DNA from: Candidatus Nitrosotenuis chungbukensis
GTDB lineage: Archaea; Thermoproteota; Nitrososphaeria; Nitrososphaerales; Nitrosopumilaceae
Reading direction: 5' to 3'
Assembly (NCBI RefSeq): GCF_000685395.1
Contig: NZ_AVSQ01000012.1
Span: forward strand, 62,001 to 126,000
DNA: 64,000 nucleotides
Made by a program: the position numbers and the translations under genes
Shown here: piece after piece, positions 1-64,000 of the stretch
How the letters are laid out: the number at the start of each line of letters is the position of its first letter
How positions within the stretch are numbered: the first letter of the stretch is position 1
The notes under the pieces: model-generated
The model's database searches: none
Told to the model about the DNA's origin: nothing
The model's input: the letters and a program-made list of their open reading frames with translations, nothing else

Positions 1-14
1 GTTTTCTTGTAACG

Positions 15-32
15 TGGTAAATCACTGATAAT
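15..32 (+). promoter_or_regulatory. Degenerate copy of the 18-bp TCA-N4-TGA element
   Basis: Only the right arm TGATAAT is intact. It ends 43 bases before the ATG of the first gene, the position seen at other copies. Weak on its own. Confidence 0.4.
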
Positions 33-74
33 TTCTACGCGTCTTTTATTAGTAAATTTACAAAAATTGATTCA

Positions 75-452
75 ATGAAAGCAAAATACGCACTAGAACA
101 GTCAGCCCTTGAGCAAAAATGCGATACACTGCTCAAAGAAAATGAAATTCGCTTCGTGGGACTGATCAATTCCATGGGACGACTTGTGGCAGGCGGATTC
201 AAGTCTTGTATAGACTCTCCAGAAGACGAAGCAGAACGACAAAAAATGTACATGGAGCTCGTTTTGAGGGTTTCAATGAGAAAAGATTTTGATTATTGTC
301 TTGGTGAAGTCAAATATTCTGCATCGCGGAGGGAAAAAGCAGTTATGATGAGCTTTCCAATTGATTCGTTTGTGATGCTGATTTCGGCCGAACCAAATGT
401 CGATATTGACAAAACAGCCGGCAAAATAATCAAAACAATTGAGCTAAACTAG
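75..452 (+). CDS. Conserved hypothetical, roadblock-like fold suspected
   Basis: A 125-residue soluble protein with no signal peptide or membrane segment. An N-terminal helix (about residues 1-25) precedes a hydrophobic strand with a small turn (FVGLINSMGRLVAGG) and a C-terminal strand-helix pattern (SFVMLISAEP, then an amphipathic helix). That order resembles small roadblock/LC7-type domains, and thaumarchaea carry many such short single-domain proteins. The family assignment is inference from pattern. Its stop overlaps the convergent permease stop by 4 bp. A TGATAAT half-site lies at the usual distance upstream. No specific function can be assigned. Confidence 0.7.
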   Translation: MKAKYALEQSALEQKCDTLLKENEIRFVGLINSMGRLVAGGFKSCIDSPEDEAERQKMYMELVLRVSMRKDFDYCLGEVKYSASRREKAVMMSFPIDSFVMLISAEPNVDIDKTAGKIIKTIELN

Positions 453-1747
453 TTTTTCAAATTAGATTTTTTTGATAAACGGTTATACAAAAAGTAAAAC
501 AGCATACCTGACACAATAACGCCAATTCCCATCGATATGACATATAGATTTAGCTGAATTAATCCTAAAATTGGCGTGACGATTCCAAGCGCTGCAAGAA
601 CTGGAAATTTTTTTACGTTTAACGGTGATTTGAATGGTCTTTCATAACCTGGCTCTTTGTAGCGCAGCCAAATCAGCGATGAATTCACTAAAATGAAAAC
701 CATGATTATTGTAAATACTGAGATATTTGCAATTGTTATGATGTCCCCTGCAAACACAAATACTATTGACAAAAACCCGATGACTATTACTGCAAGCCAT
801 GGCGTATTTCGTTGTCTGTGTACAACACCAAAAATTGCAGGAAGTGCACTATCTTTCGATATGCCGTAAAGAATTCTTGATCCTGATACTAGCATGATGA
901 GGACAGTGTTTGTAGTCGCAAATAACGCAATAAATGAAAGAATAATTTGTGCCTGTGGACCTAGCGCTTTTTTTACGACGTCTGCAAGCGGAGCAATAGA
1001 AGAATCTAACTCTTGCCAACTAAGAACACGAATTGTAGATACTGAAACCAAAACATAGACTATCGCAGTAATTGATATTGAAAGAATGATTGCCCTTGGG
1101 AGCACCTTTTTTGGATTACGTATCTCTTCTGCAATATTTGCAATATTTTCAAATCCAATATATGCAAAAAACACTAATGTGAATGCAGAAAATATGCCGT
1201 CTAAACCATGAGGTGTATCAAAATAATCAATCTGCGCATTACCAAATAACGCAAATCCAATCCAGATGACAAGTGTAAGGCCTGCCGCTTCTATTATGGT
1301 AAAAATCACGTTCATCGAAGATGATTCTCTTATTCCAAAAAAATTAACAAATGATAACACGATAATTATCAATATTGCTGAAATCAAAACTGGTGCGCCA
1401 AACAAGTCTGCAAAATATCCACCAAAACCCAATGCAATAGTTGATGCTGAAATTATTGCAACAAATAACGTGAGCCAGCCAACGATAAATGCCACAAAAT
1501 TATTTTTAAATGCGTTTTTTACAAAAGAATATTCCGCAGCAGCTTTTGGATACATTGAGGAAAGCTCCGCATAGCTTAACCCTGTAAACACTGCAGCCAG
1601 TGCAGCCAAAACGAACGAAATCCATAACGAGTTTCCAGCCATTCCAGCTGCGTCTCCAATGAGTGCATAAATTCCAGCGCCAAGTATGAGACCTACCCCA
1701 TACATCGTGGTCTGAAAAAGGCCAAGATGCCGCTTAAGCTCTGCCAT
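449..1747 (-). CDS. APC-superfamily amino acid permease
   Basis: A 432-residue integral membrane protein with about 12 hydrophobic segments. The first segment carries the glycine-rich signature GLILGAGIYALIG typical of amino acid/polyamine/organocation transporters. Conserved elements later in the protein (FFAYIGFENIANIAEE in TM6, then a cytosolic basic loop) match the cationic amino acid transporter branch. It should import amino acids using a cation gradient; the substrate cannot be read from sequence. Start is ATG. A copy of the 18-bp element lies 40 bases upstream, and a second copy belongs to the adjacent RNA candidate. Confidence 0.9.
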   Translation of the reverse strand: MAELKRHLGLFQTTMYGVGLILGAGIYALIGDAAGMAGNSLWISFVLAALAAVFTGLSYAELSSMYPKAAAEYSFVKNAFKNNFVAFIVGWLTLFVAIISASTIALGFGGYFADLFGAPVLISAILIIIVLSFVNFFGIRESSSMNVIFTIIEAAGLTLVIWIGFALFGNAQIDYFDTPHGLDGIFSAFTLVFFAYIGFENIANIAEEIRNPKKVLPRAIILSISITAIVYVLVSVSTIRVLSWQELDSSIAPLADVVKKALGPQAQIILSFIALFATTNTVLIMLVSGSRILYGISKDSALPAIFGVVHRQRNTPWLAVIVIGFLSIVFVFAGDIITIANISVFTIIMVFILVNSSLIWLRYKEPGYERPFKSPLNVKKFPVLAALGIVTPILGLIQLNLYVISMGIGVIVSGMLFYFLYNRLSKKSNLKN

Positions 1748-1786
1748 GGTTTTTTGCTGTTTGATAATTATTTTATCTCTTTAATG

Positions 1787-1804
1787 AGATTCAAAGATGA
1801 TAAC
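1787..1804 (-). promoter_or_regulatory. 18-bp element upstream of APC permease
   Basis: AGATTCA-aaga-TGATAAC has the intact TCA-N4-TGA core. Its near edge is 40 bases from the permease ATG. Confidence 0.55.
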
Positions 1805-1818
1805 TGGATTCATGCCTA

Positions 1819-1836
1819 ATTTTCAGGACTGATAAT
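1819..1836 (+). promoter_or_regulatory. 18-bp element upstream of RNA candidate 1
   Basis: ATTTTCA-ggac-TGATAAT. No protein start lies 40-43 bases downstream. The 5' arm of a long hairpin begins exactly 41 bases on, and a TATA-like TTAAATAC (1848-1855) sits between. Confidence 0.65.
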
Positions 1837-1876
1837 CATAATTTTCGTTAAATACTGATAATATGATAATATGGCT

Positions 1877-1941
1877 AAATTGGAAGGAGTGGCCTGATTC
1901 TGTTTCCCCCAACTAATCCTTGACACTCTCTTCCAGTTTTT
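1877..1941 (+). ncRNA. Candidate small RNA 1, hairpin with oligo-U end
   Basis: Bases 1877-1891 pair with 1924-1939 in a stem of 10 plus 5 base pairs, broken by one bulged U at 1929. The stem includes one G-U pair that only works on the plus strand. The loop is 32 bases and holds a run of five C. The stem runs directly into TTTTT (1937-1941), a plausible terminator. TATA (1848-1855) and the 18-bp element (1819-1836) are spaced exactly as at protein genes, placing the transcript start at the first base of the stem. No ORF fits. Homology to a known RNA family was not recognised. Confidence 0.55.
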
Positions 1942-1949
1942 AATAACAT

Positions 1950-1967
1950 GGTTTCAATTATGAAAAT
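1950..1967 (+). promoter_or_regulatory. 18-bp element upstream of cupredoxin-like gene
   Basis: GGTTTCA-atta-TGAAAAT, 41 bases before the ATG at 2008. This favours that ATG over the TTG two codons earlier. Confidence 0.6.
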
Positions 1968-2007
1968 TGTATTCTCTATACATATAGAATAAAGCAAAAT
2001 TTTGTCT

Positions 2008-2472
2008 ATGAATGGTGATAAGAAATTTCTAATTTTTGGGCTGGTTGGGGGCTTTGTTGCACTTGCGGCAATTTTTGGCTATGCGAGCATGGGGTACGTA
2101 AGACCGTTTAACATCTTTTGGCCGGAGGAAGTAAGGCAGACACTAGAATTTCGAAATGTAGGTGGAGAAACGGTGGTGGTAGGAACAGTTGGAAACGCTG
2201 GTACAAACCCAGACCTGATCATGAGGACTGGCGACTTTTCCTACATCATTACGGTAAAAAACAAAGACACAATTCCGCATCAGTTGTATGTGGACGGCGT
2301 TGACATTAAAACAAAGTTACTATTGCCAGAAGAAGAGGACAAAATAATCATTCGCAGTAAAAATGACGCCATGTTTAACTATTATGATATATCTGATGGA
2401 AAAAAGTTTCTTGGAACAATTCAAGTAGTCCACGTAATTCCAATTGATAGGCTAGAAGCAAATAACAAGTAG
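2008..2472 (+). CDS. Membrane-anchored cupredoxin-like protein, hypothetical
   Basis: A 154-residue protein with one N-terminal transmembrane anchor (about residues 7-26) and an extracytoplasmic domain rich in beta strands. The segment around IPHQLYVDG and a final strand ending GTIQVVHVIP look like a cupredoxin fold. The Cys-His-Met copper ligands expected near the C-terminus are missing, so copper binding is doubtful. The ATG was chosen over an upstream in-frame TTG because it has the usual spacing to the 18-bp element. The malate dehydrogenase gene follows after 22 bases and may be co-transcribed. Confidence 0.65.
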   Translation: MNGDKKFLIFGLVGGFVALAAIFGYASMGYVRPFNIFWPEEVRQTLEFRNVGGETVVVGTVGNAGTNPDLIMRTGDFSYIITVKNKDTIPHQLYVDGVDIKTKLLLPEEEDKIIIRSKNDAMFNYYDISDGKKFLGTIQVVHVIPIDRLEANNK

Positions 2473-2494
2473 CTGGAATATTCATAGGGAATAT

Positions 2495-3415
2495 ATGATT
2501 TCAATAATTGGTGCTGGAAAAGTGGGTTCTGCGGCTGCTTTCCTTTGCGGATCTTTTTCACTAGATGACATTGTTCTGATTAATCGAGATGAAAAAAAGG
2601 CAATTGGTGAAGCATTCGATATTACAAATGCAATTCCCGCATCTTCATCAATATCAATTACTGGAACCAGTGATTATTCCAAAATAAAAGATTCCAAAGT
2701 GATTGTAATTACTGCAAGTAGTGGTATACACCTACAAAGCAGAAGTGAGATAATGTATGATCAGGCAAAAATGATTCAGAAAATAGCCTCAAATATTGTA
2801 AAATATGCACCAGACTCAAAAATTCTAATGATTACAAACCCTGTGGACGTCCTCACTTATGTAGTACAAAAAGAGACCTCATTTTCACCAAAAAACGTAA
2901 TCGGCGTTGCCTCGAGTCTTGACTCTGGCAGATTTAGGTATCTCCTAGCGCAAGAATTTGGAGCAAACCAATCTGAAATTCAAAATGCAATGGTAATGGG
3001 TGAACATGACGATACGATGGTTCCAATATTTTCACAAGCAAAATACAATGGAAAACCTGTAACTAATTTTTTAGACGATGCGCAAATATTGAAAATTACT
3101 CTGGCTGTTAGAAACTATTGGAAATATCTACGAGACTATAAAGGGCACTCAGCTTTTGGTATTGCAAAGAATACGTTTGACATAATCAAGAGTATAATCA
3201 AAGATGAAACACTAGATGTTCCTGCATCCGTTTTACTCGATGGGCAGTATGGATTGTATGATGTTTGTATCGGAATTCCTCTTACGATCAGCAAAAATGG
3301 TGTGGATAAAACCCACCAAATTGAAATTACGCAAAACGAAAAAGAATCTTTATCCAAATCGGCTTACACTGTAAAAAACAACATCATAAAAGTATTGGAT
3401 TTTCTGAAAAACTAG
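2495..3415 (+). CDS. mdh: Malate dehydrogenase (LDH-like family)
   Basis: This 306-residue NAD(P)-dependent enzyme interconverts malate and oxaloacetate. The N-terminal Rossmann motif GAGKVG (residues 6-11), the MITNPVDVLTY strand and the active-site stretch MGEHDDTMVP with the catalytic His define the family. SRSEIMYDQ carries the substrate-loop arginine. The usual GEHGDS motif reads GEHDDT here. Length matches archaeal MDHs of about 300-325 residues. The gene converges with the nuclease-like gene, sharing 4 bp. A role in the TCA cycle or hydroxypropionate/hydroxybutyrate-linked carbon metabolism follows from the family; lactate as substrate is less likely but not excluded. Confidence 0.88.
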   Translation: MISIIGAGKVGSAAAFLCGSFSLDDIVLINRDEKKAIGEAFDITNAIPASSSISITGTSDYSKIKDSKVIVITASSGIHLQSRSEIMYDQAKMIQKIASNIVKYAPDSKILMITNPVDVLTYVVQKETSFSPKNVIGVASSLDSGRFRYLLAQEFGANQSEIQNAMVMGEHDDTMVPIFSQAKYNGKPVTNFLDDAQILKITLAVRNYWKYLRDYKGHSAFGIAKNTFDIIKSIIKDETLDVPASVLLDGQYGLYDVCIGIPLTISKNGVDKTHQIEITQNEKESLSKSAYTVKNNIIKVLDFLKN

Positions 3416-4230
3416 GTTATGATCTGATTTACCAGTTTTTGTAAAGATAAAATCCTCCTTATTGGAATCTTTGTCTTGTGTGCAAATTCTCCAATGTCGA
3501 TATCTAGCAGATCTTTTGCAATCATTATTTTATTTTGAAAAAACGATTCCAATTCTCTTCCAGTTGGGCTTAATATCGTAATGGGGTACAGCTTTTTGTC
3601 CTCAATCATCCTTTCCAATCCAGCATCTTGGGGATATCTCCATGACAATATTTTTTGGCCTACACAATTTGCATATTTTATCACGTCAGACGATACTTTG
3701 GTATTGCAGACAAGCATTTCATTGTCAAATTTGTCGGCAAGGTCCAAAAATCGTGCATGCGTGTACAATGATTCTTTTAGCCCTGTGTATTTTCCGGGTA
3801 AATTATGATATTTACACTCAACGAGCCATTTTCTTTTATCTCGATCCGATTCCACTGTAAGATCCACCTCATGTGTGATGCATCTGCCCTGAACCTCCGA
3901 ACTTATTGATCTTACAGTATACCCATATTTTTCAAGAATCTGCCCAACGAAAGTCTCAAATGAAAATCCTGCAGGACCCATCATCATTATTGATTCTTTT
4001 AGGCGGTATCTTTGCTTGATGGCTGGGCTTTCCGTTTGCAAGAGAAGATTGAGTACCATGCTGTAGATCTGCTTTGTGGTCATTCCGTGATGTATTTGGT
4101 GATGGACTTGCCTAGCTATTTTTTTAGCTGATCTTGGGTTTGCGCCTGCCCTAATACATGTAGATTCTACTTTTCTGACATCGAATGTTGCCTTTTCCCC
4201 ATTTGCTTTTATTATTATGATTTTTTTCAA
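3412..4230 (-). CDS. ATP-cone plus Mrr-like PD-(D/E)XK nuclease
   Basis: 272 residues. Residues 1-85 form an ATP-cone domain (ANGEKATFDVRKVESTCIRAG and a helical remainder), the allosteric nucleotide-binding module of ribonucleotide reductases and NrdR. Residues 90-190 read as a restriction-endonuclease fold: FSFETFVGQILEKYGY, then HEVDLTVES and WLVECKYH, giving the D-x(n)-E-x-K catalytic set. The C-terminal 70 residues are helical. The start codon is TTG. The pairing suggests nucleotide-gated DNA cleavage or repair rather than a classical restriction system; no methylase is nearby. Function is inferred. Confidence 0.75.
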   Translation of the reverse strand: MKKIIIIKANGEKATFDVRKVESTCIRAGANPRSAKKIARQVHHQIHHGMTTKQIYSMVLNLLLQTESPAIKQRYRLKESIMMMGPAGFSFETFVGQILEKYGYTVRSISSEVQGRCITHEVDLTVESDRDKRKWLVECKYHNLPGKYTGLKESLYTHARFLDLADKFDNEMLVCNTKVSSDVIKYANCVGQKILSWRYPQDAGLERMIEDKKLYPITILSPTGRELESFFQNKIMIAKDLLDIDIGEFAHKTKIPIRRILSLQKLVNQIIT

Positions 4231-4338
4231 AGGCCTTACTCATTCCAAAAATCTAATTTTTATGTCTGACATGAAATAAAATACGATAAAGTGTATTTAT
4301 TAAATTTAGACAAATCCCATCTCTGAGAATCTTATTTT

Positions 4339-4356
4339 GTTTTCAATTCTGAAAAT
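4339..4356 (+). promoter_or_regulatory. 18-bp element upstream of Met-rich gene
   Basis: GTTTTCA-attc-TGAAAAT, 40 bases before the ATG at 4396. This selects that ATG over an in-frame upstream candidate. Confidence 0.6.
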
Positions 4357-4395
4357 CGTCTCGTCTTGTATATACTGCAAATTGTGATCGCACGC

Positions 4396-4821
4396 ATGGT
4401 AAATCAATATGTTTGGGTTGGTATTGCAATCGGCGTATTCATTGCAGGCCTGGGCATCGGTTCTGCGATAAATCAGTACTTCATCACTCCTAACATGATG
4501 GCGCAAAATATGCAACAAATGATGCAAAATCCATCACAAAGGCAACAAATGATGAATCAGTGGATGCAAGATCCACAGGTTATGACTGATTTGATGAATA
4601 CAATGATGTCAAATCCACAAGTAATGCAACAAATGCATCAAATGATGATGGACAATCCAGAACACACCAAGCAAATGCATCAAATGATGATGGACAATCC
4701 AGAACACACCAAGCAAATGCATCAAATGATGATGGACAATCCAGAACACATGAAACAGATGATGAAAATGATGAAAAACATGACTGGTGTGATGGATCCA
4801 ATGATGCATGGTAGCCAATAA
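4396..4821 (+). CDS. Membrane-anchored Met/His-rich repeat protein
   Basis: 141 residues: an N-terminal transmembrane anchor (about residues 4-25, WVGIAIGVFIAGLGIG), then an extracytoplasmic tail made almost entirely of Met, Gln, His, Asn and Asp. Three copies of a 14-residue unit (HQMMMDNPEHTKQM, the last with a change) occupy roughly residues 79-120, followed by MMKMMKNM. Clustered Met and His resemble periplasmic copper-handling segments such as those of PcoE/CopK or SilE, so Cu(I) binding is a reasonable inference for a copper-dependent ammonia oxidiser. No enzyme domain is present. It lies next to a CCC1-type metal transporter. Confidence 0.75.
   Translation: MVNQYVWVGIAIGVFIAGLGIGSAINQYFITPNMMAQNMQQMMQNPSQRQQMMNQWMQDPQVMTDLMNTMMSNPQVMQQMHQMMMDNPEHTKQMHQMMMDNPEHTKQMHQMMMDNPEHMKQMMKMMKNMTGVMDPMMHGSQ
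4630..4758 (+). repeat. Three in-frame 42-bp tandem repeats
   Basis: Units start at 4630, 4672 and 4714. The first two are identical at DNA level. The third matches for 36 bases, then drifts (Thr codon to Met). The period encodes 14 residues, and the near identity indicates recent duplication or ongoing slippage. Confidence 0.9.
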
Positions 4822-4841
4822 TAACGAAATCTCGCTTTTTT

Positions 4842-4859
4842 ATTTTCAAACCTGATTTT
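4842..4859 (+). promoter_or_regulatory. 18-bp element upstream of VIT1/CCC1 transporter
   Basis: ATTTTCA-aacc-TGATTTT, 40 bases before the second of two adjacent ATG codons (4899). Confidence 0.6.
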
Positions 4860-4898
4860 TTCAAACCATTTTTAATCTTCCAACTTCAACTTGAAATG

Positions 4899-5585
4899 AT
4901 GAAGTGGCACTTGGAGGATTTTGTTTACGGTTCCATAGATGGCTCTGTAACAACTTTTGCTATAGTTGCAGGAGCGATTGGTGCGTCATTATCGCCAATG
5001 GTTATACTTATTCTTGGGTTTGCCAATCTATTTGCAGATGGATTTTCAATGGCAATTGGAAATTATCAGGCGTCAAAAGCTAGAATAGAATTCATTCAGA
5101 AAGAAAGGAAAAGGGAAGAATGGGAAATTGATAACATGGCCGAATCTGAAAAACAGGAAATACGTGACATTTATGCGAAAAAAGGATTCACAAGTGATCT
5201 TTTGGATGAAATTGTCAGAGTCATCACTGCAAGAAAAAAAGTTTGGATAGACACGATGATGAAAGAAGAACTTGGTCTAATCGAAGATGGTAGAAAGCCA
5301 ACTGATACCGCACTAAGTACCTTTTTTGGATTTAATATGATTGGACTAATTCCACTAATCCCGTTTATTTTTCTTTATACTACCGGCTTATCAGTTTCTG
5401 TTTCTGATAGCTTTTTGTATTCTGTTGTTTTTACATGCGGTGCATTTTTCCTAATTGGAATAATCAAAGGAAAAATTGTTAAAAGATCACTCTTCCGTTC
5501 TGGTCTGACTACCCTAATGGTTGGAGGAATTGCCGCAACTGTTGCCTATGCAGTTGGTTATTTGTTGAGTTATTTTATCAAATGA
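4899..5585 (+). CDS. VIT1/CCC1-family Fe2+/Mn2+ transporter
   Basis: A 228-residue membrane protein with about five transmembrane segments. The first (residues 7-60) has the family pattern: DFVYGSIDGSVTTFAIVAGA, then GFANLFADGFSMAIGNY with the metal-binding acidic residue in TM2. A cytosolic acidic/basic stretch (KERKREEWEID...) corresponds to the metal-binding domain of plant and yeast members. The family exports or stores iron or manganese. Start is the second ATG, chosen by spacing to the upstream element. The stop abuts the convergent CBS gene directly. Confidence 0.88.
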   Translation: MKWHLEDFVYGSIDGSVTTFAIVAGAIGASLSPMVILILGFANLFADGFSMAIGNYQASKARIEFIQKERKREEWEIDNMAESEKQEIRDIYAKKGFTSDLLDEIVRVITARKKVWIDTMMKEELGLIEDGRKPTDTALSTFFGFNMIGLIPLIPFIFLYTTGLSVSVSDSFLYSVVFTCGAFFLIGIIKGKIVKRSLFRSGLTTLMVGGIAATVAYAVGYLLSYFIK

Positions 5586-6062
5586 TTAATAATTTGCCAC
5601 TGCTTCTTCGCTGTCATCATCAAATATTTTGGAAAGTGCCCTGTAGTACATCTTTCTCATATCTTCTTTATTACAGACAGTAAACAGCTTGACAATGTCA
5701 GTTGCAGTGACAATTCCCAATAATTGATCTCCATCTATTACCGGAAGCTTGCGCACTTTTCTGGAATACATCAGGTCTGCAGCGACCCAAGCTTCGTCAT
5801 CTGGGCCTATGTGGATAAGTGGAGATGACATCACCTGCCTCACTTTTGTCTGTATTGGGTATGCGTGAGCAGCAATCTTTATTGCGAAATCTCTATCTGT
5901 CATGATTCCAAGGGGAGTATTTTTTTCCATTATTAGAACAGCACCAACACCGGCCTTTTCCATCGTCTTTGCAGCTTCATTTACTGTAACTGAGGAATCT
6001 ACTGAAATTATGGCCCTTGTCATTATGTCCTTTACAAGAATTATTTGAGGTGTCTGTGCCAT
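5586..6062 (-). CDS. Two-CBS-domain protein
   Basis: 158 residues with a CBS pair (residues about 8-62 and 73-128). Each half ends in the usual strand with a following Asp or Thr (LGIMTDRDFAIK; LGIVTATDIVKLF). The C-terminal 30 residues are helical and acidic. CBS pairs bind adenosine ligands (AMP, ATP, SAM); no effector domain is attached, so it probably signals through a partner. The ATG is placed 16 codons inside the longest frame because the 18-bp element and the TATA-like ATATTTATTAT are correctly spaced for it. Confidence 0.85.
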   Translation of the reverse strand: MAQTPQIILVKDIMTRAIISVDSSVTVNEAAKTMEKAGVGAVLIMEKNTPLGIMTDRDFAIKIAAHAYPIQTKVRQVMSSPLIHIGPDDEAWVAADLMYSRKVRKLPVIDGDQLLGIVTATDIVKLFTVCNKEDMRKMYYRALSKIFDDDSEEAVANY

Positions 6063-6102
6063 TGATTGAATAATAAATATTTGATATATGAGTAATATGC
6101 GA

Positions 6103-6120
6103 ATTATCAACGCTGAAAAT
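6103..6120. promoter_or_regulatory. 18-bp element between divergent CBS and USP genes
   Basis: ATTATCA-acgc-TGAAAAT. It is 41 bases from the leftward CBS start and 51 bases (one helical turn more) from the rightward USP start. Confidence 0.65.
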
Positions 6121-6170
6121 CAATTTAGATAATCAATGCGTGTTTTTAATCTTGGACAAAATAACTAATC

Positions 6171-6605
6171 TTGATCTTGGTAAACTCTAAAATCAAAAGA
6201 ATCCTAGTTGCGCTTGACGGTTCAAAAGGATCCTCTGGAGCATTGGATGAAGCAATTTATCTTGCTAGAGAGTGTCAGGCAACGCTTTTTGGCATATATG
6301 TAATTCCTCTGTTTTCGGTTAATTACAGAAAACCGTCATCTAGTTTAGCAAAGATGTTTTTGGAAAATGGGCATAAAGTTCTAGAAGAAGCAAAAATAAG
6401 ATCTGCACGAAATGGAATCTTATTTTATGGAAAAATTGTAAATGGAAACGAGGGATACAAAATCATATCCTATGCAAAAGGAAACAAAATAGACATGATA
6501 GTGTTAGGATCACGGGGAAACAGTAATGTCAAAGAGCTCTTTCTTGGAAGTGTATCACATTACGTGGCTCACAAATCATCGATCCCGGTTCTTGTTGTAA
6601 AATAA
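6171..6605 (+). CDS. Universal stress protein (UspA family), ATP-binding type
   Basis: A 144-residue single Usp domain. The N-terminal strand RILVALDGS and the C-terminal nucleotide motif G-S-R-G-x9-G-S (GSRGNSNVKELFLGS) mark the ATP-binding subclass. TTG start with TTTTTAAT as TATA 26 bases upstream, suggesting a leaderless or near-leaderless message. It is divergent from a CBS gene and followed by a four-CBS gene. Usp proteins act in the cytosol in starvation, redox or energy stress, but the client here is unknown. Confidence 0.88.
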   Translation: MILVNSKIKRILVALDGSKGSSGALDEAIYLARECQATLFGIYVIPLFSVNYRKPSSSLAKMFLENGHKVLEEAKIRSARNGILFYGKIVNGNEGYKIISYAKGNKIDMIVLGSRGNSNVKELFLGSVSHYVAHKSSIPVLVVK

Positions 6606-6614
6606 CAGATAATG

Positions 6615-6632
6615 ATTCTCAAGCATGATATT
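6615..6632 (+). promoter_or_regulatory. 18-bp element upstream of four-CBS gene
   Basis: ATTCTCA-agca-TGATATT, 42 bases before the GTG start. TATTTAAT at 6644-6651 is the TATA box. Confidence 0.65.
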
Positions 6633-6673
6633 CTTGTCTGCTGTATTTAATCCTCAAAAATTAATACCGTAAT

Positions 6674-7540
6674 GTGCTCATAAAGAATCCTGGTTTACGC
6701 AGTACCCTGATAAAAAAAGCTATAACCATCACACCGCAAACCGGCATACTTGATGCAATCGAGGTAATCCAAAAGTACAGAATTGGAAGACTGGTGGTTA
6801 TAGACAGGACAAGAAAGCCCATTGGAATTATAACTGAGAAAGATATGCTCAAAGCACTATATCCGCTAGATAGCAAGCCAATCGGTTCAATTCGAGTAGG
6901 GGATTTAATGTCAAAAAACCTGATCACTGTAACAAAAAAAGACTCTGTGTATCGATGTGCAAAAATAATGAAAGACAATAACATAAGCTCAGTAATCGTA
7001 TTGCATGATGATGGCAATCTTGATGGGATTTTAACAAAGACTGATCTAGTTTTTAATTTTCTAAATCAAGAATCCACTCCACTTAAGATATCGAAAATTA
7101 TGACAACAAAAGTTGTTACTGTTTCGCAAAAAGATTCTTTATTCTTAGTTGAAAGCATGTTGATAAACAACAAAATTTCAAGAGTCGTAGTTGTACAAAA
7201 TCAAAAACCTATAGGAATTATTACCTATAGGGATTTTATTCCAGCAAGAATACCAAATAGACTTGGGACATATACGGATCCAAATGAGCTAAGGGATATG
7301 TGGTACAACCCACATCCAAATCAATTCAACATAAATCAACTAAGTTATGTCTTGACATTCAAAGCAGAGGATATCATGACCAAGAATCCAGTAACAATAG
7401 AGGACTCTGACGATGTTTCCATGGCTGCCCTTGTTATGTATAGGTACGGCATAAGTGGAATTCCTGTAGTGAAACAATCCAAACTGGTGGGAATCGTTAC
7501 AAAATCTGATATTGTATTTGCGTTAGCAGAAGAAGCTTGA
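6674..7540 (+). CDS. Four-CBS-domain protein
   Basis: 288 residues comprising two CBS pairs (about 12-130 and 140-285). Repeated endings such as PIGIITEKDMLKA, LDGILTKTDLV, PIGIITYRDFIPA and LVGIVTKSDIVFA mark the four domains. A linker of about 35 residues with a DPNEL and NPHPNQF stretch separates domains 3 and 4. Closely similar architecture recurs at 24645-25505. It probably binds adenine nucleotides; no effector domain. GTG start chosen by spacing to TATA and the upstream element. Confidence 0.88.
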   Translation: MLIKNPGLRSTLIKKAITITPQTGILDAIEVIQKYRIGRLVVIDRTRKPIGIITEKDMLKALYPLDSKPIGSIRVGDLMSKNLITVTKKDSVYRCAKIMKDNNISSVIVLHDDGNLDGILTKTDLVFNFLNQESTPLKISKIMTTKVVTVSQKDSLFLVESMLINNKISRVVVVQNQKPIGIITYRDFIPARIPNRLGTYTDPNELRDMWYNPHPNQFNINQLSYVLTFKAEDIMTKNPVTIEDSDDVSMAALVMYRYGISGIPVVKQSKLVGIVTKSDIVFALAEEA

Positions 7541-7577
7541 CATTCCAGGAAGACTATCTCACAACTGCTAATCTAAA

Positions 7578-8207
7578 ATGATACACGATAGACTACATGC
7601 GGGAAAACTTCTTGCGGAAAAACTATCTTCAATTATTAAGGGTAAAAACTGCCTCGTTCTTGCCATACCTCGAGGAGGTGTAATCGTAGGTGACGAAATT
7701 GCCAGAAGACTAAATCTTCCATTAGATGTCATAATTTCCAAAAAAATTACTCCCCCCGACTATCCTGAATATGCTGTAGGTGCAATAACCTATGACGGTG
7801 TTCTGTATTATGGACATGAATGGGAGAGATATGCGAATGATCCTCGATTTGAGGCTGAAATAAATAAAAAGAAAACAGAGGTCACAAGACAAATCGAAGC
7901 ATATCGTGGAAACACCAATTATAATTTTGATGATAACACTATAATTTTAGTAGATGATGGAATAGCAACAGGGGCCACCGTCTGCGCCATACTGCAATGG
8001 CTGTTGCAAAAACAAGTCAAAGAAATAATCTTGGCAATTCCAGTAATCCCGTTTGTTACTCAAGAAATTATCAAACAATTTGGAATTCAAATAATTGCAT
8101 TGGAAGCACCAATAGATTTTTCTTCAGTCGGTCAATTTTATAGGAAGTTTGATCAGATACCTGATCAAATAGTCAATAGTATATTAGAAAAATACAAATC
8201 AAAATAA
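7578..8207 (+). CDS. Phosphoribosyltransferase-like protein
   Basis: 209-residue type I PRTase fold. LAIPRGGVIVGDEIARRL near residues 30-47 and the PRPP-binding loop VDDGIATGATV (about 125-135) with its two acidic residues are present. This branch resembles stand-alone PRTase proteins often found beside Usp or dienelactone-hydrolase-like genes rather than a specific purine salvage enzyme; the base substrate cannot be inferred. The gene follows the four-CBS gene by 37 bases without its own 18-bp element, so the two are likely co-transcribed. Confidence 0.8.
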   Translation: MIHDRLHAGKLLAEKLSSIIKGKNCLVLAIPRGGVIVGDEIARRLNLPLDVIISKKITPPDYPEYAVGAITYDGVLYYGHEWERYANDPRFEAEINKKKTEVTRQIEAYRGNTNYNFDDNTIILVDDGIATGATVCAILQWLLQKQVKEIILAIPVIPFVTQEIIKQFGIQIIALEAPIDFSSVGQFYRKFDQIPDQIVNSILEKYKSK

Positions 8208-8215
8208 ATCCATGA

Positions 8216-8683
8216 TTATCTTACAATCAAAACAGCACAGTCTGCTAACTCTGAAACCCTTCTACTGACACTGCCCAAGGTTTTAATCTTGCTTATTCCG
8301 TGCAGCCCCTGACTTCCAATTACTATTAGATCTATCAATTTCTGCTTGGCGGTCTTGAGTATTTCTTCGGCTATATTTCCATTAACTATTATTTTGTAGT
8401 AGGCTTTCACTCCTTTTGATTTACAATAGATCGAAGCTTGATAGTTCAATGTTCGCTCTACCTCCGCCTTTGCTGATTTGAGCAATTTAGCGTGTATCTC
8501 TTTTGCAGTTTTATTCTTGACAAGTCCCATCAGCGATCCTGGAGGGATCACACTACTGACAGTTATTACCGTACACAAATAGAGCACACTGTCTGTATTT
8601 TGAGCTATTTTTATTGCCTCATCTAGCGCTTTTTTTGCAAATTTTGAACCATCGAACGGAACAAGTATTCTTTCGTACAACAT
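8216..8683 (-). CDS. Universal stress protein, variant nucleotide loop
   Basis: A 155-residue Usp domain beginning YERILVPFDGS. The C-terminal motif is GSQG-x10-GS, one residue longer than the classical G-x2-G-x9-G-S/T, and is shared with the Usp at 22327. The two therefore form a subfamily separate from the other six. Nine bases separate it from the upstream Usp gene in the same direction, so the pair is an operon. Confidence 0.87.
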   Translation of the reverse strand: MLYERILVPFDGSKFAKKALDEAIKIAQNTDSVLYLCTVITVSSVIPPGSLMGLVKNKTAKEIHAKLLKSAKAEVERTLNYQASIYCKSKGVKAYYKIIVNGNIAEEILKTAKQKLIDLIVIGSQGLHGISKIKTLGSVSRRVSELADCAVLIVR

Positions 8684-8692
8684 GGTTTATGC

Positions 8693-9121
8693 CTATTTAA
8701 CTATCATCACAGGGATGCGCGACTTGTGAAGAACTGCGCTTGATACACTTCCTAGAAATAATTCCTTTACTCGTCCTTTTCCATGTGCACCAATTACTAT
8801 CAAATCAAATTTTTTGGATTTTGAAATATTTATGATGTGTTCTACCGGACTTCCAAAAGTTATCGTGTACTTGAACACAATTCCTTTTTTTGCTGCACGA
8901 ATTTTTGCATTTTCCATGAATTTTCCAGCTTCTTTTTTCTGATAAATTTCATACGGCACAACAGATGGCATAAAGCCAGTGGGGAGAAATGAGATCGCGT
9001 GAACTCCTAAAATGGTAGCATGGCAAGCACGAGCTATCTCAATTGCACTATCTAATGCAGCAAATGATGTCTTAGATCCGTCCATCGGAACAAGAATTTT
9101 TTTAATTTTATTTTGAATCAT
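8693..9121 (-). CDS. Universal stress protein, ATP-binding type
   Basis: 142 residues; KKILVPMDGS at the start and GAHG-x9-GS at the end (GAHGKGRVKELFLGS), the ATP-binding signature. First gene of a two-Usp operon. Its promoter has a TATA-like stretch at about 9139-9150 and the 18-bp element 43 bases upstream. Confidence 0.88.
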   Translation of the reverse strand: MIQNKIKKILVPMDGSKTSFAALDSAIEIARACHATILGVHAISFLPTGFMPSVVPYEIYQKKEAGKFMENAKIRAAKKGIVFKYTITFGSPVEHIINISKSKKFDLIVIGAHGKGRVKELFLGSVSSAVLHKSRIPVMIVK

Positions 9122-9163
9122 GATATAGAGTTTTTCTTATTTTAATTTAAACCTCTTGCTAAG

Positions 9164-9181
9164 ATTATCACATCTAATAAT
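9164..9181 (-). promoter_or_regulatory. 18-bp element upstream of leftward USP operon
   Basis: ATTATCA-catc-TAATAAT; one core base differs (TAA for TGA). Near edge 43 bases from the Usp ATG. Confidence 0.6.
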
Positions 9182-9186
9182 TGAAA

Positions 9187-9204
9187 ATTCTCATCTTTGA
9201 AAAT
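9187..9204 (+). promoter_or_regulatory. 18-bp element upstream of RNA candidate 2
   Basis: ATTCTCA-tctt-TGAAAAT. The first hairpin of the RNA candidate starts exactly 41 bases downstream, with a TATA-like TTTAACTA at 9216-9223 between. Confidence 0.65.
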
Positions 9205-9244
9205 CGTATTCTACCTTTAACTACGATTAATGTGTATGTTATCT

Positions 9245-9340
9245 TGCACAAGAGTGATTTTGTGCATATAGACGGGAATGCTGGGTGTGATAACCCAATG
9301 TAAGGTACTGCGGTATGTTATGTTGTAGCATTCTCGTCTT
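9245..9340 (+). ncRNA. Candidate small RNA 2, two-domain structure
   Basis: Hairpin 1 is a perfect 7-bp stem (9245-9251 with 9260-9266) around an 8-base loop. Domain 2 is a 13-bp stem (9270-9282 with 9327-9339) enclosing a small hairpin (9283-9286 with 9293-9296) and about 30 further bases. The single non-Watson-Crick pair in the long stem is G9275-U9334, allowed only in plus-strand RNA. A short U-rich run follows. TATA and 18-bp element spacing put the transcript start at the first paired base. The next gene starts at 9398. No coding frame fits; no known RNA family was recognised. Confidence 0.55.
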
Positions 9341-9397
9341 TTCCAATTTTCGAAATCTTCATTACTGTTAAATGCCCTATTCTGACATTCAAACTAG

Positions 9398-9823
9398 ATG
9401 AAAGGTGATTTTTCAAAAATTCTTGTCTGCTGTGACGGATCAAAATATTCCGAAAATGCAATCAGAAAGGCATGTAGTCTGGCAAAAAAATACAATTCTG
9501 AACTAACGTTAATTCATGTGGTTGATAGGACACGAAAATCCGATGTTTTTGCTGGAAATGAATACGCCCAAATTCTAAGAAGATATGCAAAATCCACCCT
9601 TGAGAAAGCCAAAAAAATAGCAAACGAAGAAGGTTTTGAGCCAAAAATAATCACAAAGGAAGGGAATGTGGCAAACGAGATAATCAAGTTCTCAAAAGAG
9701 GCAAAAATAGACCTTCTAGTTGTTGGAAGTAAGGGGCTTGGAGCAGTATTGCAGTTTTTCCTTGGTAGTGTCTCATCAAAAATTGCAAATCATGCTTTAT
9801 GCTCTGTCTTGATTGTGAAATGA
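9398..9823 (+). CDS. Universal stress protein, ATP-binding type
   Basis: 141 residues; KILVCCDGS at the N-terminus and GSKG-x9-GS near the C-terminus (GSKGLGAVLQFFLGS). The VCCDGS variant with paired cysteines is unlike the VPxDGS of its paralogues. Stand-alone promoter region downstream of RNA candidate 2; only a very degenerate copy of the 18-bp element could be aligned there. Confidence 0.87.
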   Translation: MKGDFSKILVCCDGSKYSENAIRKACSLAKKYNSELTLIHVVDRTRKSDVFAGNEYAQILRRYAKSTLEKAKKIANEEGFEPKIITKEGNVANEIIKFSKEAKIDLLVVGSKGLGAVLQFFLGSVSSKIANHALCSVLIVK

Positions 9824-9841
9824 TAACTCAAACTTGATAAT
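9824..9841 (+). promoter_or_regulatory. 18-bp element upstream of PNPOx-like gene
   Basis: TAACTCA-aact-TGATAAT, 40 bases before the GTG start. CTTTATTAAAAA between them is the TATA region. Confidence 0.6.
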
Positions 9842-9880
9842 CATATCTTGCTTTATTAAAAATAAAGGCTGTATGATTTT

Positions 9881-10363
9881 GTGGTAGCAATTCCAATTAA
9901 AGTAAAACAGATGATTCAAAGACAACAAATAATCATTGTTGGCTCCGCAGATAGGTTGGGACTGCCAAATGTCTCTCCAAGAACTAGCTTTTACTTGGAT
10001 CCAGATGGCTCAATTTATTGGCTAGAACTTTTCAAACACAAAACGTTTAGAAACTTTCAAAAGAATCCATGGTGCAGTGTGACTGTATTTGAGAAAAAAA
10101 AGTTAACCGGTTATCAGATAAAGGGAAAAATAAAAATCATATCTGATAAAACAACAAAACAAAAAGTCACAATCAGAGTTATAGATAAACTCACTAGGCT
10201 TCATAAACAAAGAATCCTAAAGCATGCAAATTACAAAACGATAAACGTCATCAAATTTACAGCACAGATCCTCTACTCATTAAACCCGAATAAAATTGCC
10301 AATTCTCCCTTGAAATTGGATGCAAATAATATATCTCTAAAAGCTGCAAATACGCAATGGTAA
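9881..10363 (+). CDS. Pyridoxamine 5'-phosphate oxidase-like flavin protein
   Basis: A 160-residue split-barrel protein. The order QQIIIVGSADRLGLPNVSPR, then IYWLELFKHKTFRNFQKNP and SVTVFEKKKLTGYQIKGK, matches the FMN-binding PNPOx-like superfamily, which includes F420- and heme-using members. A basic C-terminal extension of about 40 residues is unusual. GTG start by spacing to TATA. The C2H2-like gene follows 9 bases on. The substrate is unknown; a paralogue sits at 21881-22306. Confidence 0.78.
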   Translation: MVAIPIKVKQMIQRQQIIIVGSADRLGLPNVSPRTSFYLDPDGSIYWLELFKHKTFRNFQKNPWCSVTVFEKKKLTGYQIKGKIKIISDKTTKQKVTIRVIDKLTRLHKQRILKHANYKTINVIKFTAQILYSLNPNKIANSPLKLDANNISLKAANTQW

Positions 10364-10372
10364 AAAATCAAC

Positions 10373-10651
10373 ATGAGCATGCATAATAGAGCATTGTGTA
10401 TGTTTTGTGAGCATCCAAAATCAATTTATGCTGATAAAAAACAATGGTTCATACATCTTTCTACGCACAGAGAGGCCATTATTCGATACATCGTGGATCA
10501 CTTTGAGAAATGCCCTCTTGGGGCATATCCAAAATCGATCAAAGATAAATCTGAATATGCCTCGCATATAAGATGGGCTCATACAAAAAGAGAGTTGTAT
10601 CTCTGGGCGTATCACAATCTTGTAGAATCCCAGGTTGCGGTTTATCCGTGA
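10373..10651 (+). CDS. Small zinc-finger-like protein
   Basis: 92 residues. CMFCEHPKSIY...HLSTH gives a C-x2-C-x15-H-x3-H arrangement, close to a C2H2 finger with a long loop. A second region has one cysteine (EKCPLGAYP) and HIRWAH. Zinc binding is likely, nucleic-acid binding possible. The gene is only 9 bases behind the PNPOx-like gene and ends exactly where the convergent gene ends. Hypothetical, probably co-transcribed with its upstream neighbour. Confidence 0.65.
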   Translation: MSMHNRALCMFCEHPKSIYADKKQWFIHLSTHREAIIRYIVDHFEKCPLGAYPKSIKDKSEYASHIRWAHTKRELYLWAYHNLVESQVAVYP

Positions 10652-11023
10652 TTAGTGCAATCGCTTGTAAACTGTCTTAAATTCCTCTGCAATAGTATAT
10701 GCCAAATTTTGCAAATGTGTTATTTCAATCATACTTGTTTTCCCCCTTGCAATCTGTCTTAGTAATGTCATGCACTGGTGTATCTTATTGTGGCTGTCAT
10801 CAGTTGCATCATTTGGTCCGTCAACTATTGTCAGCATACGAAAACATACGTTAAACTCCAAACAAAATTGTAAAATTATGTGCTCCCAATCTTTTGCAGT
10901 TGTAGGGATCCCCATCCCATTAGCTAACGTCTTGAATTCATTTTGTCGTGTTTCCAGCAATAGATCAAGTGATTCTTTTGCCTTTTTTGCCTCAAACCCT
11001 TCGAGTTTTTCTAGTATTACCAT
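10652..11023 (-). CDS. Conserved hypothetical helical protein
   Basis: A 123-residue soluble protein, predicted mostly alpha-helical (KKAKESLDLLLETRQNEF; MTLLRQIARGKTS). Cysteines at two central positions are not spaced as a metal site. No family recognised. It has its own promoter: AT-rich TATA region at about 11040-11060 and an 18-bp element 42 bases before the ATG, so it probably belongs to the same regulon as the divergent CBS gene. Confidence 0.6.
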   Translation of the reverse strand: MVILEKLEGFEAKKAKESLDLLLETRQNEFKTLANGMGIPTTAKDWEHIILQFCLEFNVCFRMLTIVDGPNDATDDSHNKIHQCMTLLRQIARGKTSMIEITHLQNLAYTIAEEFKTVYKRLH

Positions 11024-11064
11024 ATAGATGCAAAAAATAATTACGATATTTAATATTTAATGTA

Positions 11065-11082
11065 AAATTCAGCCTTGATTCT
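11065..11082 (-). promoter_or_regulatory. 18-bp element upstream of helical hypothetical
   Basis: AAATTCA-gcct-TGATTCT with intact TCA-N4-TGA core, 42 bases from the ATG at 11023. Confidence 0.5.
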
Positions 11083-11092
11083 CAATAAATAC

Positions 11093-11110
11093 GGTATTAT
11101 CTCTGATAAT
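11093..11110 (+). promoter_or_regulatory. Half-site of the 18-bp element upstream of CBS gene
   Basis: The right arm TGATAAT ends 42 bases before the ATG at 11152; the left arm is degenerate. An overlapping tighter palindrome ATTATC-tct-GATAAT is present. Confidence 0.4.
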
Positions 11111-11151
11111 CATGTTTTAACCTTTTAAACAACAGTGCAATTTGTTTTGTT

Positions 11152-11592
11152 ATGTGTGCATCATTAGTTCGTGACATAATGAAAAAAAATGTCATATCAA
11201 TTGACTCATCTATGACAGTTAATGATGCTGCAAAGATGATGGACGATGCATCAATTGGTGCAATAGTCGTGCTTGAAAATGGCATTGCTGTTGGCATAAT
11301 AACTGAGCGTGATCTGGTAAGAAGAATAATTGCCAAAGAAAAGCCTCTATCAACAAATGTCAAAGTTGCAATGTCGTCCCCACTCATTGTAATCAACCCC
11401 GATGACACTGTGTGGGATCTTGCACAGTTGATGAAAACGCGCAGGATTCATAGAGTTCCAGCGGTCAAGGACAACCGGCTTGTTGGAATGGTAACTACAT
11501 CTGATATTGTCAGATTATGCAGTATAGGCTCAGATGATGAGATGAGTAAAATTACGGAACAAATTCTTTTACGAATGAAGCCAAAAGAATGA
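11152..11592 (+). CDS. Two-CBS-domain protein
   Basis: 146 residues with CBS domains at about 5-58 and 69-124 (VGIITERDLVRRI and LVGMVTTSDIVRLC endings) plus a short C-terminal helix. It is clearly paralogous to the CBS protein at 5586-6062 (VRDIMKKNVISIDSS against VKDIMTRAIISVDSS). A nucleotide- or SAM-sensing role is expected from the fold; the target is unknown. Confidence 0.86.
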   Translation: MCASLVRDIMKKNVISIDSSMTVNDAAKMMDDASIGAIVVLENGIAVGIITERDLVRRIIAKEKPLSTNVKVAMSSPLIVINPDDTVWDLAQLMKTRRIHRVPAVKDNRLVGMVTTSDIVRLCSIGSDDEMSKITEQILLRMKPKE

Positions 11593-11630
11593 TGATTTAT
11601 AATGCTCGAAAGAAAATAATCATAATTTTT

Positions 11631-12059
11631 TCATATTTGGGATTTTAATGATGCGTCATGCTCGAATCTATCCCATGGATAAATAATGTACTCATCACCG
11701 TTTGTCAATTCTGCGTAAACTAACTGTTTTGGATAATGTTCTTTTCTCCTTGCAAAAAGGGTTGCATAAACTAGGCTGTCTTGATTGTCTGCCTTTTCAA
11801 TAACTCTTCTAAATGTTTCACCAGTGTCGTAAATATCGTCTACAAACAAGGAGTCCACAGATATCGTCTCCTCATCCACTAAAATTTGTTTTATCCCTAA
11901 TCTGTCTGCTACTAGGCGTGCGGGCACCAAACCTCCTCTACTTACAGTTGAAATGCTGTTAAATGAAATTCCTTTATCTAAGATCTTCTTGACTAGTGTA
12001 GCAGTACATGCCTCAATATCTTCCCAGCTTTTGCTATCGTATGTTGTTTTCTTTTCCAT
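11631..12059 (-). CDS. Xanthine/hypoxanthine-type phosphoribosyltransferase
   Basis: 142 residues from the chosen ATG. The PRPP loop DDIYDTGETFRRV (about residue 83-95), SRGGLVPARLVADRL and the IYPWDRF C-terminal box resemble archaeal Gpt/Hpt-like PRTases that salvage purine bases. The start was moved six codons in from the longest frame because TGAAACC with TATA spacing sits 40 bases upstream of this ATG. Neighbouring Usp and CBS genes suggest a purine-nucleotide homeostasis role (inference). Confidence 0.8.
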   Translation of the reverse strand: MEKKTTYDSKSWEDIEACTATLVKKILDKGISFNSISTVSRGGLVPARLVADRLGIKQILVDEETISVDSLFVDDIYDTGETFRRVIEKADNQDSLVYATLFARRKEHYPKQLVYAELTNGDEYIIYPWDRFEHDASLKSQI

Positions 12060-12098
12060 AACACTATGACCAACCACTACATTATGGATTTAACGGTA

Positions 12099-12116
12099 AT
12101 CATTATAACTGAAACC
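12099..12116 (-). promoter_or_regulatory. Degenerate 18-bp element upstream of PRTase
   Basis: The right arm TGAAACC is recognisable, the left arm (ATCATTA) is not. Near edge 40 bases from the ATG at 12059. Overlaps the next site. Confidence 0.35.
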
Positions 12117-12129
12117 CAAATGTGATAAT
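12112..12129 (+). promoter_or_regulatory. 18-bp element upstream of USP gene
   Basis: AAACCCA-aatg-TGATAAT; core CCA-N4-TGA. Ends 41 bases before the TTG at 12170. Confidence 0.5.
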
Positions 12130-12169
12130 TCTGTATTTATTTATCTAGTCCAACAGCTGAGTCCCAATA

Positions 12170-12604
12170 TTGCATAATGTTGACAATATTCTAGTCCCGT
12201 TGGATGGTTCGGAAAATTCTCTTAGGGCACTGGACCTTGCAGTTTTTCTTGCAAAACGATGTAATGCAAAAATAATTTGCCTCTACTCAATTGTAATTAT
12301 TCCAATAACCGAAGCTCAAATGGCTGCGCCAATTCAATTTCAAATAGAAGAGGAAAAATACGCAAGAAAGATTCTAGAAAAAGCAAAGAATCTTGTCAAA
12401 CAAAACAGTATTGAATTTTCTCAAGTAATCAATTTTGGAAATGCAGGATATAATATAGTCAAATATGTCAAAAACAAGGCCAACAAAGTTGACTTGATTG
12501 TTATAGGCTCGCGAGGAAGGGGAACGATAAAAGAAATCTTTCTTGGTAGCACGTCAAACTATGTCCTACACAAGTCTCCCGTACCTGTTACCGTAGTAAA
12601 ATAA
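12170..12604 (+). CDS. Universal stress protein, ATP-binding type
   Basis: 144 residues; NILVPLDGS near the start and GSRGRGTIKEIFLGS (G-x2-G-x9-G-S) near the end. TTG start with TATA-like TATTTATTTA about 26 bases upstream and the 18-bp element right arm beyond. Divergent from the PRTase gene and followed by the dehydrogenase, which has its own promoter element. Confidence 0.88.
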   Translation: MHNVDNILVPLDGSENSLRALDLAVFLAKRCNAKIICLYSIVIIPITEAQMAAPIQFQIEEEKYARKILEKAKNLVKQNSIEFSQVINFGNAGYNIVKYVKNKANKVDLIVIGSRGRGTIKEIFLGSTSNYVLHKSPVPVTVVK

Positions 12605-12614
12605 CTGCATCGGA

Positions 12615-12632
12615 AAAATCAAGATTGACTGT
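12615..12632 (+). promoter_or_regulatory. 18-bp element upstream of SDR gene
   Basis: AAAATCA-agat-TGACTGT, core intact, 42 bases before the ATG at 12674. Confidence 0.5.
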
Positions 12633-12673
12633 AAAAACACAATTAATTTAAGACATTCCGTGGTAGGTCAAAT

Positions 12674-13435
12674 ATGCGACTACAAAACAAGGTTGCGATA
12701 ATAACTGGAGCATCAAGCGATATTGGGACAGACATGTCCAAAAGATTCGTGGATGAGGGTGCTACAGTAATAATGCTTGGCAGAAACATCAAATCCCTTG
12801 AAAAAGCACATTCCACAATAAAAAACCAAAACTCAGCAGTTTCAATATCTTGTGATATCACTGATGAATCTCAAGTGTTAAGTGTAGTGGAACAAATTGT
12901 AGACAAGTACGGCAAAATCGATATTCTTGTAAATAACGCTGCAAAAATTAACGATGCAATTCACTTTCATGAAATGAAAGACTCAGATGTTGTGGACTTG
13001 GTTAACACAAATATTTTGGGCACATTCAAAATAACAAAAGCAGTAATTACAAAAATGCTTGATGCCAAAGAAGGTTGTATCATAAACATTGGATCGATAT
13101 CAAGCGAGCGTGCAATTCCAAAGGTTCACCTTGCAGTTTATTCTGCGACAAAGGCGGCACTTAGCATGTTTACAAAATCAATTGCAGTTGAATATGCAAG
13201 AAGAAACATCAGATGCAACTGCCTAAATCTTGGAATAATTAATGCTGGAATGATAAAACCATACCTTGAAGATCCTCAGGCAAGAAAAGTTTTGGAGGAA
13301 AGACAGCCGCTCAACAGAATTGGTGAGCCAAGTGACGTGTCAAGTGCAACAATATTTTTGGCGTCAGATGAGGCCAAGTGGATAACCGGAACTGTCCTAA
13401 ACATTGATGGCGGTAAATCCGCATCGGAAGGATAG
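12674..13435 (+). CDS. Short-chain dehydrogenase/reductase
   Basis: A 253-residue classical SDR. The cofactor motif appears as TGASSDIG (residues 12-19) where TGxxxGIG is usual, so the middle Gly is Asp. NNAAKIND follows, and the active site is ISS...YSATK with Tyr and Lys spaced by three. The C-terminus NIDGGKSAS is typical of 3-oxoacyl-ACP reductase-like and glucose-dehydrogenase-like members. An NAD(P)-dependent oxidoreductase of unknown substrate. Own promoter. Confidence 0.87.
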   Translation: MRLQNKVAIITGASSDIGTDMSKRFVDEGATVIMLGRNIKSLEKAHSTIKNQNSAVSISCDITDESQVLSVVEQIVDKYGKIDILVNNAAKINDAIHFHEMKDSDVVDLVNTNILGTFKITKAVITKMLDAKEGCIINIGSISSERAIPKVHLAVYSATKAALSMFTKSIAVEYARRNIRCNCLNLGIINAGMIKPYLEDPQARKVLEERQPLNRIGEPSDVSSATIFLASDEAKWITGTVLNIDGGKSASEG

Positions 13436-13565
13436 GCTAACAATAACCGTTTTTCATTTTCAATAAATACGCCTATGCCATACATCACAAGGTAATTTGT
13501 TGCCTAGATTACGAGCATGACAACAATACGGTGAAAGAAAACTTCTTCTAATAAAAAACCGTTAT
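13436..13565. other. Intergenic spacer without recognised feature
   Basis: 130 bases between the SDR stop and the convergent radical SAM stop. AACCGTTTTT near the left and AAAACCGTTATT near the right are loosely related but do not form a clean stem. I see no gene or RNA. Confidence 0.5.
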
Positions 13566-14624
13566 TTAGAAAACGAATTCAAATTTCCTTTCTTTGTAAT
13601 TTTTATCTAATTTTCCAATAATTGGAATCTTATTTCCACAAAACTTGCATTTGTTGTCGTCATCTAGATCCCATTTTAGAATTTCAAAGTTGTATCTTCT
13701 GATAACAACTTTGTTACATTCAGAACAATAGGTGTGTTCGTATTTGTGACCTGGGACATTTCCAACGTATACGTATTTGAGACCCTCCTTTCTTGCCACA
13801 TCATAATGATTCTCAAGCGTTTTAATCGGCGTTGGCTCAAATTCCATCATCTTGTATGATGGATGAAACTGCAAAAAATGGATTGGCATTTCGGGACCAC
13901 AGGTATCATACACAAACTTACAAAGTTTTTTTGCATGCTCCAAATCGTCTCCGACTCCCGGCACAACTAAATCGGTAATCTCTACGTGTATGTCAGTCAA
14001 ACTCTGCAGTTGCATTACCGTATCAAACACTGGCTGAGAACTTGGAATTCCTACGTATTTTCTCACAAAATTTTGTTCACCGCTTCCCTTAAAATCAATA
14101 GTTATGCAGTCAAGAAACTCTTTCATCATTCCAATTGCTTCCGGGGTAGAATATCCATTTGAAACAAAAATGTTGAAGAGTCCTCTTTCCTTTGCCAATA
14201 TTCCACAGTCTCTTGCAAATTCGATGAAAATGCTTGGCTCATTATAGGTGTAGGCCATACCATGACATCCGTAATTTAGCGCCATGTTGACAAGGTCTTC
14301 AGGCGTATGATCAACACCTTCTATCTTTCTTCGTTGACTGAGATCAAAGTTAATACAGTATTTACAAAGCCAATTGCAACCAGTCGTTCCTATTGAGAAA
14401 ATATTTGTTCCAGGTCTGTAATGAGTTACTGGCTTTTTCTCAATTGGATCTATGTGCGCCGCAGCAACCTTGCCATGCACATATAAGACAAGTTTTCCAT
14501 CCTTATTACCCCTAATCCCACACAAACCTATCTGACCCTCACCAATTTCGCAATATCTCGCACACGCCAAACATCTCACCTTGTGATTTGGGAGTCTTTC
14601 ATAAAGGATGGCTTCTTTTTGCAT
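13566..14624 (-). CDS. amrS: AmmeMemoRadiSam-type radical SAM enzyme
   Basis: 352 residues. CNWLCKYC gives the C-x3-C-x2-C [4Fe-4S]/SAM triad at residues 83-90. The N-terminal CLACARYC...GLCGIRGN block and the PIEKKPVTHYRPGT block are diagnostic of the AmrS/PflA-like family; two C-terminal CxxC pairs (CSEC, CKFC) may hold a zinc ribbon. Members are linked to Memo and AMMECR1 proteins, neither present here. It shares its promoter region with SAM synthetase. The ATG was set 14 codons in because the shared palindrome then lies 42 bases upstream. Confidence 0.82.
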   Translation of the reverse strand: MQKEAILYERLPNHKVRCLACARYCEIGEGQIGLCGIRGNKDGKLVLYVHGKVAAAHIDPIEKKPVTHYRPGTNIFSIGTTGCNWLCKYCINFDLSQRRKIEGVDHTPEDLVNMALNYGCHGMAYTYNEPSIFIEFARDCGILAKERGLFNIFVSNGYSTPEAIGMMKEFLDCITIDFKGSGEQNFVRKYVGIPSSQPVFDTVMQLQSLTDIHVEITDLVVPGVGDDLEHAKKLCKFVYDTCGPEMPIHFLQFHPSYKMMEFEPTPIKTLENHYDVARKEGLKYVYVGNVPGHKYEHTYCSECNKVVIRRYNFEILKWDLDDDNKCKFCGNKIPIIGKLDKNYKERKFEFVF

Positions 14625-14665
14625 TGGAATATTTTGTTTTTTGTATGATATTAATTCGGAAAGCA

Positions 14666-14683
14666 ATTATCAACTTTGAAAAT
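14666..14683. promoter_or_regulatory. Shared 18-bp element between amrS and metK
   Basis: ATTATCA-actt-TGAAAAT lies 42 bases from the leftward amrS start and 43 bases from the rightward SAM synthetase start, so one palindrome can serve both genes. Confidence 0.65.
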
Positions 14684-14725
14684 TATGTTCTGGGCTAATC
14701 TATGACAAAATAATTTATTTTTTAA

Positions 14726-15931
14726 ATGTCTGATAAAATTTTTGTTGAAACTGTACGTGCGACTCCGACTTTTAAAAAAAGATTTGAGTTTGTAGAAAGA
14801 AAGGGGTTGGGACATCCAGATACAATTTGTGATCTGGTGATGAACAAAGTTTCAATTGAATTATCAAAATTATACCTAAAAGAAACAGGCATAATACAGC
14901 ACCACAACATGGACAAAACAATGCTTGTTGCAGGCCAAACTGAAAACAAGTTTGGTGGTGGAAAAATCCTAAAACCAATGAAGCTTGTCATGGGTGATCG
15001 AGCAACAACTAGTATTGATGGCCGTCAATTACCAATTGGAGATTTTGCAATCACTACCGCAAAGTCTTGGTTTGAGAAGAATCTTCGTTATGTAAAAGAC
15101 GAGCATATTGAATACCAGCTGGAATTAGGCAAATCATCAGGACAACTGCGCTCTATTTTCAAAAGCCCAAAATCATTTGCGTCCAACGACACTTCAGTAC
15201 TGGTGGGATACGCGCCATATACAGAAACAGAATCCGTAGTTCTTGGCATGGAACAATACATAAACTCAAAAAAATTTAAAGCAGAATTCCCCGCCTCCGG
15301 TGAAGATGTAAAGGTAATGGGATTCAGAAACGGAGACTGTCTTGATCTTACAGTTGCAATCGCCTTTGTCGATTCATTTGTGGATTCACAAAACGATTAT
15401 TTTAAGAAAAAACGCCAAATGCTTGATGCAATAACTGAATTTGGAAAGAAGAAAACCCCACTCAAAGTTCACGCTGCAATTAACTGTCTTGATGATGAAA
15501 GAAAAGGAATTGATGGAGTGTATCTGACCGTTCTTGGAACATCAGCTGACAATGCAGATTCTGGCGAGGTTGGGAGGGGAAACAAAGCAAATCGTGTTAT
15601 TTCCCCAAGTAGACCTGCTGGGGCAGAAGCAATCGCTGGGAAAAACCCTGTAAGTCACATTGGAAAAATCTACAATGCAATGTCATTCAAAATTGCAGAC
15701 GAAGTACACAAAAACGTTCTGGGGTTTGATGAGGTCTTTGTTTGGATGTATAATGTAATTGGAATGCCCGTAAATGATCCAAAGGCCGTTGTCGTTCAGC
15801 CCATCACAAAAAATAATTCAGAAATCACTACGTCACAGACAAATCAGATAAACGAAATAGTTAGCAGCAATCTTGAAAAAATGGACGAGTTTTGCAAGAA
15901 ATTATTGTCAGAACAAATAGAAATCGCATAA
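14726..15931 (+). CDS. mat: Archaeal-type S-adenosylmethionine synthetase
   Basis: 401 residues, the usual size for the archaeal MAT family. It makes SAM from methionine and ATP. Typical stretches are VERKGLGHPDTICD near residue 28, HHNMDKTMLVAGQ, GDRATT, and DNADSGEVGRGNKANRVI in the C-terminal third. The gene is divergent from a radical SAM enzyme that consumes SAM. TATA-like AATTTATTTTTTAA lies just upstream of the ATG. Confidence 0.93.
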   Translation: MSDKIFVETVRATPTFKKRFEFVERKGLGHPDTICDLVMNKVSIELSKLYLKETGIIQHHNMDKTMLVAGQTENKFGGGKILKPMKLVMGDRATTSIDGRQLPIGDFAITTAKSWFEKNLRYVKDEHIEYQLELGKSSGQLRSIFKSPKSFASNDTSVLVGYAPYTETESVVLGMEQYINSKKFKAEFPASGEDVKVMGFRNGDCLDLTVAIAFVDSFVDSQNDYFKKKRQMLDAITEFGKKKTPLKVHAAINCLDDERKGIDGVYLTVLGTSADNADSGEVGRGNKANRVISPSRPAGAEAIAGKNPVSHIGKIYNAMSFKIADEVHKNVLGFDEVFVWMYNVIGMPVNDPKAVVVQPITKNNSEITTSQTNQINEIVSSNLEKMDEFCKKLLSEQIEIA

Positions 15932-15933
15932 AT

Positions 15934-17379
15934 TCATCCTTTTATGACGCCTAATGGAACTAGTCTTGCTACTTTGGTTGCAATCCCTAGATCATGTGAA
16001 ATCGTCGCAACAGTGTCAACATCTTTGTAAACTTCGGGGGTTTCTTCTACCACATCATATCTTGTCATTGATTTTATGAAAATTCCTTTTTTTTGCAACT
16101 GCTCTATTACCTGTTTGTAGTTGTAATTTTTGTGAGCCGCAGTTCTTGACATAAGCCGTCCTGCGCCATGCACTGTTGAACCAAAGGTAAGATCAAGAGA
16201 ATTTGGCTTTCCTACTAGTATCCAACTTGCAGACCCCATGGAACCTGGAATAAATGTCGGTTGGCCGATCTCTCTGTATTTTTGAGGAATTTCAACCCTG
16301 CCTGCTGGAAATGCTCGCGTCGCTCCTTTTCTGTGAACAATCACTGATTTTTCTTCTCCATCTACAACGTGTTTTTCTACTTTGGCGCTGTTATGAGCAA
16401 TGTCGTATACCAGTTTCATGTCAAGATCCGACTCTGACCGGTTAAAGACCCGCTCAAATGATTTTCTTGTCCAATGAGTAATTGTCTGCCTGTTACTCCA
16501 TGCGTAATTAAAGGCACAATTCATTGCCTTTTTGTAAGACTCACCTTCTTCAGAAATATTGGGAACGCAGGCAAGCTGCCTGTCGGGCAACTTTATTCCA
16601 TATTTTTTATAGCTGTGCTCACACACCTTCAAATAATCTGTGCATATTTGATGCCCAAGGCCTCGTGAGCCACAGTGAATTAGAATTGTTATGTCCCCTT
16701 CGTTTATTATTCCCATTACTTCTGCAGCTTCTTTATCAAATATTTTGTCCACTTTTTGCACTTCAAGAAAATGGTTCCCAGATCCCAGGCTCCCAAGCTG
16801 CGGTGCCCCCCTTCTGTGCGCCTCTTCTGAGACCTTGCTAGGATCTGCCCCAATTATGCATCCTCCCTCCTCACACAGTTCGGCATCTTCTTTGGTTGCA
16901 TAGCCATGATCAATTAACCATCCAATGCCTCGTACCAGAACTTCATCAAGCTCTGATCTGCTCAAATGAATGCATCCCTCACGTTTACTCATTCCAACCG
17001 GAATTGACTCGAAAAGATCAGTTATCAGTTCCTGTAGCTTTGGCCTTACATCGCTTTCAGTTAGATTGGTCCTGATCAACCGTACCCCACAGTTGATATC
17101 ATACCCAACGCTTCCAGGACTGATCACTCCCTTTACTGCATCCATTATTGCTACTCCGCCCACTGGGAAGCCGTATCCCTGATGACCGTCTGGTAACACT
17201 ATGACATTTTTCTGGACTCCGGGCAGTGTAGATACGTTGATTGCCTGCTCAATTGTCCTGTCTGACATCATCTTCCCAAACAGATCCTCATTTGCAAATA
17301 TTCTAACAGGAACCCTCATCCCAATAGAAGAATCCACTTCAATTCTGTATTCCAGATTCCCTATCTTAGTAACTTCCAT
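15934..17379 (-). CDS. rtcB: RNA-splicing ligase RtcB
   Basis: A 481-residue GTP- and Mn2+-dependent ligase that joins 2',3'-cyclic phosphate to 5'-OH ends, needed for tRNA exon ligation after intron removal in archaea. DINCGVRL holds the metal-binding Cys, HCGSRGLGHQ a metal His pair, and RKGATRAF with downstream His residues the guanylylation region. No intein interrupts it. Convergent with SAM synthetase, 2 bases apart. No 18-bp element at the expected position. Confidence 0.95.
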   Translation of the reverse strand: MEVTKIGNLEYRIEVDSSIGMRVPVRIFANEDLFGKMMSDRTIEQAINVSTLPGVQKNVIVLPDGHQGYGFPVGGVAIMDAVKGVISPGSVGYDINCGVRLIRTNLTESDVRPKLQELITDLFESIPVGMSKREGCIHLSRSELDEVLVRGIGWLIDHGYATKEDAELCEEGGCIIGADPSKVSEEAHRRGAPQLGSLGSGNHFLEVQKVDKIFDKEAAEVMGIINEGDITILIHCGSRGLGHQICTDYLKVCEHSYKKYGIKLPDRQLACVPNISEEGESYKKAMNCAFNYAWSNRQTITHWTRKSFERVFNRSESDLDMKLVYDIAHNSAKVEKHVVDGEEKSVIVHRKGATRAFPAGRVEIPQKYREIGQPTFIPGSMGSASWILVGKPNSLDLTFGSTVHGAGRLMSRTAAHKNYNYKQVIEQLQKKGIFIKSMTRYDVVEETPEVYKDVDTVATISHDLGIATKVARLVPLGVIKG

Positions 17380-17406
17380 ATTTTAAAAACAAAACCTTGA
17401 ATCAAA

Positions 17407-17922
17407 TCATAATGTGTGAATGATCTCGCTGAGGGGTCTTCTTGGCGTAATTTGTGGCTTTTCAGCAGGTATTCCAACAACTAGCATGGCGATTGCCCTT
17501 AAGCCCGAAGATAAATTTAGAATTCTAGCAACTTCTTCCTCAATAAAAGAGCCAACCCAGATGGAGGACAATCCCAAAGAATGAGCAGCAAGCTGCGCGT
17601 ACGTGCAGGCGATTGTGGCATCTTGGATGCAATAAAGTTCTTCTCCTCTTTTCCCATATTCGCCTGCAGAAGTAACTGGATCCGCACAAAAGACAAAAAC
17701 CACTGATGCGTTTTCTATAAAATTTTGTTCATGTGCAGCAACAGCTAGTCTCCTTCTGTCTTCTTTTTTGGTTATGACAAAAATCTGATATGATTGTAGA
17801 TTTCCAGCAGAAGATGCCCTTGTTGCAGCGGTAAGAATTTTTTCAACTACGTCATCTGATATTTTCTGCTCCTTAAATGCACGTACTGAATGCCGCAAAG
17901 AAATTAAATCAAAAAAAGACAT
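17407..17922 (-). CDS. Nitroreductase-family flavoprotein
   Basis: 171 residues; RHSVRAF near the start, AATRASSAGNLQSYQIFV and a C-terminal AMLVVGIPAEKP match the FMN-dependent nitroreductase/BluB-like fold. Length is at the short end. Start ATG set inside the longest frame: the 18-bp element then lies 41 bases away. It could reduce nitro compounds or quinones, or act in flavin chemistry; the substrate is unknown. Confidence 0.82.
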   Translation of the reverse strand: MSFFDLISLRHSVRAFKEQKISDDVVEKILTAATRASSAGNLQSYQIFVITKKEDRRRLAVAAHEQNFIENASVVFVFCADPVTSAGEYGKRGEELYCIQDATIACTYAQLAAHSLGLSSIWVGSFIEEEVARILNLSSGLRAIAMLVVGIPAEKPQITPRRPLSEIIHTL

Positions 17923-17962
17923 AAGTGGCATAAGAAAGCACAGCCAATTTAACTGGCTTATG

Positions 17963-17980
17963 ATTATCATTACTGAAAAT
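17963..17980. promoter_or_regulatory. 18-bp element between nitroreductase and prs
   Basis: ATTATCA-ttac-TGAAAAT; 41 bases from the nitroreductase ATG. It is 35 bases from the prs ATG but exactly 41 from a TTG two codons inside prs. Confidence 0.65.
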
Positions 17981-18014
17981 AAGCAAGTAACTTTTCAAAT
18001 CTTGTCAAGCAGTC

Positions 18015-18893
18015 ATGGTATTGACAAATTTTACGGTCATTGGAGGGCCTGCATCACAATCTCTTGCAAAAAGCTTGGCAAGAAAATTAGATGCAAAATA
18101 CATCAGAACTGATGTACGAATATTTCCAGATGGGGAAAGTAAAGTTACTATTGATGGTAAACCGGTAGGCAAGACAATAGTTGTACAATCCGCGTATCCT
18201 CCAATCGATTCCAATTTCATTCAAGTATTATCGCTGATCTCAAAAGCAAAAGAAACATCGTCACAAGTTTTTGCAGTAATTCCGTATCTGTGCTATATGC
18301 GGCAAGACAAAGAGTTTCTTCCAGGGGAAATTATTACGAGTGCCGTAATCGCAAAGATGCTCAAGGCTGTAGGTGCAGACAAAATAGTGACTGTAGATAT
18401 ACATAGTGAATTGGCAATCAAATACTTTGATGTACCAGTAAGAAACGTTAGTGCCGTACCCAAACTAGCCTTGTTTTTCAAAAAAATGAAACTTAAAGAC
18501 CCCCTCATAGTTGCCCCTGATCTTTTTTGGGCGCCTCAAGCCAAACAATTTGCAAAAATTCTAGATGCTGAATCTATTGCTATAAACAAACAGAGAAGTA
18601 GGAAAACTGGAAAACTGGAAATCAAACAATCTCAAAAAAGAAATTTTGAAGGTAGAGACATAATTTTAGTTGACGACATGATAAGCACTGGGGGAAGCAT
18701 TGTAAAAGCAACGGAATATCTTAAACAACAAAATTGTGGACGCATCTATGCTGCATGTACACATGCATTGTTGGTTGGTGATGCAGAAAAAAAGATCAGA
18801 GATGCGGGCATCTTAAAAATAATCAGCGCAAACACCATTCCGGGAACAACCAACGCAGTCGATGTCTCAGACATATTGGCAAAATCCCTATGA
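18015..18893 (+). CDS. prs: Ribose-phosphate pyrophosphokinase
   Basis: A 292-residue archaeal PRPP synthetase. It transfers pyrophosphate from ATP to ribose 5-phosphate for purine, pyrimidine, histidine and salvage pathways. DVRIFPDGESKV, PYLCYMRQDKEF, a His in VDIHSELAI and the PRPP loop VDDMISTGGSI are visible. ATG is taken as start; an in-frame TTG at 18021 fits the promoter spacing better. AMP phosphorylase lies convergent 11 bases downstream. Confidence 0.93.
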   Translation: MVLTNFTVIGGPASQSLAKSLARKLDAKYIRTDVRIFPDGESKVTIDGKPVGKTIVVQSAYPPIDSNFIQVLSLISKAKETSSQVFAVIPYLCYMRQDKEFLPGEIITSAVIAKMLKAVGADKIVTVDIHSELAIKYFDVPVRNVSAVPKLALFFKKMKLKDPLIVAPDLFWAPQAKQFAKILDAESIAINKQRSRKTGKLEIKQSQKRNFEGRDIILVDDMISTGGSIVKATEYLKQQNCGRIYAACTHALLVGDAEKKIRDAGILKIISANTIPGTTNAVDVSDILAKSL

Positions 18894-18903
18894 TCAAAAA
18901 ACT

Positions 18904-20448
18904 CTATCTTTCCAAGACAAAGCTCCGCTTTAATGTAGGCGTATCTTTTATCATCCTAATCACCATGTCCGCTCTTTTTCCAACTCCTATTGGATCCATC
19001 TCTTTTAACAGATCTTGTGTCCTGCTCAGCTTGCGAGATTTTTCAGCATAAACCGTAAATAAAATATCATCCCTTGATACGGGATCGCCAATTTTTTTAT
19101 TAAAAATTATCCCTGCCCCCCTGTCTTTTGGTGCGCCAGCACTTCTTGCTATTTCAACAATTGTGCTATTGCTAATCCATAACACCTGTCCTTCGTTTTT
19201 TGCCTTAACTTTGAGTGTCTCACTGCCAATTGAAATGTCACTAGGTCTTATCGAAGAGTTGCCTCCCTGCGCACTAATTATTTCTCTGAGCTTTGCCTCC
19301 GCCTTTCCTGTCCTTATGATGTCCTTTGCCAAGGCATATCCGTTCTTTTTTCCAGTAATCTCAAAGATGGCACCGGCAATACTGCATGCCTTGTCTATCA
19401 AATCTGGAACATTGGATTCATTCATCAAGACCTCTAGTGCCTCTCTTGCTTCGAGTGCAGGGCCAACCGTGTATCCAACAGGCTGTTCTCCATATGTAAC
19501 AACACAATGCGTATGTATGTTCAACCTCTTTCCAATCTCAATTAGATCCTTTGCAAGACTGTCTGCCTCGCTTATTGTTTTTACCTTGGAACCTCTTCCC
19601 GTAGGTATGTCGATTACAAGGTGGGTTGCGCCAACTGCCTTTTTTTTACTCATTATGGACGGCAGCAACAATGGATCAATATACAGAGGATACTCTGTTT
19701 TGACAAAAATGTCGTCTGCTGGCGCTAGATCCAGTGCGCCTCCCCATATCACACAACCATTACACTTTCTAACCATCTTCTTCATTTTGTCATACGTCAT
19801 GCTTACTGGCATCAGAACTTCCGCCCTGTCAGCTGTTCCAGCAGCAGACGTTATTGCCCTCGATGAAGTTTTTGGAATCACCAGACCTGCAGCTGCAACA
19901 ATCGGCACAACCAAAAGTGTTGTTTTGTCTCCTGGCACGCCTCCAATACTGTGCTTATCTACGATAATCTTATTTCCAAGTTTCAGTTGTTTTCCAGTTT
20001 CTACCATTGCCAGAGAGAGACTTGTGGCTTCGTCAAGATCTATCCCATGAATATGTAACGCAGTAACAAATGATGCAATTTCACTCTCATTTAGGTTTCC
20101 AGTAACAACCCCTCTGACAATTTCAAAAATTTCATTACGCAAAAGTTTCTTCCCGTCTAACTTGGCTCGAATAAACTGTAATGATTTTGGAAATGCAGAA
20201 ATTTCAACATCAATTGTGCTTGGGACAGATCCAAGCAGTAATCTCACTTCTTCAGTTATACCGATATGGCCTTTTTTGACGGATTTTGTGGCTACGTTTA
20301 CTATGGCAGTAATTCCCTTTTTTACCTTTAATATCACTCTGCCAGAAGCGGTAACGCCAATCTCGTCAGCGTCTGCCTTGTTTAAAAAAACTACCGGCTT
20401 CCCTCCTGATTCAATGCCTAAAATGTTAATTTTTAATTGCAATGACAT
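18904..20448 (-). CDS. deoA: AMP phosphorylase (thymidine phosphorylase family)
   Basis: 514 residues, close to the roughly 500 of archaeal AMP phosphorylases and longer than bacterial DeoA (about 440). An extra N-terminal domain of about 90 residues precedes the glycosyltransferase core. KHSIGGVPGDKTT is the phosphate-binding motif of the archaeal enzyme. The reaction is AMP plus phosphate to adenine plus ribose 1,5-bisphosphate. The released adenine could go to the adenine deaminase at 47659. ATG placed 48 codons inside the longest frame; TTG at codon 3 is an alternative start fitting the promoter spacing. Confidence 0.88.
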   Translation of the reverse strand: MSLQLKINILGIESGGKPVVFLNKADADEIGVTASGRVILKVKKGITAIVNVATKSVKKGHIGITEEVRLLLGSVPSTIDVEISAFPKSLQFIRAKLDGKKLLRNEIFEIVRGVVTGNLNESEIASFVTALHIHGIDLDEATSLSLAMVETGKQLKLGNKIIVDKHSIGGVPGDKTTLLVVPIVAAAGLVIPKTSSRAITSAAGTADRAEVLMPVSMTYDKMKKMVRKCNGCVIWGGALDLAPADDIFVKTEYPLYIDPLLLPSIMSKKKAVGATHLVIDIPTGRGSKVKTISEADSLAKDLIEIGKRLNIHTHCVVTYGEQPVGYTVGPALEAREALEVLMNESNVPDLIDKACSIAGAIFEITGKKNGYALAKDIIRTGKAEAKLREIISAQGGNSSIRPSDISIGSETLKVKAKNEGQVLWISNSTIVEIARSAGAPKDRGAGIIFNKKIGDPVSRDDILFTVYAEKSRKLSRTQDLLKEMDPIGVGKRADMVIRMIKDTPTLKRSFVLER

Positions 20449-20482
20449 GTTGAGTAAGTGATGGCATTTTACATATTCAGTA

Positions 20483-20500
20483 ATTATCAAAAGTGATTTT
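20483..20500. promoter_or_regulatory. 18-bp element between AMP phosphorylase and USP
   Basis: ATTATCA-aaag-TGATTTT; 41 bases from the rightward Usp GTG, 35 from the AMP phosphorylase ATG and 41 from its in-frame TTG at 20442. Confidence 0.6.
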
Positions 20501-20540
20501 TGCCAAGTTGTATTTAATGATCTTTTATAAACTCTAAACT

Positions 20541-20954
20541 GTGCAAAAACAGACCAAAATTCTTGTCCCACTGGATGGCTCAAAGAATTCACTTAGAGCA
20601 CTGGATACGGCAATTTTGCTTTTTAAGAATCAGGATGCAATCATCACTGGTTTCCACGTGATTCGTTTTCCAGTAATGTTTAGCAAAGAAATACGAAAGC
20701 AGTACGTAACAAACGCACAGAATATCATGAAAGTAGCTCTAAAACACGCAAAGCAACACGGTATCAGATTTGTAGATAAAATTCAGTATGATGGGTACAT
20801 AGGAAGTACAATTGTAAAATTTGCACAAGATCACAAGTTTAATCTGATAATAATAGGATCAAGAGGTCCGGATCCAATCGCAGAAATGTTTCTTGGCAGT
20901 GTTGCAAACTATGTGATCAACAAAGCAAAGATGCCAGTCTTGTTGGTAAAATAA
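20541..20954 (+). CDS. Universal stress protein, ATP-binding type
   Basis: 137 residues; KILVPLDGS start and GSRGPDPIAEMFLGS (G-x2-G-x9-G-S) near the end. GTG start with TATA-like TATTTAATG upstream. The most compact of the eight Usp paralogues here. It shares a promoter region with AMP phosphorylase, placing an ATP-binding sensor beside an AMP-degrading enzyme. Confidence 0.87.
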   Translation: MQKQTKILVPLDGSKNSLRALDTAILLFKNQDAIITGFHVIRFPVMFSKEIRKQYVTNAQNIMKVALKHAKQHGIRFVDKIQYDGYIGSTIVKFAQDHKFNLIIIGSRGPDPIAEMFLGSVANYVINKAKMPVLLVK

Positions 20955-20960
20955 TTGATG

Positions 20961-20978
20961 TTTTCAGTGTTGAAAATC
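20961..20978 (+). promoter_or_regulatory. 18-bp element upstream of bifunctional-nuclease gene
   Basis: GTTTTCA-gtgt-TGAAAAT, 41 bases before the second ATG (21019) and 35 before the first. Confidence 0.6.
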
Positions 20979-21018
20979 ATAAAATGCCGTTTTATCCTGA
21001 TGTCTTCTGTTTATGATT

Positions 21019-21468
21019 ATGAAAATTGATGAAAAGCCGGATGAAGACTATGAGGAAGTCAAAATAGAACAGCTTGGTCTGTTGGATTCGATGACTGGCA
21101 TAGTGATTCTGCAATCATCTACCGGAAAACAGTTTCACATAACTGCATTTTCTGCAGAGATTGCGGGATTTATTGCAAGTTTCATGGAAGGGAAGCGTGA
21201 GATCCCTCCAACGATTTATGGCATGTTTGAGCAAATGTGCGAAGAAAATGGACTGTTTTTGGTTAGAGTAAAAATCTATGAGAGCGGTGGTATATTTCGC
21301 GCAAACCTCTACTTTACAGGCAAAAAGGAAGTGATCCTGCGTAACTATAGATCTTCTGACGCAATTGCACTTGCAACATTTTATAATGTTCCAATTTTGG
21401 TTAGAAAAAACCTCTTAAAAGAGCAAGAGGCAAAAAATCCCAAAGACGACTCACTACCAGTAAAATAA
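21019..21468 (+). CDS. Bifunctional nuclease (BFN/DUF151) family protein
   Basis: 149 residues. GIVILQSSTGKQFHITAFSAEIAG in the first third and NYRSSDAIALATFYNVPILV near the C-terminus are the hallmark blocks of the BFN domain, found in Thermotoga and plants as a DNase/RNase domain. The acidic N-terminus (about 18 residues) and a lysine-rich C-terminus are extensions. Start is the second ATG by promoter spacing. Nuclease activity is inferred from family only. Confidence 0.8.
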   Translation: MKIDEKPDEDYEEVKIEQLGLLDSMTGIVILQSSTGKQFHITAFSAEIAGFIASFMEGKREIPPTIYGMFEQMCEENGLFLVRVKIYESGGIFRANLYFTGKKEVILRNYRSSDAIALATFYNVPILVRKNLLKEQEAKNPKDDSLPVK

Positions 21469-21512
21469 TCTCATTACCGATTTGTATCAATTATGGCCAA
21501 AAATAAAAAGAG

Positions 21513-21725
21513 CTATTTCTTTAGCTCAAGAGCAAGCTGATTTCGCAGCATCTCTGCGTGTTTTTCCTCATCAGTTATAATGGCTTTCCAAACTCTTTCG
21601 GAACCCTCACTATCGCACTTGTTTGCGTCTTCAAGGTAGCCTTTTGCATGTGATAAGAATTGAAGTTTTTTTGCAAGCTGTTTTGTCATGTTATAACAAT
21701 TGTCGTCTAAACAAGGTTTTGTCAT
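21513..21725 (-). CDS. Small ferritin-like helical protein, hypothetical
   Basis: 70 residues, two predicted helices. ITDEEKHAEMLRNQLALEL in the second half has the E-x2-H pattern of ferritin-like/rubrerythrin helices, but one E-x2-H motif cannot make a di-iron site unless it dimerises. Three cysteines lie in the first 40 residues (CLDDNC and one more). The ATG five codons inside the frame was chosen because the upstream element, a perfect palindrome, then sits at 40 bases. Confidence 0.65.
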   Translation of the reverse strand: MTKPCLDDNCYNMTKQLAKKLQFLSHAKGYLEDANKCDSEGSERVWKAIITDEEKHAEMLRNQLALELKK

Positions 21726-21764
21726 GACTATTTTTCTCATACGATGAATTTAATCCCAATTACG

Positions 21765-21782
21765 ATTATCATGAATGATAAT
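21765..21782 (-). promoter_or_regulatory. Perfect palindromic copy of the 18-bp element
   Basis: ATTATCA-tgaa-TGATAAT has fully complementary arms and defines the consensus. 40 bases from the ATG at 21725. Confidence 0.7.
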
Positions 21783-21880
21783 CCACTTGAAATTTCTTGA
21801 TCTATAGTTCATTAAATTACGCGCCTTTGATTTTGAAATTTTAGAATATGTTCAAACAAATGGGCCCAAATGAGATCAAA

Positions 21881-22306
21881 TCAGCTATAAACTGAAAACA
21901 AAGGAAGTTTTGAGGATTCGCTTGGTTTTATTGAATAAATTTCTTTTACTATTAACGCCCAAACTGAGACTGGCCCAGAATCAAATTTTAGCTCTTTTAG
22001 TTTTTTTGTGCATTCTGAAATTAATTCTGGATCTGTTATTTCCTCTGCATCTCCCTTCAATTGAAATCCTCCCCTGTTTACTCTGTCAACAACTGCAACT
22101 GTAACTTTTGGCCATCGCCTAATATTCGTAAATGTTTTGTTCCTATATGCATCAGCAAACACAATTTTTTCGCCAAGTACTGCCATGACATATCTTGGTG
22201 AAATATTTGGCACTCCTAGTGCATCTATGGTTGCTACTACCACCACATTACCCTCTTTTGCAATGAGGTGGACTATCTCATCGTCAATTTGATTCAAAAA
22301 CACCAC
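21881..22306 (-). CDS. Pyridoxamine 5'-phosphate oxidase-like flavin protein
   Basis: A 141-residue split-barrel fold. VVVATIDALGVPNISPRYVMAV, KTFTNIRRWPKVTVAVVD and GFQLKGDAEEI follow the family order seen in the paralogue at 9881. Shorter C-terminus. It starts 20 bases after the Usp stop in the same direction, and no 18-bp element is visible at the usual distance, so the two are probably one operon. Confidence 0.8.
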   Translation of the reverse strand: MVFLNQIDDEIVHLIAKEGNVVVVATIDALGVPNISPRYVMAVLGEKIVFADAYRNKTFTNIRRWPKVTVAVVDRVNRGGFQLKGDAEEITDPELISECTKKLKELKFDSGPVSVWALIVKEIYSIKPSESSKLPLFSVYS

Positions 22307-22326
22307 GCCATGAAATTCTCATTTTT

Positions 22327-22788
22327 TCACCTTACTAATAACACTGGGCATTGAGCCAGCTCAGAAACCTTTCTACTAACACTTCCAAGTGTCAATATTT
22401 TGCGAATTCCAGAAAGTCCCTGGCTACCCATCACTATCAAATCTATCTCCATTTTTTTTGCAAACCTGAGTATCACATCTGCTGCTGAACCTGTGATTAT
22501 TTTGTAATCTGCATCTACCCCATTTTCCTTACATAGTAATATTTCATTACGAAGTATCAGGTCGCTTTTAGAAACCGCATTTTTTAAAACCCGTTCCAAT
22601 TTTTTCATATCAATAACAGTATCTGGGCTGTCGTAAACTGGAGGCACTGCCGTTAAAGCATCTATTACATGAAGCAAGTGTATGTTGGAGCCAAATTTTT
22701 TTGCAATTTCAATTGCTTCCTCAAGAGATTTTTTGTAATATTTTGAACCGTCATAAGGCACAAGAATCTGTTCATACTTCTTACCCAT
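22327..22788 (-). CDS. Universal stress protein, variant nucleotide loop
   Basis: 153 residues; EQILVPYDGS start. The C-terminal motif is GSQG-x10-GS, as in the Usp at 8216, with similar flanks (GLSGIRKILTLGSVSRKVSEL against GLHGISKIKTL...). A central insertion of about 15 residues holds a pair of prolines (VPPVYD). First gene of a probable two-gene operon with the PNPOx-like protein. Confidence 0.87.
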   Translation of the reverse strand: MGKKYEQILVPYDGSKYYKKSLEEAIEIAKKFGSNIHLLHVIDALTAVPPVYDSPDTVIDMKKLERVLKNAVSKSDLILRNEILLCKENGVDADYKIITGSAADVILRFAKKMEIDLIVMGSQGLSGIRKILTLGSVSRKVSELAQCPVLLVR

Positions 22789-22827
22789 AGGATGGGTTGG
22801 CTGCTTTTGTATAATACCTTATAGAGA

Positions 22828-22845
22828 AATATCACACCTGATAAT
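22828..22845 (-). promoter_or_regulatory. 18-bp element upstream of USP/PNPOx operon
   Basis: AATATCA-cacc-TGATAAT, 40 bases from the Usp ATG at 22788. Confidence 0.6.
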
Positions 22846-22880
22846 ATCGTGTTTGGTTTGGATTTGATAAAAAAATAAAC

Positions 22881-23225
22881 CTAGATGATGTTTCTTCCGC
22901 TTTCTTTTGTTGCGATGTCAAATGCCTCTTCCACGTTAGTTATGAAGATCTTTCCGTCTCCCCTGTTGCCAGTATGTGCCGCATCAATAATTGCTGAAAC
23001 AACATCTCCGACTTTGGAGTCATCTACTATTGTTATTATGGTGTTTAGCGTATTGTATTCCGCTTCGTACTTGGCAGTTCCTCTGGATCCTTGCATCACT
23101 GGCCTTTGACCAGATCCAACTCCGCGTGATTGGATAATTGTAGTTCCTCCGACACCTGCAGCCTTTAACGAATCTACGACGCTGGTGAGCTTATCTGCTT
23201 GTATGATTGCCTCTACTCTCTTCAT
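22881..23225 (-). CDS. glnK: P-II nitrogen regulatory protein (GlnB/GlnK)
   Basis: 114 residues, a canonical P-II trimer subunit sensing ATP/ADP and 2-oxoglutarate. The T-loop (about 37-56) reads SRGVGSGQRPVMQGSRGT and lacks the uridylylated Tyr of proteobacteria at the usual place; a Tyr follows in KYEAEY. The B-loop TGNRGDGKIFI is intact, so nucleotide binding is expected. It is not next to amt (that paralogue is at 33231), so its target may be another enzyme. Confidence 0.92.
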   Translation of the reverse strand: MKRVEAIIQADKLTSVVDSLKAAGVGGTTIIQSRGVGSGQRPVMQGSRGTAKYEAEYNTLNTIITIVDDSKVGDVVSAIIDAAHTGNRGDGKIFITNVEEAFDIATKESGRNII

Positions 23226-23265
23226 GCATGATTCTATCTGATTCTAACTTAAACATTAATCGACG

Positions 23266-23283
23266 ATTATCAGATAAGGGTTT
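23266..23283 (-). promoter_or_regulatory. Half-site of the 18-bp element upstream of glnK
   Basis: The proximal arm ATTATCA is perfect at 41 bases from the ATG; the distal arm is lost (AGGGTTT). Confidence 0.45.
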
Positions 23284-23297
23284 GACGTTTTGAACGA

Positions 23298-23420
23298 CTA
23301 TCTGTTTTTTGCAAATGCTCCTTGGTGATCGGTAAGGCAACATTTACATTCTTTTTTATAACATTCCTGTATTGATTCGTGGCCACACGATCCGCAATCA
23401 CAAGTTCTGTCTTCTCTCAT
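23298..23420 (-). CDS. 40-residue cysteine-rich protein
   Basis: A short frame from ATG to TAG encoding a protein with seven Cys and two relevant His. CDCGSCGH is followed by CYKKECKCCLTDH, i.e. C-x-C-x2-C-x2-H then C-x4-C-x-C-C-x3-H. This is a compact zinc- or Fe-S-binding layout like small Cys-rich proteins of thaumarchaea. Reality is supported by the dense metal-ligand pattern and by a promoter element at exactly the usual 41 bases. No function can be named. Confidence 0.7.
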   Translation of the reverse strand: MREDRTCDCGSCGHESIQECYKKECKCCLTDHQGAFAKNR

Positions 23421-23460
23421 CGTTCTACAATAAATCATCTTTCTAATAAAATGAATCATG

Positions 23461-23478
23461 ATTACTAGTACTGATTAT
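23461..23478 (-). promoter_or_regulatory. 18-bp element upstream of Cys-rich small gene
   Basis: ATTACTA-gtac-TGATTAT; core CTA-N4-TGA, 41 bases from the ATG at 23420. Confidence 0.5.
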
Positions 23479-23493
23479 AGTCTGGTTAGCAGT

Positions 23494-24393
23494 TTACGCA
23501 AACACGTTAGATAAATTCAGAGTCTGTACTAAAAATCTGGCCCTAGTTCTAATAGTGACCATGCTTATTCCAGATGCAGCAGCTATCTTCCTTTGACTTT
23601 TATCCTCATTATTCATCATACATGACAAGTAAAGAGAACTTGCTGCCATCGCGACAGGATTTTTTCCTTCAGTGGCACCTTTTTCTTTAGCATCAGATAA
23701 TATGTTCAAAGCGCCCCGTTGTGTTTTTTCACTTATTTGGGCGATACTAGCTATTCTAGTAACAAATTCAGACGAGTCATAGGCTTCTAATTTCAAATCC
23801 AGGTTTTTAACCAAGACCCTGACATGCCTTGATAAATCCTTGACGCTAATATTGGACGCATCTGCAATGTCTGCCAAAGTTCTTGGAATTCCTGCCTCCT
23901 TACATGATATGTATAATGATGCAGAAATAACGCCTGCAATATTGCGACCCCTAGTGAGTTTTTTAGATAATGCTTTTCTATACAGGTGAGCGGTATTTTC
24001 TACCACCGTATCTGGCACTGCAAGCTTCTCTTTTATTGAATTGAGCAAAATAAAGGCAGATCTCAGGCTTTTGTCAATTGAATGTGATCTACTTCGAGAA
24101 TCCCAGATTCGCAGCCTGTAAAATGTATTTTTCATGTCTGCCGACAAGGACTTGCCTGTGGCGTCATTATTTTTGGCCCCAATAATCGTGGATAATCCCA
24201 TATCTGCCATTGTGAGCGAAACCCTTCCACTGGATCTTCCACTTCCAACATGTTGCTCAGAATTGTAATGCTCTGGAACCATGGTCTCAATTTTTTCAAT
24301 CAAAACTGAACCGCAACCGGTACAACAAACCTCACCCGTATCAACGTCTGTTATGTTAGGAGCACTTGAACAACTTTCTTCAACACATTTCAT
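23494..24393 (-). CDS. tfb: Transcription initiation factor IIB
   Basis: 299 residues. It bridges TBP-TATA and RNA polymerase at archaeal promoters. The N-terminal zinc ribbon starts with CVEESC then CCTGCG. Two cyclin folds occupy about 105-195 and 205-295 (LTRGRNIAGVISASLYISCKEAG; GKNPVAMAASSLYLSCMMN). The B-finger region (SGRVSLTMADMGLSTIIG) is present. Thaumarchaea carry several TFBs and this looks like one paralogue. No 18-bp element upstream. Confidence 0.93.
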   Translation of the reverse strand: MKCVEESCSSAPNITDVDTGEVCCTGCGSVLIEKIETMVPEHYNSEQHVGSGRSSGRVSLTMADMGLSTIIGAKNNDATGKSLSADMKNTFYRLRIWDSRSRSHSIDKSLRSAFILLNSIKEKLAVPDTVVENTAHLYRKALSKKLTRGRNIAGVISASLYISCKEAGIPRTLADIADASNISVKDLSRHVRVLVKNLDLKLEAYDSSEFVTRIASIAQISEKTQRGALNILSDAKEKGATEGKNPVAMAASSLYLSCMMNNEDKSQRKIAAASGISMVTIRTRARFLVQTLNLSNVFA

Positions 24394-24644
24394 ATTTTAC
24401 CGTAGTACCTTTAATCAGTATAATGTGCTCATAAACAGCATATAATGTGATCTTTCTTGGCAGATTATGTATGAATAAACTCTGAACTTGTCGCTTTATG
24501 CCAGTTATGTCAGATTATTGCGTTGAGAATCTCAGGTCGTGCTGCAACATGTAGAGCGTCATGTTGGAATCATGTACAGTATTTAGTATAATTTGAAAAA
24601 ACAATGAAAAAGAATGACCTTCTCGTGATTTTTTTAATTTGAGA
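24394..24644. other. 251-bp intergenic region with a hairpin
   Basis: It contains a perfect 7-bp stem (24545-24551 with 24560-24566, 8-base loop). On the minus strand a TATA-like ATTATACTAAATA (24582-24594 region) lies at a suitable distance above it. No convincing ORF: the longest plus-strand frame here is 18 codons. It may hold a small leftward RNA, but the evidence is thin. Confidence 0.3.
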
Positions 24645-25505
24645 TTATTCTTCTGCAATGGCCTTTACGATGTCTGATTTTGTAATGATTCCAACCAAAA
24701 TAGACTTTCTGACAACCGGCAATCCACTTATCCCGTTTCTGATCATAAGAAGAACTACTGTGGACACATCCTCGTTTGCGCCAACCGTAATTGGGTTTGG
24801 TGTCATGATGTCTTCTGCCCTAAATGATAAAATGTATGAAAGCTGATTCATCTTAAATTCGTCTGGACTTGGGTTTAGCCTAAAATCTTCAACCTCTTTC
24901 GGATCTGCAAACTGTCTTATCCATCTTGGCATTTTTGCTGGAATAAAATCCCGATTCGTGATAATCCCGACCGGTTTTTTGTTTCTCTCTACCACTATTC
25001 TTGATATTCTGTATTTCACAAGAAGACTTTCAACCAGGAGAAGAGAGTCTGCAGGCATGACAGTGACTACCTTTGGAGTCATTATCTGGGAAACCTTGAG
25101 CGGTCCAACGGATTGAGTTAGAAACACGGACGCAATGTCTGTTTTTGTAACTATCCCTGCCAAGGTACCATTGTTTTCTAGTACTAAAATCGAACTAATC
25201 TTGTTATTTTGCATCAATTTTGCGCAGCGATAAATTGTATCGCCCCTTGTTACGGTAATCAAATTTTTTGACATAAAGTCCTTGACTAGGATCTTTTCAA
25301 TCGCCTTTCCTCCAAGCTTGTAGATCACTCTGACAAAGTCTTTCTCTGTGATAATCCCGACCGGTTTTTTGTTACTATCAAGAACCGGGAGTCTTCCAAC
25401 TTTGTGTCTTAATAGGAAATCCCTTGCCTCAAGCAAGCTTGTATTGTGCGGTATTGTAACGGAATTTCTGATCACCTGATCAAGATTTGGGTTTTTTAAC
25501 TTCAT
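24645..25505 (-). CDS. Four-CBS-domain protein
   Basis: 286 residues, two CBS pairs, closely parallel to the protein at 6674-7540 in domain order and linkers (DPKEVEDFRLNPSPDEF against DPNELRDMWYNPHPNQF), so the two are duplicates. Endings PVGIITEKDFVRVI, LAGIVTKTDIASVF, PVGIITNRDFIPA and LVGIITKSDIVKA mark the four domains. Nucleotide or SAM ligand expected. ATG placed three codons inside the frame by spacing to a tandem copy of the promoter element. Confidence 0.88.
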   Translation of the reverse strand: MKLKNPNLDQVIRNSVTIPHNTSLLEARDFLLRHKVGRLPVLDSNKKPVGIITEKDFVRVIYKLGGKAIEKILVKDFMSKNLITVTRGDTIYRCAKLMQNNKISSILVLENNGTLAGIVTKTDIASVFLTQSVGPLKVSQIMTPKVVTVMPADSLLLVESLLVKYRISRIVVERNKKPVGIITNRDFIPAKMPRWIRQFADPKEVEDFRLNPSPDEFKMNQLSYILSFRAEDIMTPNPITVGANEDVSTVVLLMIRNGISGLPVVRKSILVGIITKSDIVKAIAEE

Positions 25506-25544
25506 GATTATCACTTACCTATGATTGTTAAATATGTCAACAAG

Positions 25545-25575
25545 AATATCATATTTGAATATCATATTTGAATAT
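25545..25575. promoter_or_regulatory. Two overlapping 18-bp elements in tandem
   Basis: AATATCA-tatt-TGAATAT occurs at 25545-25562 and again at 25558-25575, a 13-bp direct repeat. The first copy is 40 bases from the leftward four-CBS start. The second is 51 bases from the rightward CBS-HPF start, one helical turn beyond the usual distance. Confidence 0.6.
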
Positions 25576-25626
25576 CTACCTTAAGTTATATTACTGATTT
25601 AATTTGGTCTAGTTTAGATATACAAT

Positions 25627-26775
25627 ATGAGTCTAGATGTAATCCATGAACACATGAGTGCTGTTGTTAATACAAAAGTTCGCTCACTAATCAGTAAAGC
25701 CACGCTAATTGAACCGTCCTTTACCATGTCTCAAGTAATGAACAAGATCATAAATGGTGAGACTTTTGACGTTTTCTGTCAAGAAAAAAATCACACCCTT
25801 ACGATAAATGTGAGAGATCTAATTCAGCACAAGTATTCTGTGCCAATGAATGTGGGACCATTACTGCACTCTGTTCCTAGCCTTTCAGAAAATGACACAG
25901 TGGGAAAAGCAGCTGATATAATAACTCATAATGGAACTCGAGCTGTACCTGTAGTCAAAGACCACGAAATAATCGGCGTGGTGGAAGCAAAAAACATACT
26001 CAAACTAATTTCAAATCAAGACAACAAATGGATAAAGGCAAACCAAATCTTTACGCCCGAACCAATAGTGATAGATACCGAAACCCCGCTAAGTACAGCA
26101 AGAAGAATGATGGTCGATAAAAAATTCGATCACCTGCCGGTCATAAAAAAAGACAAGGTATCTCACGTCCTTACATCAAATCATCTTTTGAGCGTAATCA
26201 TACCTCCTGAACGCGTTGGCAAAAGAGACATTGGTTCAAAAATGACAAGAACTTTGGAATCTGGAGTGGGTAACCTTGGCACTAATCGTATGGCAACCTG
26301 CGTCCCACTAGACAACCTAAATGTCGTAGTGGATTCAATGCTTCACGCTGATACCACATTCTGTCTTGTGTCCCTATGGGATCAGCTTCAGGGAATTATC
26401 ACGTATCGCGATGTTCTTAATCTGCTTAGTACAAAACTAAAAAGCACAGTCCCGCTTTTCATCGTCGGCATGCCGCTGGACGATAATGCTGATATCATAA
26501 AACAAAAATTCACAAAAGCGCTTGATCGACTGCAAAAAGTATATCCTGACATACAGGAAGCCAGAGTTTACATAAAAAAACTTCATGGCGTACACAATCG
26601 ATTTAACTATGAGGTGTCTACTACGATACTGACCCCACATAAGAGACATATCTTTACAAGAACTGGATTTGAACTGAGCAAAGTGACTGATGAAGTGGCG
26701 CAACTGATACTCAAAACACTTGCAAACCGCACAAAAAACCGCTACAAATTCAGCATTAGAAAAATGGAAAGATAG
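25627..26775 (+). CDS. CBS-domain protein with HPF/S30AE-like C-terminus
   Basis: 382 residues. An N-terminal region of about 70 residues precedes three to four CBS-like modules (about 75-275; e.g. EIIGVVEAKNILKLI, LQGIITYRDVLNLL). Residues about 290-382 (LDRLQKVYPDIQEARVYIKKLHG, then NYEVSTTILTPHKR and a final helix ending in a basic tail) follow the strand-helix pattern of ribosome-hibernation S30AE/HPF domains. It could couple adenylate sensing to ribosome silencing (inference). The domain call at the C-terminus is by pattern, not search. Confidence 0.72.
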   Translation: MSLDVIHEHMSAVVNTKVRSLISKATLIEPSFTMSQVMNKIINGETFDVFCQEKNHTLTINVRDLIQHKYSVPMNVGPLLHSVPSLSENDTVGKAADIITHNGTRAVPVVKDHEIIGVVEAKNILKLISNQDNKWIKANQIFTPEPIVIDTETPLSTARRMMVDKKFDHLPVIKKDKVSHVLTSNHLLSVIIPPERVGKRDIGSKMTRTLESGVGNLGTNRMATCVPLDNLNVVVDSMLHADTTFCLVSLWDQLQGIITYRDVLNLLSTKLKSTVPLFIVGMPLDDNADIIKQKFTKALDRLQKVYPDIQEARVYIKKLHGVHNRFNYEVSTTILTPHKRHIFTRTGFELSKVTDEVAQLILKTLANRTKNRYKFSIRKMER

Positions 26776-26780
26776 TTCTA

Positions 26781-26798
26781 ATTATCACCATTGAAAAA
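26781..26798 (+). promoter_or_regulatory. 18-bp element upstream of PAC2/Hsp20 operon
   Basis: ATTATCA-ccat-TGAAAAA, 42 bases before the TTG at 26840. Confidence 0.6.
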
Positions 26799-26839
26799 AG
26801 TAAACTTGCTTTTATGTAATTAAAAGCACTTCATATCAC

Positions 26840-27574
26840 TTGGGAACAAAAACCGTAGCAAAAAAATCATCTAATAATGCAACCCTCGTACTTGGTTTTC
26901 CGGGAAATGGGTTAATTGGAACTTTTACCTTATCCTATATGATACAACATCTGAAAATGGAAATCGTTGGAGAGATTAATCATCCTGATCTGCCTCCTAC
27001 CGTGTTTGTAGAAAATGGCGAGGTAATTGGGCCAATTAGGATACACAAAAAGGATAACCTGTATGCTATAATCTCAGAAATCCCGATTTATTCTGAAATT
27101 TCTTACGATTTCACAGAAGCAATACTTGCCTTTTGTACCAAGAACAAAATAAACAAAGTCATTGTCCCAAGCGGAGTAGACTCCCAGTACACAGATAAAA
27201 AAGACATCAAAACCTATGGCCTTGCAACCGATCCGTCGCTTGAGAAATTCATGTATGAAAATGATATTCCGAAATTCATCACGGGAACGATAATTGGAAC
27301 AGATGCAGCTGTTATCACCTCATTTAGAAATAAACACATGCCGCTTCTTGTCCTGTATACTTCATGTCATCCATTCTTTCCTGACCCACAGGCATCAATT
27401 CATGCGGTAACCACGCTGGCAAAAATATTAAAAATACAGGTGGATACAAGTGAAATCCAAAAACGAGTTGACTATCTTAGAATACAGCACCGAAATCTAA
27501 TGCAAGAAACGCTTGATACGTTATACCAACAGGAGCAACAACTACCAACAAAAGCTCCTCCGATCTATCGGTGA
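26840..27574 (+). CDS. PAC2-family proteasome assembly chaperone-like protein
   Basis: 244 residues. GFPGNGLIGTFTLSYMIQHL at the N-terminus, then LYAIISEIPI and a NKVIVPSGVD strand, match the archaeal PAC2 family, related to the eukaryotic proteasome assembly chaperone. A C-terminal helix of about 45 residues is typical. TTG start. The Hsp20 gene begins 4 bases after its stop, which suggests a protein-quality-control operon. Confidence 0.82.
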   Translation: MGTKTVAKKSSNNATLVLGFPGNGLIGTFTLSYMIQHLKMEIVGEINHPDLPPTVFVENGEVIGPIRIHKKDNLYAIISEIPIYSEISYDFTEAILAFCTKNKINKVIVPSGVDSQYTDKKDIKTYGLATDPSLEKFMYENDIPKFITGTIIGTDAAVITSFRNKHMPLLVLYTSCHPFFPDPQASIHAVTTLAKILKIQVDTSEIQKRVDYLRIQHRNLMQETLDTLYQQEQQLPTKAPPIYR

Positions 27575-27578
27575 TAAA

Positions 27579-27965
27579 ATGATAAGAGACTGGTTTAATG
27601 TTGATAATTTTGGCTTTCCAATCTTACAGCTTGGTGATGATTTGGAGCAAAAAATCCTACGCCCGTTATCCTGCATAAAGGAATACGAATCAAAATGGGT
27701 TTTGGAATTTGATCTCCCGCTTGTTGAAAAAAAAGACGTTAACGTCTACATCAATGATGACGAGATGATTGTAGTTGAAGCAAAACTACGTGAGGTGTAT
27801 CATGATTCCAAGTTTACAAGGCACCAGTACGAGCATTTCAAAAAAAGCGTATCCGTTCCCAAAAATGTCGACATTAAAAAAATCTCAGCGCGATTTACAA
27901 ACGGCAGACTTGTAATCACAATTCCCAAAATATTTCAGGGGACAAAAATAAACATCGAAGATTAG
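27579..27965 (+). CDS. hsp20: Small heat-shock protein Hsp20/alpha-crystallin
   Basis: 128 residues from the ATG just behind the PAC2 gene. The alpha-crystallin domain spans about 35-125 (SKWVLEFDLPLVEKKDVNVY; final strand RFTNGRLVITIPK). There is no C-terminal I-x-I extension beyond KINIED, so oligomer docking may differ. An ATP-independent holdase, cytosolic. A start 22 codons upstream in the same frame would overlap PAC2 and was rejected. Confidence 0.87.
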   Translation: MIRDWFNVDNFGFPILQLGDDLEQKILRPLSCIKEYESKWVLEFDLPLVEKKDVNVYINDDEMIVVEAKLREVYHDSKFTRHQYEHFKKSVSVPKNVDIKKISARFTNGRLVITIPKIFQGTKINIED

Positions 27966-27967
27966 GA

Positions 27968-28240
27968 TTATTCTGAGAAAAGTTCTGATATCTTTTCCCT
28001 ATACTGGCTTGCCATCTTGCCGAATTCTATAAGATCTTCCTCAGTTGGGGACTTTATGCGCATTGCATATTGGCCAAGAAAGACAGGAAACGCGTTTCCT
28101 ACAACCAAATTGAAACATGCGTCTGCAAGATTCATTCCTGGAAATGCCGTTTTTATGAATGGGACGTAGGATTTTGTCTGTGCTAAAAGCAAATCTAGAT
28201 GTCTGTTCATATATTCTTGAATCTCTTTTTGTATTGCCAT
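27968..28240 (-). CDS. Conserved hypothetical helical protein
   Basis: 90 residues, mainly amphipathic helices (QKEIQEYMNRHLDLLLAQTK; EDLIEFGKMASQYREKISEL) with a short hydrophobic centre (LADACFNLVVGNAFPVFL) not long enough to be a sure membrane span. Convergent with Hsp20, 2 bases apart. A degenerate promoter element lies 46 bases upstream. Not recognised. Confidence 0.6.
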   Translation of the reverse strand: MAIQKEIQEYMNRHLDLLLAQTKSYVPFIKTAFPGMNLADACFNLVVGNAFPVFLGQYAMRIKSPTEEDLIEFGKMASQYREKISELFSE

Positions 28241-28285
28241 TTGCTACTGGAATGTGTTATTTGGTTTTATAAAATATGCAAGTAA

Positions 28286-28303
28286 ATTACCAGATCTGAT
28301 ATC
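28286..28303 (-). promoter_or_regulatory. Variant 18-bp element upstream of helical hypothetical
   Basis: ATTACCA-gatc-TGATATC (core CCA-N4-TGA), 46 bases from the ATG at 28240, slightly outside the usual range. Confidence 0.35.
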
Positions 28304-28311
28304 TGTCTTTG

Positions 28312-28329
28312 AAAACCAACCTTGAGAAT
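28312..28329 (+). promoter_or_regulatory. Variant 18-bp element upstream of second Hsp20
   Basis: AAAACCA-acct-TGAGAAT (core CCA-N4-TGA), 42 bases before the ATG at 28371. Confidence 0.45.
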
Positions 28330-28370
28330 CTTGGTTAACTAATTAAGTAAATAAAAGCAAATATCCCTCA

Positions 28371-28850
28371 ATGATTAAACCTGACGATAAGAAAAAAACC
28401 GAACTTGTGCCTTTTTGGCCCAGCTGGTCGAACATGGACAGAGCATTTGATAACTTTAGAAGAGATCTAGAAAAGTCATTCGCTTCATTCCCCGCAATAC
28501 CTGCATTGTTCCCAAGCCTCAAATCAATGTCATGCGACGTTATAGATGAGGGAGATCAATATCTGATAAAGTTGGAAATGCCTGGAGTGAAAAAGGACGA
28601 AATCAATCTGAACGTATCTGACAATTCCATAGAAATATCTGCACAGCACAAAGAAGAGGAGGAAGAAAAGAAAAAAAATTACCTTAGAAAGGAAAGGAGC
28701 GAGGTATCGTACTATAGGACTCTTCCTCTGCCAGAAAAAGTTCTATCAGACAAAACACAGGCAAAGCTGACCGATGGCATTCTAAATGTTACAATACCAA
28801 AGGCAGTACCTACACCAAAACCAAAAAAGAACTCGATACAAGTCCAATAA
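28371..28850 (+). CDS. hsp20: Small heat-shock protein Hsp20/alpha-crystallin
   Basis: 159 residues: an N-terminal arm with WPSW and FDNFRRDLEKSF (about 1-50), an alpha-crystallin domain (about 52-145: YLIKLEMPGVKKDEINLNV; LTDGILNVTIPKA), and a Pro/Lys tail ending NSIQVQ, a possible I-x-V-type docking motif. A more typical Hsp20 than the paralogue at 27579. Holdase role expected. Confidence 0.92.
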   Translation: MIKPDDKKKTELVPFWPSWSNMDRAFDNFRRDLEKSFASFPAIPALFPSLKSMSCDVIDEGDQYLIKLEMPGVKKDEINLNVSDNSIEISAQHKEEEEEKKKNYLRKERSEVSYYRTLPLPEKVLSDKTQAKLTDGILNVTIPKAVPTPKPKKNSIQVQ

Positions 28851-28861
28851 TTCTTTATTTT

Positions 28862-29449
28862 TTAATAATCGTGTTCGCTAAAATCAGAGCCAAGCTCGAT
28901 TGTTGCAATGACTGTCTTTTCGCTTGTCTGACATTTCATATTCTTGTTTGGCAAAAATTCATGAAATATCTCTTTGAGTAGCTGTTCTGCAAACAATGAC
29001 CATTTCATGCCGAGCTCATGCTGTATGACAAAATGATGCAACGCACCCTCAATCCTATGATCCGAGTTCATGCCTGAGGCGCGCATGTAATCCTCAAGCG
29101 TCTCAATGCATCGCTTTAGGTCGTATTTTCCTTTCATGAACATGACTGACTCTTTTATGAGTGGTGCCATGACCTGAATCACTCCATCGATATCCTCACC
29201 TGTCATTTCCTTTCCAAGTGTTTCTAGTATTCCTCTTGGTATTGGAATCATTCCTATCTTGTCTGCAAATCTATCCCACTTGATGTATTTTTCCAAAATC
29301 TGTCTAACCAAAACATTCTGTGAGATGTTTTTCTGCATTGCCTCTGTCTCTAACTCATCTACGAGTTTTGCAGGAAGCCTATAGGTTATGCTTCTGGTTA
29401 CTTCCTTTTTTGGTGGATGTGGCTTTCTCTGTGAGATTGATGTGTCCAA
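28862..29449 (-). CDS. Ribbon-helix-helix protein with unknown C-terminal domain
   Basis: 195 residues. Residues about 18-58 form an RHH DNA-binding unit (SITYRLPAKLVDELETEA, then ISQNVLVRQILEKYI). The following 135 residues are helical with charged HHFVIQHELGMKWSLF and end in strands; no family recognised. It lies 25 bases after the CBS gene in the same direction, so a CBS sensor and a DNA-binding protein are likely co-expressed. A transcription-factor role is inferred. Confidence 0.75.
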   Translation of the reverse strand: MDTSISQRKPHPPKKEVTRSITYRLPAKLVDELETEAMQKNISQNVLVRQILEKYIKWDRFADKIGMIPIPRGILETLGKEMTGEDIDGVIQVMAPLIKESVMFMKGKYDLKRCIETLEDYMRASGMNSDHRIEGALHHFVIQHELGMKWSLFAEQLLKEIFHEFLPNKNMKCQTSEKTVIATIELGSDFSEHDY

Positions 29450-29474
29450 CGTTATGTCTGTGACGTTGAGCTAT

Positions 29475-30332
29475 TTAATGAAACATTCGGTATTTGTCTA
29501 GCAGCTTTCTGTGTGGCAAAACTTCTGCAAATGCCCTTACTATGTCAAATTTTGTGACAATGCCAACCAGCTTGTTTCTCTGCATTACGATCACTGGAAC
29601 CCCACTAACATTGTTTCTTACCATAAGATGTGCAGCAGTTGCCAAATCGTCATCCGGCTCAATCATTAATACCTCGTTTTTAACAAGATCGCTTACTGCC
29701 AAATTACTGGCAGATTCGCTTGGAAGTAGATATTCTCTAGTTTTGGTAGGCTTTTTGAAATAAGAGCTGTGTTTTAGAAAAGTGTTTGTAGTGATAACAC
29801 CTTTTACATTTCCCATATTATCAGTACTTACTAATCGCGAAGTGTTGTTTTTGTTGATTGTCTCCAACGCAAATTTCAGCGAATCTGAGTGACGGCATGT
29901 AAAGACCTTGTCAGTCATGTAATCTTTTACTTTGTATTTGCCTGGATACATCTTTGCGTAAAACCTTGTAATGTCTGTCTGTGTTGTTATTCCAGCAAGA
30001 TTTCCATTGTCGTCTGTCACTATGATTGATCCTATCTTGAATGTCTCCATCCTGGTGGCGCACTGTTCTAGGTGATCTTGCTGATTATCTATTACTGTGA
30101 TCAAATTCTTTTTCATTATTTCTTTTAGCATAATTTCATCTAGTGCCCGTTTTGTATTGTCGTTTTCAAGGAATCTGTTGATGTCGCGTTCAGTTACTAT
30201 GCCTACTGGTTTTTTGTCCCGGACAACCACTATTCTTTTGATAAAATTAGTTTGCATCAATATCAGCGCGTCATGAATGGAACTATGCTCAGTTAACGTA
30301 AAAACTGGTGAAGAATACAGCTTGTTTTCCAT
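29475..30332 (-). CDS. Four-CBS-domain protein
   Basis: 285 residues with CBS endings PVGIVTERDINRFL, LAGITTQTDITRFY, VKGVITTNTFLKHS and LVGIVTKFDIVRAF. Domain 3 is more degenerate than in the other four-CBS proteins. ATG start with an 18-bp element 40 bases upstream. Likely transcribed together with the RHH protein, for which it may supply ligand input (inference). Confidence 0.87.
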   Translation of the reverse strand: MENKLYSSPVFTLTEHSSIHDALILMQTNFIKRIVVVRDKKPVGIVTERDINRFLENDNTKRALDEIMLKEIMKKNLITVIDNQQDHLEQCATRMETFKIGSIIVTDDNGNLAGITTQTDITRFYAKMYPGKYKVKDYMTDKVFTCRHSDSLKFALETINKNNTSRLVSTDNMGNVKGVITTNTFLKHSSYFKKPTKTREYLLPSESASNLAVSDLVKNEVLMIEPDDDLATAAHLMVRNNVSGVPVIVMQRNKLVGIVTKFDIVRAFAEVLPHRKLLDKYRMFH

Positions 30333-30371
30333 GACATCCTATCCTGTTTTGTTGATTTAAGCTAGGTTTTG

Positions 30372-30389
30372 ATTCTCAGGGCTGGTTTT
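30372..30389 (-). promoter_or_regulatory. 18-bp element upstream of CBS/RHH operon
   Basis: ATTCTCA-gggc-TGGTTTT; one core base differs (TGG). 40 bases from the ATG at 30332. Confidence 0.5.
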
Positions 30390-30407
30390 TAAAAATCAAA
30401 AATGTCC

Positions 30408-30740
30408 CTAATCTGACATATTAGGAACTATTTCGACTTCGACGTTACCCCCGTTAAAGACCGATGTCATTGCCTTTACCTTGCTTTTGTATAGAAAATG
30501 CTTTTTTCCTTCCGAGGTAATCGAGCCTGAGATGCCAAGCAGCTTTGAATCATGAAGATTCTGCAATCTCCTGTAAACGGTGCTGATAGGAATCCTGCAT
30601 TCTGCACTGATCTCGATTGCCGACTTTGGAACGTTCATGGTCGATTCTATTATTGACCTACAGTACTTGTCTGACATTATTTCAAGGATTGTGTCCTTTT
30701 TCTCGTCGTCAACTTTTCTTCCTACAAATTGTATTTGCAT
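30408..30740 (-). CDS. Winged-helix transcriptional regulator
   Basis: 110 residues from the internal ATG. SAIEISAECRIPISTVYRRLQNLHDSKLL is an ArsR/MarR-like winged helix at about 35-75, preceded by a short N-terminal strand and followed by a beta wing (GSITSEGKKHFLYKS) and a C-terminal strand. A TATA region (TTATTATATTAAAAA on this strand) and a perfect 12-bp palindrome lie upstream, so autoregulation is plausible. An ATG 16 codons upstream is an alternative but would sit inside the palindrome. Confidence 0.78.
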   Translation of the reverse strand: MQIQFVGRKVDDEKKDTILEIMSDKYCRSIIESTMNVPKSAIEISAECRIPISTVYRRLQNLHDSKLLGISGSITSEGKKHFLYKSKVKAMTSVFNGGNVEVEIVPNMSD

Positions 30741-30784
30741 GGCATGGGTTGATCGTTTTTTAATATAATAAGTAGGATTGCTTT

Positions 30785-30796
30785 GCATTGCAATGC
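30785..30796. promoter_or_regulatory. Perfect 12-bp palindrome, putative regulator operator
   Basis: GCATTGCAATGC lies 45 bases from the leftward winged-helix start and 40 bases from the rightward small-gene start. It occupies the place where other promoters carry the 18-bp element. Confidence 0.5.
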
Positions 30797-30835
30797 ACTC
30801 TAACTCCTTATCTTCAAATTCTTGTACCTGTTAGC

Positions 30836-31003
30836 ATGGTTGACACACAGTTTCCGAAATTTAAATGGGGCACCATCTCCGACCAAAACTCCGGGCATAC
30901 AAAGGACGAATGGGGAATAAAAGAACAAAAACCAAAAACCAGACAAATAATTGCCTACACTGTTGTTTGGGACAGTGCTGCTGATTCCTTACTTGACAAT
31001 TAA
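30836..31003 (+). CDS. Small hypothetical protein
   Basis: 55 residues from the internal ATG (MVDTQFPKFKWGTISDQ...). Charged and soluble, with no Cys or His pattern. It ends 15 bp inside the convergent Usp gene. It is divergent from the winged-helix gene across the 12-bp palindrome, at 40 bases. Moderate evidence only; it may be a target of that regulator. Confidence 0.45.
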   Translation: MVDTQFPKFKWGTISDQNSGHTKDEWGIKEQKPKTRQIIAYTVVWDSAADSLLDN

Positions 31004-31417
31004 AACCGGCATGCCTGCCTTGTGCACGACGTAATTTGACACGCTGCCAAAGAAGACCTCTTTTATCGAGCCTCTGCCTCTTGCCCCGATTACTATAATG
31101 TCAAATTTCCTGTCTTTTGCATACTTGACAATCGTATATCCAGGATCGCCAAATGATATCTTTTTTTCAAAAACGATTCCGTTTTGCGCGCAATGCTTTT
31201 TTGCATATTCCATGTTTCTATCCGCATCCTTTAGCAGTTCTTTTTCTGGATACTGGATTGCCCGATATGCGCGCACTGGTACTCTTGGCAAGATGTAGAT
31301 TCCAGTAATCGTTGCCTGGCACTGCCTTGCAAGATAAATCGCATTGTCCAGGCCCCTAATGGAGTTTTTTGATCCATCCAAAGGAACTAGGATTCTCTTG
31401 ATTCCAGATCTCGACAT
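30989..31417 (-). CDS. Universal stress protein, ATP-binding type
   Basis: 142 residues; KRILVPLDGS start and GARGRGSIKEVFFGS (G-x2-G-x9-G-S). Very close in pattern to the Usp at 6171 (LDNAIYLARQCQATITGIY against LDEAIYLARECQATLFGIY), so these two are recent duplicates. Own promoter element at 41 bases. Confidence 0.89.
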   Translation of the reverse strand: MSRSGIKRILVPLDGSKNSIRGLDNAIYLARQCQATITGIYILPRVPVRAYRAIQYPEKELLKDADRNMEYAKKHCAQNGIVFEKKISFGDPGYTIVKYAKDRKFDIIVIGARGRGSIKEVFFGSVSNYVVHKAGMPVLIVK

Positions 31418-31457
31418 ACACGAATATTCTCTAAATTGTAATTAAACCAAGTGCTGC

Positions 31458-31475
31458 ATTATCATAGTTGATACT
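31458..31475 (-). promoter_or_regulatory. 18-bp element upstream of USP
   Basis: ATTATCA-tagt-TGATACT, 41 bases from the Usp ATG at 31417. Confidence 0.6.
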
Positions 31476-31558
31476 CACACCGATGATTTAATCCAAATTC
31501 TTTACTTTTAGCACGCAATTTAGAAAATAATTTTTAATATGGCTCAAGAGTTGATCAA

Positions 31559-33190
31559 ATGATGTTCCCAAAACTCATTGCATTTTCCATGTTGCTGATA
31601 TTTGCACTTTCATCTCAATTTGCGTATGCACAACACCATGGCGGAGAGCAAGCCCCGCCGGTAAGCTTTGGAGATAAACAGGTTACAGTAAGTGCTGCGC
31701 TTGAGCCTGCCGATTATACTCCAGGAAAAGGCACCGCAAACCTGAAAATCAGATTCTTTGACAGTAACACCAACACAAACATTGAGAGAGTAACATATAG
31801 AGTCGGAATCTATTACGACGGTCAACTAGTCGCAAACCAAATGTTCTTTGACAAAGACGGCGAGCTCGACTTGACTGTCAAGCCAAGATCCGAATGCGGG
31901 GAAAAGGAACCTTGGCGATGCACAAAATATGAGGGAGAAAAAGATCTAATTGTCCCAAATGCGCTGACCTCATCGGGAAACAATCCCCCAATAATCACAG
32001 GGCCGGTCTTTGACAAAAGTGGAACGTACCAGCTCAAGGTTGCCATTATTGGCGCAACAAACCCAAAAACGCAAACTGCACAGGACATTAACTTTGAGAC
32101 AAACATCAACATAGCTCAAGAGCAAAAATTCTCACTAAAAACGGCAAAAGGCGAAACCCCTGTAGCGGTAAAAGCGTTCCAAGATCCGTTATCTAGCTTG
32201 CAATTTAGCGAACAGACAAACTCGATATCATTTGCAATGCCGTTTCACTGGGAGCATGCAGAACACACACAGCTTGTAAGAAACCAGATTGAGATTCCAA
32301 AAAGTTTTGCCCCCTATCAGAACGTGAATGGCTTTAAGGGAACACTGAATGGAATCCCACTCTTTCCAAAAGACATACAGTTTGATCCATACTCAAGCAA
32401 GAACACAAACATAATTCATTTCCTCGTGACGGGAGAGGAGCTACAAATAATCAGTGGCAAGCAAAAAGTTGACTCGCACTCAATGCTTGTCGAGATTATC
32501 CCTGAATCTCCAAATGCAATAAAATCCTCAGATTTGAAATTTGTAAATGGATACAAGGCAACCATATCCTATGATACCAGGTATGGTGCAAGCAAAGACG
32601 TTTCATTCACATTTGCGTTTTTTGATCCCTCTGGAAATCTCGCAAAAGACATCCGGTATGCATACAGCGTAAAGGATTCCTCAGGAAAAGAGTTTGTAGT
32701 TAATACTGGAGGCAATCCGAACTTGCTTGGGATAAACGTACCAAGCGGCGTCGATTCAAGACTAATCACCATTCCATCAAAAGGAGCGTACACTTTACAA
32801 CTGATTCTGACCGGCAGTGGATTCCTCGACTTTGACCAGTTTGTTTTAGCAAGTATGCAATTTGACGTAAGCGAAACAAGGGCAGAAACTGCCTCTGTAC
32901 CTACAACTCAGCCTTCACAAACTATGATTCCTAACTGGATTCGAAGCAACGCAAAATGGTGGGCCGATGGGACAATTGGCGACTCTGACTTTGTCTCAGG
33001 AATCCAATATCTGATAAAGCAGGGAATTCTAAAGATCCCTCAGACGTCCTCCGGTCCTGCTTCTGATACAAATCAAATCCCCCCATGGGTAAAGAACAAC
33101 GCAAAATGGTGGGCCGATGGGACAATTGGCGACTCTGACTTTGTCTCAGGAATCCAATATCTGATAAAGCAGGGAATAATTCGAGTTTAG
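31559..33190 (+). CDS. Secreted protein with two AKWW repeats
   Basis: 543 residues. Signal peptide about 1-24 (cleavage after QFAYA), then HHGGEQ and a beta-rich ectodomain of about 430 residues with two Ig-like stretches (SAALEPADYTPGKGTANLKI; YKATISYDTRYGASKDVSFT). Residues 457-492 and 507-543 are two copies of a 36-residue unit centred on NAKWWADGTIGDSDF. No membrane anchor or sorting tail follows, so the unit itself may mediate wall or S-layer attachment (inference). No 18-bp element upstream; AT-rich TATA region TTTTTAATAT precedes the start. Confidence 0.78.
   Translation: MMFPKLIAFSMLLIFALSSQFAYAQHHGGEQAPPVSFGDKQVTVSAALEPADYTPGKGTANLKIRFFDSNTNTNIERVTYRVGIYYDGQLVANQMFFDKDGELDLTVKPRSECGEKEPWRCTKYEGEKDLIVPNALTSSGNNPPIITGPVFDKSGTYQLKVAIIGATNPKTQTAQDINFETNINIAQEQKFSLKTAKGETPVAVKAFQDPLSSLQFSEQTNSISFAMPFHWEHAEHTQLVRNQIEIPKSFAPYQNVNGFKGTLNGIPLFPKDIQFDPYSSKNTNIIHFLVTGEELQIISGKQKVDSHSMLVEIIPESPNAIKSSDLKFVNGYKATISYDTRYGASKDVSFTFAFFDPSGNLAKDIRYAYSVKDSSGKEFVVNTGGNPNLLGINVPSGVDSRLITIPSKGAYTLQLILTGSGFLDFDQFVLASMQFDVSETRAETASVPTTQPSQTMIPNWIRSNAKWWADGTIGDSDFVSGIQYLIKQGILKIPQTSSGPASDTNQIPPWVKNNAKWWADGTIGDSDFVSGIQYLIKQGIIRV
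32947..33027 (+). repeat. 81-bp exact direct repeat, copy 1
   Basis: Identical over 81 bases to 33097-33177, spaced 150 bases, inside the coding region for the AKWW units. Synonymous positions are also identical, which points to recent duplication or gene conversion. Confidence 0.92.
33097..33177 (+). repeat. 81-bp exact direct repeat, copy 2
   Basis: Second copy of the repeat at 32947-33027. The intervening 69 bases encode a non-repeated Ser/Pro/Asn linker. Confidence 0.92.
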
Positions 33191-33230
33191 CTCTGAAGCA
33201 TCGGATTATCTGGAAAAATTGCGTGACAGC

Positions 33231-33560
33231 CTAGATTGCTTTTTCCCCTTCTACTCCTGTCTTGATGTCTACTGTGCGGAGTACTGGGTGGACGAAAATT
33301 TTACCCTGGGTCGCATTCTCTCTAATTAGCTTGATTGCCTGCCCTTCCATGCTTTCTGGAATGAGCACTTCTAATACGTACTTGTCACCGAACTGGGGCA
33401 CAAAGACCTCGGTTCCCTTGGAGGCATGAATCTCTGGTGGCGGGTTCTTGCCTCGCCCTCTCTTTTTTGAAACTGTCAGCCCGCCTACGTTGATTTGCTT
33501 TAGAGCCTCGCTAATTGGCATCACTTCGTTTTTTGGAAGAATTATTTCTAATCTTATCAA
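33231..33560 (-). CDS. Divergent P-II-like protein next to amt
   Basis: 109 residues. MIRLEIILPKNEVMPISEAL and the T-loop-like KKRGRGKNPPPEIHASKGT align with P-II, but the B-loop is ATQGKIFVHPV instead of TGxxGDGKIF, losing the GDGK nucleotide-binding residues. It may therefore bind a different ligand or act as a fixed Amt partner. TTG start. Divergent from the ammonium transporter. Confidence 0.82.
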   Translation of the reverse strand: MIRLEIILPKNEVMPISEALKQINVGGLTVSKKRGRGKNPPPEIHASKGTEVFVPQFGDKYVLEVLIPESMEGQAIKLIRENATQGKIFVHPVLRTVDIKTGVEGEKAI

Positions 33561-33601
33561 TATCCTTTTTGGCGTGGTTCACAGTAAAATATCTTTTTTT
33601 G

Positions 33602-33619
33602 AATTCTACATCTGATAAC
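33602..33619 (-). promoter_or_regulatory. Variant 18-bp element upstream of P-II-like gene
   Basis: AATTCTA-catc-TGATAAC (core CTA-N4-TGA), 42 bases from the TTG at 33560. Confidence 0.45.
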
Positions 33620-33665
33620 AAATGGTGATCATTTGATCTCTAAATGATATGACAATTTACATTCT

Positions 33666-33683
33666 ATAATCAGATCGAGTAAT
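33666..33683 (+). promoter_or_regulatory. Degenerate 18-bp element upstream of amt
   Basis: ATAATCA-gatc-GAGTAAT: left arm recognisable, right arm weak. 41 bases before the GTG at 33724. Confidence 0.35.
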
Positions 33684-33710
33684 CTGGATCACAATTATAT
33701 ACTAAAAATA

Positions 33711-33723
33711 GTTCGAAACGAAT
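33711..33723 (+). promoter_or_regulatory. Near-palindrome at the amt start
   Basis: GTTCG-aaa-CGAAT ends one base before the GTG start. It resembles the inverse of the palindrome at the thermosome start (49445-49459). Could be a start-site operator; may be chance. Confidence 0.3.
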
Positions 33724-34998
33724 GTGCCAATCGATAGTGGTGACACAGCGTGGATACTCATAGCTGGAAGTTTGGTACTGCTGATGATTCCGGCGCTTGG
33801 GCTTTTTGAAGCTGGACTACTAAGAAAGAAAAACACTGTTTCAATTTTCATGCAAATATTCACCGGGCTGGCGCTTTTGAGCGTGATGTGGTTCATCTTT
33901 GGGTTTAGCTTGGTTTTTGGGCCTGACACTGGAGGTATTACCGGTAATCTTGACTATGTTTTTCTAAAGAACGTTCCTTTTAACGACTCGTTACATTTTG
34001 CTCCAACCATCCCTGGTGTGCTTTTTGCAAAATTCCAGCTCATGTTTGCTGCAATCACCCCGCTATTACTGACAGGTGTAATTGCTGAGCGGATGAAGTT
34101 TAGCTCATTTCTGTTGTTTATTGCAGCTTGGTCTATTTTGATTTACTATCCTCTGACACACTGGATCTGGGGCGGCGGATGGCTCGGTGCACTTGGAGTC
34201 TACGACTTTGCAGGAGGCATAGTCATCCACACAAGTGTCGGAATGGGCGCGCTTGCAGCAGCACTAGTTCTTGGAAAAAGAAAACACTATGGTCCGGCAA
34301 TAATGGTGCCGCATAGCATACCAATTGCAGTCTTGGGCTCATCATTACTCTGGCTTGGCTGGTTTGGATTCAATGCTGGAAGCGCTCTTGCGTCAGGCGG
34401 TGTTGCAGGAAATACGGTAATTGTGACTCACATGGCATCATCGATCTCTGCATTGATCTGGGTTGGACTCTCATGGATGAGAACTGGAAAGCCAAGTGTC
34501 GTCGCAGCAATAAATGGAGCTATTGCAGGTCTTGCAGGAATCACGCCGGCATCTGGATATGTGAGCGTAGAGCATTCATTTGTCATTGGAATTGCAATAG
34601 GCCTTGCGTCATACTGCGGCGTATTGCTAATCAAGGACAGACTAAAGATTGATGACGCGCTGGATGTAAGCTCTGTACACGGAATTGCCGGCATTATAGG
34701 ATCACTTGCGATAGGAATCTTTGCATCCTCTGCAATAAACCCAAGCGGGCCTGACGGCCTTTTGTTTGGCAATCCGATGCAACTTGTGACGCAAGGAATT
34801 GGTGTTGCAGTTGCGGCAGCGTTAGGATTTGGTGGAACCTATGCCATACTAAAGGTGCTCAAGTTTTTGGTTGGAATACGGGTATCAAAAGAAGTGGAGG
34901 AGTTGGGACTTGATATGGGAGAACACGCAGAACAGGCATATGCCGAAGAAGAAGAGTTCAAGCTAGACGACGAAGAACTAAAAGAACTGCACAAATAA
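33724..34998 (+). CDS. amt: Ammonium transporter Amt
   Basis: 424 residues, 11 predicted transmembrane segments. The twin pore histidines lie in VIHTSVGMG and SSVHGIAG; NAGSALASGG and the WIWGGGWL segment are family signatures. It takes up NH4+/NH3, the energy substrate of an ammonia oxidiser. The C-terminal 40 residues are highly acidic (GEHAEQAYAEEEEFKLDDEE), unlike the short basic-acidic tail of AmtB, and could be a regulatory contact. GTG start. Divergent from a P-II-like gene. Confidence 0.95.
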   Translation: MPIDSGDTAWILIAGSLVLLMIPALGLFEAGLLRKKNTVSIFMQIFTGLALLSVMWFIFGFSLVFGPDTGGITGNLDYVFLKNVPFNDSLHFAPTIPGVLFAKFQLMFAAITPLLLTGVIAERMKFSSFLLFIAAWSILIYYPLTHWIWGGGWLGALGVYDFAGGIVIHTSVGMGALAAALVLGKRKHYGPAIMVPHSIPIAVLGSSLLWLGWFGFNAGSALASGGVAGNTVIVTHMASSISALIWVGLSWMRTGKPSVVAAINGAIAGLAGITPASGYVSVEHSFVIGIAIGLASYCGVLLIKDRLKIDDALDVSSVHGIAGIIGSLAIGIFASSAINPSGPDGLLFGNPMQLVTQGIGVAVAAALGFGGTYAILKVLKFLVGIRVSKEVEELGLDMGEHAEQAYAEEEEFKLDDEELKELHK

Positions 34999-35012
34999 TA
35001 AAATAATTCATC

Positions 35013-35030
35013 TTTTTCTGATCTGAAAAT
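35013..35030 (+). promoter_or_regulatory. Variant 18-bp element upstream of mini zinc-finger gene
   Basis: TTTTTCT-gatc-TGAAAAT (core TCT-N4-TGA), 40 bases before the ATG at 35070. Confidence 0.45.
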
Positions 35031-35069
35031 CGACAGCTTGTTCAAATAAATTAACCTCTATCATCTGTC

Positions 35070-35195
35070 ATGGCAAAACAAATTTCGTACATATGCTGCG
35101 AATCTAAATTTGCAAGCAGAGACGATCTTTCAAAGCATGCCGGCATAACCCATAATGATGCAGGCCTTCTTGATGGTGCCATCAGGAAATTCTAG
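35070..35195 (+). CDS. 41-residue C2H2-like mini protein
   Basis: A short frame from ATG to TAG. YICCESKFASRDDLSKH...H reproduces the C-x3-F-x5-L-x2-H-x4-H half of a C2H2 finger, but the first Cys is adjacent to the second instead of two residues before it. Support for a real gene: the finger spacing, the promoter element at 40 bases, and a start codon of the next gene 3 bases after its stop. Probably a zinc-binding regulator or adaptor; function unknown. Confidence 0.6.
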   Translation: MAKQISYICCESKFASRDDLSKHAGITHNDAGLLDGAIRKF

Positions 35196-35198
35196 TTT

Positions 35199-35783
35199 AT
35201 GTATAAATCGATACTTGCAACTGGGGTAATTCTTGTGGTTATACTACATGTCTATTTCCCAACATCTGCTAACGGATTAGATGCTGCTAGCGACGCATCA
35301 GTTCAAAAAATCCAGTATCCTGACATCGCGCAATTGATGATGAAAAAGTACCAGTTGCAGGTGGAAGAAAAAAATTTTGAAATATTTTACAGACTAAGCA
35401 CAATCGAGGCAGTGGCTGAAAGTGGCACCGAGGATCATGATGCCCAAGTCATATCTATGGGAATCAATTCTGAGCGATCTTCTCTGATAATCAAGCTTGA
35501 CAACATACTTAATTCTGACATAATGTCCATCCGATTTCCAAAAGAAGTATTGTCTGCAGACAAGGAAAAATTCACACTTTTGATAAACGGGCAAGAAAAA
35601 GGATACGAGTTTTCTGTCTCTGGCAAGTATACAAATCTAATTTTTATCGTTCCAAAACAGACAACAGAAGTTGAAATCATAGGAACCAAGGTGATACCTG
35701 AATTTACCGGCGGGTTGCTCATTTTGGCTGCCGCTACAAGCCTTCTTTTTGTGAGATATTTTGGAAATAAATTAAGGATCTAG
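35199..35783 (+). CDS. Secreted protein with PEF-type C-terminal sorting tail
   Basis: 194 residues: signal peptide (about 1-22, ending PTSANG), a beta-rich ectodomain, and a C-terminal tripartite tail: IPEFTGG, a hydrophobic span (LLILAAATSLLFVRYF) and a basic end (GNKLRI). This is the layout of archaeosortase-type PEF-CTERM/PEFG-CTERM tails of thaumarchaea, with TG inserted after PEF. It follows the mini zinc-finger gene by 3 bases, so they form an operon. Ectodomain function unknown. Confidence 0.72.
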   Translation: MYKSILATGVILVVILHVYFPTSANGLDAASDASVQKIQYPDIAQLMMKKYQLQVEEKNFEIFYRLSTIEAVAESGTEDHDAQVISMGINSERSSLIIKLDNILNSDIMSIRFPKEVLSADKEKFTLLINGQEKGYEFSVSGKYTNLIFIVPKQTTEVEIIGTKVIPEFTGGLLILAAATSLLFVRYFGNKLRI

Positions 35784-35785
35784 TC

Positions 35786-36598
35786 CTAGGCGTACTCTTG
35801 CATTTTTTCTGATAACAAAGTCAGACAAATATCCCATGGACTAATTGCCTGATCCTTGTACACCACATAGGGATGCATCATGCCAAACATGATGCTGGAG
35901 AGCTCATTTACGTTCAAATCCTTTGTAATTATTTTAGCGTATTCAAAGCCAAAATCAACTACTGGCAAGTCAAGAAAGTTATTGATGTTTTTTAGATAAT
36001 TAAAATCGGTTGCAATTTTTTCAATAATTATACGATCGCTTATGAACTGATTTGAATTTTCCAAGAGCAGCTTTCGGGTTTTGTGCTTTAACATCATGTT
36101 TATGACACTGTTTACCGTCGCATCAACTTTGAATGTGATTGCTTTTTTCTTTGGCATCTCTGATATTGTCATTTCCGTCATGGAGCTTTTTCCAATCTCA
36201 AGTAGCTTACGAGCAGATATTGCAGAATAACCGCCAATGAAATTTGGTATTATGGAAAAAGCTCTACCCGTCTGCTTCCACGCCTCGATAACATCTCTGA
36301 GCTTTGTTGTGCCTGAAACACTAGTTATCTGGGTAGACATTACACTTTCTACACTGTTTTCAAAAAGGTTGTATGTGGGATTTGATAATATGCGCTCGAT
36401 AATTTCCCTGCCACCTACGATCCCAAGCGGTTTGTTATCTCCATTTGTGACAATAAGGGAATCTGTCATGGATTCCAAATACGGTATGAGCAGTCCAATC
36501 GCTTCCTGAACATTGCTTTGTTTTTGTACGCTTACGCACGGCGTGTTTGTTAATGATAAAGGCAAAAGATCTCTTAGCGCAAATTCAGAAATTTTCAA
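35786..36598 (-). CDS. Divergent CBS-domain protein
   Basis: 270 residues. Only the first module is clear (VSVQKQSNVQEAIGLLIPYL, DNKPLGIVGGREIIERIL); the second and third are degenerate, with tyrosine- and lysine-rich segments and a C-terminal YKDQAISPWDICLTLLSEKM that repeats the CBS ending. TTG start with an almost perfect element 42 bases upstream. Ligand binding may be lost or altered. Convergent with the sorting-tail protein. Confidence 0.7.
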   Translation of the reverse strand: MKISEFALRDLLPLSLTNTPCVSVQKQSNVQEAIGLLIPYLESMTDSLIVTNGDNKPLGIVGGREIIERILSNPTYNLFENSVESVMSTQITSVSGTTKLRDVIEAWKQTGRAFSIIPNFIGGYSAISARKLLEIGKSSMTEMTISEMPKKKAITFKVDATVNSVINMMLKHKTRKLLLENSNQFISDRIIIEKIATDFNYLKNINNFLDLPVVDFGFEYAKIITKDLNVNELSSIMFGMMHPYVVYKDQAISPWDICLTLLSEKMQEYA

Positions 36599-36639
36599 TC
36601 AAATCCTTGCTGGAATCATGCGTTTTAATTCATTTTTTG

Positions 36640-36657
36640 ATTATCAAATGTGATAAA
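36640..36657 (-). promoter_or_regulatory. 18-bp element upstream of divergent CBS gene
   Basis: ATTATCA-aatg-TGATAAA, 42 bases from the TTG at 36598. In the rightward direction it faces a hairpin at 36703-36730, but no TATA is evident. Confidence 0.6.
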
Positions 36658-36972
36658 CAATGAATCGAATGGCAAAAAGCATTCCTAGGGTATGATGATT
36701 TTAGATTTCTAGAATATGAATCTGAAATCTCCCTTATTCTTAATAGATCTCAATTTGAATTCTGGATAATGTAGGACAAAAACATAATTTGTTTTACAGA
36801 TGACTAGTCACTGGCACGCGTGATTAGGTGTTGATCAGTAAGCATTGGTCTACCAGCCTTGTTGCTATTGGCATATCGTGATTTTTGTGCCAGTGACATC
36901 TATGAATAGCACAAGCAAACCGTCTAATTCAATCCCAATTCTTAAGTATCATATGCAAAATCGTTTGTTAAA
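36658..36972. other. Long intergenic region with two inverted repeats
   Basis: A 7-bp hairpin stem occurs at 36703-36709/36724-36730. A perfect 11-bp inverted repeat, GTCACTGGCAC at 36807-36817 and its complement at 36887-36897, encloses 69 bases with a small inner hairpin (TTGG-tcta-CCAG). No ORF of note. It may encode a structured RNA; strand not determined. Confidence 0.4.
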
Positions 36973-38520
36973 TTGAAAGAAATCGGTATACTCGTGGTGT
37001 TTTTGCTAGCAGGAGGAATATATCCGGCATTTGCTGATTACGTGGAGCCGACTGCACAAGAACAACAATTGTACAATCGGCTGCTTGCGGACTTTACAAA
37101 ACTAAGCGTACAAAAAACGGATGTAAGCAAAGTACTGGAATCATTTTCAGCTCCCATCACAATATCATTTCCGTGCGATTCTGATGACCTTAACAGCTAT
37201 GTTACTGCTGCCGTGAAAACAAAACTTGCAAAATTTGATAATAACCTAAGCCATGAGGGAACTACCACGGGCGGGATATATTCCTGGAAGTGTAGTATTA
37301 CATCATCTGGTGGAAAAATAACAATTAGCTGTGAAAACGAATTAATGATAAACTCTGATGCCATATTGGCAAGTACTGAGAGGAACCAAAAAATAAAACA
37401 AGTTGAGGATCTGGTAATTTTGTATCATGAACTTCTTCACGGCCAGCTTATGATTGACGCGATGAACTCATCAGACACTTGGCACAACAATGTCTGCAAT
37501 AAAACGCCGCAAGACGATCTTGATTACTCATATACTGATGCAAACCACAAGGTGATTACGCCGCTTCAGACAGAGTTTGCTACACAGCTAGTCAAAAACG
37601 CGGGGGGAGAAATGAAGATTGAAGAAGTAACTCCAGAAGAGACCGATTCTGGAACATTCATAAAAAAAATTGGCAGCCTGTACGACTATCCTGATTACGC
37701 AGCAAATGGAATAGAGGTCTCTGCAAGAGCATATAATATTATGAATATGAAAATCGCTTCAGAAAAAACCGACATCGTGCTTTCTGGTACACTTTCAAAC
37801 ACGACACAATCTGGAATTGTCTGGCTCTACATATTTGAAAATGTTAACGAAGAACCGCAAACAAAAATACAAACTATCAATGAAACCCCAAAAAAAGAAT
37901 CGACAGAAATCCCTCCATGGGTAAAGAACAACGCAAAATGGTGGTCTGAGGGAACGATTGGTGATTCTGACTTTATTTTGGGAATAAAATTTCTAATAGA
38001 ACACAACGTAATTGTAATTCCGCCGACTACACAAGGGCAATCCGGGCCACAGGAAGTTCCTTCCTGGGTAAAGAACAACGCAAAATGGTGGTCACAGGGG
38101 GCGATCACCGACTCTGATTTTGTTTCCGGCATCCAGTATTTGGTAAGAAATGGAATAATGCAAGTTGGTCCTACCGCAAATGTAGAATCAGTCCCAGTAC
38201 AGTCAAATTCTACAAGCGGCATAATCCAAGTAAGCAGCGGAACCATTCAACTAAACAACTATTGGTTTGAAAAAACCCCCTACAAATCAATTCGCGTAGA
38301 GGTTTCAGGCGTGGTTGACGACTCAAAGACCGGGGCATATGTGATTCTGACGATAATCAAGCCTGATCAAACTTTTTTTGAGCTAAAGGGAATAGTCACA
38401 AAGAGTGGCGAATTTATCGTTCCGCTTATGCTTGACGCAAGTTCATTGGTTGGGCAGTACAAAGTTGTGGCCAAATACAACGCTGCAGAAATTGGTGCGG
38501 CCTCATTTAATGTGGAATAA
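36973..38520 (+). CDS. Secreted HExxH protein with two AKWW repeats
   Basis: 515 residues; TTG start and signal peptide (about 1-21, ending YPAFA). HELLH at residues 152-156 is a zinc-metallopeptidase signature in a helix (VILYHELLHGQLMIDAM); WHNNVCNK and later acidic residues could supply the third ligand. Two AKWW units (about residues 315-350 and 358-393) follow a Ser/Pro/Glu linker, then a C-terminal Ig-like domain of about 100 residues. No membrane tail. Protease activity is inferred from the motif only. Confidence 0.72.
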   Translation: MKEIGILVVFLLAGGIYPAFADYVEPTAQEQQLYNRLLADFTKLSVQKTDVSKVLESFSAPITISFPCDSDDLNSYVTAAVKTKLAKFDNNLSHEGTTTGGIYSWKCSITSSGGKITISCENELMINSDAILASTERNQKIKQVEDLVILYHELLHGQLMIDAMNSSDTWHNNVCNKTPQDDLDYSYTDANHKVITPLQTEFATQLVKNAGGEMKIEEVTPEETDSGTFIKKIGSLYDYPDYAANGIEVSARAYNIMNMKIASEKTDIVLSGTLSNTTQSGIVWLYIFENVNEEPQTKIQTINETPKKESTEIPPWVKNNAKWWSEGTIGDSDFILGIKFLIEHNVIVIPPTTQGQSGPQEVPSWVKNNAKWWSQGAITDSDFVSGIQYLVRNGIMQVGPTANVESVPVQSNSTSGIIQVSSGTIQLNNYWFEKTPYKSIRVEVSGVVDDSKTGAYVILTIIKPDQTFFELKGIVTKSGEFIVPLMLDASSLVGQYKVVAKYNAAEIGAASFNVE

Positions 38521-38606
38521 AATCTAAATAAACTCCAAACACTCTGCGCATGAAATTCAAAATTGATCGAACTGCAGATGTGGTTCTGAATCCCTAAATT
38601 CGTATA

Positions 38607-39785
38607 CTATTCGTATACTTCGACTATTTTTGTTCCCCTTTTGACAAGTATAACGCCTAGGAATGTGGTTATCACTACAACCATGCCGACTATGGGGAAC
38701 AACATGTCGCTAATCACGTTAAGATCCTTTCCGGTCTTTAGTACAATAAATGAAAATTCTCCCAGCTGTGCCATGCTCAGTCCTATTCCAAACGCATACT
38801 GTCTTGACGTGGTAAATAACCTCATTCCAAAGTACACTGAAAATATTTTTCCAATTATCACCGCTGCCGTAATTATGACAACTGGGATCCAAAACGTGTC
38901 AATTTGGGTAAGATCCATTAGTGCGCCAATCGTGACAAAGAATATCGCAGTAAAGATCTCCTTTGTTGGAGTAATCAGAAGGGAAATGTCCTCTGAAAAC
39001 TTTGATCCTGCTATTATCACCCCAGCTAAAAATGCGCCAGTGGCTGCCGAAAATCCAAGACTATATGTAAGAAATGACAGCCCAAAAGCAAGGCCTAAGG
39101 CAAATGTAATTGTGATCTCGTATCGCTCCAGCCTTGAAATCAAATTAAATATTTTTGGAACTATGAATATGCCAAGTGTCAGGGTCACGCCAAAGAACAT
39201 GCCGATTTTTGCTAACGTCCACATTATTACCGGCAACTCCACTGAGCCAGTAATTACGGTGGAATGTATTGTACTTAGCATGACGATTGCAATTATGTCC
39301 TCGATCACTAGTATTCCTGTAAGTAAGAGTGCAGAAGTAGTCTCCATCTTGCCCGTATCTTCTAATACTTTGATGATTATCGCAGTGGAGCTAATTGACA
39401 GTGCTGCTGCCAAAAACATTGAATCGTAAAAATTCCATCCAAACGCGGCACCTATCGCAAATCCGATTCCAAGCATTGCCAAAACTTCGATTACTGCTAT
39501 CGTGATTCCTATCTTTCCAACCCCTTTGAGATGTGAGAGCGGAAATGCCAGCCCTACGCCAAATAACAGCAGGACAATTGCAATATCTGAAAAGTTGTTT
39601 AGCATGTCCGTGTTCTTGATTAGGCCAAGCGGTCCAAAGGGACCAATTAACATGCCTGCTACCAGAAATCCCAAAATCAGGGGTTGTCTGAGGATGTAAG
39701 CAAGTGCTCCCACTGCCGCACATGTAATCAAAAGATAAGCTAAATCCCCTAAGAGCTCAATTCCTATGTTCAAATCTGATAGCAA
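38607..39785 (-). CDS. CPA2-type cation/proton antiporter
   Basis: 392 residues, about 12 transmembrane segments, no cytosolic TrkA-N domain. LRQPLILGFLVAGMLIGPFGPL near the start, FGVGLAF, and the SAATGAFLAGVIIAGSKF segment match Kef/NapA-like antiporters. It likely exchanges Na+ or K+ for H+. TTG start gives an N-terminus MLSDLNIGIELLGD. Upstream lies a cluster of TTAGCTA repeats rather than the 18-bp element. Confidence 0.86.
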   Translation of the reverse strand: MLSDLNIGIELLGDLAYLLITCAAVGALAYILRQPLILGFLVAGMLIGPFGPLGLIKNTDMLNNFSDIAIVLLLFGVGLAFPLSHLKGVGKIGITIAVIEVLAMLGIGFAIGAAFGWNFYDSMFLAAALSISSTAIIIKVLEDTGKMETTSALLLTGILVIEDIIAIVMLSTIHSTVITGSVELPVIMWTLAKIGMFFGVTLTLGIFIVPKIFNLISRLERYEITITFALGLAFGLSFLTYSLGFSAATGAFLAGVIIAGSKFSEDISLLITPTKEIFTAIFFVTIGALMDLTQIDTFWIPVVIITAAVIIGKIFSVYFGMRLFTTSRQYAFGIGLSMAQLGEFSFIVLKTGKDLNVISDMLFPIVGMVVVITTFLGVILVKRGTKIVEVYE

Positions 39786-39831
39786 AAAATGAGTTTAGTA
39801 ATTGAGTTATCACGCTTATTGTCAAGATTAC

Positions 39832-39867
39832 TTAGCTAAAATTGTAAATGCTTAGCTATGTTGCTAA
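39832..39867. promoter_or_regulatory. TTAGCTA repeat cluster
   Basis: TTAGCTAA (39832-39839) is an 8-bp palindrome; CTTAGCTA recurs exactly 20 bases on, followed by TTGCTAA, so that TTAGC (39852-39856) and GCTAA (39863-39867) form a spaced palindrome. The last repeat ends 38 bases before the TTG at 39905. Likely a separate operator for this divergent pair. Confidence 0.5.
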
Positions 39868-39904
39868 ACTGTTCTAATATGTCATTTAATCATTAGATAA
39901 GACG

Positions 39905-40225
39905 TTGAGCATATTAGAAAAAGATCGTGATCATTCAAAACAGTATACGTATGAGGATCAGATGAAAAAAGCACTTGTCTGCTTTACAATTGAGCAGACC
40001 TTGTTAGAAATAGGTGGAATGCGTATGTTGTCCGCAGTTGACAAGGTATTGGAACAAAAATACCAATGCAGAATTGTAGACTGCTATGAAAACCCACAGT
40101 TTTTTCATGAAACGATAAAGTACCTATTCCAAGACCTACACACAAACATAATTAAAAAAATCAACGATAGGTTGGAAGATTTCATTTACCCAAAACAAAT
40201 CTTGGAGTTCATAGAGAAGTCTTGA
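39905..40225 (+). CDS. Conserved thaumarchaeal hypothetical
   Basis: 106 residues, helical. QMKKALVCFTIEQTLLEIGGMRMLSAV, then CRIVDCYENPQFFHE, with a C-terminal helix. The pattern of a helix, a conserved D-C-x-E-x-P turn and another helix recalls small thaumarchaeal output domains attached to response regulators (NitrOD-like); this is a tentative resemblance. TTG start, TATA-like CATTTAATCATT region upstream. Divergent from the antiporter across the TTAGCTA cluster. Confidence 0.6.
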   Translation: MSILEKDRDHSKQYTYEDQMKKALVCFTIEQTLLEIGGMRMLSAVDKVLEQKYQCRIVDCYENPQFFHETIKYLFQDLHTNIIKKINDRLEDFIYPKQILEFIEKS

Positions 40226-40279
40226 AAATAATTATTCACTATCCTAATTGCGTTTTTCAGCTCAAACTCCAAAAACCGA

Positions 40280-41212
40280 CTATCTGAACCCAGAGTCGAC
40301 CATTAGTGCAATAAATAGCACAGAAAGATACGGACTGGAAAACTTGAAGAGCATCCACGACGCTTTTTCAGTTGGTTTTACAATGACCCAAAACGACAAT
40401 AACAGCATCAGTACGCCTGATGCAATTGCAGTATACAGGTAGATCTCTTTCATTACTGGCTGCCCCGACTGCATAGTCAAAAAGAACGGAACAACGCTAA
40501 ACAAAACCATCACTAACGTGCTAATTGCAATAACTCTGGCAGACGTTTTTTCAGATTGGACTGCGGTCAACATTGGAACATTTACCTTGTTGTAGTCGTC
40601 CTTAAAATGCAAAGTCAAGGCCCAAATGTGCATTGGAATCCAAATGAACACCAATCCTGCCATGACTAGTCCCAAGTCCCAAATCCCAGTAAGTGTTACA
40701 GCTGCATATCCAATCATTGCAGGAGCTCCGCCGCAAAATCCTCCAAGTATGATGTTTGTTCTGCTTCTTCGCTTTAGTGCATGAGAGTATACCAAAACAT
40801 TGTTTGCCAAACCAAACGCCATGAAAATTCCAGCCCAGATGCCATTCCAAAATCCTACCGTATACGATAATGCAAATGCGCATACCAAGGAGATCCCAGC
40901 TAGAACAAGCCCAAAGTCGCGTGCCTTTTCAGGTGGCGAGATCCTTCCGCTTGGAATGGGGCGATTTTTAGTCCTCTCCATTATTGCGTCTATGTCCCGG
41001 TCGTGATAGTTAGTCAAGGTGTTGGCGGCAGCAGAACCTGCGGCTACTCCAAATATCATTAAACCCCAAGTGGCAGGTGATATTGGAATGTGGTACAAGT
41101 TTGATGCGGTAAGCGCTGCCCCAAACGCAGTAAACACTAGTAAATACCAGATCTTTGGCTTTGTAAGCTCGTAATACGTCTTGATTCTTGAACTAGTCTG
41201 AGCTTTTTGCAT
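40280..41212 (-). CDS. ctaB: Protoheme IX farnesyltransferase (heme O synthase)
   Basis: 310 residues, about nine transmembrane segments, UbiA superfamily. NYHDRDIDAIMERTKNRP is the first Asp-rich prenyl-diphosphate site and KDDYNKVNVPML the second region. It converts protoheme to heme O for the terminal heme-copper oxidase. Length is normal (about 300). ATG start. The next gene upstream is an Lrp-type regulator in the same direction. Confidence 0.93.
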   Translation of the reverse strand: MQKAQTSSRIKTYYELTKPKIWYLLVFTAFGAALTASNLYHIPISPATWGLMIFGVAAGSAAANTLTNYHDRDIDAIMERTKNRPIPSGRISPPEKARDFGLVLAGISLVCAFALSYTVGFWNGIWAGIFMAFGLANNVLVYSHALKRRSRTNIILGGFCGGAPAMIGYAAVTLTGIWDLGLVMAGLVFIWIPMHIWALTLHFKDDYNKVNVPMLTAVQSEKTSARVIAISTLVMVLFSVVPFFLTMQSGQPVMKEIYLYTAIASGVLMLLLSFWVIVKPTEKASWMLFKFSSPYLSVLFIALMVDSGFR

Positions 41213-41263
41213 ATTGTTTCCTCACCGAATCAAAATCACATCGAAAATTAAATGTAACATACC

Positions 41264-41704
41264 CTACGCTTCGTGGTTATAAGGCATATTTTTGGTCCTA
41301 CGCTTCATTTCGATAAAGCTCTCAGAGGCCAAAACCCCCTGTATGCTGCCTAGCCCTTCTGATATCAGTTTGTGCATTTCTGCCAGATTCATCGCATACA
41401 TTGTTACGATTATGTCAAACCTGCCTGTAACCTCGGAAATCTCCCTTACTCCCTTGATTTTGAATAATTCGTCAATTATGGTATCGCGGTATTTTGAATC
41501 CATGTTGATTCCGGTCATGGCCTTGACTGCATAGCCTAATTCCTTATCGTTTACAACAATCGTGAACCGCTCAATTAGGTTTCTTTTTGTGAGGCGCTTT
41601 ATTCTGCTGTACACGACAGATGGATTTACCTTGATTTTTTCTGACAATTTTGGAATCGAAATCGATGCATCCTCGCTTAGCTCTGACAAAATGGTAAGAT
41701 CCAA
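41264..41704 (-). CDS. Lrp/AsnC-family transcriptional regulator
   Basis: 146 residues. N-terminal HTH (SIPKLSEKIKVNPSVVYSRIKRL, about 17-40) and C-terminal RAM/ACT-like ligand domain (AVKAMTGINMD; REISEVTGRFDIIVTMYA). Lrp proteins are dimeric or octameric and bind palindromic DNA; ligands are usually amino acids. A candidate, among others, for the regulator of the 18-bp element, but nothing in its context shows that. Confidence 0.9.
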   Translation of the reverse strand: MDLTILSELSEDASISIPKLSEKIKVNPSVVYSRIKRLTKRNLIERFTIVVNDKELGYAVKAMTGINMDSKYRDTIIDELFKIKGVREISEVTGRFDIIVTMYAMNLAEMHKLISEGLGSIQGVLASESFIEMKRRTKNMPYNHEA

Positions 41705-41794
41705 TTCATCAACTTTTGCCGTTTAAAACACCCGTTTTGGTGAAATCTTTTCTGTTTAATAACGTTATGATCAAAAAATTTGAAAAAAATCTGA

Positions 41795-42889
41795 TTAAAG
41801 CTTGCCTTTTTTGTATAACATTTCTGCAAGCAGCACTGCTCCTTTTGCAGAGCCCATTTTTTTGTTGTGTGAAAACAGCACATACTTGACTCCGTTCTCA
41901 AATATCTGATCCTCCTCTAATCTTCCCATCGAGGTTGTCATGCCGCCATCTAACTCTCTGTCAATTCTTGGCTGGGGTCTTGTTGGATCTTGGTGTACGA
42001 CAAGATAGTCCTTTGGAGCAGATGGGAGTCCTATGACGCTGATATGATCAGAGAACTCATGAATTTTGTTTGTGACATCATCTAGCTTTGTTGGGACTGA
42101 CGTCTCCACAAACACTGATTCTGTGTGGCCGTCAATTACTGGCACTCTTGTGCACGTGCAGCTTACCTTGATGTCTGCCGGTATGATTTTTCCATCCTTG
42201 ATCTTGCCCAAAATCTTGGCAGTCTCAATTCTCACCTTTCCTTCCTCCTTTGGGATGTACGGGATTAGGTTATCGGTAACGTCCAAGGCAGAAACGCCAG
42301 GTGACCTTCCTGCGCCAGATATTGCCTGCATCGATGTCATAAAGACGCGCTTTGCCCCATAATTGTCATATAACGGCTTCATTGTTATGGCAAGACCAGT
42401 AGTGGTGCAGTTCGGAAGAGGCAAAACGTAGCCTTTCCAGTTGCGGTTTTTCCTCTGTGTTTCAATTAATTCAACCTGCTCGTCATTTATTCCAGGAATC
42501 AATATTGGCACATCCTCGTCATATCTATACGCAGAAGACGTGCTGACTACCGGAAGTTCCTTTGCGAACTTGGTCTCAATCTCTCTTGCCGCATCGCTTT
42601 CAACTGCGGAAAACACCAAGTCAAGCTCGTCTGTTTTTATCTGATCAATTGACACTACCATCATGTCTCGGACATATTGCGGAACTTCGCCACCCACCTG
42701 CCATTTTACTATGCCGGAATTTGGATCCCTTATCGCTTCTGTATACTTTTTGCCGGCAGATCTCTCAGACGCTGCAAGCTGTGTTACCTCAAACCACGGG
42801 TGATCCTTTAGTGAAACTATGAATTCTTGGCCGACTGCGCCGGTTGCACCTAAAATTGCTACTCTCTTCTTCACAAGGGAAATTTTCAT
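41795..42889 (-). CDS. asd: Aspartate-semialdehyde dehydrogenase
   Basis: 364 residues, archaeal/fungal type. It reduces aspartyl phosphate with NADPH toward Lys, Thr and Met. GATGAVGQEF (residues 14-23) binds the cofactor; PLPNCTTTGLA carries the catalytic Cys; GAGRSPGVSALD and the VPVIDGHTESV block are present. Length is normal for the archaeal class. Divergent from the cobalamin operon across 69 bases. Confidence 0.94.
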   Translation of the reverse strand: MKISLVKKRVAILGATGAVGQEFIVSLKDHPWFEVTQLAASERSAGKKYTEAIRDPNSGIVKWQVGGEVPQYVRDMMVVSIDQIKTDELDLVFSAVESDAAREIETKFAKELPVVSTSSAYRYDEDVPILIPGINDEQVELIETQRKNRNWKGYVLPLPNCTTTGLAITMKPLYDNYGAKRVFMTSMQAISGAGRSPGVSALDVTDNLIPYIPKEEGKVRIETAKILGKIKDGKIIPADIKVSCTCTRVPVIDGHTESVFVETSVPTKLDDVTNKIHEFSDHISVIGLPSAPKDYLVVHQDPTRPQPRIDRELDGGMTTSMGRLEEDQIFENGVKYVLFSHNKKMGSAKGAVLLAEMLYKKGKL

Positions 42890-42901
42890 GCGATCAATTA
42901 A

Positions 42902-42919
42902 TAATTCTTTAGTGATAAA
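42902..42919 (+). promoter_or_regulatory. Variant 18-bp element upstream of cobalamin operon
   Basis: TAATTCT-ttag-TGATAAA (core TCT-N4-TGA), 40 bases before the GTG at 42959. Last copy seen in the window. Confidence 0.4.
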
Positions 42920-42958
42920 AACCGTAACAACTAAACCCGTGAGTACGTGTTTGTGTGT

Positions 42959-44032
42959 GTGAAGTTTGCCAAAAACATAGCAAGCCGTGTTCCAGTACTA
43001 CACGGCGGTCCGTATTCAATTGAGAACCCAAATCCCACCCTTGTGGATTTTAGCTCAAACGTAAACCCGCTGGGGTTTCCGCCGCCTGTCAAAAAACTGC
43101 TAAAAACCGGCCTGCAAAAAATCCCGATATACCCTGATCCCAACTCGACAAACCTTAGAAAACGACTCTCAAAACACGTCAAAGTACCAGTTGATAATCT
43201 GATAATAGGAAACGGCGCAACTGAGATTATCTATAACTTCTGCCAGGCAGTAATAACTAAAAACACGCCAGTTCTGATTCCAATCCCAACATTTGGGGAA
43301 TATGAGTCGGCAGTGGCTCTTCGTGGAGGGAAAATCGAGTTTTTCAAAACAATGAACTTGAATCATGATGTTTCTGATTTTATTAGACAGATTCCAAAAA
43401 ATGGTTGCATTTTCATTTGTAATCCAAACAACCCAACTGGCACCGTTGTATCAAAAAACACAATGCTGCAGATTTTGCGCGCAGCAAAAAGCCGTTCCAC
43501 AATGGTGTTTGTTGACGAATGCTTCATGGAACTAACACAAAATCCAAAAGAATCAGTAATTGATCATATGGGTATGGGAAACCTCTTTGTCTTACAATCA
43601 CTCACAAAATCATTTGGCCTTGCAGGACTGCGAGTGGGATATGGAGTCGGAGACAGAAAAATGATATCTGTTTTACACAACATCAAGATCCCATGGAATG
43701 TTAGCGGCCTGTCGCAGGAAGCAGCAGTTCTCGCACTATCTGAGAAAAACTTTCTCTCAAGGACAAGAAATCTGATAAAAAAAGAACATGATTTTCTAAA
43801 GAATTCCATTTCAAAGATAAATGGTTTTTCCTGCTTTGACAGCTCAGCTAATTTTATTTTGATCAGGACAAAAACAAACTCAAAAACGCTACAAAAGAGA
43901 CTCTTGAAAAAAAATATTCTGATTCGGGACTGTAGTACATTTCGCGGATTGGATGAGAGCTATATTCGAATAGCAATTAAAACACGCAAGGAAAACGCAA
44001 AACTGATTCTGGCACTGGAGGAATCAAAATGA
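42959..44032 (+). CDS. cobD: Threonine-phosphate decarboxylase/HisC-like aminotransferase
   Basis: 357 residues, fold-type I PLP enzyme. DFSSNVNPLGFP near the start, NPNNPTGT, and SLTKSFGLAGLRVGYG with the PLP lysine match CobD/CobC and histidinol-phosphate aminotransferases. First gene of an operon with cobQ, cbiB, cobS and cobY, which favours making aminopropanol phosphate for the nucleotide loop. GTG at 42959 was preferred over upstream GTG codons (42947, 42953) by promoter spacing. Its stop overlaps the next ATG (ATGA). Confidence 0.83.
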   Translation: MKFAKNIASRVPVLHGGPYSIENPNPTLVDFSSNVNPLGFPPPVKKLLKTGLQKIPIYPDPNSTNLRKRLSKHVKVPVDNLIIGNGATEIIYNFCQAVITKNTPVLIPIPTFGEYESAVALRGGKIEFFKTMNLNHDVSDFIRQIPKNGCIFICNPNNPTGTVVSKNTMLQILRAAKSRSTMVFVDECFMELTQNPKESVIDHMGMGNLFVLQSLTKSFGLAGLRVGYGVGDRKMISVLHNIKIPWNVSGLSQEAAVLALSEKNFLSRTRNLIKKEHDFLKNSISKINGFSCFDSSANFILIRTKTNSKTLQKRLLKKNILIRDCSTFRGLDESYIRIAIKTRKENAKLILALEESK

Positions 44033-44865
44033 GCCGTGTCCTGATGGTTCAGGGAACCTCGTCTGGTGCCGGAAAAACAACTCTTGTCACTGCTCTGTGC
44101 AGAATATTTGCAAATTCTGGATATCGTGTAGCCCCGTTCAAATCGCAAAACATGTCCAACTATTCGTATACTGGGGATGATTTCGAGATTTCCCAGGCTC
44201 AGGCAATCCAGGCAGTTGCATCAAGGGCTGAAATTTCGCCACACATGAACCCAATCCTCCTAAAGCCTCTTGGCAACTATCGCAGCTCAGTCTTGCTACA
44301 GGGAAAATTCTACAAGAAAATGACTGCGGACACTTACTACAAGAAATTTGCCCTAACTAAGGGATTTCAAATAGCGCTAGAATCACTTGCTATACTACAA
44401 AAAAAATACGACCTGATCATAATGGAAGGAGCGGGCTCTCCTGCGGAAATCAATTTGCAAAATTACGACATTGCAAACATGCTGCTTGCGGAAAAGACAA
44501 AATCGCCTGTTATCTTGGTGACTGATATAGAAAAGGGCGGTTCTTTTGCAAGCCTTGTTGGAACAATGTCTCTTTTATCAAAGCAGCACCAAGAACTGGT
44601 AAAGGGATTTGTAATAAACAAGTTCAGGGGAAACATAAACATACTGACGCCTGGATTCAAAAGACTAAAACAGATAACATCCAAATCCGTCCTCGGTGTA
44701 ATTCCTCTAATTGAGATGGACCTCCCAAACGAGGATTCACTTGACAACAAGATCAAACTATTCAAAAAACAAAACACAAAAAAACTTGACAGCGAAATCG
44801 AAAGACTGGCAAAAACAATAAAGAAAAATCTTGATATCAAATCACTGGAGAGATTAATCCAATGA
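44029..44865 (+). CDS. cobQ: Cobyric acid synthase lacking the glutaminase domain
   Basis: 278 residues against about 480-510 for typical CobQ/CbiP. The N-terminal dethiobiotin-synthetase-like ATPase domain is complete: GTSSGAGKTTLV (P-loop), FKSQNMSNYSY, EGAGSPAEINL, VTDIEKGGSFASL, INKFRGN, and NEDSL. After about residue 235 it jumps to a short helix (LAKTIKKNLDIKSLERL) resembling the last helix of full-length CobQ. The class I glutamine amidotransferase domain between is absent. Amidation would need free ammonia or a separate glutaminase. No frameshift is visible; the next gene overlaps by ATGA. Confidence 0.82.
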   Translation: MSRVLMVQGTSSGAGKTTLVTALCRIFANSGYRVAPFKSQNMSNYSYTGDDFEISQAQAIQAVASRAEISPHMNPILLKPLGNYRSSVLLQGKFYKKMTADTYYKKFALTKGFQIALESLAILQKKYDLIIMEGAGSPAEINLQNYDIANMLLAEKTKSPVILVTDIEKGGSFASLVGTMSLLSKQHQELVKGFVINKFRGNINILTPGFKRLKQITSKSVLGVIPLIEMDLPNEDSLDNKIKLFKKQNTKKLDSEIERLAKTIKKNLDIKSLERLIQ

Positions 44866-45830
44866 TCCTTGTTTCAATTTTGGTTGCGTTTTCTGCATTG
44901 GCAATCGATCTTGTCTTTGGGGATCCAAAAAACAAATTTCATCCAACAGCCTGGATTGGTATCCTAATCGCAAGACTTGTTCCGCTTGCCAAAAACCAAA
45001 ACCAAACAAGAGAAAAAATCGGCGGTGTCCTGATCACTGTTTCCATATCTGCACTTGTGGCAGGACTGTTATTTTCATATGATTATGTGGTACGAAATGT
45101 ATCTGGTATTGTCCTAACCGTAATTGCTGTTTTGCTTGGCTCGTTATTGCTCAAAACTACAATTGCCATAAGGGGGCTGGAAAAACACGGCAACCTAGTC
45201 ATGGAATCCATATCTAGGAACAATCTGGAGGAGGCACGCTCAAGGCTCTCGATGCTAGTCAAGCGTGACACGAAGGATTTGGATAGGAACCATGTCATTT
45301 CGGCCACACTTGAGAGCATAAGTGAGAACACCGTGGATGGCATAACTGGACCTCTATTCTACTTTGGAATGTTTGGTTTTCCAGGCGCATTTGTGTATAG
45401 GGCTATCAACACAATAGATTCTATGATTGGGTACAAGACTGCCCTGTTTAGAAACGTGGGATGGTTTGGCGCAAACTGCGACAAGATACTAAACTATCTG
45501 CCTGCAAGAATCACAGGACTAGTCATGATACTTGCTGCTGTTTTAGTAAAAGCAGACTGGAAGAACTCCCTGATCACAATGAGACGCGATGGCAAAAAAA
45601 CGGAAAGCCCAAATGCCGGATACCCAATGGCGGCAATGGCAGGAGCGCTTGGAACCAGATTTGAAAAAATCAATCATTACACCTTGGGCAATGGTACAAT
45701 AGAATTCAATGAAAGCCACTTCAAATCAGCTGTCTTATTGATGAAGATGACCGGAATTTTGTTTTGCATCCTAGTTACAGTTCCACTGATAGTTTTCTTA
45801 TCGTATCTTGGCTGGTGGATTCATGTTTAG
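44862..45830 (+). CDS. cbiB: Adenosylcobinamide-phosphate synthase
   Basis: A 322-residue membrane protein. DLVFGDPKNKFHPTAWIG at the N-terminus, ESISENTVDGITGPLFYF and YRAINTIDSMIGYK in the middle are family signatures. It joins aminopropanol phosphate (or ethanolamine phosphate) to adenosylcobyrate. The N-terminus overlaps the CobQ stop by ATGA; its stop overlaps the CobS start by 8 bases, indicating translational coupling. Confidence 0.93.
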   Translation: MILVSILVAFSALAIDLVFGDPKNKFHPTAWIGILIARLVPLAKNQNQTREKIGGVLITVSISALVAGLLFSYDYVVRNVSGIVLTVIAVLLGSLLLKTTIAIRGLEKHGNLVMESISRNNLEEARSRLSMLVKRDTKDLDRNHVISATLESISENTVDGITGPLFYFGMFGFPGAFVYRAINTIDSMIGYKTALFRNVGWFGANCDKILNYLPARITGLVMILAAVLVKADWKNSLITMRRDGKKTESPNAGYPMAAMAGALGTRFEKINHYTLGNGTIEFNESHFKSAVLLMKMTGILFCILVTVPLIVFLSYLGWWIHV

Positions 45831-46548
45831 GCAGGTAGGCTCTGTGTTTTCGTTTTTGACAATAATTCCAATTGGACATTCAGATCTACAAACAATTGCA
45901 AAATACATGTACCTGTTTCCGATAGTTGGAATCGCGATAGGATTGATGGTGGGATCGGTGGCATACGGCCTGTCGTTTTTCTTAGAGCCACTAGTTGTCG
46001 GCCTTTTGATCACCGGGATACTTGCGCTGATCACCGGCATTCACCATACTGACGGCCTTTCTGATTTTGCAGACGGTCTGATGGTGCGTGGCACAAAGGA
46101 AAAAAAACTGCAGGTAATGCGTGACCCGTCGGTTGGTTCTGCAGGAATATTTGCAATTATCATATATGTGGCAGGAATGGTAATTGCACTTTCATCGATG
46201 AAAGGATTTGAGATATTTTATGCAATATTGATCGGAGAAATAGTAGCCAAGTTCTCAATGGTCCTGCTTTCTAGCCTTGGCCCGTCCGCATGGGAAGGCT
46301 CAAACTCTGCCTTTATCCAAAGCATGAAAGATAGAAAAAAACTAGCAATTGCAACAGCGATTACGGTCGGGTCTATCTTTGTTCTGGGGAATAATGCTGG
46401 ATTTTTGGCCCTTGGCGTGGGAATTGCACTCACACTGATAATTCTTGCAGTATCTAGGCGAAGCTTTGGAGGAATATCAGGCGATATTCTGGGCGCGGCA
46501 AACGAAATCACAAGACTTTCATCTCTTCTTGTCTTTGTATCGGCATGA
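45823..46548 (+). CDS. cobS: Adenosylcobinamide-GDP ribazoletransferase
   Basis: A 241-residue membrane protein with five to seven hydrophobic segments. FLTIIPIG near the start, GIHHTDGLSDFADGLMV with the conserved Asp residues, MRDPSVGSAGI and a C-terminal FGGISGDILGAANEIT are diagnostic. It catalyses the last step that attaches the lower-ligand nucleotide. The ATG used lies within the end of cbiB; a TTG five codons earlier is less likely. Confidence 0.93.
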   Translation: MFRQVGSVFSFLTIIPIGHSDLQTIAKYMYLFPIVGIAIGLMVGSVAYGLSFFLEPLVVGLLITGILALITGIHHTDGLSDFADGLMVRGTKEKKLQVMRDPSVGSAGIFAIIIYVAGMVIALSSMKGFEIFYAILIGEIVAKFSMVLLSSLGPSAWEGSNSAFIQSMKDRKKLAIATAITVGSIFVLGNNAGFLALGVGIALTLIILAVSRRSFGGISGDILGAANEITRLSSLLVFVSA

Positions 46549-47126
46549 TTGGACTTGTCATGGCAGGGGGCAAGGGAACACGCATGGATGCAAAAGAGGA
46601 AAAGCTCCTACTCCAATACAAAAAACCGGTCATTATTCACGTAATTGATGCGCTAAAAAATTCTAACTGTTTTTCAAAAATCATGGCTGCAACAAGTAAT
46701 AATTCCCCAAATACGCAAAGCCTGCTTCAGAATAACGGAATTGAAATTATCAAAACAAAAGGCGACGGATATGTCTCTGATCTAAACACCGCGCTGTCCT
46801 GCCTGCAGGAGCCAACCATAGTGGTATCCGGTGACCTGCCGCTGCTTGATGGGGAGATAATCAAGGACTTGGTTGCAAGCTATGATGGTGGCGCCTGGCA
46901 GAGCTTTCTTGTCACGAAAAAATTCCTAGATAGTATGAACATGACATTGGAATTTTCAGTAAACCATGACAACAAAGAATGCTACTATACGGGAATATCA
47001 ATCGTTGATCCAAAAAAAATCTCTTCTATGAATATGATCAAAGAAACCTATCGAATAATTGATGATAAAAGGCTGGCGTTAAATCTTAACACTAAACACG
47101 ATTATGATTTACTCAAGGGAGCCTAA
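46545..47126 (+). CDS. cobY: Adenosylcobinamide-phosphate guanylyltransferase
   Basis: 193 residues, nucleotidyltransferase fold of the archaeal CobY type, non-homologous to bacterial CobU. GLVMAGGKGTRM at residues 3-14 binds GTP; VSGDLPLLDGEII holds the metal Asp. It activates AdoCbi-phosphate with GMP before CobS acts. The start overlaps the CobS stop (ATGA). The last 18 bases overlap the convergent S27e gene. Confidence 0.9.
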   Translation: MIGLVMAGGKGTRMDAKEEKLLLQYKKPVIIHVIDALKNSNCFSKIMAATSNNSPNTQSLLQNNGIEIIKTKGDGYVSDLNTALSCLQEPTIVVSGDLPLLDGEIIKDLVASYDGGAWQSFLVTKKFLDSMNMTLEFSVNHDNKECYYTGISIVDPKKISSMNMIKETYRIIDDKRLALNLNTKHDYDLLKGA

Positions 47127-47306
47127 CACAGTACCGAAAATCTTTGCAACGGATCCTGTTGGCTCTGCAATTGTGTTGCCGCATGACTTGCAAGTCACGA
47201 CTGTAGTAACATGTGAGTACAAAACATTTTCAGCACTGCATTCTTTGCATTGTACCTTCTGGAACTTACTCTTTGGCTTTGGAATAGCAATGTGACCTCG
47301 TTTCAT
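47109..47306 (-). CDS. rps27e: 30S ribosomal protein S27e
   Basis: 65 residues with a four-Cys zinc ribbon (C-x2-C, VQCKECSAEN; then CKSCGNTIAEPTGG-like TCKSCGNTIAEPTGS). Length and motif are normal. It overlaps the L44e stop by 4 bases, the usual archaeal L44e-S27e pair. Small-subunit component. Confidence 0.95.
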   Translation of the reverse strand: MKRGHIAIPKPKSKFQKVQCKECSAENVLYSHVTTVVTCKSCGNTIAEPTGSVAKIFGTVLGSLE

Positions 47307-47584
47307 CGTGCAACCAACTCGAGTTTTCTTAATCTGATGCCCTTTTTATTAGATTTCTTTTTGCATTGCGGGCATGTGAAAATCAGCGTCTGTTTCTTTG
47401 TGGTCTTGGCAGGCTTGGCCAACTTTGGGAATTTCTGACCGCCGTACCCCATTTTGTCCTCATTGTGTCTTCTTTCGCCTATTGCAGAACCTCTTCTCTT
47501 TCCTGCCTTGTATAGGGCAACCTTCTGCAACGTGTGCGTTTTACACTTTGGACAATACCTGTTCATTTCCTTGGGTACGTTCAT
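47303..47584 (-). CDS. rpl44e: 50S ribosomal protein L44e
   Basis: 93 residues from the ATG of MNVPKEMNRYCPKC. Zinc site CPKC near the start and CPQC near the end; the basic centre KAGKRRGSAIGERRHNEDKMGYGGQ is typical. Longer in-frame starts upstream would run into the promoter of the divergent deaminase and are rejected. No 18-bp element. Confidence 0.94.
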   Translation of the reverse strand: MNVPKEMNRYCPKCKTHTLQKVALYKAGKRRGSAIGERRHNEDKMGYGGQKFPKLAKPAKTTKKQTLIFTCPQCKKKSNKKGIRLRKLELVAR

Positions 47585-47658
47585 AGAAAACACCAACTTG
47601 GATGGTAATTTAAACATGGCTTTGAATCTATAATAAAGTCTAAAGCCAGACTGATTCC

Positions 47659-49422
47659 GTGACCAATCTTTCCTCAATGATTACAACTCTCAATGCAGTT
47701 GCCATGGGAGACAAAAAAGCAGACATGGTTTTCAAAAACTGCTCACTTGTAAATGTCTACACACGCGAAATTATTCCTCACACTCAAGTTGCCGTAATAC
47801 GCGACAGAATTGCATACGTTGGCCCCGATGCATCTCACACGGCAGGGCAAAACACTGCAGTAATTGACCTTGAGGGAAAGTATCTCACGCCGGGATTTGC
47901 CGATCCTCACATTCACATTGATCAGTTCGTCATGCCGTCTGAGCTTGCAAAACAGTTGCTTCTTTGTGGAACAACGAGCTTGTTTTCTGATCCTATTGAC
48001 ATTGTAAGTGTGTGTGGTACCAGGGGGTTTTACGAGTTTGTCAGGGCATCTTCTGATTTGCCAATTCGCATATTCCATGTAGTGCCAGGGGGACTACCAG
48101 TTGACAGAAAATTCAGCCATGGAAAAACAATCAATCTGTCTGAAGAAAAGTCTGCCATCAAACTTGATTCAGTGGTGGGACTAGGAGAAGTGTTCTCTTG
48201 GACAAAGGTCACATCAAGGGATCCTACAACCATGAAAAAACTCTCAAGCATGCTTGAAAATGACTGCATAATTAACGGTCATACGGCTGGAGCGTCTGAT
48301 AAAAAGCTAAACGCGTACATTTCATCTGGAATTCTCTCATGCCATGAGCCAATTGACTATGATCAGGTGATGGAAAGGCTACGACTCGGAATGTGGATAA
48401 TGATGAGGGAGGGCTCTATCAGGCGTGATCTAAAAAACATAATCCCAAAAATTCTTGCAAGCAAACCCTATCTTAACAGATTGATGTTCTGTTCAGATGG
48501 GTTGGACCCTGTAGACATGACCAAATTTGGCCACATTGATCACTGCATACGGGAGTCAGTGCGGATTGGAATGGATGTAATTGACGCAATTACCATTGCA
48601 TCCAAAAATTGCTTTGATTATTACAACATGGGAAAGGACTTGGGCGGAATCGCGCCAGGCAAGCTTGCGGACATGCTTGTCTTTGACGACCTTGAGAAAA
48701 TAAAGCCAAAGCGAGTATTTGTTGGTGGGAGACTTGTTGCATCAAATGGAAGCGTGGTGGCAAAAATAAGAAAGCCAAGTCTGCCAAAATGGATAACAAA
48801 AACGGTAAAAATTACAAAAAAATTCACAGAAAATGACTTTGCAATAAAAAGCAACAAGCCAAAAGTCTCTGTAAACGTAATTGAGATGGAGACTGAAATA
48901 ATAACAAAGCTAAACACCGCAGAACTTGCCACAAATAACGGAAACATAATCCAATCAATGGAAAAGGATGTCTGGAAGGTCGCCGCCTTTGATAGGACAT
49001 TTGGCTCAGCAAAACACACATTGGGATTCTTGAAAAATTTTGGCGCAGACGTCGGCGCATTTGCGTCCACCTGGAGCTTTCATGAAAATGACATGATAAT
49101 AATTGGCTCAAGCGACAAGGACATGGCGTATGCTGCAAACCACCTGATAAAGTCCCAGGGGGGAATGGTTGCAGTAAAGGAAGGAAAAATCCTATCGTTT
49201 CTACCGTTGCAGGTTGGCGGAATAATATCTTCAAATCCCTTTGATGATGTCTTGGAAAGATTTGTCAAGCTAAACTCCACACTGATCGAGGGCGGTTGCG
49301 TATTCCAAAGGCCTCACCTCATACCGCTGTTTTTGCCGTTTCTTGCACTCCCGTCAATTAGAATTCTGTATAGTGGCATGATCGATGTCAAGAAAAGATC
49401 GTTTATTGACGTCTTTACCTAG
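47659..49422 (+). CDS. ade: Adenine deaminase
   Basis: 587 residues, amidohydrolase superfamily. GFADPHIHIDQF carries the HxH metal pair; NGHTAGASDKKLNAYISSGI, CHEPID and FCSDGLDP give further ligands; the C-terminal domain has FASTWSFHENDMI and GGMVAV. It deaminates adenine to hypoxanthine. It could act downstream of the AMP phosphorylase encoded at 18904. GTG start; an ATG six codons in (47677) is possible. Confidence 0.93.
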   Translation: MTNLSSMITTLNAVAMGDKKADMVFKNCSLVNVYTREIIPHTQVAVIRDRIAYVGPDASHTAGQNTAVIDLEGKYLTPGFADPHIHIDQFVMPSELAKQLLLCGTTSLFSDPIDIVSVCGTRGFYEFVRASSDLPIRIFHVVPGGLPVDRKFSHGKTINLSEEKSAIKLDSVVGLGEVFSWTKVTSRDPTTMKKLSSMLENDCIINGHTAGASDKKLNAYISSGILSCHEPIDYDQVMERLRLGMWIMMREGSIRRDLKNIIPKILASKPYLNRLMFCSDGLDPVDMTKFGHIDHCIRESVRIGMDVIDAITIASKNCFDYYNMGKDLGGIAPGKLADMLVFDDLEKIKPKRVFVGGRLVASNGSVVAKIRKPSLPKWITKTVKITKKFTENDFAIKSNKPKVSVNVIEMETEIITKLNTAELATNNGNIIQSMEKDVWKVAAFDRTFGSAKHTLGFLKNFGADVGAFASTWSFHENDMIIIGSSDKDMAYAANHLIKSQGGMVAVKEGKILSFLPLQVGGIISSNPFDDVLERFVKLNSTLIEGGCVFQRPHLIPLFLPFLALPSIRILYSGMIDVKKRSFIDVFT

Positions 49423-49444
49423 AAAACTATTAAAAAAGGGTCAA

Positions 49445-49459
49445 ACGAACTTTGTTCGT
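49445..49459 (+). promoter_or_regulatory. Palindrome at the thermosome start
   Basis: ACGAAC-ttt-GTTCGT ends two bases before the ATG. The TATA-like CTATTAAAAAA is at about 49427-49437, so the palindrome would lie over the transcript start, a position suited to a repressor. Confidence 0.45.
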
Positions 49460-49461
49460 AT

Positions 49462-51057
49462 ATGGCTTCAATTCAACAAACTCCAAACGGTCCTGTTTTA
49501 GTATTAAAAGAAAGTGCACTTCAACAGAAAGGCAAGGATGCACAGAAAAATAATATCACCGCTGCAAAACTTGTGGCAGATCTAGTCCGCACAAGCCTTG
49601 GTCCAAGGGGACTAGACAAGATGCTAGTTGACTCTATTGGCGATGTCACCATAACAAACGACGGCGCTACAATTCTAAAGGAAATCGATGTCCAGCACCC
49701 GGCTGCAAAAATGATGGTAGAAATTGCAAAAACTGTCGATAATGAGGTCGGAGATGGTACCACCTCATCAGTTGTATTTGCAGGAGCTCTATTGGAAAAG
49801 GCAGAAGAGCTCCTGGCAAAAGACGTGCACGCATCAGTAATTATCGATGGTTATCAAGCTGCTCACGAAAAGGTACTTGAACTTTTATCACAGTTAGCAA
49901 AGAAAATCGATCCGACCGACGAGGAATCATTATTAAAAATAGCAACAACTAGCATGCAGTCAAAACTAATCTCAGAAGATAGCGGCGTGCTCTCAAAATT
50001 AGTAGTTGATGCGGTTTTGAGGGTTGCAGAAAAGAAAGGAGACAAGTACGTTGTTGACCTTGACAACATCAAGGTTGAAAAAAAGACAGGCGGCTCTATC
50101 CAAAATACAGAACTGGTAAAAGGAATAGTCCTTGACAAAGAAGTGGTTCACAGCGGCATGCCGACCAAAATAGAGGGTGCAAAAATAGCACTGCTAAACG
50201 CGGCACTAGAAGTTGAAAAAACGGAAATGAGTGCTGAAATTAGAATTACCGACCCGACCCAAATGCAAATGTTTCTAGAAGAAGAAAACAGGATGCTAAA
50301 ATCCATGGTTGACAAGTTACAAAAAATCGGCGTAAACGTATTGATCTGCCAAAAAGGAATCGATGACATCGCACAACATTATTTGGCAAAGTATGGAATT
50401 TTGTCTGTAAGGCGAGTCAAAGAAAGCGACATGACAAAGCTTGGAAAGGCAACCGGCGGTAGAATCACAACAAACCTTGATGATATAACAGAAAAAGACT
50501 TGGGTCATGCAGACTTGGTGCACCAAAAGAAAGTAGAATCAGACAAGTGGGTATTTGTCGAGGGGTGCAAAAATCCAAAATCTGTCACAGTTCTCGTAAG
50601 GGGTGGCTCACAAAGAGTGGTAGACGAAGCAGACAGATCACTTCATGACGCACTCATGGTAGTAAAGGACGTAATTGAAAAGCCGGCAATTGTCGCAGGC
50701 GGGGGCTCGCCAGAGGCGTATCTGGCATCCCAGCTAAAGGAATGGTCAGATAATTTTGAGGGAAGAGAGCAACTTGCCATTCGAAAATATGCCGAGGCAC
50801 TAGAAGTAATTCCACTTACAATTGCTGAAAATGCGGGAATGGATCCAATTGATACCATGACAAGCCTCAGGGCAAAGCAGAACAGCGGAAGAAAATGGGC
50901 AGGCATAAATGCTAAAGAAGGCAAAATTGATGACATGTTTGCACTAAATATTGTAGAACCAGTTGCCGTAAAGGAGCACATATCCAAATCTGCAACAGAA
51001 GCAGCGTGCATGATTCTCAGAATAGATGACGTGATTGCTGTTTCCGGCAAAAGGTAA
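49462..51057 (+). CDS. thsA: Thermosome (group II chaperonin) subunit
   Basis: 531 residues, ATP-driven protein folding in a double ring. [26 protein letters not shown] and [15 protein letters not shown] form the nucleotide site; [13 protein letters not shown] marks the C-terminal equatorial domain. It ends at VIAVSGKR and lacks the Gly-Gly-Met repeat tail found in many archaeal subunits. Promoter has no 18-bp element but a start-site palindrome. A ROK kinase follows. Confidence 0.95.
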
Positions 51058-51095
51058 CTAAAAAACTTCAAAACATATCTCTGATATCACTCTGT

Positions 51096-51962
51096 GTGTA
51101 CAAAGTTGGAATTGATCTGGGTGGAACCAAAATTGAGGGGATCTGCCTTGACGAAAAATCTCAGATAGTTGAACGAAAGCGGGTTCCGACAAACCAGCGA
51201 GAAGGCTATGACTCTATTCTAAACTCAATATCTGTTCTGGTATCTGACATTACAAAAAATATTCCAGACTATGCCATTGGGATATGCACGCCTGGCGCGA
51301 TCTCAAAAAAGACAGGCATGATCAAAAACAGCAATACCCAGTGTCTTATCGGAATGCCTTTGAAAAATGATCTAGAAAAAATACTGGGGAAAAAAATAGC
51401 AATGGAAAATGACGCAAACTGCTTTGCGATGGCAGAGGCAACCATGGGCGCTGCAGCCGGATACTCTGTGGTATTTGGAGTGATAATGGGAACCGGCGTT
51501 GGCGGCGGAATCATAGTTGATGGAAAAATACACAGAGGAAGAACAAACATTGCTGGGGAATGGGGGCATCACACGTTACATCAAAATGGCAACAAGTGTT
51601 ACTGCGGAAAATCAGGCTGCGTTGAGACCTATATCAGCGGCCCTGCCTTGGAAAAAAGATGGTTCGAAATAACAGGAAGGAAAGAACCGCTTACAACAAT
51701 AGTTCAAAACCTTGATGGCACTGATGGCAAGATGTGGAAAAAAGAATTTCTTGATAACTTTGGAGTCGGACTTGCAAACGTAATTGACATCTTAGATCCT
51801 GATGCCATAGTGCTTGGCGGCGGCATATCAAATATCGATTTTCTGTACACTGACGGGCGTGATTCCGTATATGATAAGGTGTTTAGTGATTTGGTGGATA
51901 CTCCGATTCTCAAAAACAAGCTTGGCGATTCTGCTGGCGTATTTGGCGCAGCACTGCTCTAG
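51096..51962 (+). CDS. ROK-family sugar kinase/regulator-like protein
   Basis: 288 residues. DLGGTKIEG at residues 6-14 is the ATP phosphate motif; GTGVGGGIIVDGKIHRG and GEWGHHTL the sugar-binding region; CYCGKSGCVETYISG the ROK zinc motif (C-x-C-x4-C). No DNA-binding domain, so a hexokinase- or glucokinase-like enzyme. The sugar is not identifiable. GTG start. Stop overlaps the convergent DUF2024 gene by 4 bp. Confidence 0.88.
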   Translation: MYKVGIDLGGTKIEGICLDEKSQIVERKRVPTNQREGYDSILNSISVLVSDITKNIPDYAIGICTPGAISKKTGMIKNSNTQCLIGMPLKNDLEKILGKKIAMENDANCFAMAEATMGAAAGYSVVFGVIMGTGVGGGIIVDGKIHRGRTNIAGEWGHHTLHQNGNKCYCGKSGCVETYISGPALEKRWFEITGRKEPLTTIVQNLDGTDGKMWKKEFLDNFGVGLANVIDILDPDAIVLGGGISNIDFLYTDGRDSVYDKVFSDLVDTPILKNKLGDSAGVFGAALL

Positions 51963-52219
51963 GATGGGCAGCCTTCCATCTTTTGGATGTAAAAGCCGTT
52001 TGTCATAATTTCAATTTCAATTTCGTCTGGGACGCTTTCAGAATGGCAAAAATGACACTCTTCCGTCGTGATTTTGGCGTCTTGCTCACCTATTGAGGAT
52101 AGCCATTTTTTTGCATACTCGACTGCCTTTTGATTGTCTTTGGAATCCGTGATCACGTCAAAATGAATCGTATGTCCGTCTTTTGCCTTTACGTACGTGT
52201 CAAAGACATGAACTTTCAT
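51959..52219 (-). CDS. DUF2024-family small protein
   Basis: 86 residues. KVHVFDTYVKAKDGHTIHFDVIT and the ECHFCHSE motif match the DUF2024 family, a small alpha/beta fold known by structure but not by function. Cys-x2-Cys with nearby His may bind zinc. Stand-alone gene. No 18-bp element. Confidence 0.75.
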   Translation of the reverse strand: MKVHVFDTYVKAKDGHTIHFDVITDSKDNQKAVEYAKKWLSSIGEQDAKITTEECHFCHSESVPDEIEIEIMTNGFYIQKMEGCPS

Positions 52220-52266
52220 AACAATGCTTGAACTCGTCTATTTTTATTTTTTATTGGACGGTAAAA

Positions 52267-52677
52267 TTAAAAATTCTCATAGGCGTAATACGTCATCTGT
52301 TTTACTTTATCCAACAACAAACTACACGTTCTTTTGACTTCCTCAGAATTCTCTTTAAAAGTAGCCTCCTTAGTGCTATCTTTTAATAAAAAGTCAAACA
52401 TTGCATCGTCTTTGATTCTCCGGTATTCCTTTTCGTACCATATTAGAAAATTGATTGCCTCTATTTTTCCGAGTTTTTTTGCGCTTTTCTTGAATTTTCC
52501 CAAGCTTATGTGTTTTAATTTGAAATCAAATTTTGTATTGTATTCATCAAGAAGGTGCGTAAATATGTCATGTATGGTATTTGCAAAAAGATTTAGATCT
52601 GATTGGAATTCTGCAGTATTTGATCCCAATCTATTGAGAATGATTTCTGCCTCATTAATTTTTCTTATCGCCGTCAT
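52267..52677 (-). CDS. Conserved hypothetical helical protein
   Basis: 136 residues, nearly all helix (LGSNTAEFQSDLNLFANTIHDIF; KKSAKKLGKIEAINFLIWYEKEY). Basic in the centre. No signal, membrane span or metal motif. Not recognised. AT-rich upstream region, no recognised element. Confidence 0.55.
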   Translation of the reverse strand: MTAIRKINEAEIILNRLGSNTAEFQSDLNLFANTIHDIFTHLLDEYNTKFDFKLKHISLGKFKKSAKKLGKIEAINFLIWYEKEYRRIKDDAMFDFLLKDSTKEATFKENSEEVKRTCSLLLDKVKQMTYYAYENF

Positions 52678-52740
52678 GTGTCTAATCCATACGCTAAAAT
52701 CATAAAATTATTACTAATTACGTATTATTCGCATTTAGTT

Positions 52741-53196
52741 CTAGGGTTTGTTTAATATTACTATTTTTAGATCAATCTCTGCTTTTTCCACGGCTTTTTC
52801 AGCATCTTCTGCTGCCTGTTGTTTTGTACTGTTTGTACTATCTCTGAGCAATGCTCTGTTTGCTAGGTTAAGATCTTCTTTTGCCTGTTTTAAAGTTGCT
52901 TTTGCCTCGCTTAGCGCAGTTGCATAAGCTGCATTTATTGCGTCAACTTCTGCCTGCGTCTTTGCAGACGATTTTGTCTTACTGACCGTGTTGGCTGTGG
53001 CAGAAGAATCGATTTCTTTTTTCTCTTCTTCATAATCCTCAGTCTGACTGGTTCTTTCTTTTTTCAATAATTCTGCCTCTCTTTCGGCTGCCTTTTTTCT
53101 TGCTTCACTATATTTTCCCTCTGCTGATGAAACGACTTGAGATAACAACATTGCACCTGCAAAAATCACAAATGCCGTCAAGAATACTCGTTTCAT
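52741..53196 (-). CDS. Secreted coiled-coil protein, hypothetical
   Basis: 151 residues. Signal peptide about 1-25 (AFVIFAGAMLLSQVVSSAEG). The rest is a Lys/Glu/Ala-rich coiled coil with heptad character (ARKKAAEREAELLKKER; AYATALSEAKATLKQAKEDL; EDAEKAVEKAEIDLKI). No anchor. Extracytoplasmic structural or binding role guessed from composition. No homologue recognised. Confidence 0.65.
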   Translation of the reverse strand: MKRVFLTAFVIFAGAMLLSQVVSSAEGKYSEARKKAAEREAELLKKERTSQTEDYEEEKKEIDSSATANTVSKTKSSAKTQAEVDAINAAYATALSEAKATLKQAKEDLNLANRALLRDSTNSTKQQAAEDAEKAVEKAEIDLKIVILNKP

Positions 53197-53438
53197 TTAT
53201 TCTTGACACCTACAATATGGTCTATTGCTGACAAACCTGTCACCCATAACATCATACTATAACTTTTGAGATATTTTCTATATGCGTTTGTTCATTTGGT
53301 TTAAACGATCAAATTTATCAAAACCTTAAAACTAGTTGTAAATACATTTTATGCTTCTGGCATAACGTGATTGGAAAAGTAATTCACGTATATTTTTTAG
53401 ATATAGTATTCATATAGTTTTTCAAATGGTTGCCTATT
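53197..53438. other. AT-rich intergenic region
   Basis: 242 bases between the coiled-coil gene and the GMP synthase stop. AT-rich, with scattered TATA-like strings, one of which can serve the coiled-coil gene. I see no ORF above 20 codons, no strong stem and no copy of the 18-bp element. Confidence 0.5.
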
Positions 53439-54962
53439 TTATTGCGGTTCAATAGTGGCAGGCGGCTTACTTGATATCACATAGGAAACCCATGTCACTT
53501 CATCGATTTCATTTGTTATTCGGTTGCTAATTTTTGCCAGCAAATCATGCGGCAGTCTTGTCCAATCTGCAGTCATTGCGTCAATTGACTCAACTACTCT
53601 GATCATCACAATATTTCCGTATTTTCTTTCATCGCCTACAACACCTACTGCCTTGTCGTCTCCCACTGCCGCATACGCCTGCCAGATCTTGTCGTACCAG
53701 CCTGCTGCTTCCAACTCATCCTCTACTATTTTACTTGCAACTTTGGCAATCTCTAATTTCTTTTCCGTGACTTCGCCGATTATTCTTACTGCAAGGCCGG
53801 GTCCTGGAAATGGATGTCGAGAAAGCAATTTCTTTGAAACCCCAAGTATTGCGGCGACCTTTCTAACTTCGTCTTTGTACAGATCGCGCAACGGCTCGAG
53901 TATTTGAAGGTCTAGCCAGTCAGGCAAACCGCCAACGTTGTGGTGAGTTTTGATTATGGCGGCAGGTCCCTTTGAGACTCCGCTTTCTATGACATCTGGG
54001 TATAACGTTCCCTGTGCAAGCCATTTGAAAGGCCCGTTTTTCTCTGCAAACTCTGTAAAAATTTTTACAAATTCCTCGCCTACGATTTTTCTTTTTCTCT
54101 CAGGATCTGTCACTCCTCTAAGCTTGTCTAAAAACTGCTTTTTTGCATTGATTGCAGTAAAGTTGACGGAAAAATTATCCTTGAACATTTTTTCTATTTC
54201 GTATTCCTCATCTAATCTAAGCAGCCCGTTGTCCACAAAGACGCACTTTAGCCTGTCTCCTATTGCTCTGTGAATTAAAAGCGCGGCAACAGTTGAATCA
54301 ATCCCACCACTTACTCCGCACAGAACGTTGCCGTCAATTTTCGAAATATCATTCACCGTTTTTTCAACAAAGCTTTCCATTGTCCAGTCCTGTTTTGCAT
54401 GGCAAATATTTAGAACAAAGTTTTTGAGAATCTGGACGCCTCTTTCCGTGTGAACCACCTCGGGATGAAATTGAATGCCGTACACTAATTCTTGCGTGTT
54501 TGCAATGGCAGCTGCTTGTGAGCGTTCCGTGTGTCCGATTATTTGAAAATTATCTGGAATTTTTTCCGCCTCGTCTCCATGACTCATCCACGCCCTAAGG
54601 GAATCGCCAATTCCGCCAAGTAAATCCGAATTGTTGTCTATTGTGAGTACCGAATGCCCATATTCTTTGTTTGCGCGCTTTACCTTTCCACCAAAGTTGT
54701 CAACTATCAGCTGATGGCCATAACAAATTCCAAGAAGTGGCAACTTCATTTGAAAAATTGCCGTGTCTGGTTTTGGCGCATCCTTGTTGTATACGCTTGA
54801 TGGCCCGCCGGAAAATATCACTCCTTTTGGGTTCATCTCCCTTAATTTGTCAATTGAAATATCATATGGCACAAGTTCCGCATAGACTGAAAACTCTCGA
54901 ATTCGTCTGCAGATCAAGTGGCTGTATTGAGAGCCAAAATCCAGCACTACTATTCTATCCAT
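53439..54962 (-). CDS. guaA: GMP synthase (glutamine-hydrolysing), fused form
   Basis: 507 residues. The N-terminal class I glutaminase (GICYGHQ with the nucleophile Cys; GIQFHPEVVHT with His/Glu) is fused to the synthetase (GVSGGIDSTVAALL pyrophosphatase loop) and the GMPS dimer domain. It converts XMP to GMP, following IMP dehydrogenase encoded at 57227. Many euryarchaea split this enzyme; here it is one chain. It starts 4 bases after the upstream hypothetical gene. Confidence 0.96.
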   Translation of the reverse strand: MDRIVVLDFGSQYSHLICRRIREFSVYAELVPYDISIDKLREMNPKGVIFSGGPSSVYNKDAPKPDTAIFQMKLPLLGICYGHQLIVDNFGGKVKRANKEYGHSVLTIDNNSDLLGGIGDSLRAWMSHGDEAEKIPDNFQIIGHTERSQAAAIANTQELVYGIQFHPEVVHTERGVQILKNFVLNICHAKQDWTMESFVEKTVNDISKIDGNVLCGVSGGIDSTVAALLIHRAIGDRLKCVFVDNGLLRLDEEYEIEKMFKDNFSVNFTAINAKKQFLDKLRGVTDPERKRKIVGEEFVKIFTEFAEKNGPFKWLAQGTLYPDVIESGVSKGPAAIIKTHHNVGGLPDWLDLQILEPLRDLYKDEVRKVAAILGVSKKLLSRHPFPGPGLAVRIIGEVTEKKLEIAKVASKIVEDELEAAGWYDKIWQAYAAVGDDKAVGVVGDERKYGNIVMIRVVESIDAMTADWTRLPHDLLAKISNRITNEIDEVTWVSYVISSKPPATIEPQ

Positions 54963-54966
54963 CGTA

Positions 54967-55515
54967 TCACTTTGAATTTTCTATCATTTTTGAAAATGAC
55001 CATGCGGCTGTGTTTACTATCTCGTTGACTCTTTCCTTCTGACGATAATTTTTGATTATTATTTCGCGCAACAATGTGCCGTCTTTGTTCACCATGCAGT
55101 CTATTATGGCGTTCTCCCTAATGTCGCCTTTTTCAAATTCTGCGACGTCCTTTCTTTTCATCTCGCCTATTATTCTTTCTAGGAAAAACGACTTGAACGG
55201 GTGCGAGTCTTCTTTGAGCTCAATTCCGTCTTCTACTACAATTGATACCTGCTCTGGAGTGACGTACGCGTTTGCTATCAGAGAGCCATCAGTATTTTTT
55301 TTCAGTGGAATTGTATAATCCATGGATTTTGGCTTTGGTTCGGAAGTATCCCTTAGCGAGGACGCTTTTGTAAAACTCTGCTGTTTTAGTACGGAATTTA
55401 TCAAAACTAGGTTTCTCTCAAGGATTTCAATTTCCTCTCTGTGTTTTTCTATTTGAGCAGAAATACGATCTCTGAGTTCAAGCGCGTCCTTTACCTGCTC
55501 TTCTGAGAACTCCAT
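54967..55515 (-). CDS. Conserved hypothetical with N-terminal coiled coil
   Basis: 182 residues. Residues 5-45 form a coiled coil (ALELRDRISAQIEKHREEIE...), then a linker and an alpha/beta domain (LIANAYVTPEQVSIVVEDG; KSFFLERIIGEMKRKD; LREIIIKNYRQKERV). Conserved in position before guaA, so probably co-transcribed. No family name recognised; could be a thaumarchaeal-specific regulator or structural protein. Confidence 0.65.
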   Translation of the reverse strand: MEFSEEQVKDALELRDRISAQIEKHREEIEILERNLVLINSVLKQQSFTKASSLRDTSEPKPKSMDYTIPLKKNTDGSLIANAYVTPEQVSIVVEDGIELKEDSHPFKSFFLERIIGEMKRKDVAEFEKGDIRENAIIDCMVNKDGTLLREIIIKNYRQKERVNEIVNTAAWSFSKMIENSK

Positions 55516-55557
55516 AATTGACCTGACGTGTTAACGGTATTAAAATGCATTCAAGCA

Positions 55558-56292
55558 TCAGAAACTGATCTCAAGATTTCTATACGTTATTTTCTTGAAT
55601 CCCCTGATTGGTTTTGACAGTGTAAAGAATTCTGATTTGCTTTTTGTGGCTAGCCATTCTAAAAGTGCCTTGCCGCGCTTGAGCTTTTTTCTTTTGGTTT
55701 TTTTATCTACCGTATTTGTTTTCGAATATTTTCCTATTCTTGTTCCAAAATCCATTCCGAACAGAACTATTTTTTTTGCACCAAAATGGCTTGCCAAAAA
55801 CACGCATCTGTCCCCATCGGTAAAGCCTCCAAAATTACAAACCTTTCCAATTTCTTTTGTCTGGGTCGTACCGACGCAGTTTTTGAAGTTTCTTACAAAA
55901 TCTAATCTGTCTGCATTGTCCCCATGTGCGTGGACCACAAACACGGTGTTTGTTTTTTTAATTTTTTTTAGTGATTCCAAGTCTCCATCAAGATCAGTTA
56001 CGACTATTTTTGGCCTAATTCCGTTTTGAATCAGAAGGGTTACTGCCCCATCAGCACATATGGTGATTGCGCCTTTGTGTTTTTTTAGCGCATCAATTGA
56101 TGATTGCAGTGATGGGCCTGCACCAATGACAAAAACCGTCTTTCCACAAATCATTTTTTTCAGTCTAGTTAGAGAAAATCTCTTTTTTATGATAGAATCA
56201 AGTAAAACCGCAGCGTACAGGTCGTCTTTTTTACTGTAACCAAATTCTCGTGCTATCTGCTCGTATTTAGAATTCCAGCCTGAGATCGTCAA
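55558..56292 (-). CDS. mptE: 6-hydroxymethylpterin diphosphokinase MptE-like
   Basis: 244 residues, DUF115 fold. VFVIGAGPSLQSSIDAL, ADGAVTLLIQNGIRPKIVVTDLDGD and FGGFTDGDRCVFLA are signatures of archaeal MptE, which adds diphosphate to 6-hydroxymethyl-dihydropterin. Divergent by 36 bases from dihydropteroate synthase, which uses its product. The basic C-terminal tail KKTKRKKLKRGKALL is common in the family. Confidence 0.86.
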   Translation of the reverse strand: MTISGWNSKYEQIAREFGYSKKDDLYAAVLLDSIIKKRFSLTRLKKMICGKTVFVIGAGPSLQSSIDALKKHKGAITICADGAVTLLIQNGIRPKIVVTDLDGDLESLKKIKKTNTVFVVHAHGDNADRLDFVRNFKNCVGTTQTKEIGKVCNFGGFTDGDRCVFLASHFGAKKIVLFGMDFGTRIGKYSKTNTVDKKTKRKKLKRGKALLEWLATKSKSEFFTLSKPIRGFKKITYRNLEISF

Positions 56293-56328
56293 TTAACTCT
56301 AAAATTAGCATGCTTTATCATAAATCAT

Positions 56329-57195
56329 ATGAATAAACTAGGCCCGGTAAACGTAGGTGGCACAAGTCCTGTAAGAATAATGGGCATACTAAACACAAGC
56401 CCCGAATCATTCTATAAAAAATCTATCAAAAAAGGCAAAGAAATCGCACGCGCAGTACAACAAATGGAACAAGACGGAGCAGATTTTGTTGATGTTGGCG
56501 CCATGTCGACTGCACCATACCTTACAACCTTGGTGTCAGAAAAACAAGAAATCAAAAGAATAACTGATGCGGTAAAACAAATCCAAAATGCATCAAACCT
56601 GCCAATCTCTATTGATACTTGCAGATCTGGCGTGGCAAAGGCTGCACTTGATCTTGGCGCAGATATCATTAACGATGTAACTGGCCTAAAATACGACAAG
56701 GAAATGATAAACACAATTGCAAAGACCCAGCCCTCACTTGTCTTGTGCGCATATGGCAAAAAACCACTCAGAGGCAACCTTGTTGCACAAACAAAGTTGC
56801 TTCTAAAAGAAAGCATAACGCTTGCAAAATCCGCAGGCATTCCAACAAAAAAAATAACACTTGATCCCGCAGTCGGATTTTTTAGAAAAACTGGAAAAAA
56901 TCCGTTTTATACCAAGATAAATTCAGACTGGTACAAAAGAGATCTGGAGATTTTACAAAACCTCCGCTTTTTGAAATCAAATTTTCCAATTCTTGTTTCG
57001 GTCTCAAACAAGTCATTTATTGGGAAGGTTCTTGACAGGCAAGATCCGTCTGATCGTATCTTTGGCTCCATTGCAGCTGAAGTAATCTCTGTCCTAAATG
57101 GCGCAGACATAATACGAACGCACAATGTAAGACAAACAAAAGACGCAATAACAATTGCAGAAAAGTTTTCAAGGAAATTCAAGAAAGGCTTATAA
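56329..57195 (+). CDS. folP: Dihydropteroate synthase-family enzyme
   Basis: 288 residues, TIM barrel. MGILNTSPESFYKKS (pterin loop 1), DVGAMSTAPY where bacteria have DVGGESTRPG, SIDTCRSGVAKAAL, DIINDVTGL and SNKSFIGKVL with the final IIRTHNV. The Arg of STRP is absent, as in archaeal members that use a different aryl substrate. Makes the pterin-arylamine bond for a folate-type C1 carrier. IMP dehydrogenase follows 31 bases on. Confidence 0.86.
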   Translation: MNKLGPVNVGGTSPVRIMGILNTSPESFYKKSIKKGKEIARAVQQMEQDGADFVDVGAMSTAPYLTTLVSEKQEIKRITDAVKQIQNASNLPISIDTCRSGVAKAALDLGADIINDVTGLKYDKEMINTIAKTQPSLVLCAYGKKPLRGNLVAQTKLLLKESITLAKSAGIPTKKITLDPAVGFFRKTGKNPFYTKINSDWYKRDLEILQNLRFLKSNFPILVSVSNKSFIGKVLDRQDPSDRIFGSIAAEVISVLNGADIIRTHNVRQTKDAITIAEKFSRKFKKGL

Positions 57196-57226
57196 CGCAT
57201 TCCACTTCTCCTTCCTAAGGGTTTAC

Positions 57227-58654
57227 TTGGAAATAAGAGAAGGATTAACTTTTGACGACGTTCTTCTTGTGCCAAAATATTCTAACATTACCACAAGATC
57301 ACAGACCGATCTTAAAACAAAACTCTCAAAAAATATCTCGCTTAACATTCCGCTGATTTCGGCAAACATGGATACTGTCACAGAATCCGCAATGGCGTCT
57401 GCCATGGCAAGGGAGGGAGGAATTGGAATAATTCACAGATTTCTGACAGTTGAAGAGGAGGTGGAGGAAGTTCTCAAGGTAAAGAGATCAGCCTCTATTA
57501 TCATAGAAAACCCATACGTTGTCAGCCCAGATCAGTCGATTCGAGACGCAATCGCATACATGACTGAAAAAGGGGTTTCAGGCCTTTTGGTTGTAAGTGA
57601 TTCAAAGCTTGTTGGCATACTGACAGGACGTGACGTCATGTTTGAATCCGAGTCAAACCGTCTAGTCAAGGATGTGATGACAAGGGACGTCATAACTGCA
57701 AAGCCTGGGATCTCTTTGGTTGAGGCAAAAGAGGCGCTCAGAAAACACCGAATAGAAAAGCTTCCGCTGATAGATGATGCCGGATCAGTCAGGGGACTCA
57801 TAACCAGCAAAGATATCACACACAATGAGAATTATCCAAACGCGTCAAAGGACAAAAAGGGAAGACCTCTGGTGGGCGCAGCAGTTGGCGTAAAAGGTGA
57901 CTTTATGGAAAGAACCGAGGCATTACTTGAGGCAGATGCCGATGTCATTGTGGTGGACATAGCACACGGTCATAGTGAAAACGCAATCAATACCGTAAGA
58001 CTGATCAAAAAGGCATTTCCAAACTGTGAACTAATTGCAGGAAATGTCGCAACTGCAAGGGGCACTGAGGATTTGATAAAGGCAGGAGTTGATGCAGTAA
58101 AAGTTGGCGTCGGTTCTGGCTCCATTTGCATTACACGAGTAATCACCGGATCTGGCGTACCGCAGCTGAGTGCTGTATATGACTGTGCAGAGATGGGCAA
58201 AAAACACGGCATCCCAATAATTTCAGATGGCGGCACAAGAACCTCCGGTGATGTCACAAAGGCATTGGCTGCTGGCGCGTCAACTGTCATGATAGGAAGT
58301 CTTTTTGGGGGAACAGATGAGAGCCCCGGCTCATATGTGATGAAAAACGGAAAACGATACAAAATCTACAGGGGCATGGCCTCGTTTATGGCAACACTTG
58401 GGAGAAAAACAAAGGAGGCAGGAAATGCAGCAAACGATGACTTGAATGATTATGTGGCGGAGGGAGTAGAAGCAATGGTACCATACAAAGGAAGCGTTGC
58501 TGACATCATAACGCAGCTTACCGGCGGAGTGCGCTCAGGTCTTAGCTATTGCGGTGCAAACACCATACCGCAGATGCAAGAAAATGCCGAATTTATTAAA
58601 ATGTCCCGTGCCGGGTTTGCAGAAAGCCAGCCGCACGACGTGGATTTAATGTAA
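57227..58654 (+). CDS. guaB: Inosine-5'-monophosphate dehydrogenase
   Basis: 475 residues from the TTG (MEIREGLTFDDVLLVP). It oxidises IMP to XMP with NAD+. A CBS pair is inserted at about 90-205 (LVGILTGRDVMF; VRGLITSKDITHN). GVGSGSICITRVITGSG holds the catalytic Cys; GGTRTSGDVTKAL and EGVEAMVPYKG complete the site. A longer frame starting 24 codons upstream overlaps folP and lacks family support. Confidence 0.95.
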   Translation: MEIREGLTFDDVLLVPKYSNITTRSQTDLKTKLSKNISLNIPLISANMDTVTESAMASAMAREGGIGIIHRFLTVEEEVEEVLKVKRSASIIIENPYVVSPDQSIRDAIAYMTEKGVSGLLVVSDSKLVGILTGRDVMFESESNRLVKDVMTRDVITAKPGISLVEAKEALRKHRIEKLPLIDDAGSVRGLITSKDITHNENYPNASKDKKGRPLVGAAVGVKGDFMERTEALLEADADVIVVDIAHGHSENAINTVRLIKKAFPNCELIAGNVATARGTEDLIKAGVDAVKVGVGSGSICITRVITGSGVPQLSAVYDCAEMGKKHGIPIISDGGTRTSGDVTKALAAGASTVMIGSLFGGTDESPGSYVMKNGKRYKIYRGMASFMATLGRKTKEAGNAANDDLNDYVAEGVEAMVPYKGSVADIITQLTGGVRSGLSYCGANTIPQMQENAEFIKMSRAGFAESQPHDVDLM

Positions 58655-58685
58655 GTTTTTAATGTCATTAGGAATATAATTTTCT

Positions 58686-59153
58686 GTGCTCACAAAAACC
58701 ACCATTATAGGAATTTGCATCGGAGCTGTAATACTTGGGATCGGAATAGCGTCAATGATCTTAAATTCGCCATTTCTTCATACAGAATCTAGAGATGCAA
58801 CAATTGGTGTTGAAAAAATGGCTACATACGAATTTACTGCACCAAAAAGTTCACACCAACGATTCACTGTAACTGGAGATGATTTTCACATAAAACTGAC
58901 TACTCCTGGAGATGGAATTCAAAAAGATGAAGATTTTAAAAAAGAAATTACTTTTGATTGGTATGTCTTACAAGAGGGTGTGAACAAAATCGTAATCACC
59001 AATACTGGTCAATCGGAACTCAAATTTAATTACGAGTTTAATCGGTATGGCGACTATCTCATTTTAACACATAACATAATCTTGATAACTACAGCTGTAA
59101 TAATAATCGGATTTAGTGCCGCGTTTAGCGTTAGAAAACCAAAAGGATTCTAA
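58686..59153 (+). CDS. Membrane-anchored hypothetical protein
   Basis: 155 residues with two membrane spans, one near the N-terminus (IIGICIGAVILGIGIASMIL) and one near the C-terminus (IILITTAVIIIGFSAAF), around a beta-rich loop of about 85 residues facing outside (YEFTAPKSSHQRFTVTG; NKIVITNTGQSELKFNYEF). Short basic tail. GTG start. Could be a small Ig-like or sandwich domain. Not recognised. Stop overlaps convergent pheA by 4 bp. Confidence 0.65.
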   Translation: MLTKTTIIGICIGAVILGIGIASMILNSPFLHTESRDATIGVEKMATYEFTAPKSSHQRFTVTGDDFHIKLTTPGDGIQKDEDFKKEITFDWYVLQEGVNKIVITNTGQSELKFNYEFNRYGDYLILTHNIILITTAVIIIGFSAAFSVRKPKGF

Positions 59154-59959
59154 ACCATTTTTGCTTTTCTGTACGAGCCGAGCACTTTCATAAACACCGT
59201 TCTCTGCCTTATCTTCTCCAATATTCCCTGTATGGTGGGATCTTCTTTGGTGCCGTCAAAGTCCATGTAGAAATTGTATTCCCACGGAGTGCTCTTGTTC
59301 GGCCTTGATTCTATTTTTGTGAGATTTACCTTAAAGTCATTAAACTCTTTGAGTATGTTAAATAATGCCCCGGCCTCATGCTTGACTGAAAATATGATTG
59401 ATGTCTTGTCTCCGTCGTCTAGGGGGGTTTTTGACAATACCAAAAATCGCGTATAATTGTTAGTGTTGTCCTCTACTCCTTCTCTGATTATCGGAACCTG
59501 GTATATTTCAGATGCTCTCTTGCTTGCAATGCAACTTATGTTTTTCTTGTTCAAGTCTTTTATTATTTTGACACTTCCAGCCGTATCGTATGTCGGAATC
59601 GTCTTTAGCTTATGATCCTGAATAAATTTCCTACATTGCCCAAGTGCCTGCGGATGCGAATACACAGTATCAATTTCATCCATCCCGTCAAATCCAATCA
59701 GGCAGTGCCTTACCCTGTAGTATACCTCTCCAACTATTGTCAATCCGGTAGATACCAACAAATCATAACTCTCACCTACGCTACCTTCAAGCGAATTTTC
59801 TACCGGCAGCACTGAATAATCAGTGTCCCCTCTCTGTGTGGATTCTACTACTTCGGCAAACGTTGCAAAGGGAACCGTATCTATTGACTCTTTAAAAAAT
59901 GAAATCGCCGCATCCTCGCTATACGCACCTCGTTCTCCTTGGAACGATACTTTGTACAT
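59150..59959 (-). CDS. pheA: Prephenate dehydratase
   Basis: 269 residues. Catalytic domain about 1-180 (FQGERGAYSEDAAI; VLPVENSLEGSVGESYDLL; the NYTRFLVL motif with the active Thr-Arg-Phe), then an ACT regulatory domain (GALFNILKEF, KIESRPNKSTPWEYNFYMDF) for phenylalanine feedback. It makes phenylpyruvate. Monofunctional, no chorismate mutase. Stop of csl4 lies 1 base upstream, so the two are in one operon. Confidence 0.95.
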   Translation of the reverse strand: MYKVSFQGERGAYSEDAAISFFKESIDTVPFATFAEVVESTQRGDTDYSVLPVENSLEGSVGESYDLLVSTGLTIVGEVYYRVRHCLIGFDGMDEIDTVYSHPQALGQCRKFIQDHKLKTIPTYDTAGSVKIIKDLNKKNISCIASKRASEIYQVPIIREGVEDNTNNYTRFLVLSKTPLDDGDKTSIIFSVKHEAGALFNILKEFNDFKVNLTKIESRPNKSTPWEYNFYMDFDGTKEDPTIQGILEKIRQRTVFMKVLGSYRKAKMV

Positions 59960-59960
59960 T

Positions 59961-60506
59961 TTAATCTCTTAGCTTCAGAAAATCGCTCTTTTCAAAATTG
60001 GTTGATATCTTGCGGTCCTCAACAAATCCGCAGTTTGGGCACTTGACTCTGTCTCTTAGCGGAACTACGCTTCCAGCACAAATGTTACATTTTGTAAATA
60101 ACACTCCTAGTTCAGGCTCGTCAATTGTTGCATGTATTGTACCGTTTAGGTGACTTTCAATTTTTAGCGTAATGACATCGTTTACTCTGGCAATGATTCT
60201 CCTTCTGTCCATGTTCTGGCAAATGCATTCCACTCCTGATGAGTTTGGTTTGCCGTTTATGTAATGTATGGCTACTGCAATCATGGATGACAATACTGCT
60301 GCCACTGTACCTATGACGATGTCACCTTTTTTTGGTATTGCAAGCTGTTTTCCGTTTTCCACCTGCGCAATCTTGTTTTTTTTATCTATATTTGCAATTC
60401 CAATTGTAGATGCCCTGATCTTGCTGCCGTCATCAAAGGTGTTGTTTCCTGCCTCCATTTCTTCAATAGAGCCAAGCGTATCGCCAGGTACGACAAAATC
60501 TTCCAT
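59961..60506 (-). CDS. csl4: Exosome RNA-binding subunit Csl4
   Basis: 181 residues. N-terminal domain (VPGDTLGSIEEMEAGNNTFDDG), central S1 domain (PKKGDIVIGTVAAVLSSMIAVAI), and a C-terminal zinc ribbon (CNICAGSV...CPNCGFVEDRKIS). It forms the cap of the archaeal exosome that degrades and trims RNA. Normal length. Same operon as pheA. Confidence 0.93.
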   Translation of the reverse strand: MEDFVVPGDTLGSIEEMEAGNNTFDDGSKIRASTIGIANIDKKNKIAQVENGKQLAIPKKGDIVIGTVAAVLSSMIAVAIHYINGKPNSSGVECICQNMDRRRIIARVNDVITLKIESHLNGTIHATIDEPELGVLFTKCNICAGSVVPLRDRVKCPNCGFVEDRKISTNFEKSDFLKLRD

Positions 60507-60561
60507 GTTATTTCCTGATTTGGCTAATTATTAATTGGTTTTGAATCCAAAGCGGGCGAAT

Positions 60562-60930
60562 CTAAATTTCAGATTCGCAAACAGGCATGTCCTTTAGGAT
60601 ATCCTTTCCGTCCTCGTCTACGATCGACGGCGCAACAAGACAAATCTTGCCGTTTTTTCTCTTACAGTAAACCTCTGACTCGTTGTTTTCCTTGTCTCTT
60701 GCCCAAAAGGAATGCGTCTGTGAAAAATTGGGGCTCTGGCCGCTTTTTTCGTAAATTTCTTCTGCGGTCCATATCTGATCCTTTGCAACTGAGGTACTGC
60801 CAAGCTTCATCCCCTTTATGCCGACAATGTCGCCTTCCTCGTCTTTGACTATGCAGCTAACGTGAATCCTAGCTTTTGGATATCTGATAAAATTCTTTTT
60901 TGTATGTGAAAAATTAGTCTTGCGTGCCAT
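60562..60930 (-). CDS. Conserved hypothetical, possibly RNA-associated
   Basis: 122 residues, basic N-terminus (ARKTNFSHTKKNFIRYPKARIHVSC), then strands (IVKDEEGDIVGIKGMKLG) and a C-terminal segment with SEVYCKRKNGKICLVAPS. Three cysteines, not zinc-spaced. It lies upstream of csl4 in the same direction, 55 bases apart. Not recognised. Confidence 0.6.
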   Translation of the reverse strand: MARKTNFSHTKKNFIRYPKARIHVSCIVKDEEGDIVGIKGMKLGSTSVAKDQIWTAEEIYEKSGQSPNFSQTHSFWARDKENNESEVYCKRKNGKICLVAPSIVDEDGKDILKDMPVCESEI

Positions 60931-61036
60931 TTACATCATTATGAAAAACGAGAATCTGTTTTTGTACTCAAATTGCTTTCCTTTTCATAAAAACTCTTCA
61001 ATTCATCAATATTAACATTATTGTTTCGCACAAATT

Positions 61037-62032
61037 TTACAACCAGTGTGGAACCTGCAAGTATCCATCGATGCTTTCATTTCTTAATATTTTTAGCAGT
61101 GCGCTTGCCTGAGGTGTGGACAAGACGGGCTTGTCAAATTGATTGTCAGTTGAAATTCTTGGGCACGCAACTTGGATAAACGCGTCAATTCCCTTCAAAT
61201 TGCGCAGTCTGTCATTTGTAATGTCTGTGAGCGCAAACAGTTGAACTGTTTTTCCTTCTTTTTCAAGCTCGCGCTTGAATTTGAGCGCGGTAGTTTTTGA
61301 GAGCTGGCCTTCTTTGAGGCCTACTATGACTCCAAACGTCTTTGCGTCGGCTGCCTTGTATATGGCAAGAGTTGCCTTCGTCTGCAATTTCTGTGCAAAC
61401 TCTGTTACCTCCCTGACCTCGTTAAAGTAAGGATCCAAGACATAGGTTGGCTTGTTTGTCGAAAGTGCGAGGCCTGCTGCATGGAAATTACTTTGTCCCA
61501 TGAAGACGTTCGCATCAACTTGGTTTTGCACCTCTTGAGCCGGATAAAACTCGCATCCAAATACCTGCCCGTCGTTTAACTGGCCTTTACCCTTTCCTAC
61601 TTTTACTTGGACTCCGTTTTCTTCTAGAGTCTTGCGGACTGTGTCAATTTGGTTGAGGTGCTGGCTGTCAGTTACAAGCGATACTGTCTTGCCCTTTAGA
61701 ATATCTGCACATTTTACTGTGACGCTTTCAAAGGAAATATCATCAAAGGCATCTATCATCACAACGTTGTCCTGAAAAGTCGACATGCTTATCGTGTGAC
61801 CGACATTGAACAAGATATCTGCAGCTAGGGTTTTTGCGCCGTTTGAATTCAGATCACACGTTCCCCAAGTGGTATCTGCAATCACGTATGCTGGAATGCC
61901 AAATCTGTTCATTATGTTGACGGCTGCATCTTGGACCTTTGGGATGATTCCCTCTGGGCCGTTTAGTGCAACGGATACTGGCTTGCGCTCTTGAATTGTC
62001 TTGAAGATTTTGTCTTCATCTATTACTATCAT
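61037..62032 (-). CDS. dph2: Diphthamide synthesis radical enzyme Dph2
   Basis: 331 residues. Three widely spaced cysteines in the family positions (TTWGTC at 59, VFGCEFYPA near 160, VACPRIS near 287) hold the unusual [4Fe-4S] cluster that cleaves SAM to a 3-amino-3-carboxypropyl radical, modifying a His of EF2. Length normal for the archaeal homodimer (about 330-340). Own promoter region shared with the divergent TiaS gene. Confidence 0.93.
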   Translation of the reverse strand: MIVIDEDKIFKTIQERKPVSVALNGPEGIIPKVQDAAVNIMNRFGIPAYVIADTTWGTCDLNSNGAKTLAADILFNVGHTISMSTFQDNVVMIDAFDDISFESVTVKCADILKGKTVSLVTDSQHLNQIDTVRKTLEENGVQVKVGKGKGQLNDGQVFGCEFYPAQEVQNQVDANVFMGQSNFHAAGLALSTNKPTYVLDPYFNEVREVTEFAQKLQTKATLAIYKAADAKTFGVIVGLKEGQLSKTTALKFKRELEKEGKTVQLFALTDITNDRLRNLKGIDAFIQVACPRISTDNQFDKPVLSTPQASALLKILRNESIDGYLQVPHWL

Positions 62033-62115
62033 TTGAACAGATAACCATCTGTCAATTTTAATTTAAACCAAGCTGAATGACAAATCACAAATGTCTGATT
62101 ATTCTGTAGTAATTA

Positions 62116-63438
62116 GTGCAAAAAGAGACAATCCTGAACATAGGCTTTGATGATACCGACTCCCCAAAGGGAATGTGCACCACTTATCTTGCGTACAGGC
62201 TGGTCGATTCGCTAAAAAAAGAAAAAGTAGAGTTTCTTGACTATCCAAGGCTGATACGATTCAATCCCAACATACCGTGGAAGACGCGTGGAAATGGGGC
62301 AGTCGCATTAAAGATCAAGACAAGCAGACCTGCTGTGGTAAAAAATAAAGTAATTGGATTCGTAAAAAAGTTCTCCGATCTGAAAAACGGGGCAAATCCG
62401 GCTGTGGTCTTTTTTGAAAATGCAGACATTCCAGAAGAATTTACGCAATTTAGCAAGCATGCGCTGTGGCAGCTGATTAGCAGAAATAACGCAAAAAAGT
62501 TTGTTGCAGATCACAATATCGAATCATTTTACATTGGAAATGGCCAAGGGCTAGTTGGCGCAATAGGCGCAATCGGATATAGATTCTCTGATCATACGTA
62601 TGAGCTACTCAGCTACAGAAAAAAATCGCAGTTTGGGAAAAAACGAAAGATAGTTGCAGATAGCGTAAGAAAAATGCAGGAAAAGACATACCCGAGAACC
62701 TTTAACAGCTATGACACAAAAAAACAGAAAATCTTGTTTGCGCCGCATGGACCTGATCCCGTATTCTTCGGTATCAGGGGAGAGGATGTAGGCTCGTTAC
62801 TTGATGCATCACAACTAATCAAGACTCAAGAAAAGCCAGTCGGACACATGATCTTCAAGTCCAATCAGGGAACGGGGGATCATCTCCAAAATGAAATTGA
62901 TGTCCGTTCTCTAAGACCGTATTGTTCTGGAATGATAACTGGTGTAGTTTCAGTGGAACCGAAAATGGAAAAGGGAGGACATGTGATGTTTGGAATAAAA
63001 AAAGACGGTATTGAAATAAGCTGTGCAGTCTACAAGGAAACTGGAATAACAAAGCATGCTACAAATCTCATTTTGGGTGATAAAATTCGTGTTGGCGGCG
63101 GAGTCAGAAGGGCATCAAGCAAGCATAACCGTGTACTGAATGTAGAATTTTTCCAGGTTTTGCGTTTGGAAAAAAAAATAATCCTAGTTAATCCAACGTG
63201 TACAAAATGCAAAAAACACATGAAGTCAAAGGGCAAAGGTCAGGGCTTTGAATGTATCAAGTGCGGAAACAAATCACCTAAAAAAGAAATCAAACAAATC
63301 TCAAGACAAATTAAAAAGCAAATCTACATCCCACAAGCATCTGCGCACAGGCATCTTACACGGCCACAACAAAGACTTGAAACAACAAACAAAGAGTTAA
63401 GATTTGATGAAAAGGCTCCGTGGTTTTCCGTTTATTAA
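62116..63438 (+). CDS. tiaS: tRNA-Ile2 2-agmatinylcytidine synthetase TiaS
   Basis: 440 residues. GFDDTDSPKGMCTTYLAYRLV at the start and RFNPNIPWKTRGNGAVAL are signature blocks of the catalytic domain; an OB-like region and a C-terminal zinc ribbon (CTKCKKHMK...CIKCGNKSP) bind the tRNA. It attaches agmatine to C34 of tRNA-Ile(CAU) using ATP so that it reads AUA. GTG start. Length fits archaeal TiaS (about 420-450). Confidence 0.94.
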   Translation: MQKETILNIGFDDTDSPKGMCTTYLAYRLVDSLKKEKVEFLDYPRLIRFNPNIPWKTRGNGAVALKIKTSRPAVVKNKVIGFVKKFSDLKNGANPAVVFFENADIPEEFTQFSKHALWQLISRNNAKKFVADHNIESFYIGNGQGLVGAIGAIGYRFSDHTYELLSYRKKSQFGKKRKIVADSVRKMQEKTYPRTFNSYDTKKQKILFAPHGPDPVFFGIRGEDVGSLLDASQLIKTQEKPVGHMIFKSNQGTGDHLQNEIDVRSLRPYCSGMITGVVSVEPKMEKGGHVMFGIKKDGIEISCAVYKETGITKHATNLILGDKIRVGGGVRRASSKHNRVLNVEFFQVLRLEKKIILVNPTCTKCKKHMKSKGKGQGFECIKCGNKSPKKEIKQISRQIKKQIYIPQASAHRHLTRPQQRLETTNKELRFDEKAPWFSVY

Positions 63439-63444
63439 AACTTA

Positions 63445-63463
63445 GTTGATGGTTTCTATCAAC
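63445..63463 (+). terminator. Weak hairpin after tiaS
   Basis: GTTGAT (63445-63450) pairs with ATCAAC (63458-63463) around a 7-base loop, followed by a T-rich stretch. It lies just after the tiaS stop and could end its transcript. AT-rich, so marginal. Confidence 0.3.
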
Positions 63464-63549
63464 ACTGTTTTGTACTTCAACCTATCGTATTTCACGGGAT
63501 CATGTCTAGTGGTTAGGATCTGCTCATAAAGCAAAAACAGGAATTCGTT

Positions 63550-64000
63550 CTACTCGGATCCATTCAAAATCTTTTCAAGCAATAATTTCTTTTCCGAATG
63601 ATTAAATCCAATCATTTTTTGGAATTTTATTAAATCTCTTCTTGATACTGTAAGGTACCAACTATCATCACAATTAGGTCCCGTTATTCTAGATGGGACA
63701 CCAATAGTAGTCATTAAACATCTAGCTTGATTTAGACCTGCAACATTCATACTTTTAACCCTGACCACAAAGTTTGTCTTATCTACCGTACCTTCATCAT
63801 CAAAAAATGCTCTTAGCCAGAAAATCTTTACAGTTTTTTTAGATTTCAATATTTCATTTCCTATGCACCAACCTAGAGTGTTTCCACCACCAAGCTCTTT
63901 GATTCTTGAATATACTCTCTTAGATTTGAAGATCAGATCCGTAGATTTCCTTCTTCTAACTGTGATTTTGTAGATATCTAGTATGTCTTTCGAAAACTCT
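63550..64000 (-). CDS. LAGLIDADG homing-endonuclease-like protein, cut by right edge
   Basis: The frame is open from the stop at 63550 to the last base, 150 codons visible; the true start lies outside. FWLRAFFDDEGTV is a LAGLIDADG-type motif ending in acidic residues; it is followed by the alternating strand-helix pattern of the endonuclease core (VRVKSMNVAGLNQARCLMTTIG, WYLTVSRRDLIKFQKMIGF, then KKLLLEKIL). Upstream residues (LGGGNTLGWCIGNEI) are linker. Such proteins are encoded in archaeal rRNA introns, inteins or alone. A TTG at 63849 inside the frame is not needed as start. Confidence 0.72.
   Translation of the reverse strand, partial: EFSKDILDIYKITVRRRKSTDLIFKSKRVYSRIKELGGGNTLGWCIGNEILKSKKTVKIFWLRAFFDDEGTVDKTNFVVRVKSMNVAGLNQARCLMTTIGVPSRITGPNCDDSWYLTVSRRDLIKFQKMIGFNHSEKKLLLEKILNGSE

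Follow-up and report, generated by a model that had tools for sequence, protein, structure and literature searches.

Positions 9245–9342 on the plus strand of the window, by which we mean the whole 64,000-nucleotide stretch of DNA analysed here, are predicted to form a gene, probably for a structured non-coding RNA of about 100 nt. This RNA appears to represent a previously undescribed family: Rfam 15 contains no family that matches it at gathering score (the best chance matches have E-values above 1), and in the open-licence literature we found a published description neither of this RNA nor of any stress-regulated small RNA in Nitrosopumilaceae, a family that ranks with the most abundant archaea worldwide. 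From sequence, the gene is probably discrete, non-essential and trans-acting within a stress regulon of Usp, CBS and Hsp20 genes. A family that comes with a calibrated model, a promoter, an operator and natural loss mutants makes its expression, partner and role directly testable; moreover, the gene exposes a large regulon governed by a palindromic operator.

Fold, homologs and covariation

The fold of the plus strand of 9225–9345 has two neighbouring parts, the 5′ hairpin P0 and, following it, the stem P1 with two hairpins inside:

9245–9266 (9245–9253 with 9258–9266), plus strand: 5′ hairpin P0, at the predicted transcript start
9270–9339, plus strand: conserved three-way-junction core (model R2), 26 modelled pairs
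9270–9282 with 9327–9339, plus strand: P1, 13-bp stem with one G·U pair
9283–9286 with 9293–9296, plus strand: P2, enclosed by P1
9298–9302 with 9319–9323, then 9305–9308 with 9313–9316, plus strand: P3 (span 9298–9308/9313–9323), enclosed by P1

A first-pass annotation of this DNA had placed a 7-bp hairpin at 9245–9266 and a 13-bp stem at 9270–9282/9327–9339, and both are present in the sequence at these coordinates, as is the plus-strand G·U that it named as the only non-canonical pair of the longer stem. The 7 bp of P0 (9245–9251/9260–9266) are lengthened to nine by G·U and A–U pairs. While the 13-bp stem does enclose a hairpin as described, it holds two of them, P2 and P3, rather than a single small one, and the core is a three-way junction. 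The fold exceeds what chance would give: 9240–9345 on the plus strand reaches −44.1 kcal/mol (z = −6.3), none of 200 shuffles is equally stable, and compensatory changes run across 44 homologs. The minus strand of the RNA region folds worse (−27 vs −44 kcal/mol for the plus strand).

BLAST returned nine homologs within the genus Nitrosotenuis, and the RNA is present in 12 of its 17 genomes. The covariance model search of related genomes that had been proposed as a check gave matches in 44 of 250 family genomes with model R1 and in 47 of 250, from 10 of 22 genera (Nitrosotenuis, Nitrosotalea and others), with the core model R2, the E-values of both models being rough by construction. Genomes carry a single copy each; the one departure is a genome in which the same site also gives a weak antisense echo. 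Samples of 400 genomes of the class and 300 of the phylum yielded no homologs beyond the family Nitrosopumilaceae; two 21-nt matches in another family (L019 and L020), confined to the start of the query and without alignment beyond it, were discarded.

In the 44-sequence alignment, which was fitted to the structure and is thereby biased toward pairing, 92% of cells are paired, two-sided changes occur at 22 of 32 pairs, and 199 cells are double-changed, the shuffles giving 70; when the partners are slid by 1–3 columns, only 32–51% stays paired. A MAFFT alignment of the core from 44 sequences, annotated manually with the structure, is 92.2% paired with 95 double-changed cells vs 35 when shuffled, and a small single-genus MAFFT alignment gave the same outcome. 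The compensatory changes exceed shuffled and slid controls, as a structured non-coding RNA should show. They are two-sided in all nine pairs of P0, a hairpin that keeps its pairing while its sequence is nearly free (0.55 bits per column). P1, P2 and the upper part of P3, on the other hand, are conserved in sequence as well (1.4–1.7 bits per column), compared with 0.6–0.7 in most junction columns. One homolog (L055:1168–1251 in genome G001) has an intact P1 with shortened P2 and P3, and could be either a natural minimal variant or a case of early decay.

Two rival readings concern the nature of the element. The first places the feature at the level of DNA, as a cruciform or inverted repeat or as the remnant of a mobile element, with no function as RNA. 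It would account for the long inverted repeat and for a position that differs between genera, but is barely credible: the covarying pairs include plus-strand G·U, tetraloops of the GNRA and UNCG type occur among the homologs, promoter spacing is fixed, and the copy is nearly always single. In addition, one exact short-loop signature, which fits the short-loop homologs and not the long-loop ones of Nitrosotenuis, has no match in 2.9 million viral contigs; a viral origin was considered on the same signature and set aside. The second reading, a divergent member of a housekeeping class (SRP RNA, an H/ACA or C/D guide, RNase P RNA), we regard as very improbable. Archaea do have many guide RNAs that are sometimes hard to recognise; however, inspection of the alignments by eye revealed no K-turn, no guide boxes (C/D, ACA) and no ribozyme core, no Rfam guide family matched even at an E-value of 1, and neither did the archaeal SRP or RNase P RNA models. 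Furthermore, with matches in only 47 of 250 family genomes the RNA is missing from most members of the family, unlike housekeeping RNAs.

A separate strong candidate for a structured RNA lies at 36803–36902 of the window (plus strand), where a 12-bp stem, GTCACTGGCACG/TGTGCCAGTGAC, surrounds hairpins at about −37 kcal/mol. It was found in six genomes of the genus and is 98–99% identical in two relatives, in which the surrounding intergenic DNA is 87–96% identical.

Genomic neighbourhood and losses of the RNA

The 3′ side of the RNA and its flanking genes are arranged as follows:

9339–9350, plus strand: U-rich 3′ end, probable terminator, TTTT after P1
9367–9373, plus strand: GTTAAAT, TATA-like box belonging to the downstream Usp gene, whose ATG follows after about 25 nt; kept in Nitrosotenuis homologs
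9398–9823, plus strand: downstream Usp gene, neighbour (PF00582, E = 4.6e-34)
8693–9121, minus strand: divergent Usp gene, neighbour (PF00582, E = 1.8e-31)

TTTT follows within 30 nt of P1 in 36 of 44 loci against a background of 29%, and the U-rich tract 9339–9350 is a probable terminator. The position between two Usp operons given by the first-pass annotation applies in Nitrosotenuis, where the same two Usp genes flank the RNA, but is not the rule: in other genera the flanking genes, on either strand, encode CBS, Hsp20 and other stress proteins as well as PRPP synthetase, a dehydrogenase and others, with Usp, CBS or Hsp20 making up most of the flanks overall.

The RNA has been lost in two closed genomes. 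In G013 (L207:7400–7530) a decayed copy lies between the same Usp genes; it still has the operator, the TATA-like sequence and fragments of P0 and P1, P2 and P3 are gone, and the remnant folds no better than shuffles (z = +0.75). In G012 (L208:4880–5030) the RNA is deleted, whereas operator-like sequences and both Usp genes are kept. The PNPOx-like gene close by (9881–10363 in the window) is missing from both genomes as well, and this joint absence raises the possibility of a functional link.

The neighbourhood decides on a further alternative, namely that the element acts in cis, as a leader or attenuator for the Usp gene that follows it. In Nitrosotenuis a same-strand Usp gene does lie 55 nt downstream of it; yet that gene has its own TATA-like box beyond the U-tract, the gene 3′ of the RNA varies between genera and is sometimes on the opposite strand, and the RNA has been lost where the Usp gene was retained. 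We therefore rejected this alternative as extremely improbable. Because its neighbours change between genera and because it was lost while the Usp genes stayed, the RNA is, as judged by genome comparison, a discrete and dispensable gene and not a Usp leader. Its distribution is patchy (33 of 131 good-quality family genomes with core model R2), and its role is therefore accessory.

Operator, promoter and stress regulon

Upstream of the RNA lie two copies of a palindromic operator, GATTATCA-N4-TGATAATC, and a TATA-like box:

9163–9182, unstranded: operator copy 1, GATTATCACATCTAATAATT, with a spacing that fits the divergent Usp gene 8693–9121
9186–9205, unstranded: operator copy 2, AATTCTCATCTTTGAAAATC, the copy of the RNA gene, conserved ahead of the RNA at a constant distance in most homologous loci
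9216–9223, plus strand: TATA-like box TTTAACTA, 10 nt after operator copy 2

The motif reported upstream of the RNA was thus found again at 9186–9205, together with the second copy at 9163–9182, which on the minus strand is followed by TTTAAATT and then, at 42 nt from the operator, by the ATG of the Usp gene. Across 43 RNA loci, 72% have an upstream operator scoring at least 12 of 16, compared with 2% of shuffles. The stems are conserved where the motif is, which had been named as one of the points on which the candidate would stand or fall: covariation extends over 10 genera, and the operator ends 9–11 nt before the TATA-like box in 36 of the 43 loci. This placement relative to TATA is the one seen in the protein genes of the surrounding island and marks the RNA gene as a member of their regulon.

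Several of these protein genes are leaderless, their start codons lying about 40 nt past the operator, and P0 begins at the same distance; the proposal that the first stem starts at the predicted transcript start fits this geometry. Where P0 is absent (Nitrosotalea-type homologs), the operator sits at −60 relative to the core, compared with −85 elsewhere; operator and TATA are thus about 25 nt closer, which implies that the promoter follows the transcript start. Sequence signals for an own promoter and terminator are conserved across the RNA loci.

The RNA sits in a region of about 35 kb that is rich in Usp, CBS, Hsp20, PNPOx-like and P-II genes and also holds a TFB paralogue. When up to 3 mismatches are allowed, the operator palindrome gives 40 strand-matches in the 64-kb window, vs 4.9 expected, and 9 of the 13 genome-wide sites of a stricter form fall in the 35-kb region 1800–36700. 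By its sequence distribution, the palindrome marks a large regulon in this part of the window. Operators are more numerous in good-quality genomes that have the RNA, with a median of 10.5, than in those that lack it, with a median of 5 (Mann–Whitney p = 5e-7, a value that ignores kinship); relatedness is handled only partly, by a test within one genus (g9) that has many RNA-bearing genomes, where the excess persists (p = 0.003).

A search for a partner by co-occurrence in 34 RNA-bearing and 102 other genomes, in which kinship was ignored, revealed three candidate genes that are enriched with the RNA and none that is specific to it. A small HTH protein (30408–30788) occurs in 33 of the 34 vs 69 of the 102, and is accordingly enriched but not exclusive; this is compatible with a candidate regulator of the regulon, or with both merely marking stress-rich genomes. 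The others are a protein of unknown function (10652–11023; 32 of 34 vs 75 of 102) and the PNPOx-like protein (9881–10363; 27 of 34 vs 36 of 102).

Two further loci of the island were recorded. At 1818–1960 (plus strand) an operator (1818–1837) and a TATA-like sequence, GTTAAATA, precede a long imperfect hairpin; the locus is conserved in the two closest relatives examined, could not be clearly matched in two remoter ones, and is possibly the other RNA candidate of the first-pass annotation. At 23298–23420 (minus strand), flanked by the TFB paralogue and a P-II gene, lies an unlisted Cys-rich ORF of 40 amino acids, MREDRTCDCGSCGHESIQECYKKECKCCLTDHQGAFAKNR, whose DNA is conserved in genomes G005 and G021 (72–75%); in G021 this ORF is directly upstream of the RNA (L126:9991–10134).

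Proposed mode of action and known systems

With moderate confidence we lean towards the following mechanism: an RNA of about 100 nt belonging to the stress regulon would be transcribed from its own promoter and act in trans, its core likely binding a protein, for which it would be a decoy or scaffold. The operator directly upstream of TATA is common to Usp, CBS and other genes of the island, and the RNA should therefore be made when the regulon is on. Archaeal activators usually bind upstream of the TATA box, and the position of the operator suggests an activator rather than a repressor. Since the core keeps both sequence and pairing whereas P0 keeps pairing only, the folded core would be recognised by something sequence-specific: we infer that the rigid three-way junction binds the protein, while the optional hairpin P0 may serve as an end-protecting cap.

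The main rival, possible but on balance unlikely, is a trans-acting antisense RNA that would be made with the stress regulon and silence or activate mRNAs by pairing, with P1 or a loop as the seed. Most stress-regulon small RNAs of other organisms act in this manner, and the P1 strand GACGGRAAYGC is strongly conserved and could pair with a target if unfolded. However, about 52 of the 67 core positions are held in very stable helices, the unpaired junction columns are variable, the tetraloops vary freely, and the RNA alignment contains no conserved single-stranded stretch of at least 7 nt and no exposed conserved seed. Conservation that resides in helices in this way favours protein binding over antisense pairing. 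Some other mechanism in trans, in which the RNA would, for instance, imitate a nucleic acid ligand bound by the transcription apparatus or regulate via the neighbouring TFB paralogue, is improbable: the paralogue lies in the same island, but its proximity to the RNA does not hold in every RNA-bearing genome examined.

Carried further than protein binding as such, the proposal would make this RNA the first protein-sequestering riboregulator of ammonia-oxidising archaea, titrating a regulator or an RNA-binding protein under energy or oxygen stress within a global Usp/CBS/Hsp20 regulon, analogous to 6S and CsrB yet unrelated to them; in this extended form it is tentative and rather doubtful.

The archaeal RNA resembles the bacterial RNAs of the 6S and CsrB/RsmZ type in being short, independently transcribed and highly structured, and an action on protein is what we infer for it. 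They belong to another domain of life, however, and we found no relation in sequence or structure: neither the multiple GGA motifs of CsrB nor the open-promoter-like bulge of 6S was recognised. With the bacterial antisense stress sRNAs it has in common an own promoter under the operator of a regulon, an intergenic location, a non-essential role and a patchy distribution, but it differs from them in having no exposed conserved seed. Tan1 (PMC5069720), which is abundant in marine Euryarchaeota, is likewise a structured archaeal RNA of unassigned function that is confined to one lineage; on its description it is set apart by its phylum and its length (229 vs about 100 nt). Finally, Y RNAs, from which the archaeal RNA differs in that it has no Rfam match, share with it a sequence-conserved stem joining both ends, a U-rich 3′ end and a variable accessory hairpin.
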